Positions 1 to 60,787 of a stretch of 60,787 nt of DNA are shown here, one piece after another (positions within the stretch are counted from its first letter, which is position 1; every line of letters starts with the position of its first letter). The stretch spans positions 1 to 60,787 of the IMG/VR virus record IMGVR_UViG_3300040801_003247. One strand, 5' to 3'. The DNA is from a virus. The notes beneath the pieces are model-generated. The model saw only the letters and a program-made list of their open reading frames with translations, ran no database searches and was not told where the DNA came from. Made by a program: the position numbers and the translations under genes.

Positions 1-8
1 CGTAGGAA
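1..8 (+). repeat. Half copy of the dispersed 14-bp motif at the left edge
   Basis: The window opens with CGTAGGAA, the right half of TTCCnACGTAGGAA. The first 14 bases also match 60684-60697, where the rightmost full motif lies. The left half falls outside the window. Confidence 0.5.
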
Positions 9-42
9 TGTAGTTTAGATGTAATAAAACACTTAACAGATT

Positions 43-67
43 AATACCCCTCGCTAGGAGGGGTATT
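43..67 (-). terminator. Terminator of the leftmost leftward gene
   Basis: A perfect 10-bp stem (AATACCCCTC / GAGGGGTATT) with a 5-nt loop lies 3 nt past the stop codon of the leftward gene ending at 71. The T-tract on the minus strand is weak, so termination strength is uncertain. Confidence 0.6.
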
Positions 68-70
68 GTG

Positions 71-310
71 TTAGGTTGCTGAGGGACAGAGCAGCTTGCA
101 GTCTGGGCAGTGGTAGCCTCTGTCCTTAACCAGTTCGTAGTGTGCGGTGAGCTTAGGCTTCCATTCCTCGCCACACCGTTCTATCTCTGCTAATATCCTG
201 AACTCTGGGAAGTCCACGGGAAAGCATACCATGTAGCATATCTCTGAATAAGGGCCATCTTCTGCCTCAAGCAAGGTTCCTGTGAATGGGATACTGATTG
301 GGTTGGTCAT
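71..310 (-). CDS. Hypothetical small protein with C-terminal cysteine pair
   Basis: This is a 79-residue protein. The ATG at 310 was chosen because GAGAGGT stands 7 nt upstream; the longer open frame to 391 has no ribosome site. The C-terminus has a C-x-x-C followed by another Cys (YHCPDCKLLCP), which suggests a single zinc knuckle. I recognise no family. It is transcribed leftward and is followed at once by a hairpin terminator, so it is the last gene of a leftward unit whose promoter I could not place in 311-800. Confidence 0.6.
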   Translation of the reverse strand: MTNPISIPFTGTLLEAEDGPYSEICYMVCFPVDFPEFRILAEIERCGEEWKPKLTAHYELVKDRGYHCPDCKLLCPSAT

Positions 311-792
311 TGTAGTACCTCTCTCCACCTCTGGGGTGGTGATATTGGAAAGGATTATTCCTCTCCTTAAAAACACATTGCTGGAAAGCATATTGAAACG
401 ATGACCCTTGCATTACAGTACCGTGTTCGGTATACAGGAGCTTGGTGACGTTGGCATAGAGCCTGGTGCGACCACGGCTGGATACTGGGGGAGGGGGGAG
501 TACGACTTCCAAGAGGCCAAGAGACAAGCGGGCAGTAATGGGTAGGGAGGGGTGGGGGGTTCACTTTTACTTATGAATATATAGTACGTATATCCCCATG
601 ACTCTGCAAGGCAAATCATTAAGTCCCAAATTAGCTCCTGTGTCGCCAATATAACGCCTTCCGTTATAAAACCAACATAGAACAACGGTTCTAGTTGCCT
701 TCCCACGGCTCACAGAAGCTCGTAGCGCCGTTTTACAGCAAAACAGGGGGAATAACACCTGCAACAAGAGAAAACCCCATCTTACGTAATAC
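311..792. other. Region without a supported gene, G-rich on the plus strand
   Basis: Overlapping leftward open frames of 66-97 codons exist (413-706, 567-767), but none has a convincing ribosome site and they share the same DNA in different frames. The plus strand carries dense G-runs at 487-498 and 540-559, and the minus strand is correspondingly C-rich. The region separates the leftward gene at 71-310 from the rightward promoter at 793, so it may be regulatory or a replication or packaging region. That role is inference only. Confidence 0.4.
540..559 (+). other. Canonical G-quadruplex motif
   Basis: Four G-runs of 3, 3, 4 and 6 are separated by loops TA, A and T, which fits the strict short-loop G-quadruplex pattern. 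A second G-rich cluster lies 40 nt upstream at 487-498. Confidence 0.6.
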
Positions 793-821
793 TTGACAAA
801 ACATTTGTTCTATTGTATACT
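793..821 (+). promoter_or_regulatory. Sigma70-type promoter for the early rightward genes
   Basis: TTGACA at 793-798 and TATACT at 816-821 are separated by 17 nt. A perfect inverted repeat overlaps the expected start point. The promoter reads into the adenine methyltransferase. Confidence 0.8.
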
Positions 822-822
822 T

Positions 823-838
823 GTTAGAGTTATCTAAC
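823..838 (+). promoter_or_regulatory. Operator-like perfect inverted repeat (type GTTAGA)
   Basis: GTTAGAGTTATCTAAC consists of two 6-bp half sites around a 4-bp spacer. It lies at the transcription start of the promoter at 793-821. Related elements occur at 1413, 5146, 7176 and 50171, each at or near a promoter, which suggests a common repressor. Confidence 0.65.
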
Positions 839-853
839 TATTGGAGAACAAAT

Positions 854-1390
854 ATGCCAGCAAAGTCAAACCTGCTTGCCATGCAATCGCCAAACGGCTC
901 AGACTTCTACCAGACACCACCAGAAGCAACCGAACTCTTACTGCCCTATCTCGACGCCAACTGGACGATCTGGGAGCCAGCAAGCGGTCAAGGCGCAATC
1001 AGCAATTTCCTTGCCATGCACGTACGCAAGGTCATTCAAACCGACATTATTCCTATGTCGGAATATCACAAACCCTTTGATTTCCTATCGGACACCCCCT
1101 CGTTTCACTATGACTGTATTGTCACCAACCCGCCATACTCCAGAAAAGACGAGTTTCTAGCCAGGTGTTATGCGCTTGGCAAGCCATTTGCCTTGCTGTT
1201 GCCGCTTAATGCCCTTGGTGGGCAGAAAAGAGGGCGTTTGTTCTGGGAAAAGGGTGTTTCGGTCATCATTCCAGACAAGCGGATTAACTTTATCACCTAC
1301 GATGGTGTTGATAAAGGGGCCTGCTGGTTCCCCTCAGCGTGGTTTACCTGGGGATTAGGGGTTAAGGGCTTGTCTTTCGTAAAAATGTAA
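854..1390 (+). CDS. DNA adenine (N6) methyltransferase, phage type
   Basis: This 178-residue SAM-dependent DNA methyltransferase probably methylates adenine N6. The AdoMet-binding motif I is EPASGQGAI at residues 41-49, and the catalytic motif IV is TNPPYS at 91-96. The N-terminal DFYQTPPEATELLLPYL is typical of compact phage Dam-like enzymes. No separate target-recognition domain is visible. The ATG at 854 follows TTGGAGAAC; the frame upstream to 821 would need a TTG that overlaps the -10 box. It is the first gene behind a strong, operator-bearing promoter, so it is probably early and repressible. Its likely role is to protect phage DNA from host restriction or to mark it. An N4-cytosine specificity cannot be excluded, because NPPY is shared. 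Confidence 0.85.
   Translation: MPAKSNLLAMQSPNGSDFYQTPPEATELLLPYLDANWTIWEPASGQGAISNFLAMHVRKVIQTDIIPMSEYHKPFDFLSDTPSFHYDCIVTNPPYSRKDEFLARCYALGKPFALLLPLNALGGQKRGRLFWEKGVSVIIPDKRINFITYDGVDKGACWFPSAWFTWGLGVKGLSFVKM
1050..1063 (-). repeat. Dispersed 14-bp motif
   Basis: TTCCTATGTCGGAA lies inside the adenine methyltransferase gene and is read as P-M-S-E. Confidence 0.85.
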
Positions 1391-1391
1391 C

Positions 1392-1420
1392 TTGACAATT
1401 GGCGTGTTTTGTGTTAGAAT
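1392..1420 (+). promoter_or_regulatory. Promoter for the holin-methyltransferase unit
   Basis: TTGACA at 1392-1397 and TAGAAT at 1415-1420 are separated by 17 nt. It starts 2 nt after the stop codon of the preceding gene, so the holin and the genes behind it have their own promoter. The -10 box lies inside an operator-like element. Confidence 0.8.
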
Positions 1421-1428
1421 TAGTGAAC
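1413..1428 (+). promoter_or_regulatory. Operator-like element (type GTTAGA)
   Basis: GTTAGAATTAGTGAAC covers the -10 box. The left half site is perfect and the right half is degenerate (GTTCAC on the other strand). Confidence 0.5.
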
Positions 1429-1460
1429 GTAAGTAAACCCCTATTAACAAGGAGCACAAA

Positions 1461-1850
1461 ATGGATCCAGTTACTTTTTGGGAAATCGCCCTACCGCCTA
1501 TCGTCAGCATCGTCGCGACTGCTTTCGTAGGCCTGATGGTACAGGCGATCGTTGCGCTGGCAAAGTACTACATCCCCATGGTCAAGGCCAAGCTGGGAGA
1601 GTCGGAGTTTGCCCTGGCACGAGAGACAGCCTTGATGGTTGTCCGTGCCTTGGAGCAGTCACCTGCATACCAAACTTGGGATGGTGCAGCTAAGAAACAA
1701 AAGGCTATCAATCAACTTGCCAATTGGTTCGAGAGCCGTGGCCTACCAGTATCAGCAGACCTTATAGATGCCCTGATTGAGAGCGCAGTACAACAAATTA
1801 AGGGCGAAGTCGCTCCCCTACTGATCGTCGACGAAGTTGTACCTGAATAA
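1461..1850 (+). CDS. Holin, LLH-like family
   Basis: This 129-residue protein has one N-terminal membrane segment at about residues 9-35 and a soluble part with the pattern A-x-x-x-x-M-V-V-R-A-L-E-Q, then KKQKAINQLANWFESRGLPVSADLIDALIESAV. That layout is characteristic of phage holins of the Lactobacillus LL-H family. Such proteins form membrane lesions that let the endolysin reach the wall. The start ATG follows AAGGAGCAC. It lies 40 kb away from the endolysin gene at 42083, next to DNA-modification genes, so its role in lysis timing is uncertain. The family call rests on the sequence pattern only. Confidence 0.7.
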   Translation: MDPVTFWEIALPPIVSIVATAFVGLMVQAIVALAKYYIPMVKAKLGESEFALARETALMVVRALEQSPAYQTWDGAAKKQKAINQLANWFESRGLPVSADLIDALIESAVQQIKGEVAPLLIVDEVVPE

Positions 1851-1858
1851 CATGTATT

Positions 1859-1878
1859 GCCCCTCCTTTGAGAGGGGC
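1859..1878 (+). terminator. Stem-loop between holin and cytosine methyltransferase
   Basis: GCCCCTC and GAGGGGC form a 7-bp stem with a 6-nt loop but no good T-tract. The 3' arm contains GAGGGG, the only ribosome-site-like sequence for the ATG at 1887. The hairpin may therefore limit translation of the methyltransferase rather than only end transcription. Confidence 0.5.
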
Positions 1879-1886
1879 TCGTTATT

Positions 1887-2825
1887 ATGATTGATTTTAT
1901 TGAGTTATTTGCTGGTATTGGCGGTTTCCGCAAAGGGCTTGAAGAAGCTGGCGGATACAACTGCGTCTATGCGAACGAATGGGATAAATATGCAGCCGAC
2001 ATCTATAAGAGAAACTTCCACGAGCGACCAGATACAAGGGATTTACGCGCCATCCCCGTCGAAGATATTCCAGACCACAGCTTACTGGTTGGAGGGTTTC
2101 CTTGCCAGGCTTTTTCAGTGGCTGGCAAAAGGCGAGGATTTGAAGATACTAGAGGCACTCTTTTCTTTGAAATTGCTCGTATCTTGGACTACCACAGACC
2201 ACCTCTTTTACTGCTTGAGAACGTCAAAGGCTTACTCAATCACGCGGGAGGGGAAACGTTTAGAGTCATCCTTGAGACGCTGGATGGACTGGGGTATGAC
2301 GTCCAATGGCAGGTGCTTAACAGCAAAGATTTCGGGGTTCCCCAGTACAGGAACAGAGTGTACATTGTCGGAAATCATCGAAGATACCGTCGACCAAAAG
2401 TATTTCCTATCCGATATAACGCAGAGACGTCTCTTAGAGAACTTACATCACAGTCTGGCCAAGCGTATCGGGTCTACGGCGTAGACGGGCTGTCTCCAAC
2501 GCTAAATACTTGCGGTGGAGGTAATCGTCAGCCAAAGATTTTAGTTGACAAATTAGGCGTCGCTATTGCTTACGGCCAGCTGAAACACAAAGAGCTGGCT
2601 ACAACCCTTGACGCTAATTACTATAAGGGTCTGGATAACCATGAGGCCAGGACAGGGGTGCTGGACGGAGGCAGGATACGAAAGCTCACTCCAATAGAAT
2701 GTGAAAGACTTCAGGGTTTCCCAGAAGGGTGGACGGAGGGCGTGTCTGATACCCAGCGCTATAAGACCCTTGGAAATGCTGTTACTGTCAACGTTGTTAG
2801 AGAAATTGGGAAAAGGCTATTATGA
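1887..2825 (+). CDS. DNA (cytosine-5) methyltransferase
   Basis: This 312-residue enzyme transfers a methyl group from SAM to carbon 5 of cytosine. Conserved blocks are visible in order: motif I ELFAGIGGF (6-14), motif IV GGFPCQAFS (69-77) with catalytic C73, motif VI LENVKG (110-115), motif VIII QYRNRVYIVG (153-162), and motifs IX-X RKLTPIECERLQGFP and LGNAVTVNVV near the end. The target-recognition region between about 165 and 262 is short, and the target is unknown. The only ribosome site available lies in the hairpin just upstream. It overlaps the next gene by 4 nt (ATGA). It probably gives protection against host restriction. Whether it methylates the CG at the centre of the dispersed motif is an open question. 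Confidence 0.93.
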   Translation: MIDFIELFAGIGGFRKGLEEAGGYNCVYANEWDKYAADIYKRNFHERPDTRDLRAIPVEDIPDHSLLVGGFPCQAFSVAGKRRGFEDTRGTLFFEIARILDYHRPPLLLLENVKGLLNHAGGETFRVILETLDGLGYDVQWQVLNSKDFGVPQYRNRVYIVGNHRRYRRPKVFPIRYNAETSLRELTSQSGQAYRVYGVDGLSPTLNTCGGGNRQPKILVDKLGVAIAYGQLKHKELATTLDANYYKGLDNHEARTGVLDGGRIRKLTPIECERLQGFPEGWTEGVSDTQRYKTLGNAVTVNVVREIGKRLL

Positions 2826-3277
2826 ACATCTATCTCGCTCGTCCGATTAGCGGCTGCACCCCCTTAGAGGTGGCGTTTTATTACAAAGACTTAGCTGCCC
2901 AACTTGGGGAAGTTGGTTATACCGTTTTATGCCCGATGAAAGGCAAAGGTACCCTGCGCACAGAACTGATTTATCGCTCTGCTGACTATCGTGCGCCAGT
3001 GGCAACCAATAATTCGATTGTCAACCGTGACAGGTGGATGGTGAAACACGCTTGTGACATCGTCTACATGAACCTGATCGGCGCAAAGCAGGCTTCTATC
3101 GGGTGCATGTTTGAGCTGGCATGGGCAAATGAGTCTGGTAAATACGTGGTCTTGGCCATGGATGAAAAGAATATCCACAACCATGCTTTTGTCAAGATCG
3201 CAGCGCACACCATCTTCCCCACCCATGAGGAAGCTGTGAAGTACTTAATTGACTTTGTCAGAGAGGGTGTACTGTGA
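2822..3277 (+). CDS. Nucleoside 2-deoxyribosyltransferase-like protein
   Basis: The protein has 151 residues. The N-terminal IYLARPISG and the later GCMFELAWA match the signature segments of the nucleoside 2-deoxyribosyltransferase family (and the related DUF4406 group): a Rossmann-like enzyme that moves or removes deoxyribose on nucleosides or nucleotides. The Glu in FELAWA is the likely catalytic residue. Translation is coupled to the methyltransferase through an ATGA overlap and continues into the next gene by a GTGA overlap. A role in nucleotide salvage or in making modified nucleotides is plausible; the substrate cannot be inferred. Confidence 0.7.
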   Translation: MNIYLARPISGCTPLEVAFYYKDLAAQLGEVGYTVLCPMKGKGTLRTELIYRSADYRAPVATNNSIVNRDRWMVKHACDIVYMNLIGAKQASIGCMFELAWANESGKYVVLAMDEKNIHNHAFVKIAAHTIFPTHEEAVKYLIDFVREGVL

Positions 3278-3375
3278 TCCAGCAGTTTGAAGTCCCTGTA
3301 GGTGTTATAGGCTTTGCTCTGTTTGTATGGCTGTTGATTTTTCTAATGGGAATGTTTGCAAAGGAGCACGAATGA
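3274..3375 (+). CDS. Tiny single-pass membrane protein
   Basis: This is a 33-residue protein starting with GTG, which overlaps the previous stop codon. GAGAGGGT lies 5 nt upstream. Residues 9-28 (VGVIGFALFVWLLIFLMGMF) form one hydrophobic helix. It ends in ATGA overlap with the next gene. I do not know its function. Confidence 0.65.
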   Translation: MIQQFEVPVGVIGFALFVWLLIFLMGMFAKEHE

Positions 3376-3485
3376 CAGAGCAAATAGTCGCCGAGTTTAA
3401 CGCGATTATCTGGCTGTGGGGCGCCATCGCTCTTGCGGTGGTTGTTGTCCTGAACCGAAGGCGTAATGGCCCCAGAAATCCCTAA
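3372..3485 (+). CDS. Tiny single-pass membrane protein
   Basis: The 37-residue protein MTEQIVAEFNAIIWLWGAIA... has a hydrophobic stretch at about residues 11-27 and a basic tail (NRRRNGPRNP). AAGGAG stands 6 nt before the ATG. It overlaps both neighbours, so it belongs to a translationally coupled chain. Function unknown. Confidence 0.65.
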   Translation: MTEQIVAEFNAIIWLWGAIALAVVVVLNRRRNGPRNP

Positions 3486-3744
3486 ACCAGGCAAAAGGGT
3501 CGTTGATCAGAGCTTCTATGACAAAGTCCGCAAGCGGGATGGGTGTTGTTTGTATGGCCTGATCCACAAAGACGGGTGTTTTGGTATGTTGCACGTCCAC
3601 CACATAAAGTACCGTGGTCGAGGTGGAGACGACGATGTGGCGAATGGCATTGTCCTATGCAGAAAACATCACGAGATGGTGCACCGTGGAGAGATATCCA
3701 TAGATGAACTAAAACAAATACAAAAACAATTTAGTAGTTGGTAG
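3466..3744 (+). CDS. HNH endonuclease
   Basis: The 92-residue protein has the HNH metal-binding nuclease core: H45-H46 in HVHHIKYRG, N60 in DVANGIVLC, and H69 in CRKHHEMVH. Cysteines at about 27-28, 38 and 65 could bind a structural zinc. Phage HNH proteins are either homing or nicking nucleases or help DNA packaging. This one lies far from the terminase, and both roles are possible. The ATG at 3466 has AAGGCG upstream and overlaps the preceding frame by 20 nt. Confidence 0.85.
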   Translation: MAPEIPKPGKRVVDQSFYDKVRKRDGCCLYGLIHKDGCFGMLHVHHIKYRGRGGDDDVANGIVLCRKHHEMVHRGEISIDELKQIQKQFSSW

Positions 3745-3758
3745 TAGAAAGGATTATG

Positions 3759-3953
3759 ATGAAAAAACTGTTTATAATTTTGATGGTCGTGGCCTTCCTG
3801 GCTCTTTCCTTCTCCACTGTGATCGCCGCTGGCGGTCAGGTGCAGGGCGGTACTGGAAACGGCAAAGGCTCACAAGAAACTTTTGAAAAAGGGTGTGTAG
3901 ATCAGCCCTGCTATGATGAAAACGCCGATCAACCAGGGCCGTTTTTCCCATAA
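3759..3953 (+). CDS. Small secreted protein with signal peptide
   Basis: The protein has 64 residues. MKKLFIILMVVAFLALSFSTVIAA is a textbook signal peptide with a basic start, a hydrophobic core and A-x-A-type cleavage near residue 24. The mature part is about 40 residues, rich in Gly and Gln, with C-x-x-x-x-C (KGCVDQPCYDEN). Two ATGs stand in a row; the second was chosen because AAAGGA is then 5 nt away. It is the last gene before a strong terminator. Secreted phage mini-proteins often alter the surface of the lysogen or block superinfection, but there is no direct evidence here. Confidence 0.7.
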   Translation: MKKLFIILMVVAFLALSFSTVIAAGGQVQGGTGNGKGSQETFEKGCVDQPCYDENADQPGPFFP

Positions 3954-3984
3954 AAATAAAGCGCATGAGCGCTAACTAGCAAAC

Positions 3985-4027
3985 AAAAACGGATGGAGCG
4001 CAACCTCTTATCGCTCCATCCGTTTTT
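3985..4027. terminator. Strong bidirectional terminator
   Basis: A 16-bp perfect stem (AAAAACGGATGGAGCG with its complement) and an 11-nt loop end in T5 on either strand. It separates the rightward early genes from the leftward set at 4048-5104. A smaller stem AGCGC-ATGA-GCGCT lies just before it at 3960-3973. Confidence 0.9.
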
Positions 4028-4030
4028 CAT

Positions 4031-4044
4031 TTCCGACGTAGGAA
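4031..4044 (+). repeat. Dispersed 14-bp motif, intergenic
   Basis: TTCCGACGTAGGAA in the form ATTTCC...GGAATT. It lies between two converging operons, directly after the terminator, and is one of only three full copies outside genes. Confidence 0.9.
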
Positions 4045-4047
4045 TTA

Positions 4048-4170
4048 CTAATTATTATCCAGCCACCAGAATAGTAAGCCTAAGGCAAGTATTAGTGATA
4101 GGCTGATAACTATATTGGTCAGGTGGTAGGCTAACATCGCCTTTACGGTATCCCAAAAGCTGACAATCAT
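4048..4170 (-). CDS. Small membrane protein
   Basis: The 40-residue protein MIVSFWDTVKAMLAYHLTNI... has a hydrophobic helix over about residues 18-36. GGAGGAAGT lies just before the ATG at 4170, which overlaps the stop codon of the upstream gene (ATGA). It is the last gene of a leftward chain. Function unknown. Confidence 0.65.
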   Translation of the reverse strand: MIVSFWDTVKAMLAYHLTNIVISLSLILALGLLFWWLDNN

Positions 4171-4355
4171 ACTTCCTCCGATATTCCCAAAAATTCTTCT
4201 ACGGCTTCAACATATTCCCGACCGTCCCAGGCGTTGTGCGAATACTTCAGCACCGCACCGATGACCTCGGCAGTGGGTTTACAGGGGCAGTCTGGAGAGC
4301 AAATGTGCTCTCTGAGATCCCCAACTGGCATAACGTGAATGTCTTGATCGCTCAT
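4167..4355 (-). CDS. Hypothetical small protein
   Basis: The 62-residue acidic protein has a cysteine cluster C-x-x-x-C-x-C near residues 19-25 (HICSPDCPCKP). GGAGGC precedes the ATG at 4355. It overlaps both neighbours by 4 nt. No family recognised. Confidence 0.65.
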   Translation of the reverse strand: MSDQDIHVMPVGDLREHICSPDCPCKPTAEVIGAVLKYSHNAWDGREYVEAVEEFLGISEEV

Positions 4356-4669
4356 ATTGCCTCCAAAATCCTATTTACTTTCATTTTTTGAGCTATAAAC
4401 CAGACCCCGCCCTGATTTTCTGGCCTTGGATGTTCTTTCCAGTCTGCTATCTCAACTTCACACCACACTCGACTCTTTTTACTGAGGTGCGGGGCTATAG
4501 GCTCTAGCGTACAGTGCCATCCAGGCCTATGCGCATAACCCTTGGTAGGTATATCTTGTGCCTCCAGCCATTGTCCGAGCGGTATAGTGGCTTTTCTGCC
4601 GATAAAGAGCGAGCCAAGGGTGCCATTCGCCCTTATCCTGAACAGCTTGTAGGCTTTTATACTGTCCAT
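4352..4669 (-). CDS. Hypothetical protein, leftward small-gene operon
   Basis: The protein has 105 residues and starts MDSIKAYKLFRIRANGTLGSLFIGRKATIPLGQW. The ATG at 4669 is chosen because GGAG stands 8 nt before it and it overlaps the stop codon of the small gene at 4657-4833. The longer open frame to 4765 would run through that gene. The sequence resembles short phage proteins that carry a KAYKLFR...G-L-F start, but I assign no function. Confidence 0.65.
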   Translation of the reverse strand: MDSIKAYKLFRIRANGTLGSLFIGRKATIPLGQWLEAQDIPTKGYAHRPGWHCTLEPIAPHLSKKSRVWCEVEIADWKEHPRPENQGGVWFIAQKMKVNRILEAI

Positions 4670-4833
4670 GCTTCCACTCCGAGCAGTTGTAGGTACACAA
4701 ACGTGATGTCTGCGAACCATTCTGTGACCCTGTCGCGCAGGCCTGTTGGCTTTTTTATCTTCCATTTGTCCAACTCAAACAGGATATCCAGCATTAGAAC
4801 GGCTATATTTTCTGAAATACTGCGCTTTTTCAT
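4657..4833 (-). CDS. Hypothetical small protein
   Basis: The 58-residue protein begins MKKRSISENIAVLMLDILFE and contains two Trp-rich amphipathic helices. It overlaps the genes on both sides (start ATGA overlap at 4830-4833; 13 nt at its end). A ribosome site AAGGAAAAGC lies upstream of the ATG. No family recognised. Confidence 0.6.
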   Translation of the reverse strand: MKKRSISENIAVLMLDILFELDKWKIKKPTGLRDRVTEWFADITFVYLQLLGVEAWTV

Positions 4834-5012
4834 TGCTTTTCCTTATCAATAAACCGAATATCTGTCCACAGGTAGAAATTCCCCATTATTTCACGTCTCT
4901 GAAGCACTCTTGCCTTCTCCAGCCACACTGTTTCCCCGTTAAGGCTTATGGGGAGCAGTGCGAAAACCGTTTTGATGCGTTCTTTAGGTAGTTCGTCGAG
5001 TTTATAACGCAT
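4830..5012 (-). CDS. Hypothetical small protein
   Basis: The 60-residue protein MRYKLDELPKERIKTVFALL... is charged, with a predicted beta-rich middle. GTGAGGTAAAT precedes its ATG. It shares 4 nt with the next gene. Not recognised. Confidence 0.6.
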   Translation of the reverse strand: MRYKLDELPKERIKTVFALLPISLNGETVWLEKARVLQRREIMGNFYLWTDIRFIDKEKQ

Positions 5013-5014
5013 AT

Positions 5015-5104
5015 TTACCTCACTGGCCTGCTACCGCCGTAACCGACGATAAAAAGCAGCACTACCATGAACACAATCGGGCCCCAAGTAATTAAAAAGT
5101 CCAT
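5015..5104 (-). CDS. Tiny membrane protein, first gene of the leftward unit
   Basis: The 29-residue protein MDFLITWGPIVFMVVLLFIV... consists of one hydrophobic helix and a short basic tail. AGAGGAAAT lies immediately before the ATG at 5104. It is the promoter-proximal gene of the leftward set. Confidence 0.6.
   Translation of the reverse strand: MDFLITWGPIVFMVVLLFIVGYGGSRPVR
5043..5071 (-). other. No additional feature seen: coding overlap only
   Basis: This stretch lies inside the tiny membrane gene. I checked it for a promoter and saw none; it is kept only to note that the leftward promoter lies upstream at 5143-5171. Confidence 0.2.
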
Positions 5105-5123
5105 ATTTCCTCTTTGATAGGTA

Positions 5124-5152
5124 TTGACAGAACGTATGTTCTATGGTAACAT
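5124..5152 (+). promoter_or_regulatory. Rightward promoter before the structural region
   Basis: TTGACA at 5124-5129 and TAACAT at 5147-5152 are separated by 17 nt. The -10 box overlaps an operator-like element and also the -10 of a divergent leftward promoter. Confidence 0.65.
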
Positions 5153-5171
5153 ATATCTAACATTTTGTAAA
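5143..5171 (-). promoter_or_regulatory. Divergent leftward promoter
   Basis: On the minus strand TTTACA (5171-5166) and TACCAT (5148-5143) are 17 nt apart, reading into the leftward set that begins at 5104. The two face-to-face promoters overlap, so one bound regulator could silence both. Confidence 0.5.
5146..5161 (-). promoter_or_regulatory. Operator-like element (type GTTAGA)
   Basis: On the minus strand the sequence is GTTAGATATATGTTAC: one perfect half site and one degenerate half. It sits between the two divergent promoters. Confidence 0.45.
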
Positions 5172-5220
5172 GGGTCTCTAACCAAATTGGTCTAATATTC
5201 TAATTAGGAGTAAAAAAGTC

Positions 5221-5538
5221 TTGAATAATAAAAATAAAAAATCGCGTTTAAGTGTGAAAAAAGACAGGCGGGATTTGAGCCTTATTTTCTCCCTGGACAA
5301 ACTTGGGAACAGAAAGCTGTTCTGTAAGATTGGACTTCCTATCGTGCCGTTTTTCACGGTCATGGCCAGATGTGCTGGAAACGGCCTACAGTTCGGTATT
5401 TGTCTGTTTTTCCTGCAATTTTCTTTTGGCTATGTTGATTTTTACTATCCAACAGAGCCTAACTTGCAATACGGCCTTTATTGGCGTGGTAAGCAGTTTG
5501 CTCTGTATCTCCCCCATCGCTATCCTGAGGTTATATAG
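5221..5538 (+). CDS. Uncertain ORF before terminase
   Basis: This 105-codon frame starts with TTG, 10 nt after TAGGAG. It has a basic N-terminus and a hydrophobic stretch (FGICLFFLQFSFGY). An overlapping frame (5303-5566) encodes two clean hydrophobic helices and also reads into the terminase start. I cannot tell which frame is used, or whether the region is a frameshifted remnant. A small terminase subunit would be expected here, but neither frame looks like one. Confidence 0.35.
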   Translation: MNNKNKKSRLSVKKDRRDLSLIFSLDKLGNRKLFCKIGLPIVPFFTVMARCAGNGLQFGICLFFLQFSFGYVDFYYPTEPNLQYGLYWRGKQFALYLPHRYPEVI

Positions 5539-5540
5539 TA

Positions 5541-7034
5541 TTGGGCGTTCTAACCGACGCCGATAGCGCCCTTCTGCCACAAGTTCTAAGGCAGAACAAG
5601 GGCTTTCATCTGGGTACGCAGTGGTATCTAAGGGGCTTTACACCACTGTCGTATCAGTATTTATGGCATCACCTCCCCCAAATGGACTGCACCTTCCTTG
5701 CTGGCATCGCTGCTGGCAAGACCGTGACAGAGGCGGCGTCTCTGGTCATGGACGCTATCAGTATCCCCTACTTCAGAGGGCTAAACACCTCGGTCTCGGC
5801 CAGACAAGCAGAGCTCCCCTTTGAAATGATCATGTCCTGGATTGAGGATAATCCCCGCTTAGAGCACCTGATTGAAAATGTCTCTCTCAGACCTTATCCA
5901 ACCATTGACTTTCGGACAAGCTCCATGCTGATGTTCAGAACCATGGGTAAGGACGCCCGTCTGATACGAGGTGAGGAATTCGACCGTATCAACGTCGACG
6001 AAGGTGGCTTATTGACTGACGACACAGCTCTGAAGGTTTTGCGTGGCCGTTTAAGGGGTGTAGACCCCACAGGCCGAGCCCGTATGGCTAGAATGGACGT
6101 GATCACCTCGCCAACCTCTGTTTTATGGTTGAGGGAACGCTTTTACAAAGGCGAACCCAAAGAAAAGAAAGCTGATCTTGATCATTATTACTCCATTCGT
6201 GCCCGCACCCGTGATAACACCTATCTGACTGAAGAACAAATCGCAGCCATGGAGCGTGATTACCCTGCCGAAATGATCGACGTGGAGTTGAATGCCGAGT
6301 TCCCAGACTACGGTTACGGCATGTTCCCCGAAAGCCATATCGCAGCCTGTACGGACATTCTGCTCAACGACCAGGTCAACGAAGCCATCCGCACCAGCGA
6401 TGGTAAACCCAAGGCTGGTTACAGGCTTGATGAAGATCCTCGTCACGGCATCCTGCGGTACGAGGTGCCCTTCAACCCCCACGGCCTGTATATCGCCGCT
6501 GCTGACCCTGGTGTCGATAACCCGCCTAAGCGTAATACAGGTACGGTGGTTGTCGCCGATATAAGCGAAGGCGATATCAAGTTGGTGTATTTTGATTGGG
6601 TGGTTGGCAATGGCTCTTATGCGCCCTTTATTCGCTCTTTCAAATACGCCATTGATAAATATCTGCCAATCCTGCGTGGGATTGACGCTACGGGGCCACA
6701 GAAGGCTTTGGATGAGCTGGCTTTTGAGAATTACGGTATCCAAACGGACAAATTGCTGATGCAAAGGGATAAGGACGCCATGCTAAATGCGATGTCCATT
6801 GATATTACAGGACATAAATGGCGGATCCCCCAAATTCAGGGTATGTACCGTCAGCTTGCCTCATATTCCCGTGAAGCTGAAAACAAGAATTTCCCGCAGG
6901 ATATTGTCATGGCCTTGGCGCAACTGTCATTTTTAGCTCGATTTGCCCCAGAAAAAGAGGACGAAAATACCAGTATCCAGAAAAACAACTACTGGAGTCG
7001 AACACACAGAACCTCAGGGAGGCGACGCCGATGA
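5541..7034 (+). CDS. terL: Terminase large subunit
   Basis: This 497-residue protein is the DNA-packaging motor: ATPase plus nuclease that drives DNA through the portal and cuts it. The N-terminal ATPase has a deviant Walker A (AGIAAGKT, about residues 54-61) with Ala in place of the first Gly, and a Walker B region at DRINVDEGG. The C-terminal nuclease begins near AAADPG, where the Asp is the expected first metal ligand. The start is TTG, 10 nt after GAGG. The gene overlaps a small downstream gene by 4 nt. No small subunit is evident beside it. Confidence 0.92.
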   Translation: MGVLTDADSALLPQVLRQNKGFHLGTQWYLRGFTPLSYQYLWHHLPQMDCTFLAGIAAGKTVTEAASLVMDAISIPYFRGLNTSVSARQAELPFEMIMSWIEDNPRLEHLIENVSLRPYPTIDFRTSSMLMFRTMGKDARLIRGEEFDRINVDEGGLLTDDTALKVLRGRLRGVDPTGRARMARMDVITSPTSVLWLRERFYKGEPKEKKADLDHYYSIRARTRDNTYLTEEQIAAMERDYPAEMIDVELNAEFPDYGYGMFPESHIAACTDILLNDQVNEAIRTSDGKPKAGYRLDEDPRHGILRYEVPFNPHGLYIAAADPGVDNPPKRNTGTVVVADISEGDIKLVYFDWVVGNGSYAPFIRSFKYAIDKYLPILRGIDATGPQKALDELAFENYGIQTDKLLMQRDKDAMLNAMSIDITGHKWRIPQIQGMYRQLASYSREAENKNFPQDIVMALAQLSFLARFAPEKEDENTSIQKNNYWSRTHRTSGRRRR

Positions 7035-7180
7035 TTTATGACTATAACGATCCTGAAGTAAACCGTACCCTGTGGCTGTGCGCAGATGCTCTTGGTGAAG
7101 TGACCACAACCTCGCTAATGATTATCTACGAGGATGAGGTCGATATCGCCAATCCCAACCCATTTTTATTAGATTGTTAG
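7031..7180 (+). CDS. Hypothetical 49-residue protein
   Basis: The ATG overlaps the terminase stop codon (ATGA). The protein is acidic (MIYDYNDPEVNRTLWLCADA...) with no recognised motif. Its position suggests a packaging accessory role, but this is only context. Confidence 0.55.
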   Translation: MIYDYNDPEVNRTLWLCADALGEVTTTSLMIIYEDEVDIANPNPFLLDC

Positions 7181-7191
7181 AATTATCGAAC
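7176..7191 (+). promoter_or_regulatory. Operator-like element (type GTTAGA)
   Basis: GTTAGAATTATCGAAC has halves GTTAGA and GTTCGA. It lies 15 nt upstream of the -35 box of the promoter at 7207-7235. Confidence 0.5.
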
Positions 7192-7206
7192 AGGTGTTAT
7201 TGACCC

Positions 7207-7235
7207 TTGACAAATTATGAGTTATGTGGTAAACT
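7207..7235 (+). promoter_or_regulatory. Promoter for the portal-capsid unit
   Basis: TTGACA at 7207-7212 and TAAACT at 7230-7235 are separated by 17 nt. It reads into the small gene before the portal and probably the rest of the head genes. Confidence 0.7.
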
Positions 7236-7317
7236 AATGCTACGATTAAGTGTATAACTCTAACTGTGCATATTAATCTGGGGGCGACGTCTATCCTCCT
7301 TATTGATGGAAACTTAT

Positions 7318-7524
7318 ATGGCGACTTACGACGCAGACATATTCGAAACAACCGTAGACGAGGCCCTGACAGTTCTGCATGAGGACTTCTCAACCTTGCT
7401 ATTTGACTGCTGTGATCAGCAGGAGGTTCTTATCCGCATCCGTGATGAAATCAAACGACAGCAACCCGATTTCTTGAAAGTTGTTGCACTGGGACTGGTA
7501 GGGGAGGTTATTCGTGGCAAGTAA
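7318..7524 (+). CDS. Hypothetical small protein before portal
   Basis: The 68-residue protein starts MATYDADIFETTVDEALTVL. It is helical and acidic with a Cys-Cys pair. The ATG at 7318 has GGAAAC upstream; an in-frame ATG at 7306 has no ribosome site. It overlaps the portal gene by 11 nt. Function unknown. Confidence 0.6.
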   Translation: MATYDADIFETTVDEALTVLHEDFSTLLFDCCDQQEVLIRIRDEIKRQQPDFLKVVALGLVGEVIRGK

Positions 7525-9019
7525 TATCCTTGACAGAATTCCCTATTGGTCTGACCTGAGCAATACTAGTAAAGAAACCCAAACTGAATGGGATAACCGC
7601 TTAGCTCACCTAGAAATGCTGGAAAAGTATTTCGCAGGTGAGATTTTTACGCGCAGGGTTGAAGATCCTGAGGCAGAAGATGAAACGCCGCTGCTGTATC
7701 CTATCGGCGCAAACTTAGCCAAGACCCTGTGTTTGTCGATGGCTGATTCTATCTTTGGTGAATGGGATGAGTCGGTGGTCAAGTATGAGCCAGCTCGGAC
7801 AATTAAAACAAGCGGAACCATTGTGGCTGGCATCAAGCAAATGGAACATATTCTGCGAGCCTCCCGTTCAAACTCACGACTGTGGGAACTTGAACTTGAC
7901 CGCAATAAGTTCGGCGGCGGGATACTAAAAATGAACGCAGGTAGCCAGGCGCCACATTACGTTACCTGGAGCCGTATACAGGCCACCGAGTTTTATCCCG
8001 TCGTAGACCCCACCAACGAAGAAAACTTTTTAGCAGCCAAGGTTGTCTCTTACATCACTCGCGAGCAGGCGAGGATGCGCTTTGATTACGCAGGCAATGA
8101 CGAGCGGGTAAAAGTCGAGGAGATTTGGGATCTTAAATCATACAGCTATTTAGTTGGTGGAAAAAGCATTGAGGAATATTCGGGCATAAACCCCTTTGGG
8201 GTCGTGCCCTTTGTCTATGTCCCCCGCTTCCGTTCCTCGGACTGGTACGGCGACTCTCTGATCGACGATGTACGCTTGGTGCAGGATGAGCTCAACGGCC
8301 GCTTGGCCGATCTGGGTGAGGCGATCAACTTCAATGCCCATCCCACTCGCTGGGGTGTCAATCTGCCCCGTAAGTTTAACGCTAAAAATTACCCGCTGGG
8401 CGCTAACGTCCTGTGGGATTTGGGTAAGGCTTTTGCAGGTGCCCCGCAACCACAGGTTGGCATTCTAGAAGCCATGAACCCTATACCGCAAGGTAGCTTT
8501 GATTTTATCAAATGGATTTATGACTGGTCGAGGACATCTGTCTTTGCCCCACCGATCGCCTTTGGCGAGGACAGCGGCGGCGGACAACGTTCTGGCGTAA
8601 CCCTTGAAATTCGCCTGTGGCCTTTGATTAAATCCGTTCGCAGGTCTCGGTCTTATTTGATTACTGGGTTGAACAAAGCCATGGAGATTTCGGCCAGAAT
8701 TCTTGAGCAACGCAAGGTTGTTCCTCAAGAGGTGATCGAAGTCATGCGTGATGGCAGTATTGTGCCTGCCTTCTCCGCTGTGATGCCTCGTGACCAGGCG
8801 GCTCTTGTCGATGAGGTCGTCAAGCGCCTGAGCACCAATCCGCCTACCGTCAGTCTAACCGAGGCTTTGAAGATATTGGGTAGCCCTGCCAGCGAAGAAC
8901 AGGCCATCTATCAAATGATGGACGAGATCGCCAGTCGCAATATCAAGCAACAGCAGGCTATTTCCAGCGCAGGAAATAACGATCAACCCAACCAGGAAAA
9001 GGTGAATGAAAAGAACTAA
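7514..9019 (+). CDS. Portal protein
   Basis: This 501-residue protein (GTG start) is expected to form the dodecameric ring at the capsid vertex through which DNA passes. Length, position directly after terminase, and the layout agree with the SPP1 gp6-like portal group: a mixed N-terminal part, a central stem region with DDVRLVQDELNGRLADLGEAINFN, and a Gln/Asn-rich C-terminal tail. I see no protease or fused domain. It overlaps the next gene by 14 nt. Confidence 0.85.
   Translation: MASNILDRIPYWSDLSNTSKETQTEWDNRLAHLEMLEKYFAGEIFTRRVEDPEAEDETPLLYPIGANLAKTLCLSMADSIFGEWDESVVKYEPARTIKTSGTIVAGIKQMEHILRASRSNSRLWELELDRNKFGGGILKMNAGSQAPHYVTWSRIQATEFYPVVDPTNEENFLAAKVVSYITREQARMRFDYAGNDERVKVEEIWDLKSYSYLVGGKSIEEYSGINPFGVVPFVYVPRFRSSDWYGDSLIDDVRLVQDELNGRLADLGEAINFNAHPTRWGVNLPRKFNAKNYPLGANVLWDLGKAFAGAPQPQVGILEAMNPIPQGSFDFIKWIYDWSRTSVFAPPIAFGEDSGGGQRSGVTLEIRLWPLIKSVRRSRSYLITGLNKAMEISARILEQRKVVPQEVIEVMRDGSIVPAFSAVMPRDQAALVDEVVKRLSTNPPTVSLTEALKILGSPASEEQAIYQMMDEIASRNIKQQQAISSAGNNDQPNQEKVNEKN
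8962..8975 (+). repeat. Dispersed 14-bp motif, AGCGCA centre
   Basis: TTCCAGCGCAGGAA in the portal gene near its 3' end, flanked as ATTTCC...GGAAAT. Read as S-S-A-G. Confidence 0.7.
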
Positions 9020-9785
9020 AGTCATTTTTGCCACGGATGCCCATGTACCCTATGAAGATAAAGAGGCGATAGCGCTTGCGCTGAAAATTGGAGAAGATTT
9101 CAACCCAGATTTAAGAGTGGCTGGGTCAGACGGATTGGATTTTTATAGAATATCGAGATTTGACAAAGACCCCTTACGAGGTAAAGGCACTACCCTCCAA
9201 GACGAGATATATCGGTGGCAGTATATGGAACAGGACTGGAATGATGCCTGTCCTAACGCAAAAGCCAAGTATCTTCTCGGAAACCATGAAATTCGACTGC
9301 GCAAATACATCTGGAACCAGGCACCAGAGCTTGCCAGTTTGGATGGACTTCACTTCGACAGCATCCTTGCGCTAGATGCCTTAGGCATCGAGTACGAGGA
9401 TTTCGATAATGAGTCCAACAATCAAGAAATAACCGTCGGCTGTTTGGCGATCAAGCACGGCTCTGCGGCTAGGAAACACTCTGGCTGGAGCGTAAAGGCT
9501 GAGCTTGAGAACGAGTTCTACGCCATCAATATCCTCAGCGGCCACTGTCACAGGGGTGCGCAGGTATATGTCACCAGCCGAAACGGCGTTGTCAAAGGGG
9601 TCGAGGGTTTTTGTTTATGCGACCTACACCCGTCCTATGTGGCGGGGAGAAACCCCAACTGGCAACAGGGGATTGTACTTGCGGAGGTGGATGATGAAAC
9701 AGTCGATTTTGAGTTGATACCCTTCGAACGTGTCAGAGGTGCTCTGAGAGCTATCTGGCGCGGTAAAGAATATCTTGTTAAATAG
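9006..9785 (+). CDS. Calcineurin-like metallophosphoesterase
   Basis: The 259-residue protein has the metal-binding motifs in order: D-A-H at residues 11-13, GSDGLD near 40-45 (where most members have GD-x-x-D), GNHE near 94-97, KHGS and SGHCHRG. Such enzymes hydrolyse phosphodiester or phosphomonoester bonds. The Ser in place of the usual Gly in the second motif is unusual but keeps the Asp residues. It lies between portal and decoration/scaffold genes, an odd place for an enzyme. It may process DNA ends or signalling nucleotides, or be carried in the virion (inference). Confidence 0.85.
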   Translation: MKRTKVIFATDAHVPYEDKEAIALALKIGEDFNPDLRVAGSDGLDFYRISRFDKDPLRGKGTTLQDEIYRWQYMEQDWNDACPNAKAKYLLGNHEIRLRKYIWNQAPELASLDGLHFDSILALDALGIEYEDFDNESNNQEITVGCLAIKHGSAARKHSGWSVKAELENEFYAINILSGHCHRGAQVYVTSRNGVVKGVEGFCLCDLHPSYVAGRNPNWQQGIVLAEVDDETVDFELIPFERVRGALRAIWRGKEYLVK

Positions 9786-9794
9786 GAGAAAACA

Positions 9795-10457
9795 ATGGCA
9801 AACATAATGACTACCGCAGATAACCAGGCTAAGGCGGCTGTATGGAAAATGAAATTCAAGTATGACATCATCTTGAATATCTTGAACTTCATCAAGTCCG
9901 TCATTGACCAGGTGTACACCGATATCGCTGGGTCAGGCAGCGTCGAGCTGAGCTTCTCGATTGCAGATGCTGACGCAGCATCGGACACCGCCGTGCATGC
10001 AGCGGTCGCTTTGACTGCTGAGGCTCAAACGGTCACAACTGAAATTACCAGCCCAGATGTCCCCCGTGCTGTTGTGGCAAAACCCACGATGGCTGGAGCA
10101 TCTTTGACGGGCGACGTGGTGATCACGGGCACGGACATCGATGATGCAGCTATCACCGACACGCTGGCGCTGAGCAATGGATCAACGATTACATCGGTCA
10201 AGGCCTTCAAGACTGTGACCAGCATTGATTTGCCCGCTCAAGTCACCGAAGGCGATGCAGTTTCCATCGGTATTTCGGCCAAGCTCGGCTCGCCAGTCTT
10301 GTTGACTGAAGCGACCATCTACTTGGCTTTGGTTGACGGCGCTCGTGACACACTGCCAGTCGTTGTGGTTGATGCAGCTGATGTCGCTAAAGTGCTCGTC
10401 ACACCCAACACGGCGCCAAACGGCTCCCGTGATTTCAAATTCTTCTATCACATCTAA
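9795..10457 (+). CDS. Putative virion structural or decoration protein
   Basis: The 220-residue protein has a short helical N-terminus and a long Ala/Thr/Val-rich beta part (TSPDVPRAVVAKPTM...VVITGTDIDDAAITDTLALSN...KAFKTVTSIDLP). This repeating beta pattern is common in unnamed phage head proteins that stand beside scaffold and capsid genes. GGAGAAAAC precedes the start. A head-decoration role is inferred from context and composition, not from a recognised domain. Confidence 0.6.
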   Translation: MANIMTTADNQAKAAVWKMKFKYDIILNILNFIKSVIDQVYTDIAGSGSVELSFSIADADAASDTAVHAAVALTAEAQTVTTEITSPDVPRAVVAKPTMAGASLTGDVVITGTDIDDAAITDTLALSNGSTITSVKAFKTVTSIDLPAQVTEGDAVSIGISAKLGSPVLLTEATIYLALVDGARDTLPVVVVDAADVAKVLVTPNTAPNGSRDFKFFYHI

Positions 10458-10470
10458 GGAGTAAGACCCC

Positions 10471-11100
10471 ATGGAACCAGAAGTCATAACCCCTGATCAG
10501 CAGCCAAAAGACCCTGGTCAGCAGGCTCCGACGTCATCCCCACCGCAGGATGATTATAAACCCCGTTACGATGGGGCGGTTCGCAAAATTCAAGAACTGA
10601 CCGAGACCCTAAAAGGACTGCAAGGCCAACTTGGCGAGAAGTCCTCCACCCTGGAGCAACTTCAAGGCCAACTGTCCAGCAAAGATGCGGAAATAGACGC
10701 AGTCAAAGGCCAGTATGAGACGCAGGTCACTGCGATTAAAACCGAATTCGACCAGGCCAAAACTGAACTGACGAAACTTAAGGCCTTGCAAACAAAACTC
10801 GAAGTCGCCAATGAACTTGGCCACCCAGAGTTGATGCGCATTTTCGACACCATTCCTGATGTCCAGGACAAGGACACCATCAAAAAGACCATGGAAACTG
10901 TGCTCAATTTCAGCACGTCGCAGGTCAGGGCCCGTGAGCAAGAGCTTACTGCGGGTACAACCCCGTCACCTGGAACAACCACAATTACCATGCCAAAGAC
11001 GCAGGGTGAATGGATCCAGCGCATCAGCAACATGCCAGAAGATTCGAAGGAACGGAAACAGGCTTGGGATGCCTACTTTGAGTGGGCCAAAACCCAATAA
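10471..11100 (+). CDS. Capsid scaffolding protein
   Basis: The 209-residue protein has a Pro/Gln-rich N-terminus, a long coiled coil at about residues 35-110 (ELTETLKGLQGQLGEKSS...), and a charged C-terminal helix ending in EWAKTQ. Together with its place directly before the major capsid gene, this is the standard pattern of phage scaffolds, which guide shell assembly and then leave. AAGGAG precedes the ATG. Confidence 0.8.
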   Translation: MEPEVITPDQQPKDPGQQAPTSSPPQDDYKPRYDGAVRKIQELTETLKGLQGQLGEKSSTLEQLQGQLSSKDAEIDAVKGQYETQVTAIKTEFDQAKTELTKLKALQTKLEVANELGHPELMRIFDTIPDVQDKDTIKKTMETVLNFSTSQVRAREQELTAGTTPSPGTTTITMPKTQGEWIQRISNMPEDSKERKQAWDAYFEWAKTQ

Positions 11101-11110
11101 GGAGTAACCA

Positions 11111-12361
11111 ATGTCTACACCAACCTTTGATACTGGGCAGATTATAGGCACAACTCTGCCTTCCGCTCTGCGAACGTATTACTCCAAGCTGTTGCTTGAG
11201 GTGATCCGAACAAAATCAATCCTCGTCCCCTTCTGTCGGGTGAAGATGGATCCTGCTGCTCAGCAGTCCCGCACCATCACCTATACTGAGGCTTTGGACG
11301 CTGAACCCAACTGGAACGTTGTCGCTGAAGGTACAACCTTCATGCGCGGCGCCCACCTCGACCAACGCACCGTCAACATTGGCGTAGAAATCTACGGCGA
11401 TGTGATCAAGTACGGTGACTTCTTCGCCAAGACCCAGGGTATCGTTGATGACTTCCGTGGTCTTGTGCAGGGGAAACTCGGCCAATTGGTAGTTGACGAG
11501 CTCGATATCCTTGCTCGCAACGCCCATCTGGCCCATCCTTCGCCCTATTATGGCGGAGACGCCACCTCCCGTGCGACCCTTGTAGCTGCGGACATTATGA
11601 CCCCAGCGATGGTACGCAACATCCGTGTTGACCTTGAGGAAAAGAACCTCATTGACTGGAACGGCGCAGAGCCACAAAACGAAGTGGTTTGTATCACCAC
11701 ACCTCGTGTTATTGAGGACTTGCGTTCTGGCTCCACCTCTCCCTGGATGGAAGTTCAAGCCTATAACGATGCCTACCGCATTTTCAACGGCGAAATGGGC
11801 AAGTGGGAAGGCGTTCGCTTCGTCAAATCCAACCGCATGCTTTTGCGGAACATGGGCGACGTTGTTGCTCAAACCCAATTGGCCGCAGTGGCCAACGAGG
11901 GCTCTGGTGCGCAGGCAACTGACAGCATCTACACCTACGGTCAATCTGGTGCAACCAACTACATCACCGTCGACTCCAATGCCTCTTTCACAGTTGGCAT
12001 GTACGTCACCATCCACAGCTTGGCTCTCGGCACCTCTGTTCTTGAATCAGATGGCGCTCAGGAGACCCGCCGAGTGGTCGGCAAGATCAGCACCGATAAA
12101 CTGGTCTTGGACTTCCCCTTGATGAAACAACACGCCATTGATGACTATGTCACCAACGCTATTGACCTGCATGCTTCTTCCTTCCAAATCGGGCCATCCG
12201 TGGTCTGGGGTTTGGCAGAAGAACCCAATGTATTCCCCGCCCCCAAGATTGACGATCTGCAAATGATCAACCGCTTCGGCTGGCGCATGTTTGGCAAGTT
12301 CCAACAATTTACCCCAGAGCGACAGCGCCTAGTTCTCACAACTGGCTCTGCTGGTCTGTAA
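11111..12361 (+). CDS. Major capsid protein, N4-gp56-like
   Basis: The 416-residue protein begins MSTPTFDTGQIIGTTLPSAL and has the features of the N4-gp56 family of HK97-fold capsid proteins: a start region that leads into YYSKLLLEVIRTKSILVPFC, the segment QSRTITYTEALDAE, then YGDVIKYGDFF and LVVDELDILARNAHL. An inserted beta stretch around residues 265-330 (TYGQSGATNYITVDSNASFTVG) may be a surface domain. No N-terminal delta domain is obvious, which agrees with a separate scaffold gene. Confidence 0.88.
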   Translation: MSTPTFDTGQIIGTTLPSALRTYYSKLLLEVIRTKSILVPFCRVKMDPAAQQSRTITYTEALDAEPNWNVVAEGTTFMRGAHLDQRTVNIGVEIYGDVIKYGDFFAKTQGIVDDFRGLVQGKLGQLVVDELDILARNAHLAHPSPYYGGDATSRATLVAADIMTPAMVRNIRVDLEEKNLIDWNGAEPQNEVVCITTPRVIEDLRSGSTSPWMEVQAYNDAYRIFNGEMGKWEGVRFVKSNRMLLRNMGDVVAQTQLAAVANEGSGAQATDSIYTYGQSGATNYITVDSNASFTVGMYVTIHSLALGTSVLESDGAQETRRVVGKISTDKLVLDFPLMKQHAIDDYVTNAIDLHASSFQIGPSVVWGLAEEPNVFPAPKIDDLQMINRFGWRMFGKFQQFTPERQRLVLTTGSAGL

Positions 12362-12373
12362 GGAGAATAAGCC

Positions 12374-13012
12374 GTGACCACCTGGGCGATACTTTTAGCT
12401 GAACTCCGAGAAGATTTGCAGGATACATCTAGCAACCCTGCCTACTCAGATAAGATTTTGTGGCTCTATACCCGTGATGCTGTGCGTGATTACTCCACGT
12501 ACTTTCCAAAGCGGGTGGACGCCCTTGAAATCGAACCTGCTGATGGGCGTTACGCACTTCCAGCAGATTATATCGAGGAGATTTTTGTTGAATGTCCACG
12601 TGGGTCATACCTGACACCGCGTGCTATCGTCCCAGGGATTAAAAAGGTCACAGGCACAACTCCCTACCGTTATGAAATTGAAGGTGGAGGTATCTATGTT
12701 GATGCCTCCACCGATAACAGTATCTGGCTGACTTACTACGCCTATCACACTATTCCTACGTCGGAAACCGATGTAGAAGCTGAGGTTAGTGTTCCTGTAG
12801 GGGACACAGAACTGCTTCGATTGTATGTCCGAGCCCGTATCGCCGCCCAAATTCGACTGAGAACAGCAAAACTTGACCGCTATCGAGAGGATCATCGTCG
12901 AGACGACAACCCCATGGAGGTCGAGTTCCAAAGTTTGATGAACGAGTATCACAGCAAGATTATGGCCAGACAACAGCCGACAGCCATCTACCTGAGGACA
13001 CACCGAGGCTAA
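12374..13012 (+). CDS. Head-tail connector protein (adaptor)
   Basis: The 212-residue protein (GTG start after AAGGAG) follows the capsid gene. It opens with a helical region (LLAELREDLQDTSSNPAYSDKILWLYTRDAVRDYSTYFP) typical of phage adaptor and connector proteins, then a beta part and a C-terminal helical tail. It would bind under the portal ring. The assignment rests on this pattern and gene order. Confidence 0.65.
   Translation: MTTWAILLAELREDLQDTSSNPAYSDKILWLYTRDAVRDYSTYFPKRVDALEIEPADGRYALPADYIEEIFVECPRGSYLTPRAIVPGIKKVTGTTPYRYEIEGGGIYVDASTDNSIWLTYYAYHTIPTSETDVEAEVSVPVGDTELLRLYVRARIAAQIRLRTAKLDRYREDHRRDDNPMEVEFQSLMNEYHSKIMARQQPTAIYLRTHRG
12753..12766 (-). repeat. Dispersed 14-bp motif
   Basis: TTCCTACGTCGGAA in the connector gene, read as P-T-S-E. 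Confidence 0.9.
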
Positions 13013-13013
13013 C

Positions 13014-13586
13014 ATGGCAGAAGCATACGAGATCGAGGACAGCATCCACAACGCTATCATGCACCATGTCAAGGATGCTATCGTTGATCAAATTCAAGAT
13101 GCACTCCCCGACGGGCACCCCATCAAACCTGGGGTGGTCAAGATCGGGCCACTTTTAGGCGATCCCATGGATCCCGATGAGGCTCGGATCACGGTGATGA
13201 TCTTTGAGAACGACCCAGACGAGAAAGACAGCTTTCAATGGTGCGATGAACCCGCTTCAGACGATTACGGCGGCCTTGAAATAGGTGGCGGGATCACATG
13301 GATGCGCCGTTTCACCATCAAAGTTGACATGTACCTTGAGCGCACCCGTGAGGATGTTGACGCTGCAAGGCGAATCGCTGGGTCTTTGAAGAACCGCTTG
13401 GAGGAAGTCGTTATGGGACTTTCCTTCAACAATGTCTCTATTGAGGACGAGTATGTTTCCAGAGGTGCTTTTGCTTCAACGATTAAGTCAACAGTTCGAC
13501 AAGGTGGAGGCCCGCCAGACTCTTACCAATTTCATATCAAATTACGTTTTGAAGTTCTAACTACTAAAACAGGAGTTCTACAATGA
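13014..13586 (+). CDS. Putative neck or tail terminator protein
   Basis: This 190-residue alpha/beta protein lies between the connector and the tail tube. The central WMRRFTIKVDMYLERTREDVDAARRIAGSLKNRLEEVVMGL resembles the strand-helix pattern of tail-completion proteins, which close the tail tube at the head end. It starts 1 nt after the previous stop and overlaps the tube gene by 4 nt. Domain family not certain. Confidence 0.6.
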   Translation: MAEAYEIEDSIHNAIMHHVKDAIVDQIQDALPDGHPIKPGVVKIGPLLGDPMDPDEARITVMIFENDPDEKDSFQWCDEPASDDYGGLEIGGGITWMRRFTIKVDMYLERTREDVDAARRIAGSLKNRLEEVVMGLSFNNVSIEDEYVSRGAFASTIKSTVRQGGGPPDSYQFHIKLRFEVLTTKTGVLQ

Positions 13587-14644
13587 CTGCATCAGAAAAT
13601 TCCTACTTAGGAATAGCCAAACAGTCAGCCAAGGGAACTGTCAACACAACCGACGCCGATTTCAAATACTTTCTCTTTCGAGAGGGCTCTGTTGCCCCAA
13701 ACAACATGGTCATCCCTCTGGACATGGAAGTAGGCGGGGGTGCATTGCCCCGTGGTCTGGTTAAAGTTGGCGTTACCAGCGCTGGCATGCTTGATGTTAT
13801 TCCTCGCCCAGACACTCTGGGTATTATGCTGAGGGGTGCCCTTGGCACTTCCGCTGTTCCCGTAGCGGGCGCAGGCGACGACAGTGATGTTTATGATCAC
13901 GTCTTTACCCTCGGCTCCAATCAATTTGTTCAACCCTATTACACCCTGCGTTCTTCACCAGGTGGCATGTGGGGCGAGCAATTCCAGGACGTCAAAGTCG
14001 CTTCACTGATTTTGAACATGCGTGCTGCACGTTTCGTCGAGGCCGCATACGGATTTGTCGGCGGTAAACCAACACCCGTTGCCACAACCCTGTGGGCACC
14101 TTCCACCAAGATTGACGGTGGCGCTCAATTCTTGACCCCCATTGGCGCTATTGAAATTCCAGACGCAACCTCATGGAAAGTCACCAACGCCTCGTTGATG
14201 GTGACTAACGCTATTCCTCTGGATGATCAATGGGTGATCGGGTCTTACTTCCCCGATGACTTTGAGCTGACCCAAAGGGCAATTCTGCTTCAAATGCGGG
14301 TCAAGGTCGCCGACGATGGCGTTCTGTACAAGAAGATGGCCTATGACAAGGCTGGCACCTCTGCTTGGGTCGCCAATATCCTCAAAGAGGGTGACATTGA
14401 CATTTGGGTCAAATCTGACACCCCCGCGGGCGCAGCTGCTGGCAGTTCACCGCATCAGCTCACCATTACGGCCAACGGCCAAAGTGGCGATGCTGGCAAC
14501 GTGGCTTTCTCAGTTGAACCCATCGGCCTTCGTGCTGGCGGGCAGGTAATGATGAACGTGACTGGCTTGTTCCTCGCCGATCCAACAGGCACAAACGAGC
14601 CCATCACCATTACTCTCAAGAACGGCACCTCAACCCAGTACTAA
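13583..14644 (+). CDS. Major tail tube protein
   Basis: The 353-residue protein starts MTASENSYLGIAKQSAKGTVNT, a usual opening for siphophage tube proteins. Beta-rich segments follow, and a C-terminal Ig-like part (HQLTITANGQSGDAGNVAFSV...NEPITITLKNGTST) probably decorates the tube surface. It sits between the tail terminator and tail chaperones, where the tube gene belongs. AAACAGGAG stands before the ATG. Confidence 0.82.
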   Translation: MTASENSYLGIAKQSAKGTVNTTDADFKYFLFREGSVAPNNMVIPLDMEVGGGALPRGLVKVGVTSAGMLDVIPRPDTLGIMLRGALGTSAVPVAGAGDDSDVYDHVFTLGSNQFVQPYYTLRSSPGGMWGEQFQDVKVASLILNMRAARFVEAAYGFVGGKPTPVATTLWAPSTKIDGGAQFLTPIGAIEIPDATSWKVTNASLMVTNAIPLDDQWVIGSYFPDDFELTQRAILLQMRVKVADDGVLYKKMAYDKAGTSAWVANILKEGDIDIWVKSDTPAGAAAGSSPHQLTITANGQSGDAGNVAFSVEPIGLRAGGQVMMNVTGLFLADPTGTNEPITITLKNGTSTQY

Positions 14645-14656
14645 ATCTGAGTTCAC

Positions 14657-14684
14657 AGTCCTCGGAGGAAACTCCGAGGACTTT
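14657..14684 (+). terminator. Hairpin after the tail tube gene
   Basis: A perfect 11-bp stem (AGTCCTCGGAG / CTCCGAGGACT) with a GAAA tetraloop is followed by only TTT. It probably acts as a partial terminator or RNA stabiliser, leaving abundant tube message and less chaperone/tape-measure message. Confidence 0.75.
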
Positions 14685-14697
14685 CCCAGGAGAGAAT

Positions 14698-15144
14698 ATG
14701 TCTGAAATCAATTTTGGTAAATACGCAGTAGTAACCCCAATCGAACACCGCTTTGAGCAGGAGCCTGATTGGTTTTGGAAAATCAAGCCCGTGAGCTCTG
14801 GTGATGAACTGGAGATGCAAAAGTTCTTATGGCAGCGACGAGTGCAGGTTACCAATGGTGTGCGAGAGGAAATCCCGCCAGTCAACATGGAAATTATTTA
14901 TCGCGAAATCGCCTTGAGTTTCGCTGGAACCAACATTCCAAAAACCACAATAGAAAACGACGAAGTTGTTGTTGTCACCGATACAAAAGGGGAGGTCGTA
15001 CCTATTTTGTACAGTAATGCCAACGTCGGGCAGATCGAAGCTGTGCTGAAGCAGATGCCAACAGCCATGATCATGGAAGTTTGGAAAGCGGTCGGTGAAG
15101 CAAACCCTACTTGGGGTCCAGGAGACCAGAAGAAAGCCTCTTAA
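14698..15144 (+). CDS. Tail assembly chaperone (G-like)
   Basis: The 148-residue protein precedes the tape measure gene, the classical place of tail assembly chaperones, which coat the tape measure during tail assembly. Core segments are SGDELEMQKFLWQRR, YREIALSFAGTNIPKT and MPTAMIMEVWKAVGEANPTW. The same three segments return in degenerate form in the gene at 15364, so the two are paralogues. CAGGAGAG precedes the ATG. Confidence 0.7.
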   Translation: MSEINFGKYAVVTPIEHRFEQEPDWFWKIKPVSSGDELEMQKFLWQRRVQVTNGVREEIPPVNMEIIYREIALSFAGTNIPKTTIENDEVVVVTDTKGEVVPILYSNANVGQIEAVLKQMPTAMIMEVWKAVGEANPTWGPGDQKKAS

Positions 15145-15149
15145 ATGAC

Positions 15150-15401
15150 ATGGAGGACAAAATCAAGGATTCCATCCTTGATGGGATCTCCGATGACCCT
15201 GTCCTCGACCAGCTGGTCGCACTGACCTTGAATGAGATACTGCGGGGGAGGCCTTTGTTCCTCTCTCCACTGGACGAGCCTTATTTTTACCAGAAGAACT
15301 TCCGTCGCTGGGTAGAAGAAGGGCTTGAAGAATATCGCAAAGCAAACGAAACCGAGGCAAAAAATGTTCGAGGCTTACAAGAAACCCAGTTTAGCGCATA
15401 A
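15150..15401 (+). CDS. Small protein between tail chaperones (T-like candidate)
   Basis: The 83-residue acidic helical protein MEDKIKDSILDGISDD... lies in the -1 frame relative to the preceding chaperone. In many siphophages the second chaperone is made by a -1 ribosomal shift. The overlapping frame is open back to 15111, but the zero-frame sequence (CAG AAG AAA GCC) is not a standard slippery heptamer, so independent initiation at ATG 15150 is equally likely. Confidence 0.55.
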   Translation: MEDKIKDSILDGISDDPVLDQLVALTLNEILRGRPLFLSPLDEPYFYQKNFRRWVEEGLEEYRKANETEAKNVRGLQETQFSA

Positions 15402-15699
15402 GTTTGAAAAATCACCTGAAGATGAAATGGTATTCCGCTTTCCTACGTCGGAAGATGACAGGGACTTGGAACGCTTTTTGGAAGCAGAGCCCACCTTTTT
15501 AGAGGTCAAGCTCTTTCAGCTCTCCCTGCTGTTTGAGAGCACCAATATCAAAACCGAGCAAGACATGCCGATCATGCAGGAAGGTGATTCGGTATTTGAC
15601 AAGATGGACGTCTTTTTAACCATGCCTATTGGCATGATCAACGAGCTATACGACGCTCTGGTTGACTATTATCCTGCCTGGAAAATGACAGCGGAGTAA
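15364..15699 (+). CDS. Second tail assembly chaperone, paralogue of the G-like protein
   Basis: The protein has 111 residues; ATG 15364 is chosen for GAGG 6 nt upstream. FRFPTSEDDRDLERFLEAEPT, LFQLSLLFESTNIKTE and MPIGMINELYDALVDYYPAW match, in order, three segments of the protein at 14698. A gene duplication separated by an 83-residue ORF is the simplest reading. It overlaps the previous gene by 38 nt and ends 1 nt before the tape measure start. Confidence 0.65.
   Translation: MFEAYKKPSLAHKFEKSPEDEMVFRFPTSEDDRDLERFLEAEPTFLEVKLFQLSLLFESTNIKTEQDMPIMQEGDSVFDKMDVFLTMPIGMINELYDALVDYYPAWKMTAE
15440..15453 (-). repeat. Dispersed 14-bp motif
   Basis: TTCCTACGTCGGAA in the second chaperone gene, read as P-T-S-E. 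Confidence 0.9.
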
Positions 15700-15700
15700 T

Positions 15701-18700
15701 ATGCCGATCCTGTTTGGTGACGACGACACCAATTACAGCAGCAATCCTGCTGATGAAGAACGAGCTCGACAGCTCCGCAGGGAGTTTGAGCGAGTTAGAG
15801 CGGCCTCTTATGGCCGCTCTTGGGATTCACCTGGGGTTGCAGGAGCACGTGGGGAAATCCAAAAATCCGTCAATAAATGGCGCAACTACATCAATAGTAT
15901 TCAAACCACTGGTACTGCTGGGTCGAGGCGTAACCGTATCAGTCCTCTGTATGGCGTTTCCAGCTCTTTTAATCCGAGCTCTGTTTTACAGACAGAGGTT
16001 TTGAGTAAGGTTGTCAGTCAAGAGATTGCAAAGTCCTACAATCCTCTCTCTAAACCCGTTCAACAACTTCTGGTTGAGAATTTCTCAAAGACGGTTCAGA
16101 AAACGGCTGGCTATCAATATGGTCATCTACCGTCGGAAATAACACCTGATGTCGATCGGCGTCTGACCACCGCCCAGCGTATGGCTATTGGCCAGCGAGT
16201 GGATGGCGAGGTCGGGCAGGTTGTCCGTCAGATGGCTAAGATGGCGGGGTTCAGCGTCAAGGAGATGGAAACCTTTGCCCGTGGCAGTCGCCCCAAGGGC
16301 TCCAATCTGGACTCTATCCGAAACAGGATCACCAAAGTCGGCCTGCGTTTTGACGACTTCAAAACGCTTGTAAAACTTTCTTCTCCCACTGCGACCTACG
16401 GCGATATGCAAAATGCCATTTATGGCTCTTTTGTGCGTTCTTTAGCGCATTTTTCTGATGCCCGTGAACACGGTGACTTCTGGGAGAGTTACGACAGCGC
16501 TTCTTTAGGCGTTATTGAAAACATGGGACGGTTTAATCCGTCTCAGGCATCATCTTCTGGGCATGCGGGTTACTGGTTATTGCAGAGGGCTTTTGGCCAG
16601 ACCCGTGCGAGCGAGCGTGCTACGGCTCGCTCTTTTACTTTATCAAATTATGAGGCAACCAATCCTGTCACAGCCGCCCAAGCTGTCCTCAAAGAGTTTA
16701 CAGGCATTTATGGGGTATCAGCATCAACCATTCTCAAGAAATACGGTCTTGAAATGGGAGACCAGTTTGACCCAGGCATTGCAAAATATATTGTTTCTCA
16801 TAAAGCAGACATCCTTGGTTATACGCAGGGCAATCTAGGTATTTTCGAAACCAATAAAACTTTCTCCGAAGGCGTTGATGAGGGTGAGTTTGGCTACCAT
16901 GACGTTGTCCCTGATGTAGCTGAGGGGGCTGTTATTTACGCCAATGAAGCCAATGCCATGGCACGACTGTTGCCTCGCATGGTGGGTAAGCATGGCCTGC
17001 CAACGGGTTATTATACAGCCTCTGGACAGCTATTTGATGATACAGGGCACTTCTCTCCACTGCACGGCTATCAATATGGTAAACAGGCTATCCCGCAAAA
17101 AAGAAAAGGTGATCCGTATTATGCACAGGGTTATTATTTTACTGGCACGGACACAATCATGTCTGTTCACAACAGGGGGAAGTCGTGGACTAACGCTTCT
17201 AACCGCCGATTTCAGAATGATCCAAACCCTGCTATCCAAACTGGAAAATTCAAACAGCTGATCTTGTCCCCTGATGATATCAAGCATTTCTTGACCCTTG
17301 ATCCCAGAATCTTAGGGGATAAGGATCGTGAAGTTTATAATAAGCTACTCCCTCAACTAAAACAAACCTACAACGTTATGAACGCTGTCGTCAGCGGTTC
17401 AACGGATGACCAAGAGGCTCTCAGGGATTTATCGCAACGCTTCGAGGATGAGGCTGGCTGGCGCACAACCCTTCCTGGCGGAATGACCAGTAAGGGCCCC
17501 ATATCGACAAGGCATACCACACTGCCAGAGGGTGTTCTTTGGCGCAGGGATTTTATTGAGCAAAAGTTTGACAAGAACACTGGCTTGTCAATTGGTCATT
17601 ACGATAAAATCGCCAGACGATTTATCTCGCCAGACGAAGCTGAACTTGCCAATCGGCAATACGGCTTACCCGTACATCAATATCCTAACTGGAAAACTCT
17701 CAGCGCCAGCAGTGTCGGCCCTGCCGAAAAACAGGCCTACAATCTTGAAGATCCCTCGGTGGATATCTTTGGGCCTGGTACTGGGACTCTGGATGACTTT
17801 TTCAACCCCAGACTGAAGTTCAAGGCTGGTCGGCAAGGCTCACCTAATTTCAGGCGGGATGACAATATTCGTGACGATTTTGAGTATCTAGAGGAGCAGT
17901 ACCTGCATGCCACACAGCAACTGGGTGGTATGGTTCAAAAATATGAGGGTCGCTTTACGCCAGAGGCTCTTGAAAAACTAAGCCCCCGTGAGCGCTGGCA
18001 AAGCAGGCCAGGTTACGTGCGTAAGGCAGAGCGGAACGTCAGGTACTGGAAAAGCCGTTTGATCAATTCGGAAACTGGCAACCTGCACTTTCTTTCTCCT
18101 GAGAGCACTGGTTCACAGGGTTATGACGATACCGCTACTGAATATGCGATCAAACAGTCCCGCCGTGTCATGCTGGGTTATCCAGAGGAACAGCGGACTG
18201 ATACGGAAGCTCGTATGCGCACAGATACTGAGATGCGTTTACTGGCTTCTCAAAACAAGGCCTTGACCGAGAGCGTGATTGAGCCTTATCAGCGTCTTAA
18301 GGGCATGATCGGTTCAGCTCAGTTTGAATCCCTGTCAGAGGCTGACCGCCAAGCCATTCTTGGTAATTTCAATAAGTATAAAACCTATTTATCAAAGTGG
18401 ACAGCGAGCAATCGAGAGTACACAACCAGCGTTGCGCAGCCAGACCAGTATGACAGCTCAAACCCAGATGCCGATCTGGTCGCTGCTGCCCGTCGCCTTG
18501 GGCGCTCTAACAACATTTTTTCAAAGACTCATATTGCTGATAAAAGCTATTATCCAACACGTAACGCCATTGTTTCTGCTGGCCCATTGACGGTCGAGGC
18601 CAGAAAAGAACTTGGACTGCCTTTGGTCGATCCAAGGGCACCAGATTATCAATTTAACCAGAGAAATCAAATTCCTACGTCGGAAATAGGCCTTGATGGG

Positions 18701-21700
18701 CCAGTTCGCAGACGACAGCCACTAAGTTTAGATCCTTCTGAAAGCGGGGTGATGCCCTTGTCTAGGAACGTAAGTTATTTACATCGACGACCAGAACCAA
18801 GACGGTTCTCCGAGGACAACCCCGCACGGTATCTTGAGGGTGTGCCGATGGTGGATCAGCAGAGTATTTTGGCGTCACGAAGTGGCAACATGCTGATTTA
18901 CGGTCAAGCTGGTGCTGGTAAAACAGAATTGCTTGGCAACTTACAAATTGACGCCGCTCGCCGAAGGGGCATTAGACCTGATAGGCATTTATTCCTGACA
19001 GGAACAACGACAGCTCGTGAAAACTGGTATGACCGCCTCGATAAACTTGAGGGCAGTCCTGGCGACGCCATCAACTTCCATCAACTGGGCTTCAGAGCGC
19101 TGAAGAAAATCTCTGGCACGCATGGTGTGCCCTCGGATTTCTCAGGCCATAACATCATGCTTCCGCTTGATTATCACAACATGACTGCCGATATCCTTGA
19201 GCGTCTGCCCAATACACCTCAGCGGTTTGTAGAGGGAAGTTATAACCAGGAATTTGGTAGTTACGTGCATAAATACGCTAAGGCAGCCGAGGACTACCGC
19301 TCACAGATGATGTCCCAGAGAGACTACGGGACGAAGTTGTTCGATGACTTTGTTAACGAAAACAACCTTGAGCCAGAGCTGTTCCAGTATGTATTCAATA
19401 AATCCGAGGAACAACTCAAGTCACAGGGGAAGTTCACCTTCTCCAAGTTGATCTCAGAACCCGCTATGATCATGGCGCAAGAGCAAAATCCTGAATTGAA
19501 CAAACGTATGGTGGGCGGATATGACGCCATTACCATTGACGAGATCAATCAGGTCGGTACAGCCGCTTTGTCTCTTACCACCTCAACTATGGCTGCTAAC
19601 CCACGTGCGTTGCTCACCGCTGGCGGTGACCCACTGCAAATGTTGTGGAATTTCATCAAGGGTTCTCCACAAAACGCAGAGACCATCGCTCGTGTCGGTA
19701 ATATGCAGAAGGTCAACCTCAATCAAAACTACCGTCTCGATCAGGGAGCGGTGGATATTGTTGGGCGCTTATTTAATCTACCCGACGAAATGAAGCCAAG
19801 GGTCGTGGATAGGCAAGGTAATATTCTGCCAGTGCAGGGGACTGAGCAAGAGCGTATCAACAACTTCCTGAAAGACTCCTATCTCGTAGAGAATGCGCAA
19901 GACCGCAACAGGCTGGTAGTCGATAAAGTCAGGGCTCTCAAGGACGCTGGTGTGGCCAACAAGGACATTATGTTCCAAGGGGCAACCAAGCGTGAAGTGG
20001 CTGAGATCTCCGAAGCCCTTCAAAACGCTGGTTTTTCTACATGGTCAAAGCCAAACGAGATGGATTACATCCATGCCGTCCTGTCTGATACTGAAGGCTC
20101 CATGACCCCTGAGCGTGCCAAGATGTTGATGGACGAGCGCATGACTGCTCGTACAGATGACGATATCCTCGGTACAACTGTCCACAGTGGTCAGGGCGCT
20201 GAGGCAATGAACGTTATCACCAGTATGAGCCAAGCGGATCTTGCCTCGATGCCTGATATGGAAGCCAGAGCTCTGGTTGGCGTCGCTGCTACCCGTGGTA
20301 TACGGGGCGGAACCCACACCTTTGTTTCGCAACAACAGCGAGGTGGCGCTCCCAAGGTCTTAAAAGAACTTGGTGGCGCATGGGCGCCTTCTAATCAATT
20401 AAACGAAGCCCGTTCTATGCAACCCAGACGTACTTCCAGTACGACATCGGGTTCACGAGCTCGTTCTTCCGAGTTAATAACAAGTGCTGGCGACTTTATC
20501 GACGAAGATCGTATCAGCAATCGTATCGCATCAACCTTTGAGCGTAGAGGCCCCATGGACGGCCCTGAGGCTGCTTATGCTGCAACTGGCGCTGTTGTTG
20601 CGCAAAGAGCGGCTGTAGACGCTTTAGAACAACTAAGGCAATCCCCACCCCAAACCAGGGTGGAATTTGCCCGTAAGTTCGATCAAATTGTACAGGACGC
20701 TATTCTTGAGCGCACAGAGGCATTTGTAGGCGAAGGCGCCACACCTGGACAACAGTCCATTCGTGGCTATGCTCAGGAATATGGTCGTTCTGTTTCTGGG
20801 CTTGTGCAGGAAGCCTTAGGTCGTACACCTAACCATCTTGCTAAGGGCGTTAACTCTAAATGGACTGAGTACCATCCCTTTGGCTGGAGTGGGGATGATG
20901 AGGGCTATGATGGTGGTGGCACTTCTGGTGGCGGCGGTGGTGGCGGCGGACGTCGTGGTGGAGGCAGTCAGCCAAGTGGCTTTTACGGACGTAATCCAAT
21001 GGCTGCTTTTGGCCGTGGAGTTTACGCTCTGTCAATGGCCTGGAATGTTGCCAGACGTGGCTTTGAAGCAGAATCAACCGATGCTAAGCGGTACTCTGAT
21101 TATCTATCAACCTTTGGACACTTCGCCGCTCAAGATGGCGCTTTCGGGACTAGCGAATATGGTGATTACGCCAAACGAGTAGTCAGCGAGCGTATGATGC
21201 AGAAAGGCGCTTACGAGCAATTCGGTGCCTTCACAACCATGCCTTACGCCATGGCAAAGGCTGGCGCCGACTGGATACCGCGTATGTCCTCGGCTGCTAA
21301 TGTTGGTTTCCAGACGATTGTTGGTGGCGCCGAGGCCGCTTACGGTCTTTCTATTATGGGGCAGGCTGGCGGCATGCCTTGGGCCGCAGCTGCCGCTAAA
21401 TCTGTTGCTGTAGGTGCTGGTGTTGTAGGCGGGACAATTATTGGTGGCGCAGCCCTTATGGAAGGTTACAACGCCATTGCTCAACCAAAGAAAAATCTAA
21501 GTTGGGGAGAGCTTGGCAATCAGGTTCTTAAGCATGTTTATACGGAAATAAATTACGGCGAAGCTGCTAGTCGATACAAAGAATATCAGGGGATAAAAGA
21601 AGGACAAGATACTGGCGGTGACAAAGGCAGGTTAAAACTTGCTGGACAAGCGCAGAATTTCGCTTTTGTTGCTAGTGGAGGGATGACTTCTCCTGCGGCT

Positions 21701-23914
21701 TATTTTGCATCAGTAAACCAAGCTCAGACTCCTCGTGAAGCAAGTCCAGAAGAAATTCGGGACATATCTTGGGAAGAAGTCGTCAAAGAGAAATTCCCCT
21801 CTATCTACTGGCAGGTTGAGGGTGAAGCCTCGCAAATGGCTAATAACGTCAGGGATATGTCGGAAGCCATCTTTGAGAAGTATGGCATCCCTGTAGAGAA
21901 ATCACAATCAATGGCCGCTCGTGTTCTGGGTGAAAACAACAGGTCATGGTACGGCGGTCGTGTATCCTCTAAAGACGTAGGGTTGACCTTACAGTCTAAG
22001 GCTACTGCACTGGGTTATAGCAGCGGAGAAGAATATTACGGTGTTATTGCGCAACAGGCAGGCAATATGGGTTACTTGCCTGGTTCAAAGTCTTATCAAG
22101 ACTACATCGGCTCCCAGATGTTCGCTCAGGGTCAGACCCGTGAGCAGGTAGAGCTTCAAAACTACTACACCCAGCGTGTGGGTCAGTACGGTTCACAACT
22201 GGCTGGTTACTTCGTTACCCCTGGTATGGGCGAGGGCATGGTGTCAAGTTTCGGCATGATGACCCAACCTCAGGTTGGTGCTGCTTCAGCCATGGGTTCC
22301 ACCGTACAGATGTACGGGGGTACACAGTATCAAACCCAGATTGCTATGGGGCTTTCCAGCTACGAAACCCCAGCGCAGGCGCAAGCGATTGCGGGTATAG
22401 GACAAATGTACGGCAATGCTGGCCTCGACCCAATGACGGCTATCACGTCCCTGGCTGGCCAGAATATGCCTATGAACCAGCTCAATTTAATGGGTGCGAT
22501 TGCTGGCGGGGATATTGGAGCGCTATCTTATGCCTCATGGAACAAGTCCTTTGGTGAGGGAAGCTATACCAATTGGGGTAATCGCTTCTACGATCAGCTG
22601 GGCGATCCGATTTATATGCGCAGTGGCAACGACTTCTCCAAGTGGGCAGATGCTAACCAGATTGGCCCCAATGTTGGGGTAGGTCTGGCCAATGTCAGTT
22701 CCAACGCAGGAATGACAGGACTGTCTGGCGCCGACTGGTTCCGAAATTATTTTGGCGGTGGCGGTTCGGATGCTTACTATCAAGCATGGGCGCAGGGCGG
22801 TCTAAAGGGTGCTCAAACCCACGTGCAGGGGCAGATGGCTGAATACAGTATGGCTTCCATCGGTATCCAGATGCAGCAGCTTAACCTGCAACGCTCCTAT
22901 TTGTGGGGCTCTGGCACATACGATAAACCTGGTGCGGGTTCCTCCTGGTATATCGAAGATCAGATGCGGGCACTCCAGCATCAATCGACTTTGGCGGGTT
23001 TTGCGTCCAGCCAAAAGAGTATGGAAGCCAATTATGCCTACAGTCAACAGACTGAAGGCGCTAATCTCCAGCGCATGGAGACCCAACACGGTTATCAGCG
23101 CTGGATGTCCAGCTTTGATCGGATGAATAGCCTGCGTCAGCGGACTTGGACAAAGGAAGATTGGGGCTATCAGGACACCATGCGTGGCCTCTCCTATGAA
23201 TGGGGCATGGAGGACATCAACGAGTCTATTCGTGGGGCAACAGGACGGGAACGCCGACTGTTGATCCGCAAACGAGACCGCATGGGCACCCAGCATAATC
23301 TGGAAGAAGAACAGGTTGATACCCAGCGAGAGCGCCAAGAGGAAATGTGGGCGCTTGAAGATCAACGCTATCAAAAGGTTACCGAGTATCAAGAGAGCTT
23401 GATGGAGCTTGATACAGAAGGCTTTGAGCTCAATAAGACCCACCGTGAAGAAATGCACCAGCTTGACGTCGAGGAATTCGAGCGACGTAAGCAGGAATAC
23501 GCCGAGCAAAAGAAACTTCAAGACGAAGCCTTAGATCTTCAGCGCAAACATCAAGCCGAGAGCATGGAGCTTCAGGAGAAGTCCCTCGGTATCCAGGCTG
23601 CTTCAGCTGCCCTGCAAAAGCAACTGGCCAACGATCAGAAGAAGATCATGGCTGATTGGGAAATCCATCTCAAGAAACTGGACAATCTCAACAGGTATGA
23701 CCCCGCCAAAGGCAACATTGCCTTGATGGAAGGCGTGATTGAGGAATTTGGCAAGGCTAACAGCGCCAATATCACCAATGTTAAGGAAGTCTTACAAGCT
23801 CTCAATAAGAATCTTCCTGGCGCAGACGCAATGATCAACCTTGTGACTGCTATCAACGGCGTTGACTTTTATCGCCTGAACGCCATCGTCAGACTACTGT
23901 CACTCATGGACTAA
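15701..23914 (+). CDS. Giant tape measure-position protein with embedded UvrD-like SF1 helicase domain
   Basis: The protein has 2,737 residues and stands between tail chaperones and distal tail genes, the place of the tape measure protein. Residues 1 to about 1040 are unrecognised. Residues about 1050-1560 contain a full SF1 helicase set: Q-motif Gln 1053/1054, Walker A GQAGAGKT 1068-1075, Ia FLTGTTTARENW, Ib INFHQLGFRAL, II ITIDEIN with D1280-E1281, III AGGDPLQMLW with D1310 and Q1313, IV NQNYR with R1345, V VHSGQGAE with H1495, VI GVAATRG with R1532. A Gly-rich linker (about 1735-1757) follows, then hydrophobic segments (about 1868-1920) and a long charged coiled coil (about 2470-2660), as in tape measures. 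There is no frameshift or stop anywhere. A helicase in a virion tail protein would be ejected into the host with the DNA; that role is inference. Confidence 0.85.
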   Translation: MPILFGDDDTNYSSNPADEERARQLRREFERVRAASYGRSWDSPGVAGARGEIQKSVNKWRNYINSIQTTGTAGSRRNRISPLYGVSSSFNPSSVLQTEVLSKVVSQEIAKSYNPLSKPVQQLLVENFSKTVQKTAGYQYGHLPSEITPDVDRRLTTAQRMAIGQRVDGEVGQVVRQMAKMAGFSVKEMETFARGSRPKGSNLDSIRNRITKVGLRFDDFKTLVKLSSPTATYGDMQNAIYGSFVRSLAHFSDAREHGDFWESYDSASLGVIENMGRFNPSQASSSGHAGYWLLQRAFGQTRASERATARSFTLSNYEATNPVTAAQAVLKEFTGIYGVSASTILKKYGLEMGDQFDPGIAKYIVSHKADILGYTQGNLGIFETNKTFSEGVDEGEFGYHDVVPDVAEGAVIYANEANAMARLLPRMVGKHGLPTGYYTASGQLFDDTGHFSPLHGYQYGKQAIPQKRKGDPYYAQGYYFTGTDTIMSVHNRGKSWTNASNRRFQNDPNPAIQTGKFKQLILSPDDIKHFLTLDPRILGDKDREVYNKLLPQLKQTYNVMNAVVSGSTDDQEALRDLSQRFEDEAGWRTTLPGGMTSKGPISTRHTTLPEGVLWRRDFIEQKFDKNTGLSIGHYDKIARRFISPDEAELANRQYGLPVHQYPNWKTLSASSVGPAEKQAYNLEDPSVDIFGPGTGTLDDFFNPRLKFKAGRQGSPNFRRDDNIRDDFEYLEEQYLHATQQLGGMVQKYEGRFTPEALEKLSPRERWQSRPGYVRKAERNVRYWKSRLINSETGNLHFLSPESTGSQGYDDTATEYAIKQSRRVMLGYPEEQRTDTEARMRTDTEMRLLASQNKALTESVIEPYQRLKGMIGSAQFESLSEADRQAILGNFNKYKTYLSKWTASNREYTTSVAQPDQYDSSNPDADLVAAARRLGRSNNIFSKTHIADKSYYPTRNAIVSAGPLTVEARKELGLPLVDPRAPDYQFNQRNQIPTSEIGLDGPVRRRQPLSLDPSESGVMPLSRNVSYLHRRPEPRRFSEDNPARYLEGVPMVDQQSILASRSGNMLIYGQAGAGKTELLGNLQIDAARRRGIRPDRHLFLTGTTTARENWYDRLDKLEGSPGDAINFHQLGFRALKKISGTHGVPSDFSGHNIMLPLDYHNMTADILERLPNTPQRFVEGSYNQEFGSYVHKYAKAAEDYRSQMMSQRDYGTKLFDDFVNENNLEPELFQYVFNKSEEQLKSQGKFTFSKLISEPAMIMAQEQNPELNKRMVGGYDAITIDEINQVGTAALSLTTSTMAANPRALLTAGGDPLQMLWNFIKGSPQNAETIARVGNMQKVNLNQNYRLDQGAVDIVGRLFNLPDEMKPRVVDRQGNILPVQGTEQERINNFLKDSYLVENAQDRNRLVVDKVRALKDAGVANKDIMFQGATKREVAEISEALQNAGFSTWSKPNEMDYIHAVLSDTEGSMTPERAKMLMDERMTARTDDDILGTTVHSGQGAEAMNVITSMSQADLASMPDMEARALVGVAATRGIRGGTHTFVSQQQRGGAPKVLKELGGAWAPSNQLNEARSMQPRRTSSTTSGSRARSSELITSAGDFIDEDRISNRIASTFERRGPMDGPEAAYAATGAVVAQRAAVDALEQLRQSPPQTRVEFARKFDQIVQDAILERTEAFVGEGATPGQQSIRGYAQEYGRSVSGLVQEALGRTPNHLAKGVNSKWTEYHPFGWSGDDEGYDGGGTSGGGGGGGGRRGGGSQPSGFYGRNPMAAFGRGVYALSMAWNVARRGFEAESTDAKRYSDYLSTFGHFAAQDGAFGTSEYGDYAKRVVSERMMQKGAYEQFGAFTTMPYAMAKAGADWIPRMSSAANVGFQTIVGGAEAAYGLSIMGQAGGMPWAAAAAKSVAVGAGVVGGTIIGGAALMEGYNAIAQPKKNLSWGELGNQVLKHVYTEINYGEAASRYKEYQGIKEGQDTGGDKGRLKLAGQAQNFAFVASGGMTSPAAYFASVNQAQTPREASPEEIRDISWEEVVKEKFPSIYWQVEGEASQMANNVRDMSEAIFEKYGIPVEKSQSMAARVLGENNRSWYGGRVSSKDVGLTLQSKATALGYSSGEEYYGVIAQQAGNMGYLPGSKSYQDYIGSQMFAQGQTREQVELQNYYTQRVGQYGSQLAGYFVTPGMGEGMVSSFGMMTQPQVGAASAMGSTVQMYGGTQYQTQIAMGLSSYETPAQAQAIAGIGQMYGNAGLDPMTAITSLAGQNMPMNQLNLMGAIAGGDIGALSYASWNKSFGEGSYTNWGNRFYDQLGDPIYMRSGNDFSKWADANQIGPNVGVGLANVSSNAGMTGLSGADWFRNYFGGGGSDAYYQAWAQGGLKGAQTHVQGQMAEYSMASIGIQMQQLNLQRSYLWGSGTYDKPGAGSSWYIEDQMRALQHQSTLAGFASSQKSMEANYAYSQQTEGANLQRMETQHGYQRWMSSFDRMNSLRQRTWTKEDWGYQDTMRGLSYEWGMEDINESIRGATGRERRLLIRKRDRMGTQHNLEEEQVDTQRERQEEMWALEDQRYQKVTEYQESLMELDTEGFELNKTHREEMHQLDVEEFERRKQEYAEQKKLQDEALDLQRKHQAESMELQEKSLGIQAASAALQKQLANDQKKIMADWEIHLKKLDNLNRYDPAKGNIALMEGVIEEFGKANSANITNVKEVLQALNKNLPGADAMINLVTAINGVDFYRLNAIVRLLSLMD
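18672..18685 (-). repeat. Dispersed 14-bp motif
   Basis: TTCCTACGTCGGAA, read as P-T-S-E, about 200 nt before the helicase part of the giant tail gene. It is the only full copy in that 8.2-kb gene, and the next copy is 7.4 kb away, the largest gap in the window. Confidence 0.9.
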
Positions 23915-23918
23915 AGCA

Positions 23919-24290
23919 ATGAATAATTACATCACACTGGACGGTAACAAATACGCCACCAACGCCAAGGGCTGGAAGGTGATTAATGGTAAACCTGGCA
24001 CTGAGCGCTACACCCTACTGGGTGCACTGGACGTCACTTACGGGCCAGCGACACCCAAGTGCTGGGAAGGCGAGATCAACGGGCCTGTGACCGCTCGTGC
24101 AGCGGGCTGGGGAACGATTGTCACACTGCGCACGACCTTGGCCAAAAAGCAGGCCGTGTCCTATACCGATCATTACGGCACAACAGTCAACGTGCATTGT
24201 CTGGGTGATTTTGCAGAACGGTCACTCTCCACTCAATGGGATGGGGCCACCAATGTCATTTATGTTTCAGTCAGGCTGGTGAAGGTATGA
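23919..24290 (+). CDS. Small distal tail protein, hypothetical
   Basis: The 123-residue beta-rich protein (ITLDGNKYATNAKGWKVINGKPGTERYTLLGALDVTYGP...) directly follows the tape measure gene. Its small size and beta pattern agree with a short tail-tip component. Its stop codon overlaps the next start (ATGA). No family recognised. Confidence 0.6.
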   Translation: MNNYITLDGNKYATNAKGWKVINGKPGTERYTLLGALDVTYGPATPKCWEGEINGPVTARAAGWGTIVTLRTTLAKKQAVSYTDHYGTTVNVHCLGDFAERSLSTQWDGATNVIYVSVRLVKV

Positions 24291-27200
24291 GAACGATAGC
24301 CTCTGGCATGCTACCGACCGCATCGAGGTCAATCCGTAGCTGGGCCGTGGTCAAAAACCGACTGCCCCTCTTTACGGACGCTTATGACCAATCATTATAT
24401 TACTACGCTCAGGACTCCATGATGCGGGGGACGGGCGTGGTTTGTGTCGCCAATGCCTCAACCAGCTCCGCTGTTGCACCGACCCTGTATACCAGAACAA
24501 TGGCCAATCCTGAGGGTGTGCCTGGAAGCTACACCAATACCTCCGTAGCTTTGATGAAGGGCTCTGGGATCTCCCTGTTCGGAGACTATGTCTTTATCCA
24601 GAAATCAACAGGCGCTATTGTCCGCAGGCATTTAGACACTTCGGCAGAGACAGCCTACCTGACAGTGGCTTCGGCAGTTGGATTAGCCGCTGTCTCGGCT
24701 ACGGACTTGTATGTTTTACAGAAATTATCCGACACAACTTATAAGCTGGGTGTCTATAACACCTCTGGTTTGATTTACGAGTGGAGCGGGGCGGTATACG
24801 GGGAACGGGTTATTCCTGGCGTTTTAGATGCTGAGCGCATCAGCGGCATTGATTACATCGTTTATCAAACTGAATTAGGGCGTAACGCCAAGATCATCAA
24901 GCGCAACGGCGCTATCTGGAGTGACTCTGAGAACATCTTCCCAATTGATATCGTGGATGACACCTCGCAATTCCGACTGGGTGGGGCCTCGACCATAAAC
25001 GGCAAGCTGGTTGTGGTTGGGATGATCACTCGCTCTGGTTACCATATGAAGGTTTACACTATCGGCCCAGAACACTTTTCCAGTGGTCGGGAGATGTTTG
25101 TGGTTGAGGGCCAGTTGATGAACTACATTTTGAATATCGGTGGCATCAACGAGTCTGTGCCTGGCTCCCCAGGAAAGATGCTGGCCTATAACGACCGTTT
25201 GTATATCTACGGTGGTGATGGCCTATACCATCGAGCTAACTCAACTGTTTTATTTGGCTCTGATAGAACCGATCAAAAGACGACCTTTGATATCTTGGGT
25301 GCCAGCTTCAGCTCAGAATCTAACCGACCTGCCCAAATCACCATGGATTTACCATCCTTTGAAAACGATAATGCTGGAATTGCTCTGCTCAAGGCTGGTA
25401 ACTTACTGGAGTGGTATGCAGAGATTAATGGTGTTTCAGCTAAACTTGGCACCTTCAGCATTGATATTGCCCCCAATTCACAGGACGAGAAAGGCCGACA
25501 GCTTTCGGTCGTGGCTCGCTCCTTGGGCGGGAAGTACCTTTCTACCTGGAACTCAGATGCTTCCTATGATTACTGGTCTCAAGCTAAACAATCCTCACAA
25601 GTCACAGAGCTGACTGAGGTTATTCGAGGTTCTGGAACCTGGGAGGATGGCCTTGGGGATGACTCTTTTATCACCCTGCGGGACTTCAACGAGGCTGGCG
25701 TGCTGTATACGATTGAACGCTCCGCTCGCAACGGCGTGTCTGTAGGCGAATTCAAAATAACCACCCTTGCAGGCTATGACACCAAGTACGGCGTGGCGAT
25801 TGCCTACCATCGTGAGACACCGCAGGACGCCGCAGCAAGGCTTGGAACAGAAGTTGCTTCTAATGCCAATTGCTATAATCACGGCTTTTTCTTTGTTCTC
25901 AACTCTGCTGGTACGCCCAAGTTGTATTCTGTGCTTAATAATACATGGACAGAGCTGGCTAGTGGCTCTACTGTGCCAGATCGGTTGGATTGGCACTGGC
26001 TTCGCATTCAGTTTTCTGATGGCTATATCCGCTGCGACTACCGCACAGGAACAAACTGGGTCAATGCCATCAGTCACCGTTTTATTTCCGACGCAGGAAA
26101 TCCCCTGCCCTGGTTTGCAGATGAAGTTGGCAAAGCTGCTATATATGTTGAAAACGTCACGGCACACGCCAATTCTTATGCCTTTGGATCAGAGGACAGT
26201 GTTTTGCCCGTTGACGATAACTCTAGCTTCCCCTCTGACGACATTGTGCAGGTGGATAGCGAAAAAATACGCTATGATGGCAAATCGCCTAATTACACTT
26301 TGGGCCCGCTGGACTGGGTTGATGGACGCACTTTCAAAGATGCGCCACATGACAATGAACAGACTTTCCCGCTAATTACAATGGCAGCTTATGATGGCAC
26401 TGCTACCAGTTGGGGCGCAAGCTTCTTGTATGCAGTACGCGCGCAGAGCTTTGTCTCAACGGACTATTGGGAGCTGTGTGAGATTGAAATTTACGTTGAC
26501 AAGGTTGGTAGTCCACCCTCTCTCACCGTACAAGTTGGCACAGACGATTGTGATAACGGCGGCCTTCCACCGTCGTCAAGCATCTTGGCCTCAGCTACTG
26601 TGCCCGCTGGCCCAAGTGGCGCCCAGTGGCTTTTGGTGTCCTTCAGTACACCTATTAAATTACAGCCCGATCAGGCTTACTTTATCATGGTTCGGGATAC
26701 CGCCCAGACCGAAACTGACTATTATGCGATTGGATCTATTGCAAACATTGGTGTGTCACGACATCTTTATCGTCGCTGCACCAGCAGTGGCGTATGGGAC
26801 ACCGTAGATAGGACAATGAACTTTAGAGTTCGAGGGCGTGGCTCTTTATTGCCAGGACATGAAATTTACTTCGATACCTCTGGGGCAGCTATTGACCCAG
26901 TTTATTACAACGATTGTGCGCTGATTATAACCGAAGGCAAGGGTATTGGTCGAGCTTTCAAGGTCACTGGCTATGACCACGTGGCACCCTACCAGTGGGT
27001 TCCCGTCTCCGATCCTCCTCCATCTGGATGGGAAAACTTTGTGGGTGATGAGCAACAGGGCTCCTGGGTGGATGCAGACTACAGGCGGGTTTTCGTCGAG
27101 GAAGATATCTCTGGCTTATTTGACCTGGGGACAAAAGCCATGATTGTTCCATCCCTTTTAATTAGCCAGCGAGGCATTGAGGTCAGTGATGCTGGTGTTG

Positions 27201-28384
27201 AAAGCGTTGTTGATACTACCAATACCTCTCATCCTGCCAGTATTTGTTCGGTGTACAAGCACGCCTTCATAGGTGTGCGTACTTTCGAGTATTTCTCTAA
27301 CGAGCAGGACTGGCGCTTGGAGGATATGATCCGAGAGATTTGTGCCAAAGCCAATGTCTTTGACCTCAACTGTGAACAGCGTATTTCCAGCGCAGGAACG
27401 GGCTCTGGGGCAACCCTCAATTTCTCTGGTGCATTGACCAATTCAATTGAGGGCGAGTCGGCGATTGTCAAATTCTCTGTCAGCAACTGGGACTCTGGTG
27501 GCGGTGTGGGGCTGGCGGTCTTTCCACCCACCAGCGGGACTTATTCTACCCTGGACACGGTGGGTGTTCTGGTACGGCAGAACCAGATTGAATTCTACGG
27601 CGAAGGTGCCACTACCCCCGTGATCTACCAGACGTATCCCCTTCCGCAGAATATCAGCGGAGACTTTACTATCTCTTTCCAACGTAGGAATTTCTCTATA
27701 TGGAATAACGGGCGTTTTATCTGCCATTTCGATTGGCCAGACTCCCATGCCGAGGAAAGCACTTTGCATGTCGGTTTCAAGATTGGCGTGCTGACTTCAA
27801 AGTCCGTTGTTTACAGCGTGGACTGGTCTGCTCTGGATATTCGAGTGGATAACTTCATTCTGGACATTGGCCAGAGTGGGTTGAGCTTATTAAATTCCTT
27901 GATCGGCGAGAAGCGGGTGTTTATTGTTGATGATGTCAATGGTATCCCCCGCATGTTCCGCACACGGCAGACTGTCAATGAAGGCTCTCCGATGACCCTT
28001 GAAATCTCAGGCTCAACAGTCACTCAGGACTTGGAAGTACGCACACGCTTGCGGGTCGAGGGTGCAGAGATTGTTGAGAAGGCAGACTTCAGTGCCTTGG
28101 CTGCGTACGGTAACCGCTTCGCTATGATTGGCCTGCGTGAGCCTAACAATATCATCGAAGCCATGCGTGAGGCGCAATTCATTCAGGATGACGCCCTGCG
28201 CTCTTATACACAAATACCCTTTACGGGTGCAGCTGACCCACGGGTTGAGCCGCAGGATATTATTGAAGTGACCTTCCCTGCTGGCGATAAATCTATTCTT
28301 GTTTCAAGCGTAGGCTTCCTCATCCAGAGTGGTGACAAAGAAGCTGTGTTTGATATGTCTATTGATGGAGAGGCGTATGGCTAG
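24287..28384 (+). CDS. Large distal tail / tail hub protein with choice-of-anchor-R-like domain
   Basis: The protein has 1,365 residues; ATG 24287 with GAAGG upstream, in ATGA overlap with the preceding gene. Several beta domains are visible: a lectin-like part around residues 545-650 (YNHGFFFVLNSAGTPKLYSVLNNTWTEL...HWLRIQF), a choice-of-anchor-R-like module around 700-820 (AVRAQSFVSTDYWELCEIEIYVDKVG...LLVSFSTPIKL...AYFIMVRDT), a second lectin-like part around 1080-1180, and a C-terminal segment with VEPQDIIEVTFPAGDKSILVSSVGFLIQSG, typical of tail hub ends. It probably forms the tail tip that holds the fibres. It overlaps the next gene by 8 nt. Confidence 0.65.
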   Translation: MRTIASGMLPTASRSIRSWAVVKNRLPLFTDAYDQSLYYYAQDSMMRGTGVVCVANASTSSAVAPTLYTRTMANPEGVPGSYTNTSVALMKGSGISLFGDYVFIQKSTGAIVRRHLDTSAETAYLTVASAVGLAAVSATDLYVLQKLSDTTYKLGVYNTSGLIYEWSGAVYGERVIPGVLDAERISGIDYIVYQTELGRNAKIIKRNGAIWSDSENIFPIDIVDDTSQFRLGGASTINGKLVVVGMITRSGYHMKVYTIGPEHFSSGREMFVVEGQLMNYILNIGGINESVPGSPGKMLAYNDRLYIYGGDGLYHRANSTVLFGSDRTDQKTTFDILGASFSSESNRPAQITMDLPSFENDNAGIALLKAGNLLEWYAEINGVSAKLGTFSIDIAPNSQDEKGRQLSVVARSLGGKYLSTWNSDASYDYWSQAKQSSQVTELTEVIRGSGTWEDGLGDDSFITLRDFNEAGVLYTIERSARNGVSVGEFKITTLAGYDTKYGVAIAYHRETPQDAAARLGTEVASNANCYNHGFFFVLNSAGTPKLYSVLNNTWTELASGSTVPDRLDWHWLRIQFSDGYIRCDYRTGTNWVNAISHRFISDAGNPLPWFADEVGKAAIYVENVTAHANSYAFGSEDSVLPVDDNSSFPSDDIVQVDSEKIRYDGKSPNYTLGPLDWVDGRTFKDAPHDNEQTFPLITMAAYDGTATSWGASFLYAVRAQSFVSTDYWELCEIEIYVDKVGSPPSLTVQVGTDDCDNGGLPPSSSILASATVPAGPSGAQWLLVSFSTPIKLQPDQAYFIMVRDTAQTETDYYAIGSIANIGVSRHLYRRCTSSGVWDTVDRTMNFRVRGRGSLLPGHEIYFDTSGAAIDPVYYNDCALIITEGKGIGRAFKVTGYDHVAPYQWVPVSDPPPSGWENFVGDEQQGSWVDADYRRVFVEEDISGLFDLGTKAMIVPSLLISQRGIEVSDAGVESVVDTTNTSHPASICSVYKHAFIGVRTFEYFSNEQDWRLEDMIREICAKANVFDLNCEQRISSAGTGSGATLNFSGALTNSIEGESAIVKFSVSNWDSGGGVGLAVFPPTSGTYSTLDTVGVLVRQNQIEFYGEGATTPVIYQTYPLPQNISGDFTISFQRRNFSIWNNGRFICHFDWPDSHAEESTLHVGFKIGVLTSKSVVYSVDWSALDIRVDNFILDIGQSGLSLLNSLIGEKRVFIVDDVNGIPRMFRTRQTVNEGSPMTLEISGSTVTQDLEVRTRLRVEGAEIVEKADFSALAAYGNRFAMIGLREPNNIIEAMREAQFIQDDALRSYTQIPFTGAADPRVEPQDIIEVTFPAGDKSILVSSVGFLIQSGDKEAVFDMSIDGEAYG
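26086..26099 (+). repeat. Dispersed 14-bp motif, GACGCA centre
   Basis: TTCCGACGCAGGAA in the tail hub gene, read as S-D-A-G. Confidence 0.85.
27385..27398 (+). repeat. Dispersed 14-bp motif, AGCGCA centre
   Basis: TTCCAGCGCAGGAA in the tail hub gene, read as S-S-A-G; identical to the copy in the portal gene. Confidence 0.7.
27677..27690 (+). repeat. Dispersed 14-bp motif, AACGTA centre
   Basis: TTCCAACGTAGGAA, read in another frame as F-Q-R-R-N, in the tail hub gene. It lies only 292 nt from its neighbour. Confidence 0.8.
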
Positions 28385-31300
28385 ATCCCGATCTTATGAT
28401 TTCCGTAAATCGGTCGAACAAATCGTCGACAAGCGGACAATGCCTCGACCGACTACGGCTATTATTTATTCCCTTGATGGCAATAAAGCCAATCTCCGTA
28501 TTGGTAATTCTCCTGCCCTGATCAGAAATGTTGATATTATTGGCGATCCCGCCCTGGTCAGTCCTGGCGATGAAGTCCAGATCGTCTGGTCTGGAGAACG
28601 TCCTTTTGTCCTAGCGGGCGGAGGAGGTATCCCCAATTCCACAAACGTCAAGGTTGTCACTGATAACCGTACCATTGAAAATTCCAGCTCTGGCCTGCGG
28701 GTCAAGCGGGGCGGTATCGGCGTGGAGCACTTAAATTTTGTTCCACTGACCGAGGGACAGGGAACACAGGATCCCCTGACAAAAGGCGGCTGGATTGTCA
28801 CAGATAACGGCGTTATCTTTAATAATAAAACATTCCTTTCTCCAGACGGAACGATTACGTTAGGCTCAAGCCCTGACATTATTCGACTTTCGACCGAACA
28901 TTCTACTTGGCGCTTATGGGCTGGTAACTCCACTCCCGAACAATCGCCCTTTGCCGTGGATAAATATGGTGCTATCAAAGCGACCTCTGGCGAGATTGGC
29001 GGATGGAGTTTATCTGATACAGCTATCATTTCCGACACAGGAAATGCTGAACTGAATTCTGCTACACCTCATATTCAACTGGGCGGAGCCACCTACGCAA
29101 CAGGTGCTGGTTTCTGGGTGGGCAAGGATGTCGACTCGGTCTATAAACTGCGGGTTGGCTCTACCACCAAGTTCCTTCAGTGGGACGGGGAAGATTTGGT
29201 TGTCTCTGGCGAGATCAGAATTGGCGCTACCGACTATGCCACAGGCACTGGCTTCTGGGTTGGGGATGACAGCGGTACTTACAAATTACGGATTGGCAGT
29301 GATACCCAGTACCTGAAGTGGGATGGTTCGCAGCTCCTGCTGACGGGTAATATCGCCATTGGCGCTACAGGCTATATGACAGGTGAAGGCTTCTGGGCTG
29401 GCCTCGACGGGGGTATTCCAAAGCTCTTTATTGGGGACGACACCAATTATATTATTTTTGATGGTGAAGCCCTGTCGATCTCTGGGGTATTGCAATCCAC
29501 CAACTTTCTAGAGGGTGTGTCTGGCTGGCATCTTGACCCTTCGGGAAGTGCTGAATTCAGCGATGTCACTGTACGGGGCAGTATCAAGAGTTCGGTGATT
29601 GAATACGAACAGGTCATGGCGGTTGACGGCGGCTTTATTGTCACGAAGGCCGCCAATGTGGTTCGTGATGATTTTACGGCGGACAGTGATGGCTTTAACA
29701 TCAACTTACGTGTTCCTGATGGGGTTTCCCCTTCCGACGTAGGAAATTATTATGAGGCAACTGACATTGTTCGGGTGAAATCTGGCTTGACAGGCTTTTG
29801 GGGAACCGTTGTTTCGGCCACAAATAACTTATCTCACTGGACAATCAACGTGACTAAGAATACGCCATCCGAGGATGTCTCGGTTATGGCTGGCTCAACT
29901 CTGATCAACTACGGTCAGTCTGGCAGCGGCGCTATTGAAATGCTCGGCAAAGCGCCCATGTTGCGTATGTACACTCACACAGGAACGCCTTGGGCATCTT
30001 ACGACGACTTTTTGATTATTGGTCAGCTTGAAGGCAAGTTTGGTTTTTCGGCCAGCGAGCTTGGCTTTGGGGTGGGTGACCCCACAAGGATTGGGAATTA
30101 TTTTGTTGCCACCGAAGATGGCATCACCATGCAGGGCGAAATCCGCAATGGCGCAACCAGCTATACCGTTGGTACAGGCTTCTGGGTTGGAAAAGATAGC
30201 GATGTATTCAAACTGAGAATTGGCGATCCCACCAACAGTTACCTGACGTGGGACGGCTCCAGCCTGAACATCAGAGGCAATATCGTTATCACTAGCGGGA
30301 GTGGGCTGGAGAATTTTGACAACGTTGGCGATTATGCCTTTCGTAACGATGTGGACTGGGCGGATGTGACTGGCATCAATATGCCAGAGGACAATGCCAC
30401 GGTAGGGGCAGATTGGGAGAGCAACCTTTCGGGAATTCCGAATACTTTACAAGATGAAAGTGCCGTAGCGGGGCTACATCTAACCAGCCAGTATATGGGC
30501 TATCACGATGGCACTCAGTGGGTGACCTATATTGAGAATACGGGCATGTTCTACTTCAAAGGTTCAGGCGCTGCTTACATTGCCTGGGATCCATCGGAAA
30601 ACATGCTTTATGGCCATGACGGTACATCCGTGCAGTGGTATGCCGATTCGGATGATGGCAAGTTTTACGCTGGTGAAGGCAGTGTTATTTTGGACGATCT
30701 GGGTATTCAACTCAAAGGCAACCGAACCTCCTTCTTCTTCGTCGATGACAGCCTGAGTATGCTTGGTTCACTCAAGGCTGAAAGCGACAGCATCAAGCTC
30801 ACGGCTGGTATGGACACCAGCGGTTCCAACCTGATCACCAACAGCACTTTTGAGACAAACACAACGGGCTGGACATTGGCAGGGGATAGCCCTGTGCCCG
30901 TTCGCAGCAGCACCCGTTCCTACGCAGGAACGTATTCCTTGAAGTTCGAACCCCATACCCTGACCTGGGATGGGATGGTCACGGAAGCTGGCGACCCCAT
31001 AACCACAGAAACGGGCGATCCGATTACGGTGGTTAGCAGTCTGACAACTAAAGCTAATACAGCCACCTATGACTACATTACTCTTGTTGCTGGTTCAACC
31101 TACGCCTTCTCGGCGCAGGTCTATCACCCCAATCAAAGCTGGTTTGATTTCACCATTGACGCTTTATTCTATGATAGTTCTTATACTCTTGTACGCACAC
31201 GCTCAATAGATGTCAGCGGGCTCACACTGGACACGTGGAGCGCCATCAACGCCAACCTTGTTGTTAATGTCGGCGAAAGCTATTTGAAGATCCGCTTCTC

Positions 31301-33365
31301 CCTTGATCAGGGTTATGGCGGAGACAGCGATACACCTGACGGTCTGTATATCGACAACGTTACTCTATACAACCGTGGTGGCTATAACTCACAGGTACTA
31401 CTTGGTAATGGCTACGTCGAGGTAGGTGGTTACCTGAGCTTGCTGAACGATCTCAAATTTGCTGGCAGTTATATCACCACCATTCAGGAAAGCGCTACGG
31501 CTGCCCGTACACTGACTTTGCCCGACAAGACTGGGACGCTGGCAACACTGGATGATATCAGTGCTGGAACTGGGGACGTGGTTGGGCCCGCTAGTCATTA
31601 CGATAATGCTATTCCGAGATGGGACGGGGTAGACAGTAAAACCTTGCAGGGTTCGAATTTTCTTATAGATGATAATGACATTGTCACGATGCAGGGCAAA
31701 GATTTCCAGTTTATCCCTGGGGTCAATATATCGTCTGATGCAATAATAGCACTTGGCTCTATTTGGAATGGCTCCGCTTGGGTGGCAAAACATAGCTATG
31801 CCCAAGCCATGTACATTGGCTATGGTGATTTTTACTGGTATGGGGATAGTGGCTTAACGCCAGAATCAACATTTACGCCAACAAACATAATGACGTTGAA
31901 TGACAACGGGAACTTGACAGTGCTTGGCGATTTGTCGGCAGGGAATATTAAATCAACGCCAACTGCAAATGCTATCCCTAAGGCAGATGTCAACGGGAAA
32001 CTCGATAGCTGGATTACCAGCAGTAGCGGTGGCACAGACCTTGGGTGGTTCAACGTAAAGGACGCTACTTACGGGGCGTCTGGAAACGGCTCGGATGATG
32101 ACCAACCTGAAATTCAAGCTGCCATTAACGCAGCTGAAGCCGCTGGTGGTGGCGTCGTCTACTTCCCGCCAGGAACATACATGATTGGTAGCACCCTGAC
32201 GATTGACAGCAGCGGCGTTATTCTTATGGGCGCTGGCATCGGGACATCTCAGAACTACTTTGGTGGGGGTACTGCCGTCGGCGTCAGTGAAATCAAGGCG
32301 AGAACTGGTTTCTCAACCAGCACAGCCCTTATTTTAGTTTCAGCCCGAACAGATGGCGTCGGCATTCAGAATATTATGTTGAACGGCAATGGACTGGCGG
32401 AATTTATTATTGATGCACAGAATATGTGCAACAGTTATTTTGAGAACATCCTCGGCGTTCAATGGAATGGCACCGCTGGCAGCTATGGACTGAGAATAAG
32501 AAACGATTCCAGCACCTATCCAACAAGAGGAACGGTTAACCAAACCTGGGTTAACTGTCATTTTGTACGCCCAAGTACAAGCAGTACCTATGGCTCTGGG
32601 CTTGATTTGAACCCAACCAACTCTACATGCTGTGAGATCAAGTTTATTGGTTGCGTCTTTACAGCCTATAACCGCAGTTACAGTTCCAGTGGCGGTCACG
32701 TTGTGCGATTTGGTCAATGCGATCATATTAGCTTTGTCGGCTGTTTGTTCCAGCACCACGAGGAGCCAGCAACCCATACGGCGGCCGTGTCTGGCTTTAC
32801 AGCCTTTTATGTCAGGCCTGTTACCAGTTACGCCTTCCCTAATAATATTACTTTCACCAACTCTCCTCACTATGGCGGTGTTTATAACAGCGGCACATGG
32901 AGCAACAGCACTCAAGCGGCTCTACTGTTTTATCCCTATATGTCTGGCGATAGTCAGCCTGTACCTCCCACAAGTGCAACTGGCGGCACCCTGCCACTTG
33001 GTTTATGCGGCGGCGTCACGGACAAGGGACTTGGTCTTGGCTTCCCAGCGCCGTGGATGACATTAAGCTACGGAACCGACTGGTTGAGTTACAGTGCTGA
33101 TTTTTATCCCCTAGGCTATATGAGAGATATAGCTGGCATCGTTCATGTGCGGGGCTCTGTCAAAAGACCAACGGGCACAGGCGCGCTGATAGGGACGCTC
33201 CCTACAAAATATCGGCCGACAAAGAACTGTGTTTTTCCCATCAACGCAAGCTGGGCCATTGGCGCTATAAGGATTACTGCCTCGACTGGCGCAATTGACC
33301 TGATCAGTGGCTCACCCACAACCATTGTCACGCTGGATGGTATCAGTTTCCCAGCAGAACAGTAA
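28377..33365 (+). CDS. Tail fibre / tailspike with pectate-lyase-like beta-helix
   Basis: The protein has 1,662 residues; ATG 28377 follows GGAGAGGC. The N-terminal part (SYDFRKSVEQIVDKR...) probably attaches to the tail. A module of the form GATxYATGTGFWVGxDxxxYKLRIGxxTxYLxWDG recurs four times (about residues 235-385 and 595-640). Around 1220-1560 there is a right-handed beta-helix of pectate-lyase type, opening with WFNVKDATYGASGNGSDDDQ and VVYFPPGTYMIGSTL, the usual start of glycan-cleaving tailspikes. The C-terminus is a compact beta domain. It likely binds and perhaps degrades a surface polysaccharide. Catalytic residues cannot be named from sequence alone. Confidence 0.78.
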   Translation: MARSRSYDFRKSVEQIVDKRTMPRPTTAIIYSLDGNKANLRIGNSPALIRNVDIIGDPALVSPGDEVQIVWSGERPFVLAGGGGIPNSTNVKVVTDNRTIENSSSGLRVKRGGIGVEHLNFVPLTEGQGTQDPLTKGGWIVTDNGVIFNNKTFLSPDGTITLGSSPDIIRLSTEHSTWRLWAGNSTPEQSPFAVDKYGAIKATSGEIGGWSLSDTAIISDTGNAELNSATPHIQLGGATYATGAGFWVGKDVDSVYKLRVGSTTKFLQWDGEDLVVSGEIRIGATDYATGTGFWVGDDSGTYKLRIGSDTQYLKWDGSQLLLTGNIAIGATGYMTGEGFWAGLDGGIPKLFIGDDTNYIIFDGEALSISGVLQSTNFLEGVSGWHLDPSGSAEFSDVTVRGSIKSSVIEYEQVMAVDGGFIVTKAANVVRDDFTADSDGFNINLRVPDGVSPSDVGNYYEATDIVRVKSGLTGFWGTVVSATNNLSHWTINVTKNTPSEDVSVMAGSTLINYGQSGSGAIEMLGKAPMLRMYTHTGTPWASYDDFLIIGQLEGKFGFSASELGFGVGDPTRIGNYFVATEDGITMQGEIRNGATSYTVGTGFWVGKDSDVFKLRIGDPTNSYLTWDGSSLNIRGNIVITSGSGLENFDNVGDYAFRNDVDWADVTGINMPEDNATVGADWESNLSGIPNTLQDESAVAGLHLTSQYMGYHDGTQWVTYIENTGMFYFKGSGAAYIAWDPSENMLYGHDGTSVQWYADSDDGKFYAGEGSVILDDLGIQLKGNRTSFFFVDDSLSMLGSLKAESDSIKLTAGMDTSGSNLITNSTFETNTTGWTLAGDSPVPVRSSTRSYAGTYSLKFEPHTLTWDGMVTEAGDPITTETGDPITVVSSLTTKANTATYDYITLVAGSTYAFSAQVYHPNQSWFDFTIDALFYDSSYTLVRTRSIDVSGLTLDTWSAINANLVVNVGESYLKIRFSLDQGYGGDSDTPDGLYIDNVTLYNRGGYNSQVLLGNGYVEVGGYLSLLNDLKFAGSYITTIQESATAARTLTLPDKTGTLATLDDISAGTGDVVGPASHYDNAIPRWDGVDSKTLQGSNFLIDDNDIVTMQGKDFQFIPGVNISSDAIIALGSIWNGSAWVAKHSYAQAMYIGYGDFYWYGDSGLTPESTFTPTNIMTLNDNGNLTVLGDLSAGNIKSTPTANAIPKADVNGKLDSWITSSSGGTDLGWFNVKDATYGASGNGSDDDQPEIQAAINAAEAAGGGVVYFPPGTYMIGSTLTIDSSGVILMGAGIGTSQNYFGGGTAVGVSEIKARTGFSTSTALILVSARTDGVGIQNIMLNGNGLAEFIIDAQNMCNSYFENILGVQWNGTAGSYGLRIRNDSSTYPTRGTVNQTWVNCHFVRPSTSSTYGSGLDLNPTNSTCCEIKFIGCVFTAYNRSYSSSGGHVVRFGQCDHISFVGCLFQHHEEPATHTAAVSGFTAFYVRPVTSYAFPNNITFTNSPHYGGVYNSGTWSNSTQAALLFYPYMSGDSQPVPPTSATGGTLPLGLCGGVTDKGLGLGFPAPWMTLSYGTDWLSYSADFYPLGYMRDIAGIVHVRGSVKRPTGTGALIGTLPTKYRPTKNCVFPINASWAIGAIRITASTGAIDLISGSPTTIVTLDGISFPAEQ
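29030..29043 (+). repeat. Dispersed 14-bp motif, GACACA centre
   Basis: TTCCGACACAGGAA in the tailspike gene, read as S-D-T-G. Confidence 0.75.
29732..29745 (+). repeat. Dispersed 14-bp motif
   Basis: TTCCGACGTAGGAA in the tailspike gene, read as S-D-V-G. Confidence 0.9.
30917..30930. repeat. Dispersed 14-bp motif, TACGCA centre
   Basis: TTCCTACGCAGGAA in the tailspike gene, read as S-Y-A-G; nearly symmetric. Confidence 0.75.
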
Positions 33366-33376
33366 AGGACTAAATT

Positions 33377-33874
33377 ATGGCAACCAAAATAACCGAACTT
33401 ACCTCAATGCCAGCTGCGCTTGATATAGCGGATGTCTTTCCCCTGGTGGATACATCGGCTGGCGTGACCTATAAGGTAGCCTTCAGCGCCTTGATTGACA
33501 AGTTCCGCTACGACTCAGTCTACGTCAAGCTAACTGGTGAACAGGAAACCCCGCAAGCGGAGACAGGCGTAATGACCATGGTTGTGCCAGCCTCAATGAA
33601 TGGCTGGAAGGTAATTGGCCTCGACCTGTATGTCCCAACAGTGGGCTCCGCTGGAAGCACACGGGTGTATGCTCGCAATGTAACGCAGGGCGTTTACATC
33701 GGCACGACTTATGTTTCGCTGGCCTACAACTATAACTCAACCTACGCAGCTGGAACTGGCCTGTCGAGCTTTTCCCATACCCTTGCTACTGGAAATATCC
33801 TGCGGTTCGACATCAATCAGGTAGCAACTGGGATTAAGGGTCTCGATCTAATTATGAAGGTTGACAAACTATGA
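33377..33874 (+). CDS. Minor fibre-associated protein, hypothetical
   Basis: The 165-residue protein MATKITELTSMPAALDIADVFPLVDTS... opens in the same way as many small fibre-tip or attachment proteins (ITELTSMPAxLDxADVFPLVDxS), followed by a beta domain. AAGGAC precedes the ATG. It overlaps the next gene by 4 nt. It probably belongs to the adhesion apparatus. Confidence 0.6.
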   Translation: MATKITELTSMPAALDIADVFPLVDTSAGVTYKVAFSALIDKFRYDSVYVKLTGEQETPQAETGVMTMVVPASMNGWKVIGLDLYVPTVGSAGSTRVYARNVTQGVYIGTTYVSLAYNYNSTYAAGTGLSSFSHTLATGNILRFDINQVATGIKGLDLIMKVDKL

Positions 33875-34749
33875 TAATCATTCAAAGTCCTTCTTCTGGT
33901 AGATATAAAGCAGATAGCGGAACCATCATACTTTGGTGGGGAACTGCCTCGACCCTGCCAGCAGGATGGAGTGTTTACTCTGCGGCGAGCGGAAAGTTTG
34001 TGCAGGGTGCGAGTACACCCAGTCTAACCCCTTCGGGTTCGTTCACACACGGACACACTAATCCAACAACGGGCTCCGTGGCGGATCATAGCCACAGCTA
34101 TGCTCAGCTAGCAGCCTTTAACATGTCCGCCGAGGCTGATATTTACAACACTGGCAGCTGGGATACGGTCAAGAGCCATTCCCACGGTGTCAATATCAAC
34201 TCTCAGACATCGGCTGGTGGCCATTCTCACGGCATGGGCAACACAAACGACGCCACGGTTTATCCGCCCTTCAAAAGACTGTACTGGATACAGTGCAGTG
34301 GCCAGCAGGATGTTCCTATTGGCGGGATTATCATGTTCAGCCTGGCGTATGCCAGCAGGCCTAGTGGCTTTGATCTATGTAATGGCGGAAGCTACAACGG
34401 CTATGCCACGCCCGATTTACGTGGTCGCTTTATTTATACTGCTGAGAGTGATTCCGACGTAGGAAACATTGGCGGATCCGAGACTCATACCCATTCACAG
34501 CCTAATACAAATTCGGCTGGTGCTCACCAGCACGGAATTAGCGGCACGACTACTGGCCAGAGCGGAACAAATACCGTTGCCTATCAGGTGTCGGAGGGAG
34601 CGAAGCTCGCCATCCCAAGAAGCCACAGCCACACCTGGTCATCCACGACCAGTTCTGATCCAGACCATGTCCATAGCGTTCCAGATACAGGGGCAGGCTC
34701 AAACCTTCCCGCCTACGTGAAGTTGTATTTCTTGATGAGGACACAATGA
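33871..34749 (+). CDS. Double tail-collar-domain protein
   Basis: The 292-residue protein is built of two collar-type modules. Each opens with G-T-I-I-L-W-W/I-I-M-F...P-A/S-G-W/F, then a core that ends in ...GKFVQG / LRGRFIYTA, followed by His-rich loops (HSHG, HTHS, HQHG) that in related fibre tips bind metal ions along the trimer axis. Such proteins tip the adhesion fibres. The gene at 34746 carries a third, shorter module. ATGA overlaps link all three neighbours. Confidence 0.75.
   Translation: MIIIQSPSSGRYKADSGTIILWWGTASTLPAGWSVYSAASGKFVQGASTPSLTPSGSFTHGHTNPTTGSVADHSHSYAQLAAFNMSAEADIYNTGSWDTVKSHSHGVNINSQTSAGGHSHGMGNTNDATVYPPFKRLYWIQCSGQQDVPIGGIIMFSLAYASRPSGFDLCNGGSYNGYATPDLRGRFIYTAESDSDVGNIGGSETHTHSQPNTNSAGAHQHGISGTTTGQSGTNTVAYQVSEGAKLAIPRSHSHTWSSTTSSDPDHVHSVPDTGAGSNLPAYVKLYFLMRTQ
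34452..34465 (+). repeat. Dispersed 14-bp motif
   Basis: TTCCGACGTAGGAA in the double collar gene, read as S-D-V-G. Confidence 0.9.
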
Positions 34750-35171
34750 ACTTACCAGTCGGAACAATAATCTTGTGGGACAACGCTGGCACCATTCCTT
34801 CTGGGTGGCAGATCTGCAACGGCACTAATGGGACGCCCAACATGGTTGGGTCGCATGTTCGTGGTGCTAATGACGACAGCGATCTGAAGGCTACTGGCGG
34901 TGGAGGTACGCACAGCCACGCCAACTCAAATACCAATGATCGCGCAGCGCACAACCACGGCGGAAGCGCCAACTGCAACGGGACAGGCTCAGCGACAGCC
35001 TCGACGGTTGTGGGTAACACAGGTGACAAGGCAGCGGCCACGCACACGCACTCTGGCGGGTCGGTAACGGTCTCCTCAGCAAACGCCCATCCCCATACAT
35101 TAGGCTCGACAGGGAACGCTACCTACGATCCCTATCATATTGGCCTCATCTTTATTCAGAGAATTTCGTAA
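34746..35171 (+). CDS. Tail-collar-domain protein, single module
   Basis: The 141-residue protein NLPVGTIILWDNAGTIPSGWQ... MVGSHVRGAND repeats the collar pattern of the preceding gene, with the His-rich loops HSHANSN, HNHGG and HTHSGG. It is probably a duplicated receptor-binding tip. The ATG overlaps the previous stop. Confidence 0.72.
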   Translation: MNLPVGTIILWDNAGTIPSGWQICNGTNGTPNMVGSHVRGANDDSDLKATGGGGTHSHANSNTNDRAAHNHGGSANCNGTGSATASTVVGNTGDKAAATHTHSGGSVTVSSANAHPHTLGSTGNATYDPYHIGLIFIQRIS

Positions 35172-35180
35172 GGAGGCACA

Positions 35181-35531
35181 GTGGAAACCAACCAAAGATT
35201 TACTTTCTACAGGGGGTACGCACAAGAAATACGCTTTACGCTGACCGATCCTGATGGGCTAGCCCTTACCCCAACGTCTTTGCAGTGGGAGCTTATTGCC
35301 TGGAGCCCCACGACGAGGACGCCAGGATCGACGCACATCACAAAAACACTGGCGGCGGGAGGGATTGTCCTTTCCGACGCAGGAATTTACGATGTGCTAC
35401 TGCTGGAGGTAGATACAGCAGACCTAACACCAGCCACCTACTATCACGAACTGAAGGGCATAGTTGGTGGTAAAGGCTATATATTAGCCAATGGCTTCGC
35501 AACCCTGCTCGATGCAGGAATACCAGACTAA
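35181..35531 (+). CDS. Small fibre or baseplate-associated protein, hypothetical
   Basis: The 116-residue protein starts with GTG after GGAGGC. RFTFYRGYAQEIRFTLTDPDGLALTPTSLQWEL has the look of the N-terminal beta module of BppU-like upper baseplate proteins (fold ...G-x-x-x-x-I-x-F-x-L-x-D-x-D-G), and the rest is beta. This family hint is weak. Confidence 0.5.
   Translation: METNQRFTFYRGYAQEIRFTLTDPDGLALTPTSLQWELIAWSPTTRTPGSTHITKTLAAGGIVLSDAGIYDVLLLEVDTADLTPATYYHELKGIVGGKGYILANGFATLLDAGIPD
35372..35385 (+). repeat. Dispersed 14-bp motif, GACGCA centre
   Basis: TTCCGACGCAGGAA, read as S-D-A-G, in the small baseplate-type gene. Confidence 0.85.
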
Positions 35532-35546
35532 CAGAGGAGAACTACA

Positions 35547-35912
35547 ATGGCAGCTTTTATTCACGACGATGCGTTTGACGCAGCACTGGGTGAGCTGAAC
35601 GATGCGACCGTTCTGCATATCCTGAGCCAAGCGGTCACGGCCTACGGGGACGTGGCAACATACACCCTGGGCAACAAGTCCACACCAACCTTTGGCGCTA
35701 TTACCAATGGCGATGTGAGCGGACGCAAATTGCCCGTCAACGCCGTTTCTGGCGGAACTGTTACCGACACGGGCACAGCTTCGCATGTGGCACTGGTGGA
35801 TGGTTCCCGCCTGCTCGTTTGCCAAGCGCTTTCTTCAACTCAGGGCGTTACCGATGGTAACACCTTCAGCTTGAGCGCTTTTGACATCGAGTTCCCAGAT
35901 CCAACAGCTTAA
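35547..35912 (+). CDS. Small virion-associated protein, hypothetical
   Basis: The 121-residue protein MAAFIHDDAFDAALGELNDATVLHIL... has the composition of short structural proteins found near fibre genes: a helical N-terminus, then Thr/Gly/Val-rich strands (ALVDGSRLLVCQAL). AGAGGAG precedes the start. It is followed by a hairpin that ends this group. Confidence 0.55.
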   Translation: MAAFIHDDAFDAALGELNDATVLHILSQAVTAYGDVATYTLGNKSTPTFGAITNGDVSGRKLPVNAVSGGTVTDTGTASHVALVDGSRLLVCQALSSTQGVTDGNTFSLSAFDIEFPDPTA

Positions 35913-35923
35913 CCTAAGTAACG

Positions 35924-35959
35924 GCTATGATATGCCCCTTAATTGGGGCATATCATAGC
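35924..35959 (+). terminator. Long hairpin after the fibre cluster
   Basis: A 15-bp perfect stem (GCTATGATATGCCCC and its complement) encloses the loop TTAATT. No T-tract follows directly (ATAGTGGCAATC), so it may slow or stabilise transcripts rather than end them. It separates the fibre cluster from the repeat-protein genes. Confidence 0.65.
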
Positions 35960-35994
35960 ATAGTGGCAATCATATTTTATCATAAGGACAATCT

Positions 35995-37680
35995 ATGGCT
36001 AACTGGGTAAGGGCTTTCCTACAAGAACATCCTGAGCTTTCCGATAAGATCGTAAAGCGTGACAGGCACGCCCTGCATACGCAAAACTCTGACGGGACTA
36101 TAACTGCGCGTATTACTGGTGTGCCTATGCACTATCAAGATGAGCTTGGGGAATGGCAAGCTCTTGATACTGCTATTGTCGATTTGGGCGATGGGTCATT
36201 GGGCGCAAGAGGCGCCCCAGTCAGGTTGACCAATCAGGGTTTGGTTCGAATCCTAAATTTGCTCGGCGAAGATATTTACTCTCAGATCACAACAAGGGTA
36301 GCGGTTTATAACTCCAGCACAAACAACATCGTCACTACATTTGATTTGCCAGTAGGTACGATTGACGATGACAAGCTGATAAAGGAAACAGACCTTTATA
36401 GGCACATTATCACCCTTAAGGAGACGGGTGTTCGTGAAGAATTAATTATCAAGCAAAAGCCCGATGGCATTACTGACAATGACAATCTTTGGCTGGTACT
36501 TGACACGGTTGTTACTGGTGTTAGTTTTGATGATGGCTGGATAGATGGGATTTATGAGAAAGAGGAATATAAGTTTCCTCTGCCTATAGCACATGACGCT
36601 GATGGCAGAGAAGGTAACCCAATGCGCTATGCTAAGACCATAGATGGCGTTCAGCATATCTTAACTGGTTTGAAATTCAGTAAACTTTATCAAGCAAGTT
36701 ATCCTGTAACGATTGACCCTGACTTCGCTGGGAGCACTTCAGACGGGTGGATTCGGGGGACGAGCTCGTCTCCCTCAACCGCCAGGAGTACCTCCAGTTA
36801 TGAAACTCAGACAGGGGATACGATGGCTGTGGGGAGAAGCTATGCTTTAGGAAGCTATAATGTATTCCGATGCTTTCTAGTATATGATACCTCTAGCATA
36901 GCAAGTGATGCAAACATAACACAGGTTAATCTTAGGTTGACGTTTGCTCAGGACGATTCAGACGTTGACTTTGATATTCAAGTTGTGAAATATGACTGGA
37001 GCGCATATACTAGTTGGTCTACGTATCGTGAAACGCTTTACGATGGTTGTCTTAACGCAGATGCGGATAATAATATTTTTCGTAATACATCTCCAACGAT
37101 GTGGGTTAGTACTCAATACGCCAGCGGCAACCTGGACACGAGTTGGATAAACAAAGACGGTAGCACATATTACGGGCTTAGATCTAGTCGAGATAAAGAC
37201 AATGATACCCACGGGGAAGATTACGAGCGGGTGCATTTTTATCAGGCCAACTTCTCCACCGAATCTTGGCGTCCCGTACTTACGGTAACATACAGCACTG
37301 GAGACAGTCTCACCTCTCAAGATGTCACTGCTGGTGTTCCCTCTGTAGACCAAAGTGCAATTCCGAGTCCTAGCAAGGTCATTCTTGTTGCACCGACTAA
37401 TACGGGTAGTGTTTCCAGTGCTTATCCTGAGCTTAGCTTTTACGCAACCGATCCGCAGGGAAATAGCCTGGAGTATCAAGTCGAGATTGATACATCATCC
37501 CAGTTTAACACTGTGGATCTTGTACAGGTTTCATCTGAGAGCGACGCTGGCTTTGAGAACGTTGACACGCCTGCCGATACCCATCCCTTTAATTCTGGCG
37601 ATGAAATTAAGTACACTGTACAAGAGGCTCTCAGTCAAGAAGCCTATTACTGGCGAGTTAGGGCAAAGGCTGGTACATAA
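35995..37680 (+). CDS. Fibre protein with DNRLRE-like domain and truncated FnIII-like end
   Basis: The protein has 561 residues. The N-terminal part resembles wall- or surface-linked proteins. Around residues 235-440 there is a beta domain of the DNRLRE type (DGWIRG...YNVFRCFLVYDTSSI...WRPVLTVTYS). One copy of the 23-residue repeat of the next gene follows (LTSQDVTAGVPSVDQSAI), and then a FnIII-like domain that breaks off at YYWRVRAKAGT. The missing end of that domain (NWGEWSDTWSFTV) lies in frame inside the next gene, 615 nt further on. The gene was therefore split by an inserted module. The stop TAA overlaps the next ATG (TAATG). Confidence 0.7.
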   Translation: MANWVRAFLQEHPELSDKIVKRDRHALHTQNSDGTITARITGVPMHYQDELGEWQALDTAIVDLGDGSLGARGAPVRLTNQGLVRILNLLGEDIYSQITTRVAVYNSSTNNIVTTFDLPVGTIDDDKLIKETDLYRHIITLKETGVREELIIKQKPDGITDNDNLWLVLDTVVTGVSFDDGWIDGIYEKEEYKFPLPIAHDADGREGNPMRYAKTIDGVQHILTGLKFSKLYQASYPVTIDPDFAGSTSDGWIRGTSSSPSTARSTSSYETQTGDTMAVGRSYALGSYNVFRCFLVYDTSSIASDANITQVNLRLTFAQDDSDVDFDIQVVKYDWSAYTSWSTYRETLYDGCLNADADNNIFRNTSPTMWVSTQYASGNLDTSWINKDGSTYYGLRSSRDKDNDTHGEDYERVHFYQANFSTESWRPVLTVTYSTGDSLTSQDVTAGVPSVDQSAIPSPSKVILVAPTNTGSVSSAYPELSFYATDPQGNSLEYQVEIDTSSQFNTVDLVQVSSESDAGFENVDTPADTHPFNSGDEIKYTVQEALSQEAYYWRVRAKAGT

Positions 37681-40600
37681 TGTCACAATACTCTCGACCC
37701 AGTTCTAATATAGAGGCAAGCAATTGTTATGGCGACTATTTCGATATTGACGAGATTACGCCAAGCGATTCTGATTATATTTATGGAAGTGATTCCTTAA
37801 ATGGGTATGCCACCTTTGGACTATCTTCTGTAAACACGCCTGAAAGCGGCACGCATACTGTTCGGTTCAGGGCGTGGCAGGAAAATGAATCCAAACAAAG
37901 AACCTTGATTATTCAGTTACTGCAAGGCACCACCGTAATATCTGAATATAACGGTGGTACAGCATTTAACTTGGTTAAGGGCACGGCCACGAGTTATAGC
38001 TGGACACTTTCCAGTGGTGAGATCAGCAACATTACTGATTACACAGCCCTGAGAGTGAAATTTATCACTGGCGGCGATACTGGTGCTCCAGCAAAAGACC
38101 GAGCAAACGCCTATGTATCCTGGATGGAATACGAGCTTCCTGATGCTGGTGCCTCAGACGATCTCACAAGCCAAGACGTGACCTCTGGGGTGCCCGTTGT
38201 AGATAAATCAGAACTGGATCAAAGTTATGTCTTTAGCCCCCAGGATGTCACCTCTGGTATTCCAGTTGTCGACAAGCCAACGGTTGCTAGCACTAACTGG
38301 GGCGAGTGGTCGGATACCTGGAGTTTCACGGTTTCGGGATCATCAACTGAGCTTACTAGTCAGGATGTATTATCTAGCGCTCCGTCCGTCGAACAGTCTA
38401 CAATCAGCCAAGACCATTCTTTATCCAGTCAAGGTGTTACATCTGCTGCTCCTGCTGTTGATGCGCCATCTATTGGCCAGGTGCATACTTTTACCAGTGG
38501 CGGGGTCATTGCTGGTGTTGTCATTGTGGAAAAAACAGCTCTTGGACAGATTCATACCTTGGTTTCACAAGACTTTATCGCTGGGGCCTGCGACATTGAG
38601 GAAGCTGACCTTGCCCAGAATCACGAGTTTGGTTCGCAAAACATTACAGGTGGTGCGCCCGTTGTTGATGAGTCAAACATCTATCAGGTGCAAATCTTTG
38701 CGCTGGCTGATATTAAATCGGGTGTTCCCGTTGTTGATAAACGAGCCTTAACCCAAAACCATTCTCTATCTTCTTCCGACATTAGCAGTGGCAATCCCAC
38801 TGTAGACAAATCTCCCCTTACAGTCAATCGCAATCTATCTGCTCAAGACGTCACAGCAGGTGTACCTGTTGTCGATCAATGCTCTATTGAGCAAAATCAC
38901 AATCTTGCCTCGACCAATATATTTGGCGCAAGTCCAGACGTCGAGGAGGCCTCGCTTGCTTCAGGCGCAGGACTTGTAGCTCAGGATATTGTTTCAGGTA
39001 TTTCCGACGTAGGAAAGGCTTCTTTAGGGCAAAACCATAATCTTGCCTCGACCGAGATCCTTTCGTCTGCTCCCGTCGTCGAGCAAACTTCTCTTTCCCA
39101 AAATACAGCACTATCACCACAGGATATCACTGCTGGTGTATCCGACATCGGATACACATCCATCAGTCAAAATCATGTACTGACCAGCGCTGAGATTAGC
39201 TCTGGTATTCCTGCTGTTGAACAATCTTCCCTCTCACAAAATACAGCATTGTCACCACAGGACATTCTGTTCGCACCTGCGAACATAGAAGGCTGTGCGC
39301 TCACACAAAACCATGTACTAGCCAGTGTTGAGATTACTGCTGGTATCCCTTCTGTTGATGAAACAGCCATTGCGGCAAATGCTATTCTAGCGTCCGAAGA
39401 TATTAGCTCTGGCATTCCCGTTGTTGAACAGCCATCAATTAGCCAAGGCCATGTACTCTCCAGCTCGGACATTGTTTCTGGGATACCAATTGTCGAGGAG
39501 ACAGGCTCGACCGCCAATTCCAGCCTGGCTGCCATTGATGTTACGTCTGGTGTTTCCGACGTAGGAAAGCCAGTCTTAAGTCAGCATCATCTACTGTCCA
39601 GTCAGGATATCGCCAACGATATTCCCTCTGTCGGGCTTGCTCAATTAGAGGTTGACAGAAACCTGGTTGTAGAAGAAATTTTCTCTGGTTTCCCAAGTAT
39701 TGAGAGCCCAAGTCTCAATCAAAATCATGCTTTGTCTGGTAGCGATATTACCTCTGGCATCCCAGAAATATATCAAATTGCTATATTTCAGGATCACAAA
39801 TTATCACAAAATGATATATCGTCAACGATTATTGTTGAGCAATCTCTGCTTGAACAGCTTCACAACCTATCAGGATTAGATATTGATAGTAGCGTGCCCG
39901 TTGTTGAGAACTCTTTGATTGGTCAAGGGCATACGCTTGATATTGAAGAAATTGCGTCTGGCGTTCCCACAGTTGAGAGTGCACAACTTACTCAGAACCA
40001 CGTCCTTGGGGCTATTGACATTAACGCTGGTGTGCCATTTGTAGAAAAGCGCAATCTTGCTGAGGGCGTAGTAATGCTTCTCAGTAACGTAAAAGCCGCT
40101 CCCCCTGTTGTCGAACAAAGCACAATCACCCAAGTTCACAGTCTCGACCCTGCGGATGTGGCAGCTGGCGTTCCTGTTATTGAAAATCCAGGTCTGGTAG
40201 AGAACGTCGCCCTGCCTTCCCAGGATATCTTTGCTGGAAATCCTGAAGTTGAACTTCCGCTCATTACCCAAAACCATGCAGTTACAACGGAAGATATCTT
40301 CTCTGGTATTCCGCAAATTGAGGAAGCCCTTTTCGGTCAAGGCCATACGCTTGAACTCTTGGAGGTAGAAGCTGGTATTCCCAGTCTAGACCAGCCAGCG
40401 CTTTCACAAGATCACGTCCTATCCAGCTCTAAAATTACCTTTGGCATTCCATCTGTCGAACAAACAGATCTTGACATTCTCAGCCACAGTCTTATATCTC
40501 AGGACATTACCAGCGGGACGCCCGTTGTTGAGCAGGCATCCCTGGTTGTTGATGTTGCGTTGCAGGCAGAAGATATTATTGCATCCGCACCCATTGTAGG

Positions 40601-42086
40601 GCTCTCCAGCCTCAGTCAGGTTCACCTTCTTGCATCTCAAGACGTGCTTGGGCATGGCGTTATTGTTGACCAGGCAGATCTCAGCCAAGTCCATGCCCAC
40701 GCCGTCGGAGACATCCTCTCAGGTGAGCCCGTTATTGAAAATGCAACACTCGGCCAGTTCCATACCCTCTTGGCTCTGGAAATTAGTTCTGGTGAGCCTT
40801 TGGTTGAAAATGCAGACCTGAGCCAAGACCATATTCTGGAAGCTGTGGACATTCCTACGTCGGAAGTCATCGTCGAGATGCCTGCACTTGGCCAATTACA
40901 TAGCCTGCTGGTTGAGGATGTTATCTCTGGTATTCCCAGTGTTGAGTTCTCGGAGTTGGCTGTCACAGTCTGGCTGGAGTCACTGGATATTCAATCTGGT
41001 GAGCCCACAGTTGAGCAGAGCGCAATCTCTCAAAATCACAACCTGTTTGCTGGAGACATTGCTGGAAGCGTTGCTATTGATCAGCCATTCATGATCGTTG
41101 GTCAACTTATTGAAGCACAAGACATTCTGGCTGGCATCCCGACTGTTGAGAGTGCGTCAATCGAACAGAACCATGCCCTAGCACCGCAAGACATCAACGG
41201 CGATGGCATTCTGGTTGAGGGTACACAAATCAGCCAAGACCACGTTCTTTCTTCTACCGAGATTGAATTTGGTATTCCCGCTGTTGAACAGGCCAGCCTC
41301 GTAGAAGATATTACACTGATCGGCCTCGACCTGCTGCTTGGCGCAGCAGAAATCGAGCAACCGTTACTCAGCCAAAATCATGTTCTCACCTGCGAACAGA
41401 TTGAAGCTGGCATTCCTGTTGTGGAAAACCCTGGGGCGGAGGGCAATACTCACCTCACGACTCTAGAAATCTCGTCTGAGGTTCCGCAGATTGAGCAGCC
41501 TATCATTAGCCAAGGCAACGCTCTGACCGCACTGGATATCGAGGGCGGCACCCCAGTTATCGAGCCTGCTAGTCTGGCTCAAAATCACGACCTGGCCTCC
41601 CAGGACATCATTGGTGGAGGGTTGCTGGTTGACAATAGCTCAATCACCCAAGAGCACCAATTAAGTACAGCGTGGGTTGTCGGTGCCCCGCCAGAAATAG
41701 AGCTGGCCAGTATCCAGAGCAATGCGCACTTTACATGTTCGGATATTGTCTGTCAGTCAGTTGTTGAAAAGACCCATCTAACCGTAGAGTACAACCTGCA
41801 CTCACAGGACATCAATGCTGGCGTTCCTACGTTGGAAAGTCCAGAGCTAGCGCAAGATCATGTCCTCTCGGCTGAGGATATCGTTGGCGGCATTCCAGAA
41901 ATTGAGCAGGGATGGATCGACATTCCCACCATGGTGAGTATTCGCCTTGTGGGAGGAATTGATAGACCAGACTTCTCTGGTGATAACTGCCGTGCAGAGC
42001 TTGAGGGAAATTGCGAAAGACCGCATTTTAGCGGGAGTATAGAGATACCTAGCTTGCTAGGAAATATAGATAGGAGACTGAGATGA
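37680..42086 (+). CDS. Giant repeat fibre: about 54 copies of a 23-residue repeat
   Basis: The protein has 1,468 residues. Residues 1-155 form a beta module. From about 160 to 1418 a unit of about 23 residues repeats, consensus hLxSxDIxSGhPxVExxxLxQNH, about 54 times by my count, broken once after unit 2 by NWGEWSDTWSFTV. The C-terminal 50 residues are different (VSIRLVGGIDRPDFSG). Units differ from one another, so the array is old and not a recent expansion. It probably forms a long shaft or a surface of many weak binding sites. Five units carry the dispersed DNA motif and lose the consensus there. ATGA links it to the endolysin gene. Confidence 0.75.
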   Translation: MSQYSRPSSNIEASNCYGDYFDIDEITPSDSDYIYGSDSLNGYATFGLSSVNTPESGTHTVRFRAWQENESKQRTLIIQLLQGTTVISEYNGGTAFNLVKGTATSYSWTLSSGEISNITDYTALRVKFITGGDTGAPAKDRANAYVSWMEYELPDAGASDDLTSQDVTSGVPVVDKSELDQSYVFSPQDVTSGIPVVDKPTVASTNWGEWSDTWSFTVSGSSTELTSQDVLSSAPSVEQSTISQDHSLSSQGVTSAAPAVDAPSIGQVHTFTSGGVIAGVVIVEKTALGQIHTLVSQDFIAGACDIEEADLAQNHEFGSQNITGGAPVVDESNIYQVQIFALADIKSGVPVVDKRALTQNHSLSSSDISSGNPTVDKSPLTVNRNLSAQDVTAGVPVVDQCSIEQNHNLASTNIFGASPDVEEASLASGAGLVAQDIVSGISDVGKASLGQNHNLASTEILSSAPVVEQTSLSQNTALSPQDITAGVSDIGYTSISQNHVLTSAEISSGIPAVEQSSLSQNTALSPQDILFAPANIEGCALTQNHVLASVEITAGIPSVDETAIAANAILASEDISSGIPVVEQPSISQGHVLSSSDIVSGIPIVEETGSTANSSLAAIDVTSGVSDVGKPVLSQHHLLSSQDIANDIPSVGLAQLEVDRNLVVEEIFSGFPSIESPSLNQNHALSGSDITSGIPEIYQIAIFQDHKLSQNDISSTIIVEQSLLEQLHNLSGLDIDSSVPVVENSLIGQGHTLDIEEIASGVPTVESAQLTQNHVLGAIDINAGVPFVEKRNLAEGVVMLLSNVKAAPPVVEQSTITQVHSLDPADVAAGVPVIENPGLVENVALPSQDIFAGNPEVELPLITQNHAVTTEDIFSGIPQIEEALFGQGHTLELLEVEAGIPSLDQPALSQDHVLSSSKITFGIPSVEQTDLDILSHSLISQDITSGTPVVEQASLVVDVALQAEDIIASAPIVGLSSLSQVHLLASQDVLGHGVIVDQADLSQVHAHAVGDILSGEPVIENATLGQFHTLLALEISSGEPLVENADLSQDHILEAVDIPTSEVIVEMPALGQLHSLLVEDVISGIPSVEFSELAVTVWLESLDIQSGEPTVEQSAISQNHNLFAGDIAGSVAIDQPFMIVGQLIEAQDILAGIPTVESASIEQNHALAPQDINGDGILVEGTQISQDHVLSSTEIEFGIPAVEQASLVEDITLIGLDLLLGAAEIEQPLLSQNHVLTCEQIEAGIPVVENPGAEGNTHLTTLEISSEVPQIEQPIISQGNALTALDIEGGTPVIEPASLAQNHDLASQDIIGGGLLVDNSSITQEHQLSTAWVVGAPPEIELASIQSNAHFTCSDIVCQSVVEKTHLTVEYNLHSQDINAGVPTLESPELAQDHVLSAEDIVGGIPEIEQGWIDIPTMVSIRLVGGIDRPDFSGDNCRAELEGNCERPHFSGSIEIPSLLGNIDRRLR
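39002..39015 (+). repeat. Dispersed 14-bp motif
   Basis: TTCCGACGTAGGAA in repeat unit 12, where the usual P-x-V-E is replaced by S-D-V-G. Confidence 0.92.
39137..39156. repeat. Related 20-bp palindrome
   Basis: TGTATCCGACATCGGATACA: two 9-bp arms around CA. It sits at the same place of repeat unit 14 where neighbouring units 12 and 20 carry the dispersed motif, and also reads S-D-I-G. It may be a variant or decayed site. Confidence 0.5.
39554..39567 (+). repeat. Dispersed 14-bp motif
   Basis: TTCCGACGTAGGAA in repeat unit 20, again S-D-V-G in place of P-x-V-E; 552 nt from the copy in unit 12. Confidence 0.92.
40852..40865 (-). repeat. Dispersed 14-bp motif
   Basis: TTCCTACGTCGGAA in repeat unit 39, which reads D-I-P-T-S-E where other units have D-I-x-S-G. 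Confidence 0.92.
41824..41837 (-). repeat. Dispersed 14-bp motif, TACGTT centre
   Basis: TTCCTACGTTGGAA in repeat unit 53, read as P-T-L-E. This fits the local consensus, so it could partly be a chance product of the repeat. Confidence 0.7.
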
Positions 42087-43285
42087 GTGAAAGATTATTA
42101 GCAACGGATGTATCCCACTGGGACAGCGATCCCAAAACCCACGAAACAATGATTAACTTCAAGGATCTGGCCGAGCAGGGTGGTGTCAAGATTGTCATTG
42201 CGAAAGGTGACAAAGCAGCGCTATCCCATATCATCGGCGGCAGGGATGCTGGCATGTACACAGCCATTTACCACTGGCACGACCCCAGCAAGTCGGTACA
42301 GCAAAACCTGGACGAGATTGAGCACTGGAACAACACACTGAACCCAGACTTCTTCTGCGAGGACGTTGAGCAGTGGTGGGCTGACTGGAATAAATGGTGG
42401 ATGGCGATCAATGGTCAAATCCCGTGGAGCTCTGTGCCGAGGGTGGCTCCTGATAAGCTCAATGGCCATGCTTATCAGACCTACTACGGCGGCAAGGAAA
42501 TCACCAAGAAGTACACCATGCTGTATTCAGCGTTATGGTTTATCCGTGCCTACTGCCCGAAGATGGAACAGTGGGCTGTACAGGAGCCTTTGTGGCTGGC
42601 AGACTACTCTGCTTTTGGCGCAACCAAGCGCCGTCCTACGTGGGAACAGTTCAGGGAGTATGTGAACTGCACCAACGGTGCGACCTATAAGCCCAAGGGT
42701 CTTGACCGTGAAGTCATGCACCAGTTCACGGACGCCGTAATCCCACCTGGGCACAAAAGCCCGATTGACTTAAGCGTTATGTTCAAGAGCGAAGATGAGC
42801 TGAAGAAGTTGATCGGCAGAGAGATCGCAGAGCCTCCCAAGCCAGAACCCGAACCAGAGCCGTCAGAGGAAATTGTATTGTACTCTGGTGAGGTGAAAGC
42901 CTATGCCTTGACCATCCGCTCCACACCCAATGTCCCCCTGTTGAATAATAATAAACTGGGCTATCTTCGGACAGGCGATCCTGTCAACGTCTACGAGATC
43001 AGCAATGGCTGGGCACGTATCCATAAAGAGCAGCAGCGGTGGGTCAGTGCCAAGTGGATCGAGAAAACCTCCGATGTTTACGTCGAGGCGCCAGAAGTAT
43101 TATATCAAGCAAAAGTGAACACATGGGCGTTGAATATCCGCCCCACCCCTTCTACAGAAGGTAAACCTGTAGGTGGTGTGTACTACAATAACCCCGTAAC
43201 CGTGTACGAGCTTGTTAATGGCTGGGCCAGAGTACACGCTTCTGAGCAACAATGGGTGTTGGAAAAATATTTACGTAAAGTGTAA
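42083..43285 (+). CDS. Endolysin: GH25-like lysozyme with two SH3-type domains
   Basis: The protein has 400 residues. The N-terminal 210 residues follow the GH25 lysozyme pattern: DVSHWD at 9-14, a central CEDVEQWW (about 92-99) with the acidic pair expected at the active site, and LWLADYS. GH25 enzymes cleave the MurNAc-GlcNAc bond of peptidoglycan. A Pro-Glu linker (PKPEPEPEP) leads to two SH3-like repeats (about 270-335 and 345-400: KAYALTIRSTPNVP...GWARIHKEQQRWVSAKW; NTWALNIRPTPSTE...GWARVHASEQQWVLEKY) that bind the wall. No signal peptide is seen, so a holin is needed for release. Confidence 0.82.
   Translation: MSERLLATDVSHWDSDPKTHETMINFKDLAEQGGVKIVIAKGDKAALSHIIGGRDAGMYTAIYHWHDPSKSVQQNLDEIEHWNNTLNPDFFCEDVEQWWADWNKWWMAINGQIPWSSVPRVAPDKLNGHAYQTYYGGKEITKKYTMLYSALWFIRAYCPKMEQWAVQEPLWLADYSAFGATKRRPTWEQFREYVNCTNGATYKPKGLDREVMHQFTDAVIPPGHKSPIDLSVMFKSEDELKKLIGREIAEPPKPEPEPEPSEEIVLYSGEVKAYALTIRSTPNVPLLNNNKLGYLRTGDPVNVYEISNGWARIHKEQQRWVSAKWIEKTSDVYVEAPEVLYQAKVNTWALNIRPTPSTEGKPVGGVYYNNPVTVYELVNGWARVHASEQQWVLEKYLRKV
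42633..42646 (-). repeat. Dispersed motif, one mismatch
   Basis: GTCCTACGTGGGAA in the endolysin gene; the first T is changed. Read as P-T-W-E. Confidence 0.55.
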
Positions 43286-43295
43286 GGAGAAAACC

Positions 43296-43757
43296 ATGGC
43301 AAGCAATGAACAAATCCTCGACGTACTTGCCGATATGAGAGTTGAAATAGCGGCGATACCTAACATCAAAGAACAAGCCGACGAGCTTGTTCGGGTGGTC
43401 AAGGGTCACAACGGCTATTCGGGGTTAACCACAAGAACTAAGATGCTGGAGGAGGCCTTGAAAGGTCATTTATCGGATTACCAGGACATTAGAGTCTTGG
43501 TAAAAGAGCAACAGGAAAAGACCGAACAGTCTTTTATCGGTATGAGAAAAGAAATGTCTAGTGGGTTCGGCACTATCAAGACCATGCTCGAAGATCATAT
43601 CAGGTGCGATCAAGAGCGTGATGAGTCACTGGCCAAAGAGAAGCGGGACGAGGAGCGGGACACACGCAAAGATAAGCGCAAGTTTCGTTACGACTTGTTC
43701 GCTGCTATTGCGCTGCTTGTGCTGGATATCGTGCTGAGTCTGATTGGGATTTACTAA
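43296..43757 (+). CDS. Holin-like or XhlA-like membrane protein
   Basis: The protein has 153 residues; ATG 43296 follows AAGGAGAAAA, and the open frame upstream lies inside the endolysin gene. A long coiled coil (about residues 1-125) with the segment KGHNGYSGLTTRTKMLEEAL is followed by a highly charged stretch (KEKRDEERDTRKDKRKFR) and one C-terminal membrane helix (FAAIALLVLDIVLSLIGIY). That architecture occurs in XhlA-type holin partners. With the LLH-like holin at 1461, the phage seems to have two membrane lysis factors. Confidence 0.68.
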   Translation: MASNEQILDVLADMRVEIAAIPNIKEQADELVRVVKGHNGYSGLTTRTKMLEEALKGHLSDYQDIRVLVKEQQEKTEQSFIGMRKEMSSGFGTIKTMLEDHIRCDQERDESLAKEKRDEERDTRKDKRKFRYDLFAAIALLVLDIVLSLIGIY

Positions 43758-43758
43758 T

Positions 43759-43772
43759 TTCCTGCGCAGGAA
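43759..43772. repeat. Dispersed 14-bp motif, intergenic perfect palindrome
   Basis: TTCCTGCGCAGGAA, extended to a 16-bp palindrome by the flanking T and A, lies 1 nt after the stop codon of the last late gene and just before its terminator. Confidence 0.75.
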
Positions 43773-43775
43773 AGT

Positions 43776-43803
43776 AAAATACCCGCCTTTCGGCGGGTAT
43801 TTT
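43776..43803. terminator. Bidirectional terminator between late and replication genes
   Basis: A 12-bp stem (AAAATACCCGCC / GGCGGGTATTTT) with a TTTC loop ends in a run of T on the plus strand and A-rich DNA on the other side, so it serves both converging operons. Confidence 0.92.
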
Positions 43804-44325
43804 TTATTTCTTATTCCATCTGAAACTAGTTTTACCAAGTTCGCTGAACTTCAATAGAGAAAGAACGTCCTGCCTGCCTTCACGTCGATACATCTTGCGA
43901 TAAGCTAGCGAGGGCAGATCAACAAAGGTCTTGAAGTCACACAATTGCTCCGCTCGCTCAATCAGGTCTTTGCGCCAGAAAAAATCAAAACGGTAAAAGC
44001 GCTCAAAGCAGATTAAGTCAGCCTTGCCATACAGCCAACCCTTAAAGCCATTTACATTGGTGAACTCTATCCACGCTAGCATATCTTGAACATCTTTGTC
44101 TGTACTGCTGATCTTCTTGAGACCCTTTAATTCAACCCGATAGCGATTGCCTTTATAGTTGATGCGATAGTCCCAGTGCTCAAGCATGTCCTGCCATTTA
44201 CTGGCGTGCCTGAACTGCGCCTGGTATTGCTCCGCACAGCGCTCAAAGCCTTGGGTAGAATTCAGGCTCATTTTATAGCAGCCTCTGGTATCATATTTGT
44301 TGCGATAAACAGTTTCCAAGGACAC
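43804..44325 (-). CDS. Hypothetical protein, possible nuclease
   Basis: The protein has 173 residues. A GTG start at 44325 is chosen because TAGGAGACC stands 7 nt upstream; ATG frames further upstream lack a ribosome site. Segments YRVELKGLKKIS and GKADLICFER recall the E-x-K and D-x-x-x-F strands of PD-(D/E)XK-type nuclease folds, but the order is unclear. It is the last gene of the leftward replication operon and stops in the terminator. Function not assigned. Confidence 0.5.
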   Translation of the reverse strand: MSLETVYRNKYDTRGCYKMSLNSTQGFERCAEQYQAQFRHASKWQDMLEHWDYRINYKGNRYRVELKGLKKISSTDKDVQDMLAWIEFTNVNGFKGWLYGKADLICFERFYRFDFFWRKDLIERAEQLCDFKTFVDLPSLAYRKMYRREGRQDVLSLLKFSELGKTSFRWNKK

Positions 44326-44335
44326 AGTAGGTCTC

Positions 44336-44698
44336 CTAGATAAAGCAAATGACAGTGTCCCAGTCAATATAGGTGACATCAAGGTATGTAAACAGGATGT
44401 ATCTGCCGAACATTTCCCTCGTAGAAAGATCTAAGAGGCATTTGCCTTCTCTGGTGAAGTATTTGACTTGAGTTGCCAGTCGCGCATTGATCCTGTCATA
44501 TTCTGCGCAAATCGTTTTTGTCCCGACCAGTGTCTCGCCATCACGCTTAATCCAGTCTCTTGGTATTTCTATCCGCAGGACAGGCTCGCCTTTATCGGTG
44601 AAGAAGTGAATTACCCCTCCATTAAGCTTTTCATACTTCTTTAGCATTTTTTTCTTGAACTTCTGGAAGTCTTTGTCGTTGTTAGCTATAGTTATCAT
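44336..44698 (-). CDS. Hypothetical protein
   Basis: The 120-residue alpha/beta protein (MITIANNDKDFQKFKKKMLKKYEKLNGGVIHFFTD...) follows GGAGACACT. No family recognised. A terminator stands between it and the Sak4-like gene, so it is expressed by read-through or separately. Confidence 0.6.
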   Translation of the reverse strand: MITIANNDKDFQKFKKKMLKKYEKLNGGVIHFFTDKGEPVLRIEIPRDWIKRDGETLVGTKTICAEYDRINARLATQVKYFTREGKCLLDLSTREMFGRYILFTYLDVTYIDWDTVICFI

Positions 44699-44717
44699 AG
44701 TGTCTCCAAAAAAAATA

Positions 44718-44737
44718 GGGAGCCCGAAAGGGCTCCC
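44718..44737 (-). terminator. Terminator after the Sak4-like gene
   Basis: GGGAGCCC-GAAA-GGGCTCCC, an 8-bp stem with tetraloop, is followed on the minus strand by TATTTTTTTT. A strong intrinsic terminator inside the operon that would lower expression of the two last genes. Confidence 0.9.
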
Positions 44738-44744
44738 TGATAGG

Positions 44745-45617
44745 TTACTCGACTATGTACTCGACACGGCCGTTGGCGAATACGGTGATGGACTTGATCA
44801 TTTCTTCCCATTGATGGGGATCGAACTGCAAGCCATCTGCTTTCAGGGCTGATCCGATCTCGGTTGGGGTGAGACCTAACTTAGCGCCTTCTGCAATCAA
44901 ATCGTCTTTGGTACGAAGAATAACTGGCTCAACACCTTCTGAAAGCCATGAGAGAATTTCTTTACCAAATTCCTCGCCTGGCTTATCAACAGTGCGATCT
45001 TGAAACTTGCCAGAACGGTCTTTGATCACGTTGACGATGTGATCTGGACTGATTTCCATGAGCATGTCAAACTCGTACTCGATACCCTTTCCTTGCTCAG
45101 GAGCCAAGCCTACACGGACGGGCACGGTCTTGCCACCGTTATCAGTGGTGAGCCATTCCGTCTTGGTGCGCATGGTTGCAATCAGGTGTCCAGGAAAACG
45201 CTGAATGGCCGTGACCATCTCGCTTTGCATGGGTGTCCCTTCCGACCAAGCCGACCAGGTGTTGCCACGATACTTTGACTTGGCCAGTTTGTCGACTTCC
45301 TGCAAGAGCTCTTTCCAGGAATGGCTGAGGCTGTCGATGATCAAAACATCAAACTCTGAGGCGGACTTGATGGCGTCGATCATGTTGGAGACCTTTGGGT
45401 CGAGCAAATTGAGGGTCATAAAGCTGAATCGGTCGGAGTATTTGGAGGCCGTGCCAAACTCCGTGTCAATAAAGCCGATTTTATTATCGAGCTCCTCGGC
45501 GATCCCTTTGGCCAGTCGCAGGGCGGTGAAGGTCTTACCTGCACCTGAGGGGCCAAAAATTGCTAGCCTGAGCTTTGCCTGCTCTTTTGTTGCCTGTTGA
45601 AACTTATAATTTGCCAT
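44745..45617 (-). CDS. Sak4-like / RecA-like ATPase (AAA_24 type)
   Basis: The protein has 290 residues. Walker A is GPSGAGKT at 22-29, the segment IGFIDTEFG follows, and a Walker B-like FDVLIIDSLSHSW lies near 88-100. This small RecA-core arrangement is that of Sak4-type single-strand annealing or recombination proteins and the related phage AAA_24 ATPases. It probably promotes strand annealing in replication-linked recombination, next to a Cas4-like nuclease. AAAGGAG precedes the ATG. Confidence 0.85.
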   Translation of the reverse strand: MANYKFQQATKEQAKLRLAIFGPSGAGKTFTALRLAKGIAEELDNKIGFIDTEFGTASKYSDRFSFMTLNLLDPKVSNMIDAIKSASEFDVLIIDSLSHSWKELLQEVDKLAKSKYRGNTWSAWSEGTPMQSEMVTAIQRFPGHLIATMRTKTEWLTTDNGGKTVPVRVGLAPEQGKGIEYEFDMLMEISPDHIVNVIKDRSGKFQDRTVDKPGEEFGKEILSWLSEGVEPVILRTKDDLIAEGAKLGLTPTEIGSALKADGLQFDPHQWEEMIKSITVFANGRVEYIVE

Positions 45618-45642
45618 TGTGTTACTCCTTTATGTATTGGTT

Positions 45643-45677
45643 ACTGCGTTAATAACAGCGCTGATTATTAACGCAGT
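45643..45677 (-). promoter_or_regulatory. Inverted repeat before the Sak4-like gene
   Basis: 11-bp arms ACTGCGTTAAT and ATTAACGCAGT flank a 13-nt loop in the gap between the Cas4-like and Sak4-like genes. Without a T-tract it looks more like an RNA processing or binding element than a terminator. Confidence 0.55.
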
Positions 45678-45682
45678 AGGGG

Positions 45683-46480
45683 TTAATTGGTCTTTTGGAT
45701 AAACTCTTGACCTTCAGGGCATTGGTCTGCATGGGCGCAGTAACGGCACAACCATGAGGTCTCCGCCTTGGGCGGTTCTTTTGCCGTGAGGCAATTTAGC
45801 AATTCATCACGACGAACCATGACAAAGTCGTGAGTTTCTTTGAGGGGTTTCTTCTCCACTTCGAACAAGGCAGCACCTAGATGGGCATTATTGGGAGCCT
45901 TACCGCAATTCGGGCAGGCCAAGACCCCGTTGTCCATCCGTAGAGGGAGCTTGCAAGATCGGCACTTGGTGGGCCCGCTCATATCCAGATACTGAATAAA
46001 CAAACGGTTGACCTTCCCGTCGTTATTAGCCAGCAACCATGCGTAAACGTTAACCTGCATTTCATGCTCGCCGTAAGGGAGCTTGCTTTTGTCTAACCAT
46101 CTTGTGGTCTTGAAGTCCACGACGTCCCCAGTTTTTGGATAGTAGAGGTCAACACGACCCTCGACGCCCTCAAACTCCAGGGGTAATTCTGATTGGAAGA
46201 AATCGTGGTCGTCCTCCAGGATGGCGTGGGTTAATGTGCCAAGGGTGCGGATAATCAGGTCGGACACATATTCAGGCGATGGACTTATCTTAGAGAAGTA
46301 AGAGCGCCTGAGACAGCCCAGAAGGTCGGTGGCATGAATGCCAGAGCGGTCGCTATTCTCAAAGACCTTCTTGAGCAGGACGTAATCATAGCCACATTCC
46401 GCTGGGCGGGTGGCATGGGCGTGAGCGAGGCATTTTGGATGATCCATAACCTCATGGGTGATCGGGCAGATAACTTTCAT
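45683..46480 (-). CDS. Cas4/RecB-like PD-(D/E)XK nuclease
   Basis: The protein has 265 residues. Nuclease core: RTLGTLTHAILED (His of motif I), EGVEGRVDLYYPKTGDVVDFKTTRW (Asp, then D-x-K), and QVNVYAWLL. Cysteine in DLLGCLRRSYF and the C-terminal WLCRYCAHADQC match the iron-sulfur cluster ligands of Cas4/Dna2-type enzymes. Inserted between them is a separate zinc ribbon (CRSCKLPLRMDNGVLACPNCG). It probably resects DNA ends for the neighbouring Sak4-like annealing protein. The ribbon insertion is unusual. Confidence 0.82.
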   Translation of the reverse strand: MKVICPITHEVMDHPKCLAHAHATRPAECGYDYVLLKKVFENSDRSGIHATDLLGCLRRSYFSKISPSPEYVSDLIIRTLGTLTHAILEDDHDFFQSELPLEFEGVEGRVDLYYPKTGDVVDFKTTRWLDKSKLPYGEHEMQVNVYAWLLANNDGKVNRLFIQYLDMSGPTKCRSCKLPLRMDNGVLACPNCGKAPNNAHLGAALFEVEKKPLKETHDFVMVRRDELLNCLTAKEPPKAETSWLCRYCAHADQCPEGQEFIQKTN

Positions 46481-46776
46481 TCCTCCTCCTTTCCTACGTG
46501 GGAAGCCGTCAATTTGTCGGCATTAGTGACGATAGTCTCAATACCACGACCTGAGAAAGAAACCATCAACTCTTTCTTGAACATGGGAATTGAGAGGATC
46601 AGTTGTCCAGGGTAGGTATGGATACCAATGGCTCGATAGACAGGATAGACAGCGATATCGCCGTCGTCAGCTTCATCGAGGCTGATACCGATTAGCCTAC
46701 ACAGAAACTGATTTCCTAATTTCCATTGGAATTTCTTTAGCTTCGCAGTCTCGACTGAATTGATAAATACCTTCAT
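46477..46776 (-). CDS. Hypothetical protein
   Basis: The 99-residue protein MKVFINSVETAKLKKFQWKL... has a strong ribosome site (AAAGGAGG) but starts 80 nt inside the upstream gene. It ends in overlap with the Cas4-like gene. Mostly beta; no family recognised. Confidence 0.6.
   Translation of the reverse strand: MKVFINSVETAKLKKFQWKLGNQFLCRLIGISLDEADDGDIAVYPVYRAIGIHTYPGQLILSIPMFKKELMVSFSGRGIETIVTNADKLTASHVGKEEE
46491..46504 (-). repeat. Dispersed 14-bp motif, TACGTG centre
   Basis: TTCCTACGTGGGAA at the junction of two leftward genes, 11 nt upstream of the Cas4-like start codon. Read on the minus strand as S-H-V-G. Confidence 0.8.
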
Positions 46777-47107
46777 AATCCTCCTTTAATCTCAAATAGG
46801 TCTCACAAACCAGCTCAGGCATATTTGTGCCTCGGCAGTTGGCAAAATTTTCATCACTCTGCATCAACACCAGATACTCACCCGCATAAGAAATGCTGGT
46901 GACAATGCCCTGAGTGTGGTGTAAGTGCTCTATAAGGGCCATGGTGTCCCTTGAGTCACGGGAAAAGGCTGGCGTGGCAGCTCTACCGAAAAGTGGTAGA
47001 GGTCGCCAGGATTTAGCCCATGGATCGTACCAGGGGTTTTGTTCTGTCTTGTCACGTGTCCAGCCATAAGCCAGACGTCCTACTTCTGCATCTAACTCGA
47101 TACTCAT
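46697..47107 (-). CDS. Hypothetical protein
   Basis: The protein has 136 residues. GGAGACATTCA precedes the ATG, which overlaps the stop of the DnaB-like gene (ATGA). Its last 80 nt overlap the next gene in another frame. The sequence is Trp/Arg-rich at the start (GWTRDKTEQNPWYDPWAKSWRPL). Not recognised. Confidence 0.55.
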   Translation of the reverse strand: MSIELDAEVGRLAYGWTRDKTEQNPWYDPWAKSWRPLPLFGRAATPAFSRDSRDTMALIEHLHHTQGIVTSISYAGEYLVLMQSDENFANCRGTNMPELVCETYLRLKEDYEGIYQFSRDCEAKEIPMEIRKSVSV

Positions 47108-48474
47108 TGAATGTCTCCAGGTCTAAGGGATTGAAATACGCCAATGTCTTTACGCCACTTGATAGGTGTTGTTCTTCCGATTGGGCCGTTGCGGTTCTTC
47201 TGCACATAGTACTGAACGGGGATGGCCTTGATAGCAGGTAAGGGTGACCCTTCCCGATCGAAGTTTTCAGGAAAGCGGGTTGATACCAGTTCGGCTGGGT
47301 TGGGTGGGTTATGCCACATAGAGCGGATAAACCACACCTGAGTGGCGTCCTGCTCGATAGAGCCAGACTCACGTAAGTCCGAAAGTTGGGGAGGTGAAGC
47401 CTCGCCTCGATACTCGATTGAGCGGGATAGTTGGCATGCAGCAATGATTGGAACCTTTAACTTCAGGGCAGCACCACGCAGTAAGCCAGTAGTCTCAGAC
47501 AAATCCTCGACCCGATTACCACCCACTGCATTTCTAATCAATTGCAGATAGTCGACCTGAATAAGTCCACTGTGGTTTTCGGCAACAGACTTACGGGCCA
47601 AGTTGACAATCTTACTGATGTTTGGGCTCGAAAGCGTAACTACCGTCCAGGGTATATTGACGATTCGCTCGTTCGCTTCCAGAATGCGCTGTGACTCGGC
47701 ATTGGATAGTAGCCGTGGATTTTTGAGCTTGCCCGAGTCGACTTTAGCTTCAGCAGCAAGGGCAAACTTGGCATACTCCAGTTCGTCATTTTCCAGATTG
47801 AAGGTGGTCACATGCTGGCCACGCTTGGCTGTCTCCAGCGCATCAAAGCGCAGTGCGGAGGATTTACCTTCGCCAGGGCGTCCAGCAAGGATGACCATGT
47901 CTGTGCGGTCAACATAATCAATCAAATCCTTGACTGCCCCAACAGGGGGAACCCAAGCAGGGGTAATTGTTCCTGCCCGCATACCTTCCATGCGTGGCAT
48001 AAAGACGGAGAGGATTTCGCCCAAATTCAAGCCTCTATCCTCAAGATTCCTACGTCGGATATCAAAAACCCTTTTCTCAGCACGGCTGACCACGTCCTCA
48101 ATGGGCTGGCTGGTATCACGGGCAGAGACTGTCAGCAGTCCAGCGAATTCCTCCAGGGACTTGCGGATAGCAATTTCCTCAACCCTGTTCACAAAGACAT
48201 TGATTGAAGCCCGATCTGCCTGATCAACCAGATAGTTGATATAAGCCTCGCCCCGCAGATTGTTGTTACCGATTAGCATGAGCAGGCTGTCGTCTCTCAG
48301 CGTTTCCACTAAGGCTCTGTGTGAGAGGGATTCTTCTCCCTGTAGATATTGAATCCTCTCAAACAGGTTTCGATTTGTACCAGTAAAGTCGGTTGAACGA
48401 AGTCCCTGGGCAGCATCGTAGGTATCAGGGTAAGCAATCAGCGTGCCTAGCAGTATTTCTTCGTTTCTATTCAT
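47104..48474 (-). CDS. Replicative DNA helicase, DnaB-like
   Basis: This 456-residue protein unwinds DNA at the replication fork. A short N-terminal helical domain (1-140) is followed by the RecA-like core: Walker A GRPGEGKSS at 198-206, Walker B LIQVD at 304-308, a loop near YLQLI, and the C-terminal DLRESGSIEQDATQVWFI with the arginine-finger region. This matches the DnaB family in length and order. It probably works with the primase at 54569. It overlaps the neighbours at both ends. Confidence 0.92.
   Translation of the reverse strand: MNRNEEILLGTLIAYPDTYDAAQGLRSTDFTGTNRNLFERIQYLQGEESLSHRALVETLRDDSLLMLIGNNNLRGEAYINYLVDQADRASINVFVNRVEEIAIRKSLEEFAGLLTVSARDTSQPIEDVVSRAEKRVFDIRRRNLEDRGLNLGEILSVFMPRMEGMRAGTITPAWVPPVGAVKDLIDYVDRTDMVILAGRPGEGKSSALRFDALETAKRGQHVTTFNLENDELEYAKFALAAEAKVDSGKLKNPRLLSNAESQRILEANERIVNIPWTVVTLSSPNISKIVNLARKSVAENHSGLIQVDYLQLIRNAVGGNRVEDLSETTGLLRGAALKLKVPIIAACQLSRSIEYRGEASPPQLSDLRESGSIEQDATQVWFIRSMWHNPPNPAELVSTRFPENFDREGSPLPAIKAIPVQYYVQKNRNGPIGRTTPIKWRKDIGVFQSLRPGDIQ
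48047..48060 (-). repeat. Dispersed motif, one mismatch
   Basis: TTCCTACGTCGGAT in the helicase gene; the last A is T. Read on the minus strand as I-R-R-R-N. Confidence 0.6.
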
Positions 48475-49342
48475 GCTCCGTTTCTCCTCTAATAGCTCTA
48501 AAGATCTCAGAGTGAGCCAGTGTACTTGCCTGAACCGTCAGGCTGTCGATATAGGTGCCCAGTCGGCGGTTGAACACCGTCAATTGATCGGCGTCTACGA
48601 CGGATACGATAACCTTCTTTTCTTCGCCACGGATCGTGACACTGGTGATATAGGCTGGGAAAGAGGGTGTGCGGTCTGGGCGTAGATGTTGGCGTAACTC
48701 TCGGTTGGGAAGCTGTCCACGCTCAAGAAGCTGGGTGATAACCTCAACCTGAACTTCGGTTGCGTCGGCTTCTTGACCAGCGGCCTGGAAGGTGGCAGTA
48801 ACTTCATTTTGAAGTCTTTCAACTGTTTCCTCGACGTTGCGTGATTGGCTGCGGTTGCCAGTAATCAGGCGCACCAGCACGGGCACCATCATGCGGAAGT
48901 TGGATTTACCAACTGTCTCCCAGACCTGCGGTAAGCTGAGATTGAGGGTGTTGGTAATATAAGGGAAGATCACGTTGTACAGGTTCTTGATATCTGAATA
49001 CTCAGACACAGACAAGCCGTGATCCATGGCGGCCTCTTGCATGCTCCCATATTGGTTTGGGTGAATTGCCCACAGACCTTCGTTCTCGATTTGCTGGATC
49101 ACCTTGCCATGCAATAGGATGGCCTGTAAATTCAGATCGCCAACTCGCTTGAGCTGTTCCAGCTTGACGATAGAACGAAGCTGAGGGGTTGTGTAGACGC
49201 TTGCGTCAATACCGCTGGTGCTGAGCCATGTTTCGAGGTTGGCACGAGCTGCACGCTCTGTGAGTGCCTCTGTGTCGTTTAGGTAGTTGGCCATGATGGC
49301 GTTGTTGGAGGGAATAAGAGCTAATTGCGATTCGTCTGTCAT
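48467..49342 (-). CDS. Hypothetical replication-associated protein
   Basis: The 291-residue, mostly helical protein lies directly before the DnaB-like helicase and overlaps it by 8 nt. The region 60-180 (VKLEQLKRVGDLNLQAILLHGKVIQQIENEGLW...) contains no motif I can name. By position it may be a helicase loader or an origin-binding factor, but no ATPase or helix-turn-helix signature is clear. AAAGGATTTGC precedes the ATG. Confidence 0.6.
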   Translation of the reverse strand: MTDESQLALIPSNNAIMANYLNDTEALTERAARANLETWLSTSGIDASVYTTPQLRSIVKLEQLKRVGDLNLQAILLHGKVIQQIENEGLWAIHPNQYGSMQEAAMDHGLSVSEYSDIKNLYNVIFPYITNTLNLSLPQVWETVGKSNFRMMVPVLVRLITGNRSQSRNVEETVERLQNEVTATFQAAGQEADATEVQVEVITQLLERGQLPNRELRQHLRPDRTPSFPAYITSVTIRGEEKKVIVSVVDADQLTVFNRRLGTYIDSLTVQASTLAHSEIFRAIRGETEHE

Positions 49343-49806
49343 TGCAAATCCTTTCTACTAAATATCTGTTTGAGCCTTCCTATGTCGGAAAGATAAAATA
49401 CTGCCATTGACTTGCCGTAAGGCAAACCTGGCTTATGCAGGATAATCATTGAAATACCGTCTGGATGATTTTCCTTACGCCATTCATCCATATGATCCAG
49501 CCAGCGGTTGACCATTACAGAAGGGCGGAGGGGTTCGGCGAGAATGGAATTGATTATGGGCAGGTCTCCAACGCAAACTGCTGCTGTGGTAAGGGACATC
49601 AACAGAATTGTTTCATTGAAGTAAGACTTTGGGCATTGCTGGCGAGATTTGACATCAATCACCAGCCCACTCTGGTTAATGGTGAGGTCTGGCCCAGTTC
49701 GCCCCAGTACGGGGATGCGCTCGACGGGATCATAGCCTAACGGTATTAGCATACGATTGAATTCCTGGGCAATTCTGTTTTCTGCGTGGCGGGGTCTGGC
49801 TTTCAT
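49339..49806 (-). CDS. PD-(D/E)XK-type nuclease, resolvase-like
   Basis: The protein has 155 residues. The segment GRTGPDLTINQSGLVIDVKSR has the D-x(n)-D-x-K arrangement of PD-(D/E)XK nucleases, with a preceding Glu in the helix HAENRIAQEFNRML. Small phage enzymes of this type resolve branched DNA or act as Hjc-like resolvases. It starts without a strong ribosome site and overlaps the previous gene (ATGA). Confidence 0.65.
   Translation of the reverse strand: MKARPRHAENRIAQEFNRMLIPLGYDPVERIPVLGRTGPDLTINQSGLVIDVKSRQQCPKSYFNETILLMSLTTAAVCVGDLPIINSILAEPLRPSVMVNRWLDHMDEWRKENHPDGISMIILHKPGLPYGKSMAVFYLSDIGRLKQIFSRKDLQ
49377..49390 (-). repeat. Dispersed 14-bp motif, TATGTC centre
   Basis: TTCCTATGTCGGAA near the 3' end of the resolvase-like gene; read on the minus strand as S-D-I-G. 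Confidence 0.8.
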
Positions 49807-50159
49807 AGTGAGCCTATCCCTGCGACGATGGCGCCAATTGAACGGGGATCCTCGTTAGCAAGACCGAATTTGTCCCTCTTAGCGGGACTGCCTTTCTTCT
49901 GCTCTGGCCATTGATCAAAGGTTCCATTGGCGATTTGCTTTAAGTAGTAGCATCCCACAGCCTTGATACTTCTTGCTCTGGAAAATGTTAATGAATTTAT
50001 TACTTGTAATTTGGGCAAACAAGTGTTACAATTGTGATTAAGAAGATACGGACACATGTCAAACTCAAACAACGTTCTACAATAATGGTTCCCGATATCT
50101 TCCCTGGTGATTTCTTTGGGAAAGTTGAGCTGGTCGTAAGCTTCCTGCGTGATGATCAT
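49803..50159 (-). CDS. Hypothetical protein, first gene of the leftward operon
   Basis: The 118-residue protein has a cysteine-rich centre (HYCRTLFEFDMCPYLLNHNCNTCLPK) that suggests a metal-binding site. GGAG stands 7 nt before the ATG. It is the promoter-proximal gene of the replication operon. Not recognised. Confidence 0.6.
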   Translation of the reverse strand: MIITQEAYDQLNFPKEITREDIGNHYCRTLFEFDMCPYLLNHNCNTCLPKLQVINSLTFSRARSIKAVGCYYLKQIANGTFDQWPEQKKGSPAKRDKFGLANEDPRSIGAIVAGIGSL

Positions 50160-50170
50160 AATGAGCTCCA

Positions 50171-50186
50171 GTTCTAATTTTCTAAC
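50171..50186 (-). promoter_or_regulatory. Operator-like element (type GTTAGA)
   Basis: On the minus strand GTTAGAAAATTAGAAC lies 20 nt past the -10 box of the leftward promoter, between promoter and first gene. A repressor bound here would block the replication operon. Confidence 0.55.
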
Positions 50187-50206
50187 GAATGTTAATCAGG
50201 TATTAC

Positions 50207-50235
50207 ATTTTATCCGATATTGAATAGTTTGTCAA
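50207..50235 (-). promoter_or_regulatory. Leftward promoter of the replication operon
   Basis: On the minus strand TTGACA (50235-50230) and TAAAAT (50212-50207) are 17 nt apart. Confidence 0.82.
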
Positions 50236-50242
50236 ATGGTTA

Positions 50243-50270
50243 TTGCCTATTTTGGATAACCAGTTATAAT
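50243..50270 (+). promoter_or_regulatory. Promoter of the Xre regulator
   Basis: TTGCCT and TATAAT (50265-50270) are 16 nt apart. The -10 box overlaps a small inverted repeat ATAAC-CA-GTTAT (50256-50267), a possible self-control site. Together with the leftward promoter this makes a compact divergent switch region. Confidence 0.6.
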
Positions 50271-50272
50271 GA

Positions 50273-50728
50273 ATGGAGGTAGAGGTGAATAATAATTTGA
50301 GCGACCTGGTACGACGAAAGATGGAAGTTGAAAACTTGAGTCTGCGGGCCGCGGGTGATAAAGTTGGTGTCGCCCATACGACGATCGATCGTATTCTCAG
50401 GGGACTATCTGTTGATTTAGAAACAATTGAAAAGCTATGTGCGTGGCTGGGGGTGCCTGTGACATCCGTTCTGGATATCAGGGAAGATAGCCATGAAATT
50501 ATTGACCAAATAGCATCTGCGTTGGCGCTGTCTCCGCAATTATCGGTAGTCTTTGGGGAACTGGCAAAGAGGGTGCTGGCTGGGGAGGTGGAGGCTACCG
50601 TCCTTGCTGAAGTAGCTGCCTTTACCTCCTACAGACTTTATAACAATCTTAGTGGAGATAAAATAGATGAACCCAGTCACGAGGAAGTACTGCTTGGAAA
50701 TCGAAAAGCTCATAGCTCGGCAAATTAG
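50273..50728 (+). CDS. Xre-family regulator, candidate phage repressor
   Basis: The protein has up to 151 residues. A helix-turn-helix covers about residues 9-66 (LSDLVRRKMEVENLSLRAAGDKVGVAHTTIDRILRGLSVDLETIEKLCAWLGV), followed by a helical C-terminal part without a LexA-type peptidase. The start could be ATG 50273 or GTG 50285; GGAGGT sits at 50275-50280, and the promoter -10 box is so close that GTG is attractive. A paralogue is at 56514. It faces the leftward replication operon across a divergent promoter region, the usual position of a lysogeny repressor. No SOS-cleavage domain is present, so induction must work differently. Confidence 0.8.
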   Translation: MEVEVNNNLSDLVRRKMEVENLSLRAAGDKVGVAHTTIDRILRGLSVDLETIEKLCAWLGVPVTSVLDIREDSHEIIDQIASALALSPQLSVVFGELAKRVLAGEVEATVLAEVAAFTSYRLYNNLSGDKIDEPSHEEVLLGNRKAHSSAN

Positions 50729-50831
50729 CGAGCCCGTCACACCCACAATGAAACCGTCCTATAAATACCGCTATGGTTTTGGCGATAGAATAGGCAGAGA
50801 AAGAAGCAGCGCAACCCCAAGAGCAAGTTAA
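50667..50831 (+). CDS. Small basic protein behind the regulator
   Basis: The 54-residue protein overlaps the regulator's end by 62 nt in another frame; GGAG lies 9-10 nt before its ATG. It is basic (MKPSYKYRYGFGDRIGRERSSATPRAS). It ends 7 nt before a terminator. Not recognised, and the overlap lowers confidence. Confidence 0.45.
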   Translation: MNPVTRKYCLEIEKLIARQISEPVTPTMKPSYKYRYGFGDRIGRERSSATPRAS

Positions 50832-50838
50832 GAGAAAG

Positions 50839-50863
50839 AGCCCACATTTTTGTGGGCTTTTTT
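50839..50863 (+). terminator. Terminator after the regulator unit
   Basis: AGCCCACA-TTTT-TGTGGGCT followed by T6; an 8-bp stem typical of intrinsic terminators. Confidence 0.93.
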
Positions 50864-50872
50864 GATTCAGTA

Positions 50873-50901
50873 TTGACAGGGGGTAATTCGTCTAGTAGAA
50901 T
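50873..50901 (+). promoter_or_regulatory. Strong promoter of a short, apparently non-coding transcript
   Basis: TTGACA (50873-50878) and TAGAAT (50896-50901) are 17 nt apart, starting 10 nt after the terminator. It reads into a region with a tRNA-like sequence and no convincing gene. Confidence 0.82.
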
Positions 50902-51053
50902 GGAGATCGCTCAAACCTTAGTGCCTTCTCCTCTCGCAAAGGCGTACGTAGATAGACCCTCTCCCGTTAAGAGATTGGTACTAAAAAGGAGACGAAAAAA
51001 CCACCATAGGTGGGGGTGCAGAATAGACCACCCCCCACATATAGGGGTAAAAT

Positions 51054-51121
51054 GCGGGCGTAGTTCAATGGTAGAATACCTCCTTGCCAAAAAGGGGAGG
51101 ACTCTGACCCTCTCCGCTCCA
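51054..51121 (+). tRNA. tRNA-Gly(GCC)-like sequence, degenerate 3' half
   Basis: The 5' half is a normal tRNA-Gly: acceptor GCGGGCG, TA, D-arm GTTCAATGGTAGAA, anticodon loop TTGCCAA with anticodon GCC. The 3' half is not: the anticodon stem does not close directly, the T-loop consensus TTCRA is missing, the acceptor pairs poorly, yet it ends TCCGCTCCA. Total 68 nt, shorter than normal. It is either a decayed tRNA gene, an unusual phage tRNA, or an attachment-site copy of a host tRNA end, given the integrase 1.5 kb away. Confidence 0.55.
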
Positions 51122-51127
51122 AAAAAT

Positions 51128-51147
51128 AACCCCTATATATAGGGGTT
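51128..51147 (+). terminator. 20-bp perfect palindrome after the tRNA-like element
   Basis: AACCCCTATATATAGGGGTT followed by TCG; a likely weak terminator or processing signal. Confidence 0.55.
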
Positions 51148-51194
51148 TCGTGGTTAAAAAGGGGGTGTATCTCCATATATGGGGGTGATGGTTG

Positions 51195-51208
51195 TTCCTA
51201 CGTAGGAA
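51195..51208. repeat. Dispersed 14-bp motif, fully symmetric copy
   Basis: TTCCTACGTAGGAA, the only perfectly symmetric ACGT-centred copy, lies between the tRNA-like region and a leftward gene end. It may represent the ideal binding site. Confidence 0.92.
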
Positions 51209-51238
51209 AATAGACCATCTCCGTCTCCAGTCGTTCTC

Positions 51239-51484
51239 TTAATAGCTTTTTCTTATCCTCCTTAGACCCACGATTCCCTGAGATGCGTAAGTAGATGCGC
51301 ACAAGGGACAGAGGGTAAGAATGTTATTAGGTGTAGTAGTTAGCCATTCGGAGTATTGCGGAGATATCTGTATCCATTTGTCTGGAAGGCTTGGAATAAA
51401 TTCGGCTTCGACAGATACATTGCAGGCAAAAGACTTACTCCGACTGCATACATCGCAGATGGTGGTGACATGTACCAAAATCAT
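51239..51484 (-). CDS. Small zinc-finger protein
   Basis: The 81-residue protein has two C-x-x-C pairs (ICDVCSRS near residue 9 and LCPLCAST near 58), the pattern of a small zinc-binding phage protein. AAGGAGGAAGTT precedes the ATG, which overlaps the stop of the next upstream gene. Function unknown. Confidence 0.72.
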   Translation of the reverse strand: MILVHVTTICDVCSRSKSFACNVSVEAEFIPSLPDKWIQISPQYSEWLTTTPNNILTLCPLCASTYASQGIVGLRRIRKSY

Positions 51485-51588
51485 AACTTCCTCCTTGTGA
51501 ATACTTTACCGCAACGGCTGCATTTATACGAGCCGTCCCTAAAGATAACTTGTGTGTGGCCAAAGAGCCAGCAGAGAATTTTACTCAT
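51481..51588 (-). CDS. Tiny zinc-ribbon protein, DUF1660-like
   Basis: The 35-residue protein begins MSKILCWLFGHTQV and contains KCSRCGKVF. The combination (K)-x-L-C-x-L-F-G-H...C-x-x-C-G-K is the pattern of small phage proteins of the DUF1660 type, presumably binding one zinc ion through C-x(n)-H and C-x-x-C. It overlaps both neighbours. Function unknown. Confidence 0.68.
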   Translation of the reverse strand: MSKILCWLFGHTQVIFRDGSYKCSRCGKVFTRRKL

Positions 51589-52228
51589 AGGTCGGGTCTG
51601 GCATAAATACAACTGTGTAGAGGCACCGTCCATTCTTGTGGAGAAATGGCGAAAGATTGTTGCTGAAAACAGAGGTCACAAATCCATCTTTGTCGTGCAC
51701 CCTCCAATTCAATCTATTGGCGCTGGTCAAGGAAACATCAAAGGTCACTCCATCACTGTATGCAGAGTAATTCCTGCCAATCAAGTCCATATCTGTTGGC
51801 GGAACACTTCTTTTAAGGCTGTGCTTGATCATATTATAATCCCTTGTCGGAATGACGATCGTCAACGTTTTGTTCTCAAGGGGGATATTAAGAAGTGGAA
51901 CAACTTCTGTTGCCTTCACGCCATTAAAAACCTCTACGGCCTTTTCAAGGGCCTCTCTTGGCGTGTACTGTTCTGGGTCGAGGATAATATCAGAGACACT
52001 ATCGTAAATCTCCTCGTCGGTCTCTACGCCTTCAAGGACATCGAAATCAATGATACGCCATTTACCAGGGAACCCTATCAAGCTATCGAGGATACCGCCT
52101 TCGACGGTAGCCAGGATCGAGGGCTTATCATTAGCAAGGCGCTGCAAGAATACACCCAGAGCAGGATCACCGATGCCTATTTCAACTTGCGATGCTCGTA
52201 TAAGTAGTTCTTTAGTTTTGTTTTGCAT
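51581..52228 (-). CDS. Hypothetical protein
   Basis: The 215-residue alpha/beta protein has the central part LTIVIPTRDYNMIKHSLKRSVPPTDMDLIGRNYSAYSDGVTFDVSLTSANRLNWRV, which may be a DNA- or ligand-binding domain, but I cannot assign a family. It is in a leftward group between the tRNA-like element and the integrase, where lysogeny or superinfection genes often lie. Confidence 0.55.
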   Translation of the reverse strand: MQNKTKELLIRASQVEIGIGDPALGVFLQRLANDKPSILATVEGGILDSLIGFPGKWRIIDFDVLEGVETDEEIYDSVSDIILDPEQYTPREALEKAVEVFNGVKATEVVPLLNIPLENKTLTIVIPTRDYNMIKHSLKRSVPPTDMDLIGRNYSAYSDGVTFDVSLTSANRLNWRVHDKDGFVTSVFSNNLSPFLHKNGRCLYTVVFMPDPTYE

Positions 52229-52291
52229 TGTACTCCTGTTCTATAAAGGGATATTGAAATTTTGGCACTAAGGCAAAGGGTACTTCATCGG

Positions 52292-52555
52292 TCATGGCAC
52301 TACCTTGCATAATACCGTGCACACGCCATCTTCCATCTGGTCTTGCCAATACCACAATCCGCATTTCCTGCACTGAAATATGCCAATCCTGTGCAGGTCA
52401 TGGATAAGGAGATTGTAATGCTTTTCGTCGACCTGATAAAATCGCATGGCTTCCCGTGCGGAGTTCGATCGGTGCCCAACGAGTCGCTGGGCGATATGAA
52501 GAAATGCTTCTGCATCCACTTCAGTTTGTAATAACCATTGCTCTGTTAATACCAT
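52292..52555 (-). CDS. Small zinc-ribbon protein
   Basis: The protein has 87 residues; ATG 52555 is chosen because AAAGGACAGGT stands just before it, while the frame upstream reads through the integrase promoter. A helical body (LLQTEVDAEAFLHIAQRLVG...) ends in CRKCGLWYWQDQMEDGVCTVLC, a single zinc ribbon. Transcribed divergently from the integrase. Confidence 0.62.
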   Translation of the reverse strand: MVLTEQWLLQTEVDAEAFLHIAQRLVGHRSNSAREAMRFYQVDEKHYNLLIHDLHRIGIFQCRKCGLWYWQDQMEDGVCTVLCKVVP

Positions 52556-52569
52556 ACCTGTCCTTTCTC

Positions 52570-52598
52570 TTGAATATTTGTTAGTAAGATGATACAAT
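52570..52598 (+). promoter_or_regulatory. Possible integrase promoter
   Basis: TTGAAT and TACAAT are 17 nt apart. GTTAGTAAGATGATAC within it is a weak relative of the GTTAGA operator. A second AT-rich -10 candidate (TAATAT, 52606-52611) lies nearby. Confidence 0.4.
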
Positions 52599-52632
52599 CA
52601 ATACGTTAATATTATACAACAAGGAGTAAATA

Positions 52633-53535
52633 ATGCAACTGTCCGAGGCACTACAAGGTTATTTTTTGGCCTGCAAGGTCAACAACGTCTCTGAAAAAAC
52701 GATGACGGGTTATGAATACAATCTCAACAATTTTATGGAAGTCGTCGGGGATATGCCCGCTTTTGATCTGTCCCCAAATCACATCAGGGCTTATATGGCT
52801 CACGAGATGGAGCGCAAGAATGTTCACAATGGCGAACCCCTCTCCAGCGAAACTCGCATGAAGGCCTACACCGTTGTACGCTCTTTTGCCAGGTGGCTTT
52901 ACAATCAGGATTTGACTCCGCACTGCGTGACCGATAAAACCAAGGCGCCCAGAACCGAGCAGTTGATGCCAGAGGTACTAAGTAAAGATGAGATACGCAA
53001 AATCTTTGAGTACATTGATATAGCTGGCACCTACAGGGATAAGGTGATCTGGGAATTCTTCCTTGATACAGGCTGTCGTCTGGCAGAGGTGGCCAGGCTG
53101 AAGATTGACGATGTCAACCTGATAGAAGGCTGGGCTAAGGTTTACGGTAAAGGCCGTAAAGAGGGCATTGTCCCTATGGGCAATAGGGTATGCGAGGACT
53201 TACATCGCTATATTGCACGATATCGCAGAGCCCCGTCGGATGAAACCAAGGTGTTCTGTTCCAACAGGGCTCCTTATAGGGGGTTGACAAAAGATGGTCT
53301 CCAGATGCTGATTAAGCGGGTGCACAAAGCCGTGGGCATCAAGGGTAAGTACGGCCCGCATATCCTGAGACATACGATGGCCACCCAGTTTATCACCAAC
53401 GGCGGGGATGTCTCAATCCTGCGTAGGATTTTACGCCATACAGATATCAAGACGACTCAAAGATATGTAAATCTGGCGGCCTCGGATATAATTGCGTCTC
53501 ACAGAGACAACAGCCCAATTGATCGGATGGGGTAA
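52633..53535 (+). CDS. int: Tyrosine recombinase / phage integrase
   Basis: The protein has 300 residues. A SAM-like N-terminal core-binding domain (1-105) is followed by the catalytic domain with the full set: R149 in GCRLAEV, K173 in GKGRK, H243 and R246 in HILRHT, H269 in LRHTD, and nucleophile Y278 in QRYV. Compact XerC/D-like build, without the extra arm-binding domain usual in lambda-type integrases. It would insert phage DNA into the host chromosome. AAGGAG precedes the ATG. Its 3' end overlaps a converging gene by 89 nt. No excisionase was recognised nearby. Confidence 0.9.
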   Translation: MQLSEALQGYFLACKVNNVSEKTMTGYEYNLNNFMEVVGDMPAFDLSPNHIRAYMAHEMERKNVHNGEPLSSETRMKAYTVVRSFARWLYNQDLTPHCVTDKTKAPRTEQLMPEVLSKDEIRKIFEYIDIAGTYRDKVIWEFFLDTGCRLAEVARLKIDDVNLIEGWAKVYGKGRKEGIVPMGNRVCEDLHRYIARYRRAPSDETKVFCSNRAPYRGLTKDGLQMLIKRVHKAVGIKGKYGPHILRHTMATQFITNGGDVSILRRILRHTDIKTTQRYVNLAASDIIASHRDNSPIDRMG

Positions 53536-53653
53536 ACAGCTCGTCTAAGAGCTGTCTGATCTGGTCAACCTGGTGGCTAACATTCTTGTCGGTAGACTTT
53601 TTTTCAATCAAATCCAGCCTTTTATTGATCATTAAAATAGAGTCAGATAACAT
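53447..53653 (-). CDS. Small protein antisense to the integrase end
   Basis: The 68-residue protein begins MLSDSILMINKRLDLIEKKS and has a coiled-coil look for the first 45 residues, then C-C-x-C. Strong ribosome site AAAGGAGG. The last 89 nt are antisense to the integrase 3' end, so its transcript could also lower integrase expression. Its ribosome site lies in a hairpin. Confidence 0.5.
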   Translation of the reverse strand: MLSDSILMINKRLDLIEKKSTDKNVSHQVDQIRQLLDELFTPSDQLGCCLCETQLYPRPPDLHIFESS

Positions 53654-53693
53654 GAGTGCCTCCTTTCACCTAAAAAGGTGCCGAGAGGCACTC
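53654..53693 (-). promoter_or_regulatory. Hairpin that hides a ribosome-binding site
   Basis: GAGTGCCTC (53654-53662) pairs with GAGGCACTC (53685-53693); an inner stem CACC/GGTG closes the loop. On the minus strand the 3' arm contains the GGAGG of the gene starting at 53653, so the folded RNA would block its translation. The same hairpin follows the stop codon at 53700 and may end that transcript. Confidence 0.6.
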
Positions 53694-53699
53694 TTGCGT

Positions 53700-54047
53700 T
53701 TACAGGCCGAAGGTCTGGATCTCGTTTGCGATTTCTACAGGGCGTTCGCCGTAAATATCTGGCGGAAGCTCTTTCCATAGATGGTTCTCACCCTCAAAGG
53801 GCAGAGGCTCTTTGATTCTCATAAAAGCAGTTACCTTGTTCTTGAGAACCTGCTGATGATCATGAGGATCGTAGAACACACCCCTGACGCAGAAAGCCAG
53901 CTCCACATAGGAATAAGCGTGAAGGGTTATCCCCTCGGAGGGAGAACCGTAGTGTATATTGGTTCTGGCAGTGACCCAATAAAAGCCGTTGAACTCAGGC
54001 TTATTCTCTGGGTACTTCTGCCAGCTTCCTACGCTGGAATTCTTCAT
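53700..54047 (-). CDS. DUF551-like small protein
   Basis: The 115-residue protein has the opening WQKYPENKPEFNGFYWVTART, which resembles the W-x-x-x-P-x-x-x-P-x-x-x-x-x-Y-x-V pattern of the phage DUF551 group, usually found among small accessory genes. It overlaps the next gene by 4 nt. Function unknown. Confidence 0.5.
   Translation of the reverse strand: MKNSSVGSWQKYPENKPEFNGFYWVTARTNIHYGSPSEGITLHAYSYVELAFCVRGVFYDPHDHQQVLKNKVTAFMRIKEPLPFEGENHLWKELPPDIYGERPVEIANEIQTFGL
54026..54039 (-). repeat. Dispersed 14-bp motif, TACGCT centre
   Basis: TTCCTACGCTGGAA close to a gene start; read on the minus strand as S-S-V-G. Confidence 0.7.
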
Positions 54048-54259
54048 TTGACCCTCGTGTCGTGGGTGATGATCCCATCATCGAGACCTTGGAGCATACC
54101 AGAGTGGCCTTTGGTCATCTGCTCAATTGTGCCAACGCCATCACAGGTTGGGCAGACGTCCTGAAACTGGCGCTTGACAGCAACGTCGCCCTCCTCAACC
54201 AGTCGTACTGCCAGGACAAAGCCACGGCCTTTACATGTGGGGCAGGTTTCGATTTTCAT
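54044..54259 (-). CDS. DnaJ-type zinc-finger protein
   Basis: The 71-residue protein has CPTCKGRG (6-13) and CPTCDGVG (36-43): the C-x-x-C-x-G-x-G repeats of DnaJ zinc fingers, without a J domain. One zinc would be bound by the two pairs. It overlaps both neighbours by 4 nt. Probably a protein- or nucleic-acid-binding accessory factor. Confidence 0.72.
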   Translation of the reverse strand: MKIETCPTCKGRGFVLAVRLVEEGDVAVKRQFQDVCPTCDGVGTIEQMTKGHSGMLQGLDDGIITHDTRVK

Positions 54260-54648
54260 TTCTCCCCCTTGATGCCTGCTGATTCTCCACGGGCTGTTTC
54301 ATCGAGGGTTTTGGCTTTCTCAACCTTTGGATACTGCACGGGGATGACAATAAGCTGAGCGATAGGGTCGCCCTCTTTGAGGTACTGGTTCTCGGAAGGC
54401 AGCACCCGTACCAAGATTTCCCCTCGATAGCCTTCGTCGACCACGCCAGCGCCAATCATGAAGGAGTGGCGAGACTTGGGCTTGATTAAGCCGAAGGTGT
54501 TTTCAGGCAGAGCCACCTTGATGCCTGTGGGAATAATGGCTGTTTCACCTTTCCTCAGCCACATACTCTTAGAGGCGTATAGGTCTAGCCCAGCGTCGTT
54601 GGGGTTGTTTCGGGTTGGGAGCTTCCCACCGATAGATACGACTTTCAT
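54256..54648 (-). CDS. dut: dUTP diphosphatase
   Basis: This 130-residue enzyme hydrolyses dUTP to dUMP, keeping uracil out of phage DNA and supplying dTMP synthesis. All five motifs of trimeric dUTPases are visible: AGLDLYA (19-25), KPKSRHSF (56-63), GVVDEGYRGEI (68-78) with catalytic D71, GDPIAQLIV (93-101), and the C-terminal RGESAGIKG (120-128), a variant of the usual RGxxGFGSTG. It starts 80 nt inside the primase gene. Confidence 0.92.
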   Translation of the reverse strand: MKVVSIGGKLPTRNNPNDAGLDLYASKSMWLRKGETAIIPTGIKVALPENTFGLIKPKSRHSFMIGAGVVDEGYRGEILVRVLPSENQYLKEGDPIAQLIVIPVQYPKVEKAKTLDETARGESAGIKGEK

Positions 54649-55573
54649 TTGTTCCTCCTAGAAAAGAATTGAGATAGTTTTTGGCGGCCTCTGGATCAGC
54701 CAGAAGCCATTCGTCAATGTCCTTGTATTCCTCAGGGGGATAAACAAGGGTTGCGCTCAGCACCTTTGCCCTTTGTTTGGCGCATTTGCTGATTTGCACA
54801 CGGGTTGATTCGACAGGGTCGTTATCTGAAATCACAACAATGCGATCAGCCAGATTAAAGATGGGCAAGAAAGGCTCAATGTCCCCGCATTCGCCATTGG
54901 TAGGAGCACAGGCTGAATAGCCATTGGATTCCATAACCATGGCGGCAATCTCGCCTTTGACCACAAAGATGACACCCCTTTGTCCCTTGACCCCGTCATA
55001 GTTGAAGATCCCAGACTTAGAGCCCTTGAAGGAGTGATAGCGCAAGCCTTCTCCCTCGACCAGTCTGAGTTTGATACCCTGCAAGACCCCGTCGTGAAAG
55101 CAGGGCAGGGTCATGTAGATCTTGCCGTACTTCTCCATCTGGCCAACCTGAAACATGTTTATCACCCTTGGGGTGATACCTCTATTACGGGCATATTCCA
55201 TCACGACTTCGCCAGGTGGAGTATAGTTTTTCCATTCGCCCTGGTATATCAACTCTGGCTCTTGAGGTGGCGGGATAACAGGGGATATACTATGCTTCCC
55301 GTCCGTCAAAATGTCAATAGCCCTTTTGATATGCTCAGTATCATCAGAATTATAGCCAGGGATATTCAGGTAGCCCACAAGGTCAATAACGTCCCCACCC
55401 CTTCCACAGCCGTGGCAGAACCAGTTTTGCTTACCGCCACGAAAATAGATGCTAAAGGAAGGTGTGTAGTTATAGTGTTTATGATCAGGTAGAGGACAAA
55501 CAATCTTTGTTCGTTCATTCTTGGTAATATCGTGAATATCATATAGACGAGCTATTTCATCTGGTGACAGCAT
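54569..55573 (-). CDS. DNA primase, DnaG-like
   Basis: This 334-residue primase makes RNA primers for replication. N-terminal zinc-binding domain: C26, H31, C53 and C56 (CHGCGRGGDVIDLVGYL). TOPRIM domain: VVKGEIAAM with E208 and VVISDNDP with D250/D252. The end has no helicase domain, so it would act with the separate DnaB-like protein at 47104. The last 80 nt overlap dut. GGAGGCGCCC precedes the ATG. Confidence 0.88.
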   Translation of the reverse strand: MLSPDEIARLYDIHDITKNERTKIVCPLPDHKHYNYTPSFSIYFRGGKQNWFCHGCGRGGDVIDLVGYLNIPGYNSDDTEHIKRAIDILTDGKHSISPVIPPPQEPELIYQGEWKNYTPPGEVVMEYARNRGITPRVINMFQVGQMEKYGKIYMTLPCFHDGVLQGIKLRLVEGEGLRYHSFKGSKSGIFNYDGVKGQRGVIFVVKGEIAAMVMESNGYSACAPTNGECGDIEPFLPIFNLADRIVVISDNDPVESTRVQISKCAKQRAKVLSATLVYPPEEYKDIDEWLLADPEAAKNYLNSFLGGTNESRIYRWEAPNPKQPQRRWARPIRL

Positions 55574-55582
55574 GGGCGCCTC

Positions 55583-55834
55583 CTAAAACAGAGTGGGTTG
55601 CATCTTGCGGGCTTCTATGGCATAGAACATGTACGGTACTTCGGCATATTTTTCTATATTGGTGATTATCCATACCTTTTTCGACCTATCAAACTTTCTA
55701 TCGCCAAACTCGATGTCATTCTTGATGCGGTTGAGGTCGCCGTAGAAGTTTGATTTCTTTTTGCCCTTGCTCTTGACTGGGTCAGGCAGAATTTTTATCT
55801 CTGCATGCTGATCATAGGCAGTTACCTTAAGCAT
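55583..55834 (-). CDS. Hypothetical small protein
   Basis: The protein has 83 residues; ATG 55834 with GGAGGCGACC, inside the ThiF-like gene end (8 nt overlap). The longer frame lacks a ribosome site. Basic centre (KSKGKKKSNFYGDLNRIKNDIEFG). It might be a single-strand DNA-associated or PRTRC-type accessory factor, but I cannot show it. Confidence 0.55.
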   Translation of the reverse strand: MLKVTAYDQHAEIKILPDPVKSKGKKKSNFYGDLNRIKNDIEFGDRKFDRSKKVWIITNIEKYAEVPYMFYAIEARKMQPTLF

Positions 55835-56504
55835 GGTCGCCTCCTTGGAATGATAGCCAATTGAGTTTGTTATACAGAATATCATGGGTCAAGATGCCAG
55901 GTGCCTGCTTGCCAGTGACGATCCGACGGGCAATGGCGCCGATATGGCCTGCTGCCATGCAGGCGGTATAGATCGTAGCCTTGGATGTACAGGGGTCATC
56001 AGGAATTTGTGAGTCATCCTGGGTAAAGATTGTGGTGTCATACCAGTCTCTCGACTCAAGAGGGTTCATTTTGACCACGTAGATTTGCAGATATTCTGCG
56101 CTCATACGAGCGTCAATGTACCAGTTAGGCCTCTGCACCTGTACAGCATGCCAGATCCCTTTGCGAGCTGAGATACTGTCCACGGCGGAGATTGTGATGT
56201 CCGTGGCACGCATCAGCGACCCATCTGTGACACGGGCGTAAATGCGCTGGATTGTTGTGCCATCCACATACTCACGGATAGCCTCATCAATGGCAATCAC
56301 CTTTGGCTTTCCTACATCGGAAAGGCGGTGGAACTGGACAGGAATGTTGATATCATCAACCTTGTCATCATCATAAATAGCCAGATAGCCAATGCCCATT
56401 TTGGCTAACGCCAGGGCGGACATTGCCCCGATACCGCCAGCGCCGATCAGCGTTGCAGAATAATCACTGGCGTTAAAAATTCCAATATGTCGTGTGTGAT
56501 CCAT
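55827..56504 (-). CDS. ThiF/E1-like adenylyltransferase
   Basis: The 225-residue protein has a Rossmann fold of the ThiF/MoeB/E1 superfamily: LIGAGGIGAMSALALAKMGIGYLAIYDDDKVDDINIPVQFHRLSDVGKPK, that is G-x-G-G-x-G (21-26), the acidic D-x-D strand and the N-I-x-x-Q-F segment with the following basic residue. These enzymes adenylate the C-terminus of a ubiquitin-like or sulfur-carrier protein. No such partner is obvious here. The C-x-x-C zinc pairs are absent. Similar proteins occur in PRTRC-type plasmid systems. Its role in a phage replication operon is unclear. Confidence 0.78.
   Translation of the reverse strand: MDHTRHIGIFNASDYSATLIGAGGIGAMSALALAKMGIGYLAIYDDDKVDDINIPVQFHRLSDVGKPKVIAIDEAIREYVDGTTIQRIYARVTDGSLMRATDITISAVDSISARKGIWHAVQVQRPNWYIDARMSAEYLQIYVVKMNPLESRDWYDTTIFTQDDSQIPDDPCTSKATIYTACMAAGHIGAIARRIVTGKQAPGILTHDILYNKLNWLSFQGGDHA
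56309..56322 (-). repeat. Dispersed 14-bp motif, TACATC centre
   Basis: TTCCTACATCGGAA in the ThiF-like gene; on the minus strand S-D-V-G, inside the conserved segment RLSDVGKPK, so here the family sequence and the motif coincide. Confidence 0.65.
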
Positions 56505-56513
56505 AAAGCCTCC

Positions 56514-56897
56514 TTATTGACCTGATAAAACATGGGAACGATAAGAAATAAAGGCAGCAATTTCTCCCAAAATGAGTGGAGAAACATTACCAGACTTGAT
56601 ATTGGTTGAGAGCTCAAAGATCCTTACAGCCAGTTCCTGGTTCATCGCAAGAAAGCCAACGACATTGTTGAGCACCTCGATATCACGGTAATCCACATCA
56701 AGTACAGTGTGTATCGGAATGTCGAGCCAGTCGCAGGCTTTCTGAATGGTAGATAGATCTAGTGACTCGTCTTTAACAATACGGTCTACTGTTGTATGCG
56801 CCATCCCAATCTGGTGTGCAGCACGGCGCAGGCTAAGATGCTGTCTTTCCATCTTTGTTCTAACCAAATCCCCAAGAGTATAAGTTTGAAATTCCAT
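56514..56897 (-). CDS. Second Xre-family regulator
   Basis: The protein has 127 residues; ATG 56897 with AAAGGAGAG. Helix-turn-helix at about residues 8-65 (LGDLVRTKMERQHLSLRRAAHQIGMAHTTVDRIVKDESLDLSTIQKACDWLDI), clearly paralogous to the protein at 50273 over the whole DNA-binding part and in the following VLDV/VLDI. It lies in the leftward operon, not in the switch region, so it may be an early anti-repressor-like or Cro-like factor. The two recognition helices (VAHTTIDRILRG; MAHTTVDRIVKD) are similar enough to read related sites. Confidence 0.8.
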   Translation of the reverse strand: MEFQTYTLGDLVRTKMERQHLSLRRAAHQIGMAHTTVDRIVKDESLDLSTIQKACDWLDIPIHTVLDVDYRDIEVLNNVVGFLAMNQELAVRIFELSTNIKSGNVSPLILGEIAAFISYRSHVLSGQ

Positions 56898-56913
56898 TAC
56901 TCTCCTTTCCTCC

Positions 56914-57096
56914 TTAGGACAATGTGTCCAGATAATAAGCAGCAAAAATAAACCAGGCTAGCAGGGCTATGCCACTGGTATACACAGCGACCCCAGTCCA
57001 GCCCCATTCTTCATGAACCTGTATGCCCGTATAAACCAGAGCACCAAGGATCGCAAGAATAAATAAACCAATTCCAACGTAGGAAAAAATGACCAT
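56914..57096 (-). CDS. Two-helix membrane protein
   Basis: The protein has 60 residues; ATG 57096 with AAAGGAGACAG. Hydrophobic helices at about 4-24 and 34-56 and a short loop (QVHEEWGW) between. Unknown function; holin- or immunity-type roles are possible but unsupported. Confidence 0.62.
   Translation of the reverse strand: MVIFSYVGIGLFILAILGALVYTGIQVHEEWGWTGVAVYTSGIALLAWFIFAAYYLDTLS
57072..57085 (+). repeat. Dispersed 14-bp motif, AACGTA centre
   Basis: TTCCAACGTAGGAA, 11 nt after a start codon of a leftward gene; read on the minus strand as S-Y-V-G. Confidence 0.8.
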
Positions 57097-57110
57097 CTGT
57101 CTCCTTTCAG

Positions 57111-57293
57111 CTACAGGTAGCACCAGAATTCAAGGTGTTCGTGTTTGTCATGCACCGCAATACACCAGCGACCTGCATAAAACTCTGGTATGTAATAAAA
57201 CCTGCTGGAGTGTGCGTTGAGAAGGTTTGCGGTATTCTCCGCCTCCTTTCTGTTGTAATAATGGTTGATTAATCTGCCGTTATGCCAAATCAT
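57111..57293 (-). CDS. Hypothetical small protein
   Basis: The 60-residue aromatic-rich protein (MIWHNGRLINHYYNRKEAEN...) follows AAGGG and overlaps its upstream neighbour by 4 nt. Not recognised. Confidence 0.58.
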   Translation of the reverse strand: MIWHNGRLINHYYNRKEAENTANLLNAHSSRFYYIPEFYAGRWCIAVHDKHEHLEFWCYL

Positions 57294-57535
57294 CGCTTGC
57301 CCTTTCTGTAATTAGGCCATGTCTTGATACGTTCTTCCTCTGACATCCAGTGGGGTTTGATGGGGGCTTTGATGTAGCAATCGCAACAAAGGGTTTCGCA
57401 TCCAGGGATTTGCGCACCACAGTTAGCACAAGTCCCTAAGCCGTAGTTCTCTGGCTTTCCAGAAGGGGGCCTGTTTTGTCTTTCCAGTCTACTTTGGTAG
57501 GCTCTCATTGTGTCGTTTTCAGTGATTATTCTCAT
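57290..57535 (-). CDS. Small zinc-binding protein
   Basis: The 81-residue protein contains CANCGAQIPGCETLCCDCY, a pair of C-x-x-C sites for one zinc. AAAGGAAAGCA precedes the ATG. It overlaps the genes on both sides by 4 nt. Function unknown. Confidence 0.62.
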   Translation of the reverse strand: MRIITENDTMRAYQSRLERQNRPPSGKPENYGLGTCANCGAQIPGCETLCCDCYIKAPIKPHWMSEEERIKTWPNYRKGKR

Positions 57536-57666
57536 TGCTTTCCTTTCTCGATTAGTCTCGATATTGTTTCAAATATCCATTCTAGGAACTTACTAAGGTA
57601 AATCAAAAGAAAGATCAGCCAGATTAAACCTATTGCAGCATATAGAAACTCTATGGCTATTTCCAT
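57532..57666 (-). CDS. Small membrane protein
   Basis: The 44-residue protein MEIAIEFLYAAIGLIWLIFL... has one long hydrophobic helix (about 8-26) and an amphipathic C-terminal helix. It overlaps the upstream gene by 10 nt and the downstream gene by 4 nt. Function unknown. Confidence 0.6.
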   Translation of the reverse strand: MEIAIEFLYAAIGLIWLIFLLIYLSKFLEWIFETISRLIEKGKQ

Positions 57667-58037
57667 TCCGTCTCGCCTGCGATTAAGTTATGTAAACGAA
57701 CAGCCTCCGACTCTGTTTTGCAAAGTGGGCCATCGTAACCACAGTATTCACAGCAAACAAAGTGGTCGCCATTATCAGGAAATAACATCATCTGACACTC
57801 TGCGCCACACTCAGGGTTAGGGCATGGCTTGAGATAAGATACACTATCCTTAGGCAGAGATACGCTGTCATCAGGTTGCCCTTTTCCATACCATCGTTCC
57901 CGAATTATTACAGCCTTCTCGAAAGAGTTCAGACAATCAAGAAGATATGTCGCAAGAATAAAATCGGGAGTATCACTATTATTTTCTTGACTGTGCATGT
58001 TTAGTAATGCTGACAGTTCTTTACCTAAATTTTCCAT
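57657..58037 (-). CDS. Lar-like restriction-alleviation protein candidate
   Basis: The protein has 126 residues; ATG with AAGGAGTAAGTG. The C-terminal part LKPCPNPECGAECQMM...FVCCEYCGYDGPLCKTESEAVRLHNLI has the two-knuckle layout L-x-P-C-P-x-C-G...C-x-x-C-x-x-x-G-P...S-x-x-E-A-x-x-x-W/H-N of the Lar family, which in Rac prophage relieves type I restriction. The N-terminal 65 residues are extra and helical. A second, shorter Lar-like protein is at 59993. Confidence 0.65.
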   Translation of the reverse strand: MENLGKELSALLNMHSQENNSDTPDFILATYLLDCLNSFEKAVIIRERWYGKGQPDDSVSLPKDSVSYLKPCPNPECGAECQMMLFPDNGDHFVCCEYCGYDGPLCKTESEAVRLHNLIAGETEWK

Positions 58038-58114
58038 CACTTACTCCTTATATATACTTTTTGGTGTTTTTTATACACGATAATTAACTCATGTAAATTA
58101 ATAACGCATATGGT

Positions 58115-58324
58115 TTACACATCTTGTGCGTTACCTATCGTTTGGGGATAGGTTGCGCTGTCATCTTCGCCAAAATAATGCACGCCTGGCAATATGCCTT
58201 CAGCATTAAGAAATACTTGAAGCTCGGTAAGAACCGACTCCAATTCATCTAACCTTCTAAAAAACTCAAACAAAGCCTCTGGAACGGTCATCGTTGTCAT
58301 TTTTTCTAATTGTTTTTTATCCAT
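58115..58324 (-). CDS. Hypothetical small protein
   Basis: The protein has 69 residues; ATG 58324 with AAAGGAGTAGGTG. Helical, coiled-coil-like centre (ALFEFFRRLDELESVLTELQVFL). Not recognised. Confidence 0.58.
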   Translation of the reverse strand: MDKKQLEKMTTMTVPEALFEFFRRLDELESVLTELQVFLNAEGILPGVHYFGEDDSATYPQTIGNAQDV

Positions 58325-58332
58325 CACCTACT

Positions 58333-58355
58333 CCTTTCATAAGCCCATAACACCT
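58333..58355. repeat. Intergenic direct repeat, copy 1
   Basis: A 23-nt sequence CCTTTCATAAGCCCATAACACCT, exact in both copies (other at 58904-58926). Each stands between two leftward genes just before a ribosome site on the minus strand, so it could be a processing or regulatory element or the scar of a gene duplication. Confidence 0.8.
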
Positions 58356-58380
58356 CGCAAAAGGTATTAGCTGGGCAAAA

Positions 58381-58554
58381 TTAGCTGTCGGTTTCTTCTA
58401 TCTCAAAAATTAATGCTTCTGTTAATCTAATTGCATTGTTACAATTATTAATTCTAATCTGCACCTCTTGTAATCGCTGATGTAACTTTTTTCTTTGTCC
58501 TAATAAAAATTGATGTTGCCTAAGTAGCGCATTTTTCTTATCATTGTCACTCAT
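58381..58554 (-). CDS. Small coiled-coil protein
   Basis: The 57-residue protein MSDNDKKNALLRQHQFLLGQ... is helical with a heptad pattern (KKLHQRLQEVQIRINNCNNAIRLTEALIFEIEE). AAAGGAGATAAAC precedes the ATG. AT-rich compared with neighbours. Function unknown. Confidence 0.6.
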   Translation of the reverse strand: MSDNDKKNALLRQHQFLLGQRKKLHQRLQEVQIRINNCNNAIRLTEALIFEIEETDS

Positions 58555-58599
58555 GTTTATCTCCTTTCACACTAATCCACTCCATCACCTACTCCTTTC

Positions 58600-58893
58600 T
58601 TATTGCATAACATTCACGGGAATACAGTCTGGGTCAATTTCGTAATATCTTAGCCATCCAACTCCTTCTCGCTCTCCCGTTTCAATAAACGTAAACATAT
58701 AAGCAAACTCACTAGGGTTTTCAAGCTCATGCGGGTTGACGTATTCCCATGCACACTCATAAATTAAATCCCAATCATCCTCTCCCACATAGCCCTGAAC
58801 AATCTCATTGATGTATATATCAAACTCGCCTTTGTCCCAACTACAGCCACTCTGTAAATGAACAGTAGCTTTTATGATGTTTTTGTCGTACAT
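58600..58893 (-). CDS. Hypothetical acidic protein
   Basis: The protein has 97 residues; ATG 58893 with AAGGAAGTGATGGG. The sequence is acidic and aromatic (YVGEDDWDLIYECAWEYVNPHELENPSEF), as in DNA-mimic or anti-restriction proteins, but that is only composition. Not recognised. Confidence 0.55.
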   Translation of the reverse strand: MYDKNIIKATVHLQSGCSWDKGEFDIYINEIVQGYVGEDDWDLIYECAWEYVNPHELENPSEFAYMFTFIETGEREGVGWLRYYEIDPDCIPVNVMQ

Positions 58894-58903
58894 CCCATCA
58901 CTT

Positions 58904-58926
58904 CCTTTCATAAGCCCATAACACCT
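58904..58926. repeat. Intergenic direct repeat, copy 2
   Basis: Second exact copy of the 23-nt sequence at 58333, again just upstream of a leftward gene start. Confidence 0.8.
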
Positions 58927-58941
58927 TCTGTAAGGTACAAA

Positions 58942-59148
58942 CTAACTATTTTTAATGTCGGGCCAATAGTCAATGCTTTTTACAGAGTCGCCATGATATT
59001 CCCTTAACTCGGCATCGTAATTAGCGCAAACCATTGGTACGCAGGCAACATTGCCATTAGAATAAATTTCTGTTAGACGCATAACTTTATAATCAGGCGG
59101 TACTTTAACGGCTCGTCCCAACCTCCTACATAAACTCATTTTATCCAT
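58942..59148 (-). CDS. Hypothetical small protein
   Basis: The 68-residue protein MDKMSLCRRLGRAVKVPPDY... has AAAGGAGATTGGG upstream. A basic start and an acidic end. Not recognised. Confidence 0.58.
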   Translation of the reverse strand: MDKMSLCRRLGRAVKVPPDYKVMRLTEIYSNGNVACVPMVCANYDAELREYHGDSVKSIDYWPDIKNS

Positions 59149-59195
59149 CCCAATCTCCTTTCACATCGTAAACTTTTGCCAGCTTTAGCGAAGGT

Positions 59196-59441
59196 TTACG
59201 GTGTATCTATCACCTCCCAGGCAATAGCTCTGTAAGTCACGCCGTCTATAAGGTCTTGAACGCCAATAATATGGGGACACCAGTTAGGACGAGGCTTGGG
59301 AGAGTGAATTGTGCGACCGTCCTTAGCTCTGCAATGATAGCTCTCTATGGGGGATGAAAAGCCCTTCTGGACTACACCCATCAATGGGCAGTCCTCACAG
59401 CTATCAGCCAGTTTATCGACAACAACGGCGGTTATTCTCAT
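59196..59441 (-). CDS. Small cysteine-rich protein
   Basis: The 81-residue protein has CEDCPLMG, then a single Cys (YHCRAKDGR) and WCPHI: four cysteines that could hold one metal. GGAGGCAGTCA precedes the ATG. Function unknown. Confidence 0.6.
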   Translation of the reverse strand: MRITAVVVDKLADSCEDCPLMGVVQKGFSSPIESYHCRAKDGRTIHSPKPRPNWCPHIIGVQDLIDGVTYRAIAWEVIDTP

Positions 59442-59824
59442 TGACTGCCTCCAAAAATCTGTCGTTTTTGCCAGTCATACAGCATTTCTCGGCTGTGCTG
59501 GTGGGCGGGTTCTCTTAAGCCATGCTGGTTTTCCTCGTAGAGGCAGATGGCAATAATGGCATAGTTGGCTAAGTCCATCAGGGTGTCGGTGACAGCCTCT
59601 CCCACTTGATCATTTGTGTTGTCCTTGACCAGGTTGGTGATACGGATAAACTTGTCTGACATGCGCACAAGACATCCTGTAAAAGCTGGCACGTCAAACA
59701 TCTCAGATACTCGGAAGTTGCGCCAGGGATCCTCGGCATCAGCACCAGAGTAACCTGCGTTTTTAGCACGGTGGACTTCTTTCATTTGCTCAACCAGCTC
59801 CACAAATCGTTTGCTCTCACTCAT
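59438..59824 (-). CDS. DUF1599 / nucleotide-modification-associated protein
   Basis: The protein has 128 residues; ATG 59824 with AAGGAGACAAA. Pattern K-N-A-G-Y-S-G...DPWRNFRVSEMF...CLVRMSDKFIRITNLV...VGEAVTDTLMDLANYAIIAICLY matches the DUF1599 group, an all-alpha family related to MazG-type nucleotide hydrolases and seen near phage base-modification genes. A role in dNTP pool control is plausible. Confidence 0.72.
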   Translation of the reverse strand: MSESKRFVELVEQMKEVHRAKNAGYSGADAEDPWRNFRVSEMFDVPAFTGCLVRMSDKFIRITNLVKDNTNDQVGEAVTDTLMDLANYAIIAICLYEENQHGLREPAHQHSREMLYDWQKRQIFGGSQ

Positions 59825-60009
59825 TTTGTCTCCTTCACTTCTTCCATTGGATACCAAAAACTAATTGATGTGGATTTCACTCTGTCCTTCTTCAGTTCTT
59901 CAGGAACATCGTTCCAGCCATGAAAGACCAGAACGGATTTTTTATCCTCGCTTATCCCAACAGCAACGCCAACACCATTAGGTGTGATCACATTAGGCAG
60001 GGAGGTCAT
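59821..60009 (-). CDS. Hypothetical small protein
   Basis: The protein has 62 residues; ATG 60009 with AAGGGACAAT. MTSLPNVITPNGVGVAVGISEDKKSVLVFHGWN... The longer frame to 60120 overlaps the next gene and has no ribosome site. Not recognised. Confidence 0.55.
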   Translation of the reverse strand: MTSLPNVITPNGVGVAVGISEDKKSVLVFHGWNDVPEELKKDRVKSTSISFWYPMEEVKETK

Positions 60010-60217
60010 TTTTATTGTCCCTTGGCAAATTATTCCAATGCTCAATGCGATTGGAAAGGGTTTTGGCATGATAGGTGTCAATTTCACAGCGGATACAGCC
60101 AATTGCCGTGCCATTGACACCCCCCATGACGTAGACCTGGTCTTTTTTACCGCATATCGGGCAGGGTTTGATCTCTCCTAATTCTTCTTTTTTATTTTTC
60201 ATAAATGTAACAGTCAT
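59993..60217 (-). CDS. Lar-like zinc-finger protein
   Basis: The protein has 74 residues; ATG 60217 with GGAGGAAAT. IKPCPICGKKDQVYV...AIGCIRCEIDTYHAKTLSNRIEHWNN shows the Lar layout: C-P-x-C-G, C-x-x-C, then a helix ending in W-N-N. It could relieve host restriction, in keeping with two methyltransferase genes in this phage. Second Lar-like gene in the window. Confidence 0.7.
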   Translation of the reverse strand: MTVTFMKNKKEELGEIKPCPICGKKDQVYVMGGVNGTAIGCIRCEIDTYHAKTLSNRIEHWNNLPRDNKNDLPA

Positions 60218-60239
60218 ATTTCCTCCGCCGTAAGGCAAT

Positions 60240-60488
60240 CTAGTCTTTCACGATGACAAAATCTGGGACAAAGAACTTCTTCCCGCAGGCGCCACACTCG
60301 TAAGCAGCAGGAAAGGCCAGTTCGACATAGATCTCACCTAGTTTGTCTGGACTGTTTCCATCCCAAGATAAAATTTCTTGGGTGACAGATTGCATAGCAC
60401 GCACCAGTATGTTTTGGTCACCACACTCAGGGCAGACGCCAATACGGTAATGCTTAACGGGCGGGTCTATTCTTCTTTCGGGTGACAT
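60240..60488 (-). CDS. Small zinc-ribbon protein
   Basis: The 82-residue protein has CPECGDQ near residue 19 and CGACGKKFF near 66, a two-pair zinc ribbon with a long insertion. GAGGAAAAA precedes the ATG. It overlaps the membrane protein gene by 22 nt. Confidence 0.62.
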   Translation of the reverse strand: MSPERRIDPPVKHYRIGVCPECGDQNILVRAMQSVTQEILSWDGNSPDKLGEIYVELAFPAAYECGACGKKFFVPDFVIVKD

Positions 60489-60667
60489 TTTTTCCTCAAC
60501 TTTACAGAAGTAATAATGGATGGTGTCAGTCTGGCGATGGCGTAAATAATAAGGCCAACCCAGTAGAATTCAGCGGGAAGGTCGAAGTATGCAACGATGA
60601 AAGTAAAAACGGAATAAGACAGTACAGTAAACACCCAAACTTTATCTTGCCATAAATTTTTAAGCAT
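60467..60667 (-). CDS. Two-helix membrane protein
   Basis: The 66-residue protein has hydrophobic helices at about 10-28 and 34-54 and a basic tail (KLRKKCHPKEE). AAAGGAGGACTA precedes the ATG, which overlaps the stop codon of the upstream gene (TAATG). Function unknown. Confidence 0.62.
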   Translation of the reverse strand: MLKNLWQDKVWVFTVLSYSVFTFIVAYFDLPAEFYWVGLIIYAIARLTPSIITSVKLRKKCHPKEE

Positions 60668-60787
60668 TAGTCCTCCTTTCCAGCGTAGGAATGTAGTCTT
60701 GCCAGGAACTTCTCACGCGCAAGAACCTTGGGCGCAGCAGGAATACCACGCCCAAGGCTTTTTAATACTGCGACGATCTTCTTACGC
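60667..60787 (-). CDS. C-terminal end of a leftward gene, cut by the window edge
   Basis: About 39 codons are open to the edge (KKIVAVLKSLGRGIPAAPKV..., ending AGKED). It carries the last dispersed motif. Basic and helical; too short to identify. Joining the two window ends would run into a stop within about 10 codons, so the rest probably lies outside. Confidence 0.5.
   Translation of the reverse strand, partial: RKKIVAVLKSLGRGIPAAPKVLAREKFLARLHSYAGKED
60678..60691 (+). repeat. Dispersed 14-bp motif, AGCGTA centre
   Basis: TTCCAGCGTAGGAA at the end of the partial leftward gene; read on the minus strand as S-Y-A-G. Confidence 0.7.

Follow-up and report, generated by a model that had tools for sequence, protein, structure and literature searches.

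The window analysed here, which comprises all 60,787 bases of an IMG/VR virus record, encodes a giant protein in which a UvrD-like helicase domain with both RecA-like lobes is joined, in one reading frame, to a C-terminal core in the tape-measure position, an arrangement that is supported by sequence, by a structural model and by gene order. The same fusion occurs in a related phage, and further relatives carry other enzymes, or none that can be recognized, at the same place; this suggests a second function of the tail ruler, as an enzyme carrier. Our preferred reading, with a probability of roughly 60%, is that of a two-part tape measure, in which a C-terminal ruler is joined to an N-terminal cargo that would be delivered with the genome and act at the DNA end.

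Results

A UvrD-like helicase domain within a tail gene

An earlier note on this DNA had described a single frame of 2,737 codons at 15701-23914, and the ORF check bore this out; a GGAG motif lies directly 5′ of the ATG. The product is referred to here as P0001 (Table 1). The same note had read a series of SF1 motifs in it. All the residues that it named (K1074, D1280-E1281, Q1313, R1345 and R1532) are found at the positions claimed and in the right order, but the series has to be amended in that motif II reads DEIN, motif V reads HSGQGAE and there is no 2B domain.

The Pfam family PF00580 (UvrD-helicase) matches residues 1052-1327 of P0001 with E=6.8e-17 (62.5 bits; cut-off 23), and a PHROG DNA helicase family matches the protein with E=5.7e-14. 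Because the Pfam match spans the first lobe only, the second lobe was tested apart. Using hhalign, a profile of the helicase domain from the two phages that carry it was compared with UvrD, Rep and four more; the match covers lobe 1 and reaches into the beginning of lobe 2 with P=1.5e-17, against 0.16-0.92 for the reversed and shuffled controls together and 0.16-0.88 for the shuffles alone. At the level of sequence, the match to UvrD and Rep is well above chance. Motifs V and VI fall in register with those of UvrD and Rep (P=0.024 for the short piece alone; 0.088-0.60 when reversed or shuffled). In an alignment of 82 rows, which includes 80 viral UvrD-like helicases, K1074, H1127, D1280, E1281, G1309, D1310, Q1313, R1345 and R1532 are invariant (82/82).

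With the 82-row alignment as input, AlphaFold2 modelled residues 1040-1570 with a pLDDT of 90.2 and a pTM of 0.87, and the whole model matched UvrD, PcrA and Rep in a Foldseek search of the PDB (E from 2e-20 to 6e-18). Structure prediction of this part against UvrD, Rep and PcrA, which the earlier note had put forward as a check, thus places both RecA-like lobes in the domain. Since the input alignment consists of UvrD relatives, the model serves as a test of consistency and not as an independent discovery; a prediction from two sequences alone reached a pLDDT of 33 and was discarded.

The 2B domain is typical of SF1 UvrD-like helicases but not universal among them. Its absence from P0001 is seen as a gap in the alignment and in the spacing between motifs IV and V, which is 150 residues compared with 276 in UvrD; at 460-510 aa, several further viral proteins of the UvrD type likewise lack the length to hold it. 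P0001 departs from UvrD also by DEIN in motif II, GQG in motif V and a Trp for Tyr in motif III, and the replacement of DExQD by DEIN could change the activity of the predicted helicase.

Apart from that of the sister phage, the viral UvrDs found share only ~20-33% identity with the P0001 helicase, over parts of their sequences. Most of those found stand alone, and many phages encode such proteins of 460-820 aa. Among the less usual forms, a 1,344-aa ORF (L129) contains a viral UvrD helicase that is split at motif II (DEAQDLNKC...SHNCQ) by an apparent intein; a 1,883-aa ORF (L106) encodes another giant viral protein, whose central UvrD domain is flanked by unrecognized N- and C-terminal parts; and viral UvrD proteins with long N-terminal extensions were found in L117, L124 and L138.

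Table 1. Features of the tape-measure region, with positions in the window
Feature	Position	Strand	Details
Tail protein, probable tube, 5′ of the chaperones	13583..14644	+	phrog_290 minor tail protein, E=4e-14
Putative G-type tail assembly chaperone, 148 aa	14698..15144	+	by position
Slippery heptamer A AAC CCT, in frame	15102..15108	+	would permit -1 slippage to the T-like frame
T-like frame, -1 relative to G, overlapping	15111..15401	+	open to 15401
Small ORF separating T and the tape measure	15325..15699	+	G-like by eye
Helicase-fused gene in the tape-measure position	15701..23914	+	P0001, 2,737 aa; ATG to stop, uninterrupted
Stretch weakly like sigma-70 region 2	16412..16585	+	residues ~238-295; hhalign
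UvrD-like SF1 helicase domain, two RecA-like lobes, no 2B	18818..20410	+	residues 1040-1570; Pfam, AlphaFold2, Foldseek
Motif I (Walker A), GQAGAGKTE	18902..18928	+	residues 1068-1076
Motif II, DAITIDEINQ	19523..19552	+	residues 1275-1284 (D1280, E1281)
Motif III, GDPLQMLW	19625..19648	+	residues 1309-1316 (Q1313)
Motif IV, NQNYRLD	19721..19741	+	residues 1341-1347 (R1345)
Motif V, HSGQGAE	20183..20203	+	residues 1495-1501
Motif VI, VAATRG	20282..20299	+	residues 1528-1533 (R1532)
Gly-rich linker from the proposed N-terminal cargo region to the C-terminal core	20891..20986	+	residues ~1731-1762
C-terminal tape-measure core, family-wide	21008..23911	+	residues 1770-2737; blastp and length analysis

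Gene neighbourhood and the C-terminal core

The genes upstream of P0001 encode, in this order, TerL, portal, phosphoesterase, major capsid protein, a tail protein and a G/T pair. Overlapping chaperone genes stand before the tape-measure genes of many phages (PMC2147016), and the tape-measure position proposed earlier is supported by a large gene 3′ of a G/T pair with the slippery sequence AAACCCT, with one small ORF in between. The putative G-type chaperone had no match in PHROG. The small intervening ORF may be a duplication of the G-like chaperone.

Beyond the helicase, the Gly-rich linker described in the earlier note is present; of its hydrophobic segments one was found, at residues 1901-1920 within the core, and its coiled coil (~2480-2650) is discerned by eye only. 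No tape-measure family matched P0001 in the PHROG search, and the core matches no named family strongly; among the relatives, P0012 alone matches phrog_5062, weakly (E=0.03). An ending of the GE-x-GPE type, which is common in tape measures, can be seen by eye at the C-termini of four relatives.

Several other genes of this phage were noted. The metallo-phosphoesterase gene lies between the portal and capsid genes at 9006-9785 (PHROG E=1e-33), a position at which relatives have an ORF of similar size. The region 1887-2825 of the window reads, by eye, like a C5 cytosine DNA methyltransferase, and an integrase family match at 52633-53535 (E=2e-49) indicates that the phage may be temperate. A DnaB-like helicase and a primase are encoded in another region; given these and the integrase, a plain replication helicase is not obviously missing.

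The same fusion in a second phage

A search of INPHARED and of the viral contigs with the whole of P0001 retrieved no relatives, and for this reason they were reached through TerL and then through the C-terminal core. The search for the fusion in other phages, as suggested in the earlier note, found one, IMGVR_UViG_3300002702_000060, whose TerL is 80% identical and which encodes the helicase fusion in one frame of 2,669 aa. The two proteins share 40% identity overall and ~50% in the helicase, with all motifs kept. A one-frame fusion of the same kind in a second phage rules out an assembly chimera or a recent stop loss. A search for PF00580 in the records, some of them fragments, of nine other tape-measure or TerL relatives gave no match, and our searches of the open-access literature brought up no helicase-bearing tape measure.

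A constant core with changing N-terminal parts

In total, 14 proteins of 1,376-3,717 aa were gathered into the family by searches with the C-terminal core and through TerL in genomes. Twelve of these are homologous tape measures beyond the two fusion proteins, and their N-termini differ, with lengths of 460-2,509 aa. In the ten best-anchored of the 14, the core measures 943 ± 46 aa (CV 5%) from a common anchor, picked by hand, to the C-terminus, and the N-terminal part ranges from 460 to 2,258 aa (CV 40%). Two relatives, with tape measures of 1,458 and 1,376 aa, share the C-terminal part alone and have no helicase.

Various domains are found in the N-terminal parts. That of P0006 matches SLOG YspA (E=2.5e-7) and JAB (E=0.002), that of P0008 a PDDEXK_1 nuclease (E=8.5e-5), and that of P0005 contains an HExxH motif. 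The N-terminal part of P0009 probably holds an SF2 helicase, judging from SF2-like motifs seen by eye and from weak matches to Helicase_C (E=0.029) and to the start of a RecQ-like protein (P=0.008); a PDB search with this part retrieved nothing. Those of P0010 and P0011 resemble PD-(D/E)XK nucleases by eye only, and Pfam returned Cas4 for P0011 with E=0.14. No enzyme was found by Pfam in P0003, P0004, P0007, P0010, P0013 or P0014, and an ADP-ribosyltransferase-like look of the P0003 and P0004 N-termini was dropped for want of Pfam support. For P0012, Pfam gave no enzyme match in the N-terminal part; its only hit was a HINT domain close to the C-terminus. This HINT/intein-type domain covers residues ~3406-3533 of the protein, which is encoded at L040:524-11434 (PT-HINT E=2e-9).

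The resemblance of the P0001 N-terminus to sigma-70 region 2 is a lead only. In hhalign against four E. coli sigma factors, residues ~238-295 gave P values of ~0.0001-0.04 depending on the rows used, the lowest of which came from one of several alignments tried; for a six-sequence core the value was 0.004, with 0.24-0.86 for shuffles and 0.14 for the reversed sequence. Whichever grouping was used, the stretch and its counterparts in five relatives aligned with sigma-70 region 2.1-2.2, and P0005 has a weak match to Pfam Sigma70_r2 (E=0.015).

No genome was retrieved in a scan with the C-terminal core. A TerL scan of genomes found relatives in three MAGs, two of Anaerolineae and one of Deltaproteobacteria, and two of the three contributed members to the family. 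The host is possibly a member of the Anaerolineae, which is only a guess because the binning of phage contigs is unsafe.

Discussion

P0001 has in common with UvrD, Rep and PcrA (SF1A) the folds of both RecA-like lobes, the order of the motifs and the catalytic residues. Those helicases stand alone, whereas the P0001 domain lies inside a tail protein, lacks 2B and has DEIN in motif II and GQG in motif V. As in the tape measures of lambda (gpH), HK97, T5 (pb2) and 80alpha, the gene follows the chaperones, and the C-terminal core has a hydrophobic segment and may be largely helical; unlike in these, the N-terminal part in the P0001 family is up to 2.5 times as long as the core. To our knowledge, the enzymatic parts known in tape measures are cell-wall hydrolases and not DNA enzymes. 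A giant nucleic-acid enzyme that is delivered with the genome is the N4 virion RNA polymerase, but this is a polymerase and is not fused to a tape measure, in contrast to the helicase of P0001.

The polyvalent proteins, including P1 DarB, are giant, multidomain and proposed to be injected, with helicase, peptidase, JAB-type and nuclease-type domains (Iyer et al. 2017, PMC5512222), and the P0001 family resembles them in size and in the types of domain. Most of their helicases are of the SF2 SWI2/SNF2 type and linked to a methylase, with UvrD reported in a few actinomycete plasmid-type proteins, and the text of that paper does not mention tape measures (PMC5512222); P0001, in contrast, has a UvrD-like SF1 domain, and in its family the cargo is covalently built into the tape measure. 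One enzyme can be assigned with certainty in the P0001 chain and two are recognized in that of its relative P0006, and a general Pfam scan of P0001 reported no polyvalent-specific (LPD) or MuF/DarB-type domain. Sle1 and Tme, effectors of contractile injection systems, are related to tape measures (PMC13277306) and likewise link a tape-measure-like carrier to an effector function, as we propose for P0001; they differ in that they belong to contractile systems of Actinobacteria, have no DNA helicase and use a helical C-terminal domain as the effector (PMC13277306).

In the two-part tape measure that we favour, the C-terminal ~970 residues after the Gly-rich linker would serve as ruler and membrane-active part and fill the tail tube, and the N-terminal ~1,740 residues would be the cargo, here a UvrD-like SF1 ATPase/helicase without 2B. 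Assembly would be aided by the G/GT-type chaperones, and the cargo would be carried inside the tail or on it, probably in an unfolded or extended state, exit with the tape measure at genome ejection and then refold in the cell. There the helicase could use ATP to move on the incoming end of the phage DNA, which might be drawn in, shielded from host end-processing nucleases or readied for replication or integration. We infer presence in the virion, delivery, refolding, ATPase/helicase activity and the role at the DNA end. The N-terminus is read as interchangeable cargo because the core is nearly constant and the differing N-termini contain other enzymes; delivery of the helicase with the genome gains indirect support from relatives that keep the core and swap the N-terminal part, several of them for enzymes of nucleic-acid metabolism or conflict. 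Counted against this reading are the members with no recognized N-terminal enzyme (P0003, P0004, P0007, P0012, P0013 and P0014). The main physical objection is that a folded helicase exceeds the typical tail lumen in width, so that its transport needs unfolding.

Other explanations have to be weighed against this one. The N-terminal helicase might be cleaved off in the producing cell and serve late replication, recombination or packaging there, with only the core entering the tail. The Gly-rich linker would be an easy cut site, the core is constant in length by itself and stand-alone UvrD-like helicases are widespread in phages; we nevertheless consider this unlikely, as the phage already has its DnaB-like helicase and primase, and a role in late replication leaves unexplained the fusion to a tail gene in both phages and the presence of other enzymes there in relatives. 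Nor do we think it likely that the domain acts as a DNA-entry motor alone, with the core anchored at the membrane and the genome pulled in by 3′-5′ translocation from a single-stranded end. This is one version of the carrier explanation, and it agrees with the UvrD fold, with the hydrophobic segment in the core and with the location of tape measures where DNA crosses the membrane (PMC13190303). However, the same core in relatives carries a nuclease, a peptidase-like domain, SLOG or no recognized domain, which indicates that a motor is not generally needed.

That the helicase domain is catalytically dead, a structural filler or a DNA-binding part of the tail, appears quite improbable: motifs II and V do deviate from the UvrD consensus, but the two phages, at 50% identity, preserve the K, DE, Q and both arginines, and the length of the core is independent of the N-terminal part. 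The large size of P0001 and the lack of a strong tape-measure family match could also be taken to mean that it is some other giant virion or injected protein within the tail operon. We regard this as very improbable, given that its gene comes after a G/T pair with a slippery site, that the homologue in the same place is merely 1,376-1,458 aa long in two phages, and that the GE-x-GPE-type C-termini and the phrog_5062 match occur among relatives.

A broader proposal is put forward tentatively. In this phage family, some members of which are found in Anaerolineae MAGs, the tape measure may be a general injection vehicle, in which the C-terminal ruler stays constant and the N-terminal payload (helicases, nucleases, SLOG/JAB and peptidase-like domains) can be exchanged, possibly with a part like sigma-70 region 2 that would keep the host's RNA polymerase bound to the entering DNA.

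During DNA entry, tape measures work at the inner membrane, where the SNIPE nuclease meets them (PMC13190303). If the N-terminal part is delivered, enzymes would be placed where and when phage DNA crosses the membrane, the site that is attacked by SNIPE-type defences (PMC13190303), and the known concepts of the tape measure and of the injected polyvalent protein would be joined in one molecule. Such a protein would be a natural carrier, whose payload varies among relatives and whose ruler stays. With a changing payload on a constant ruler, what travels through a phage tail would then become directly testable.
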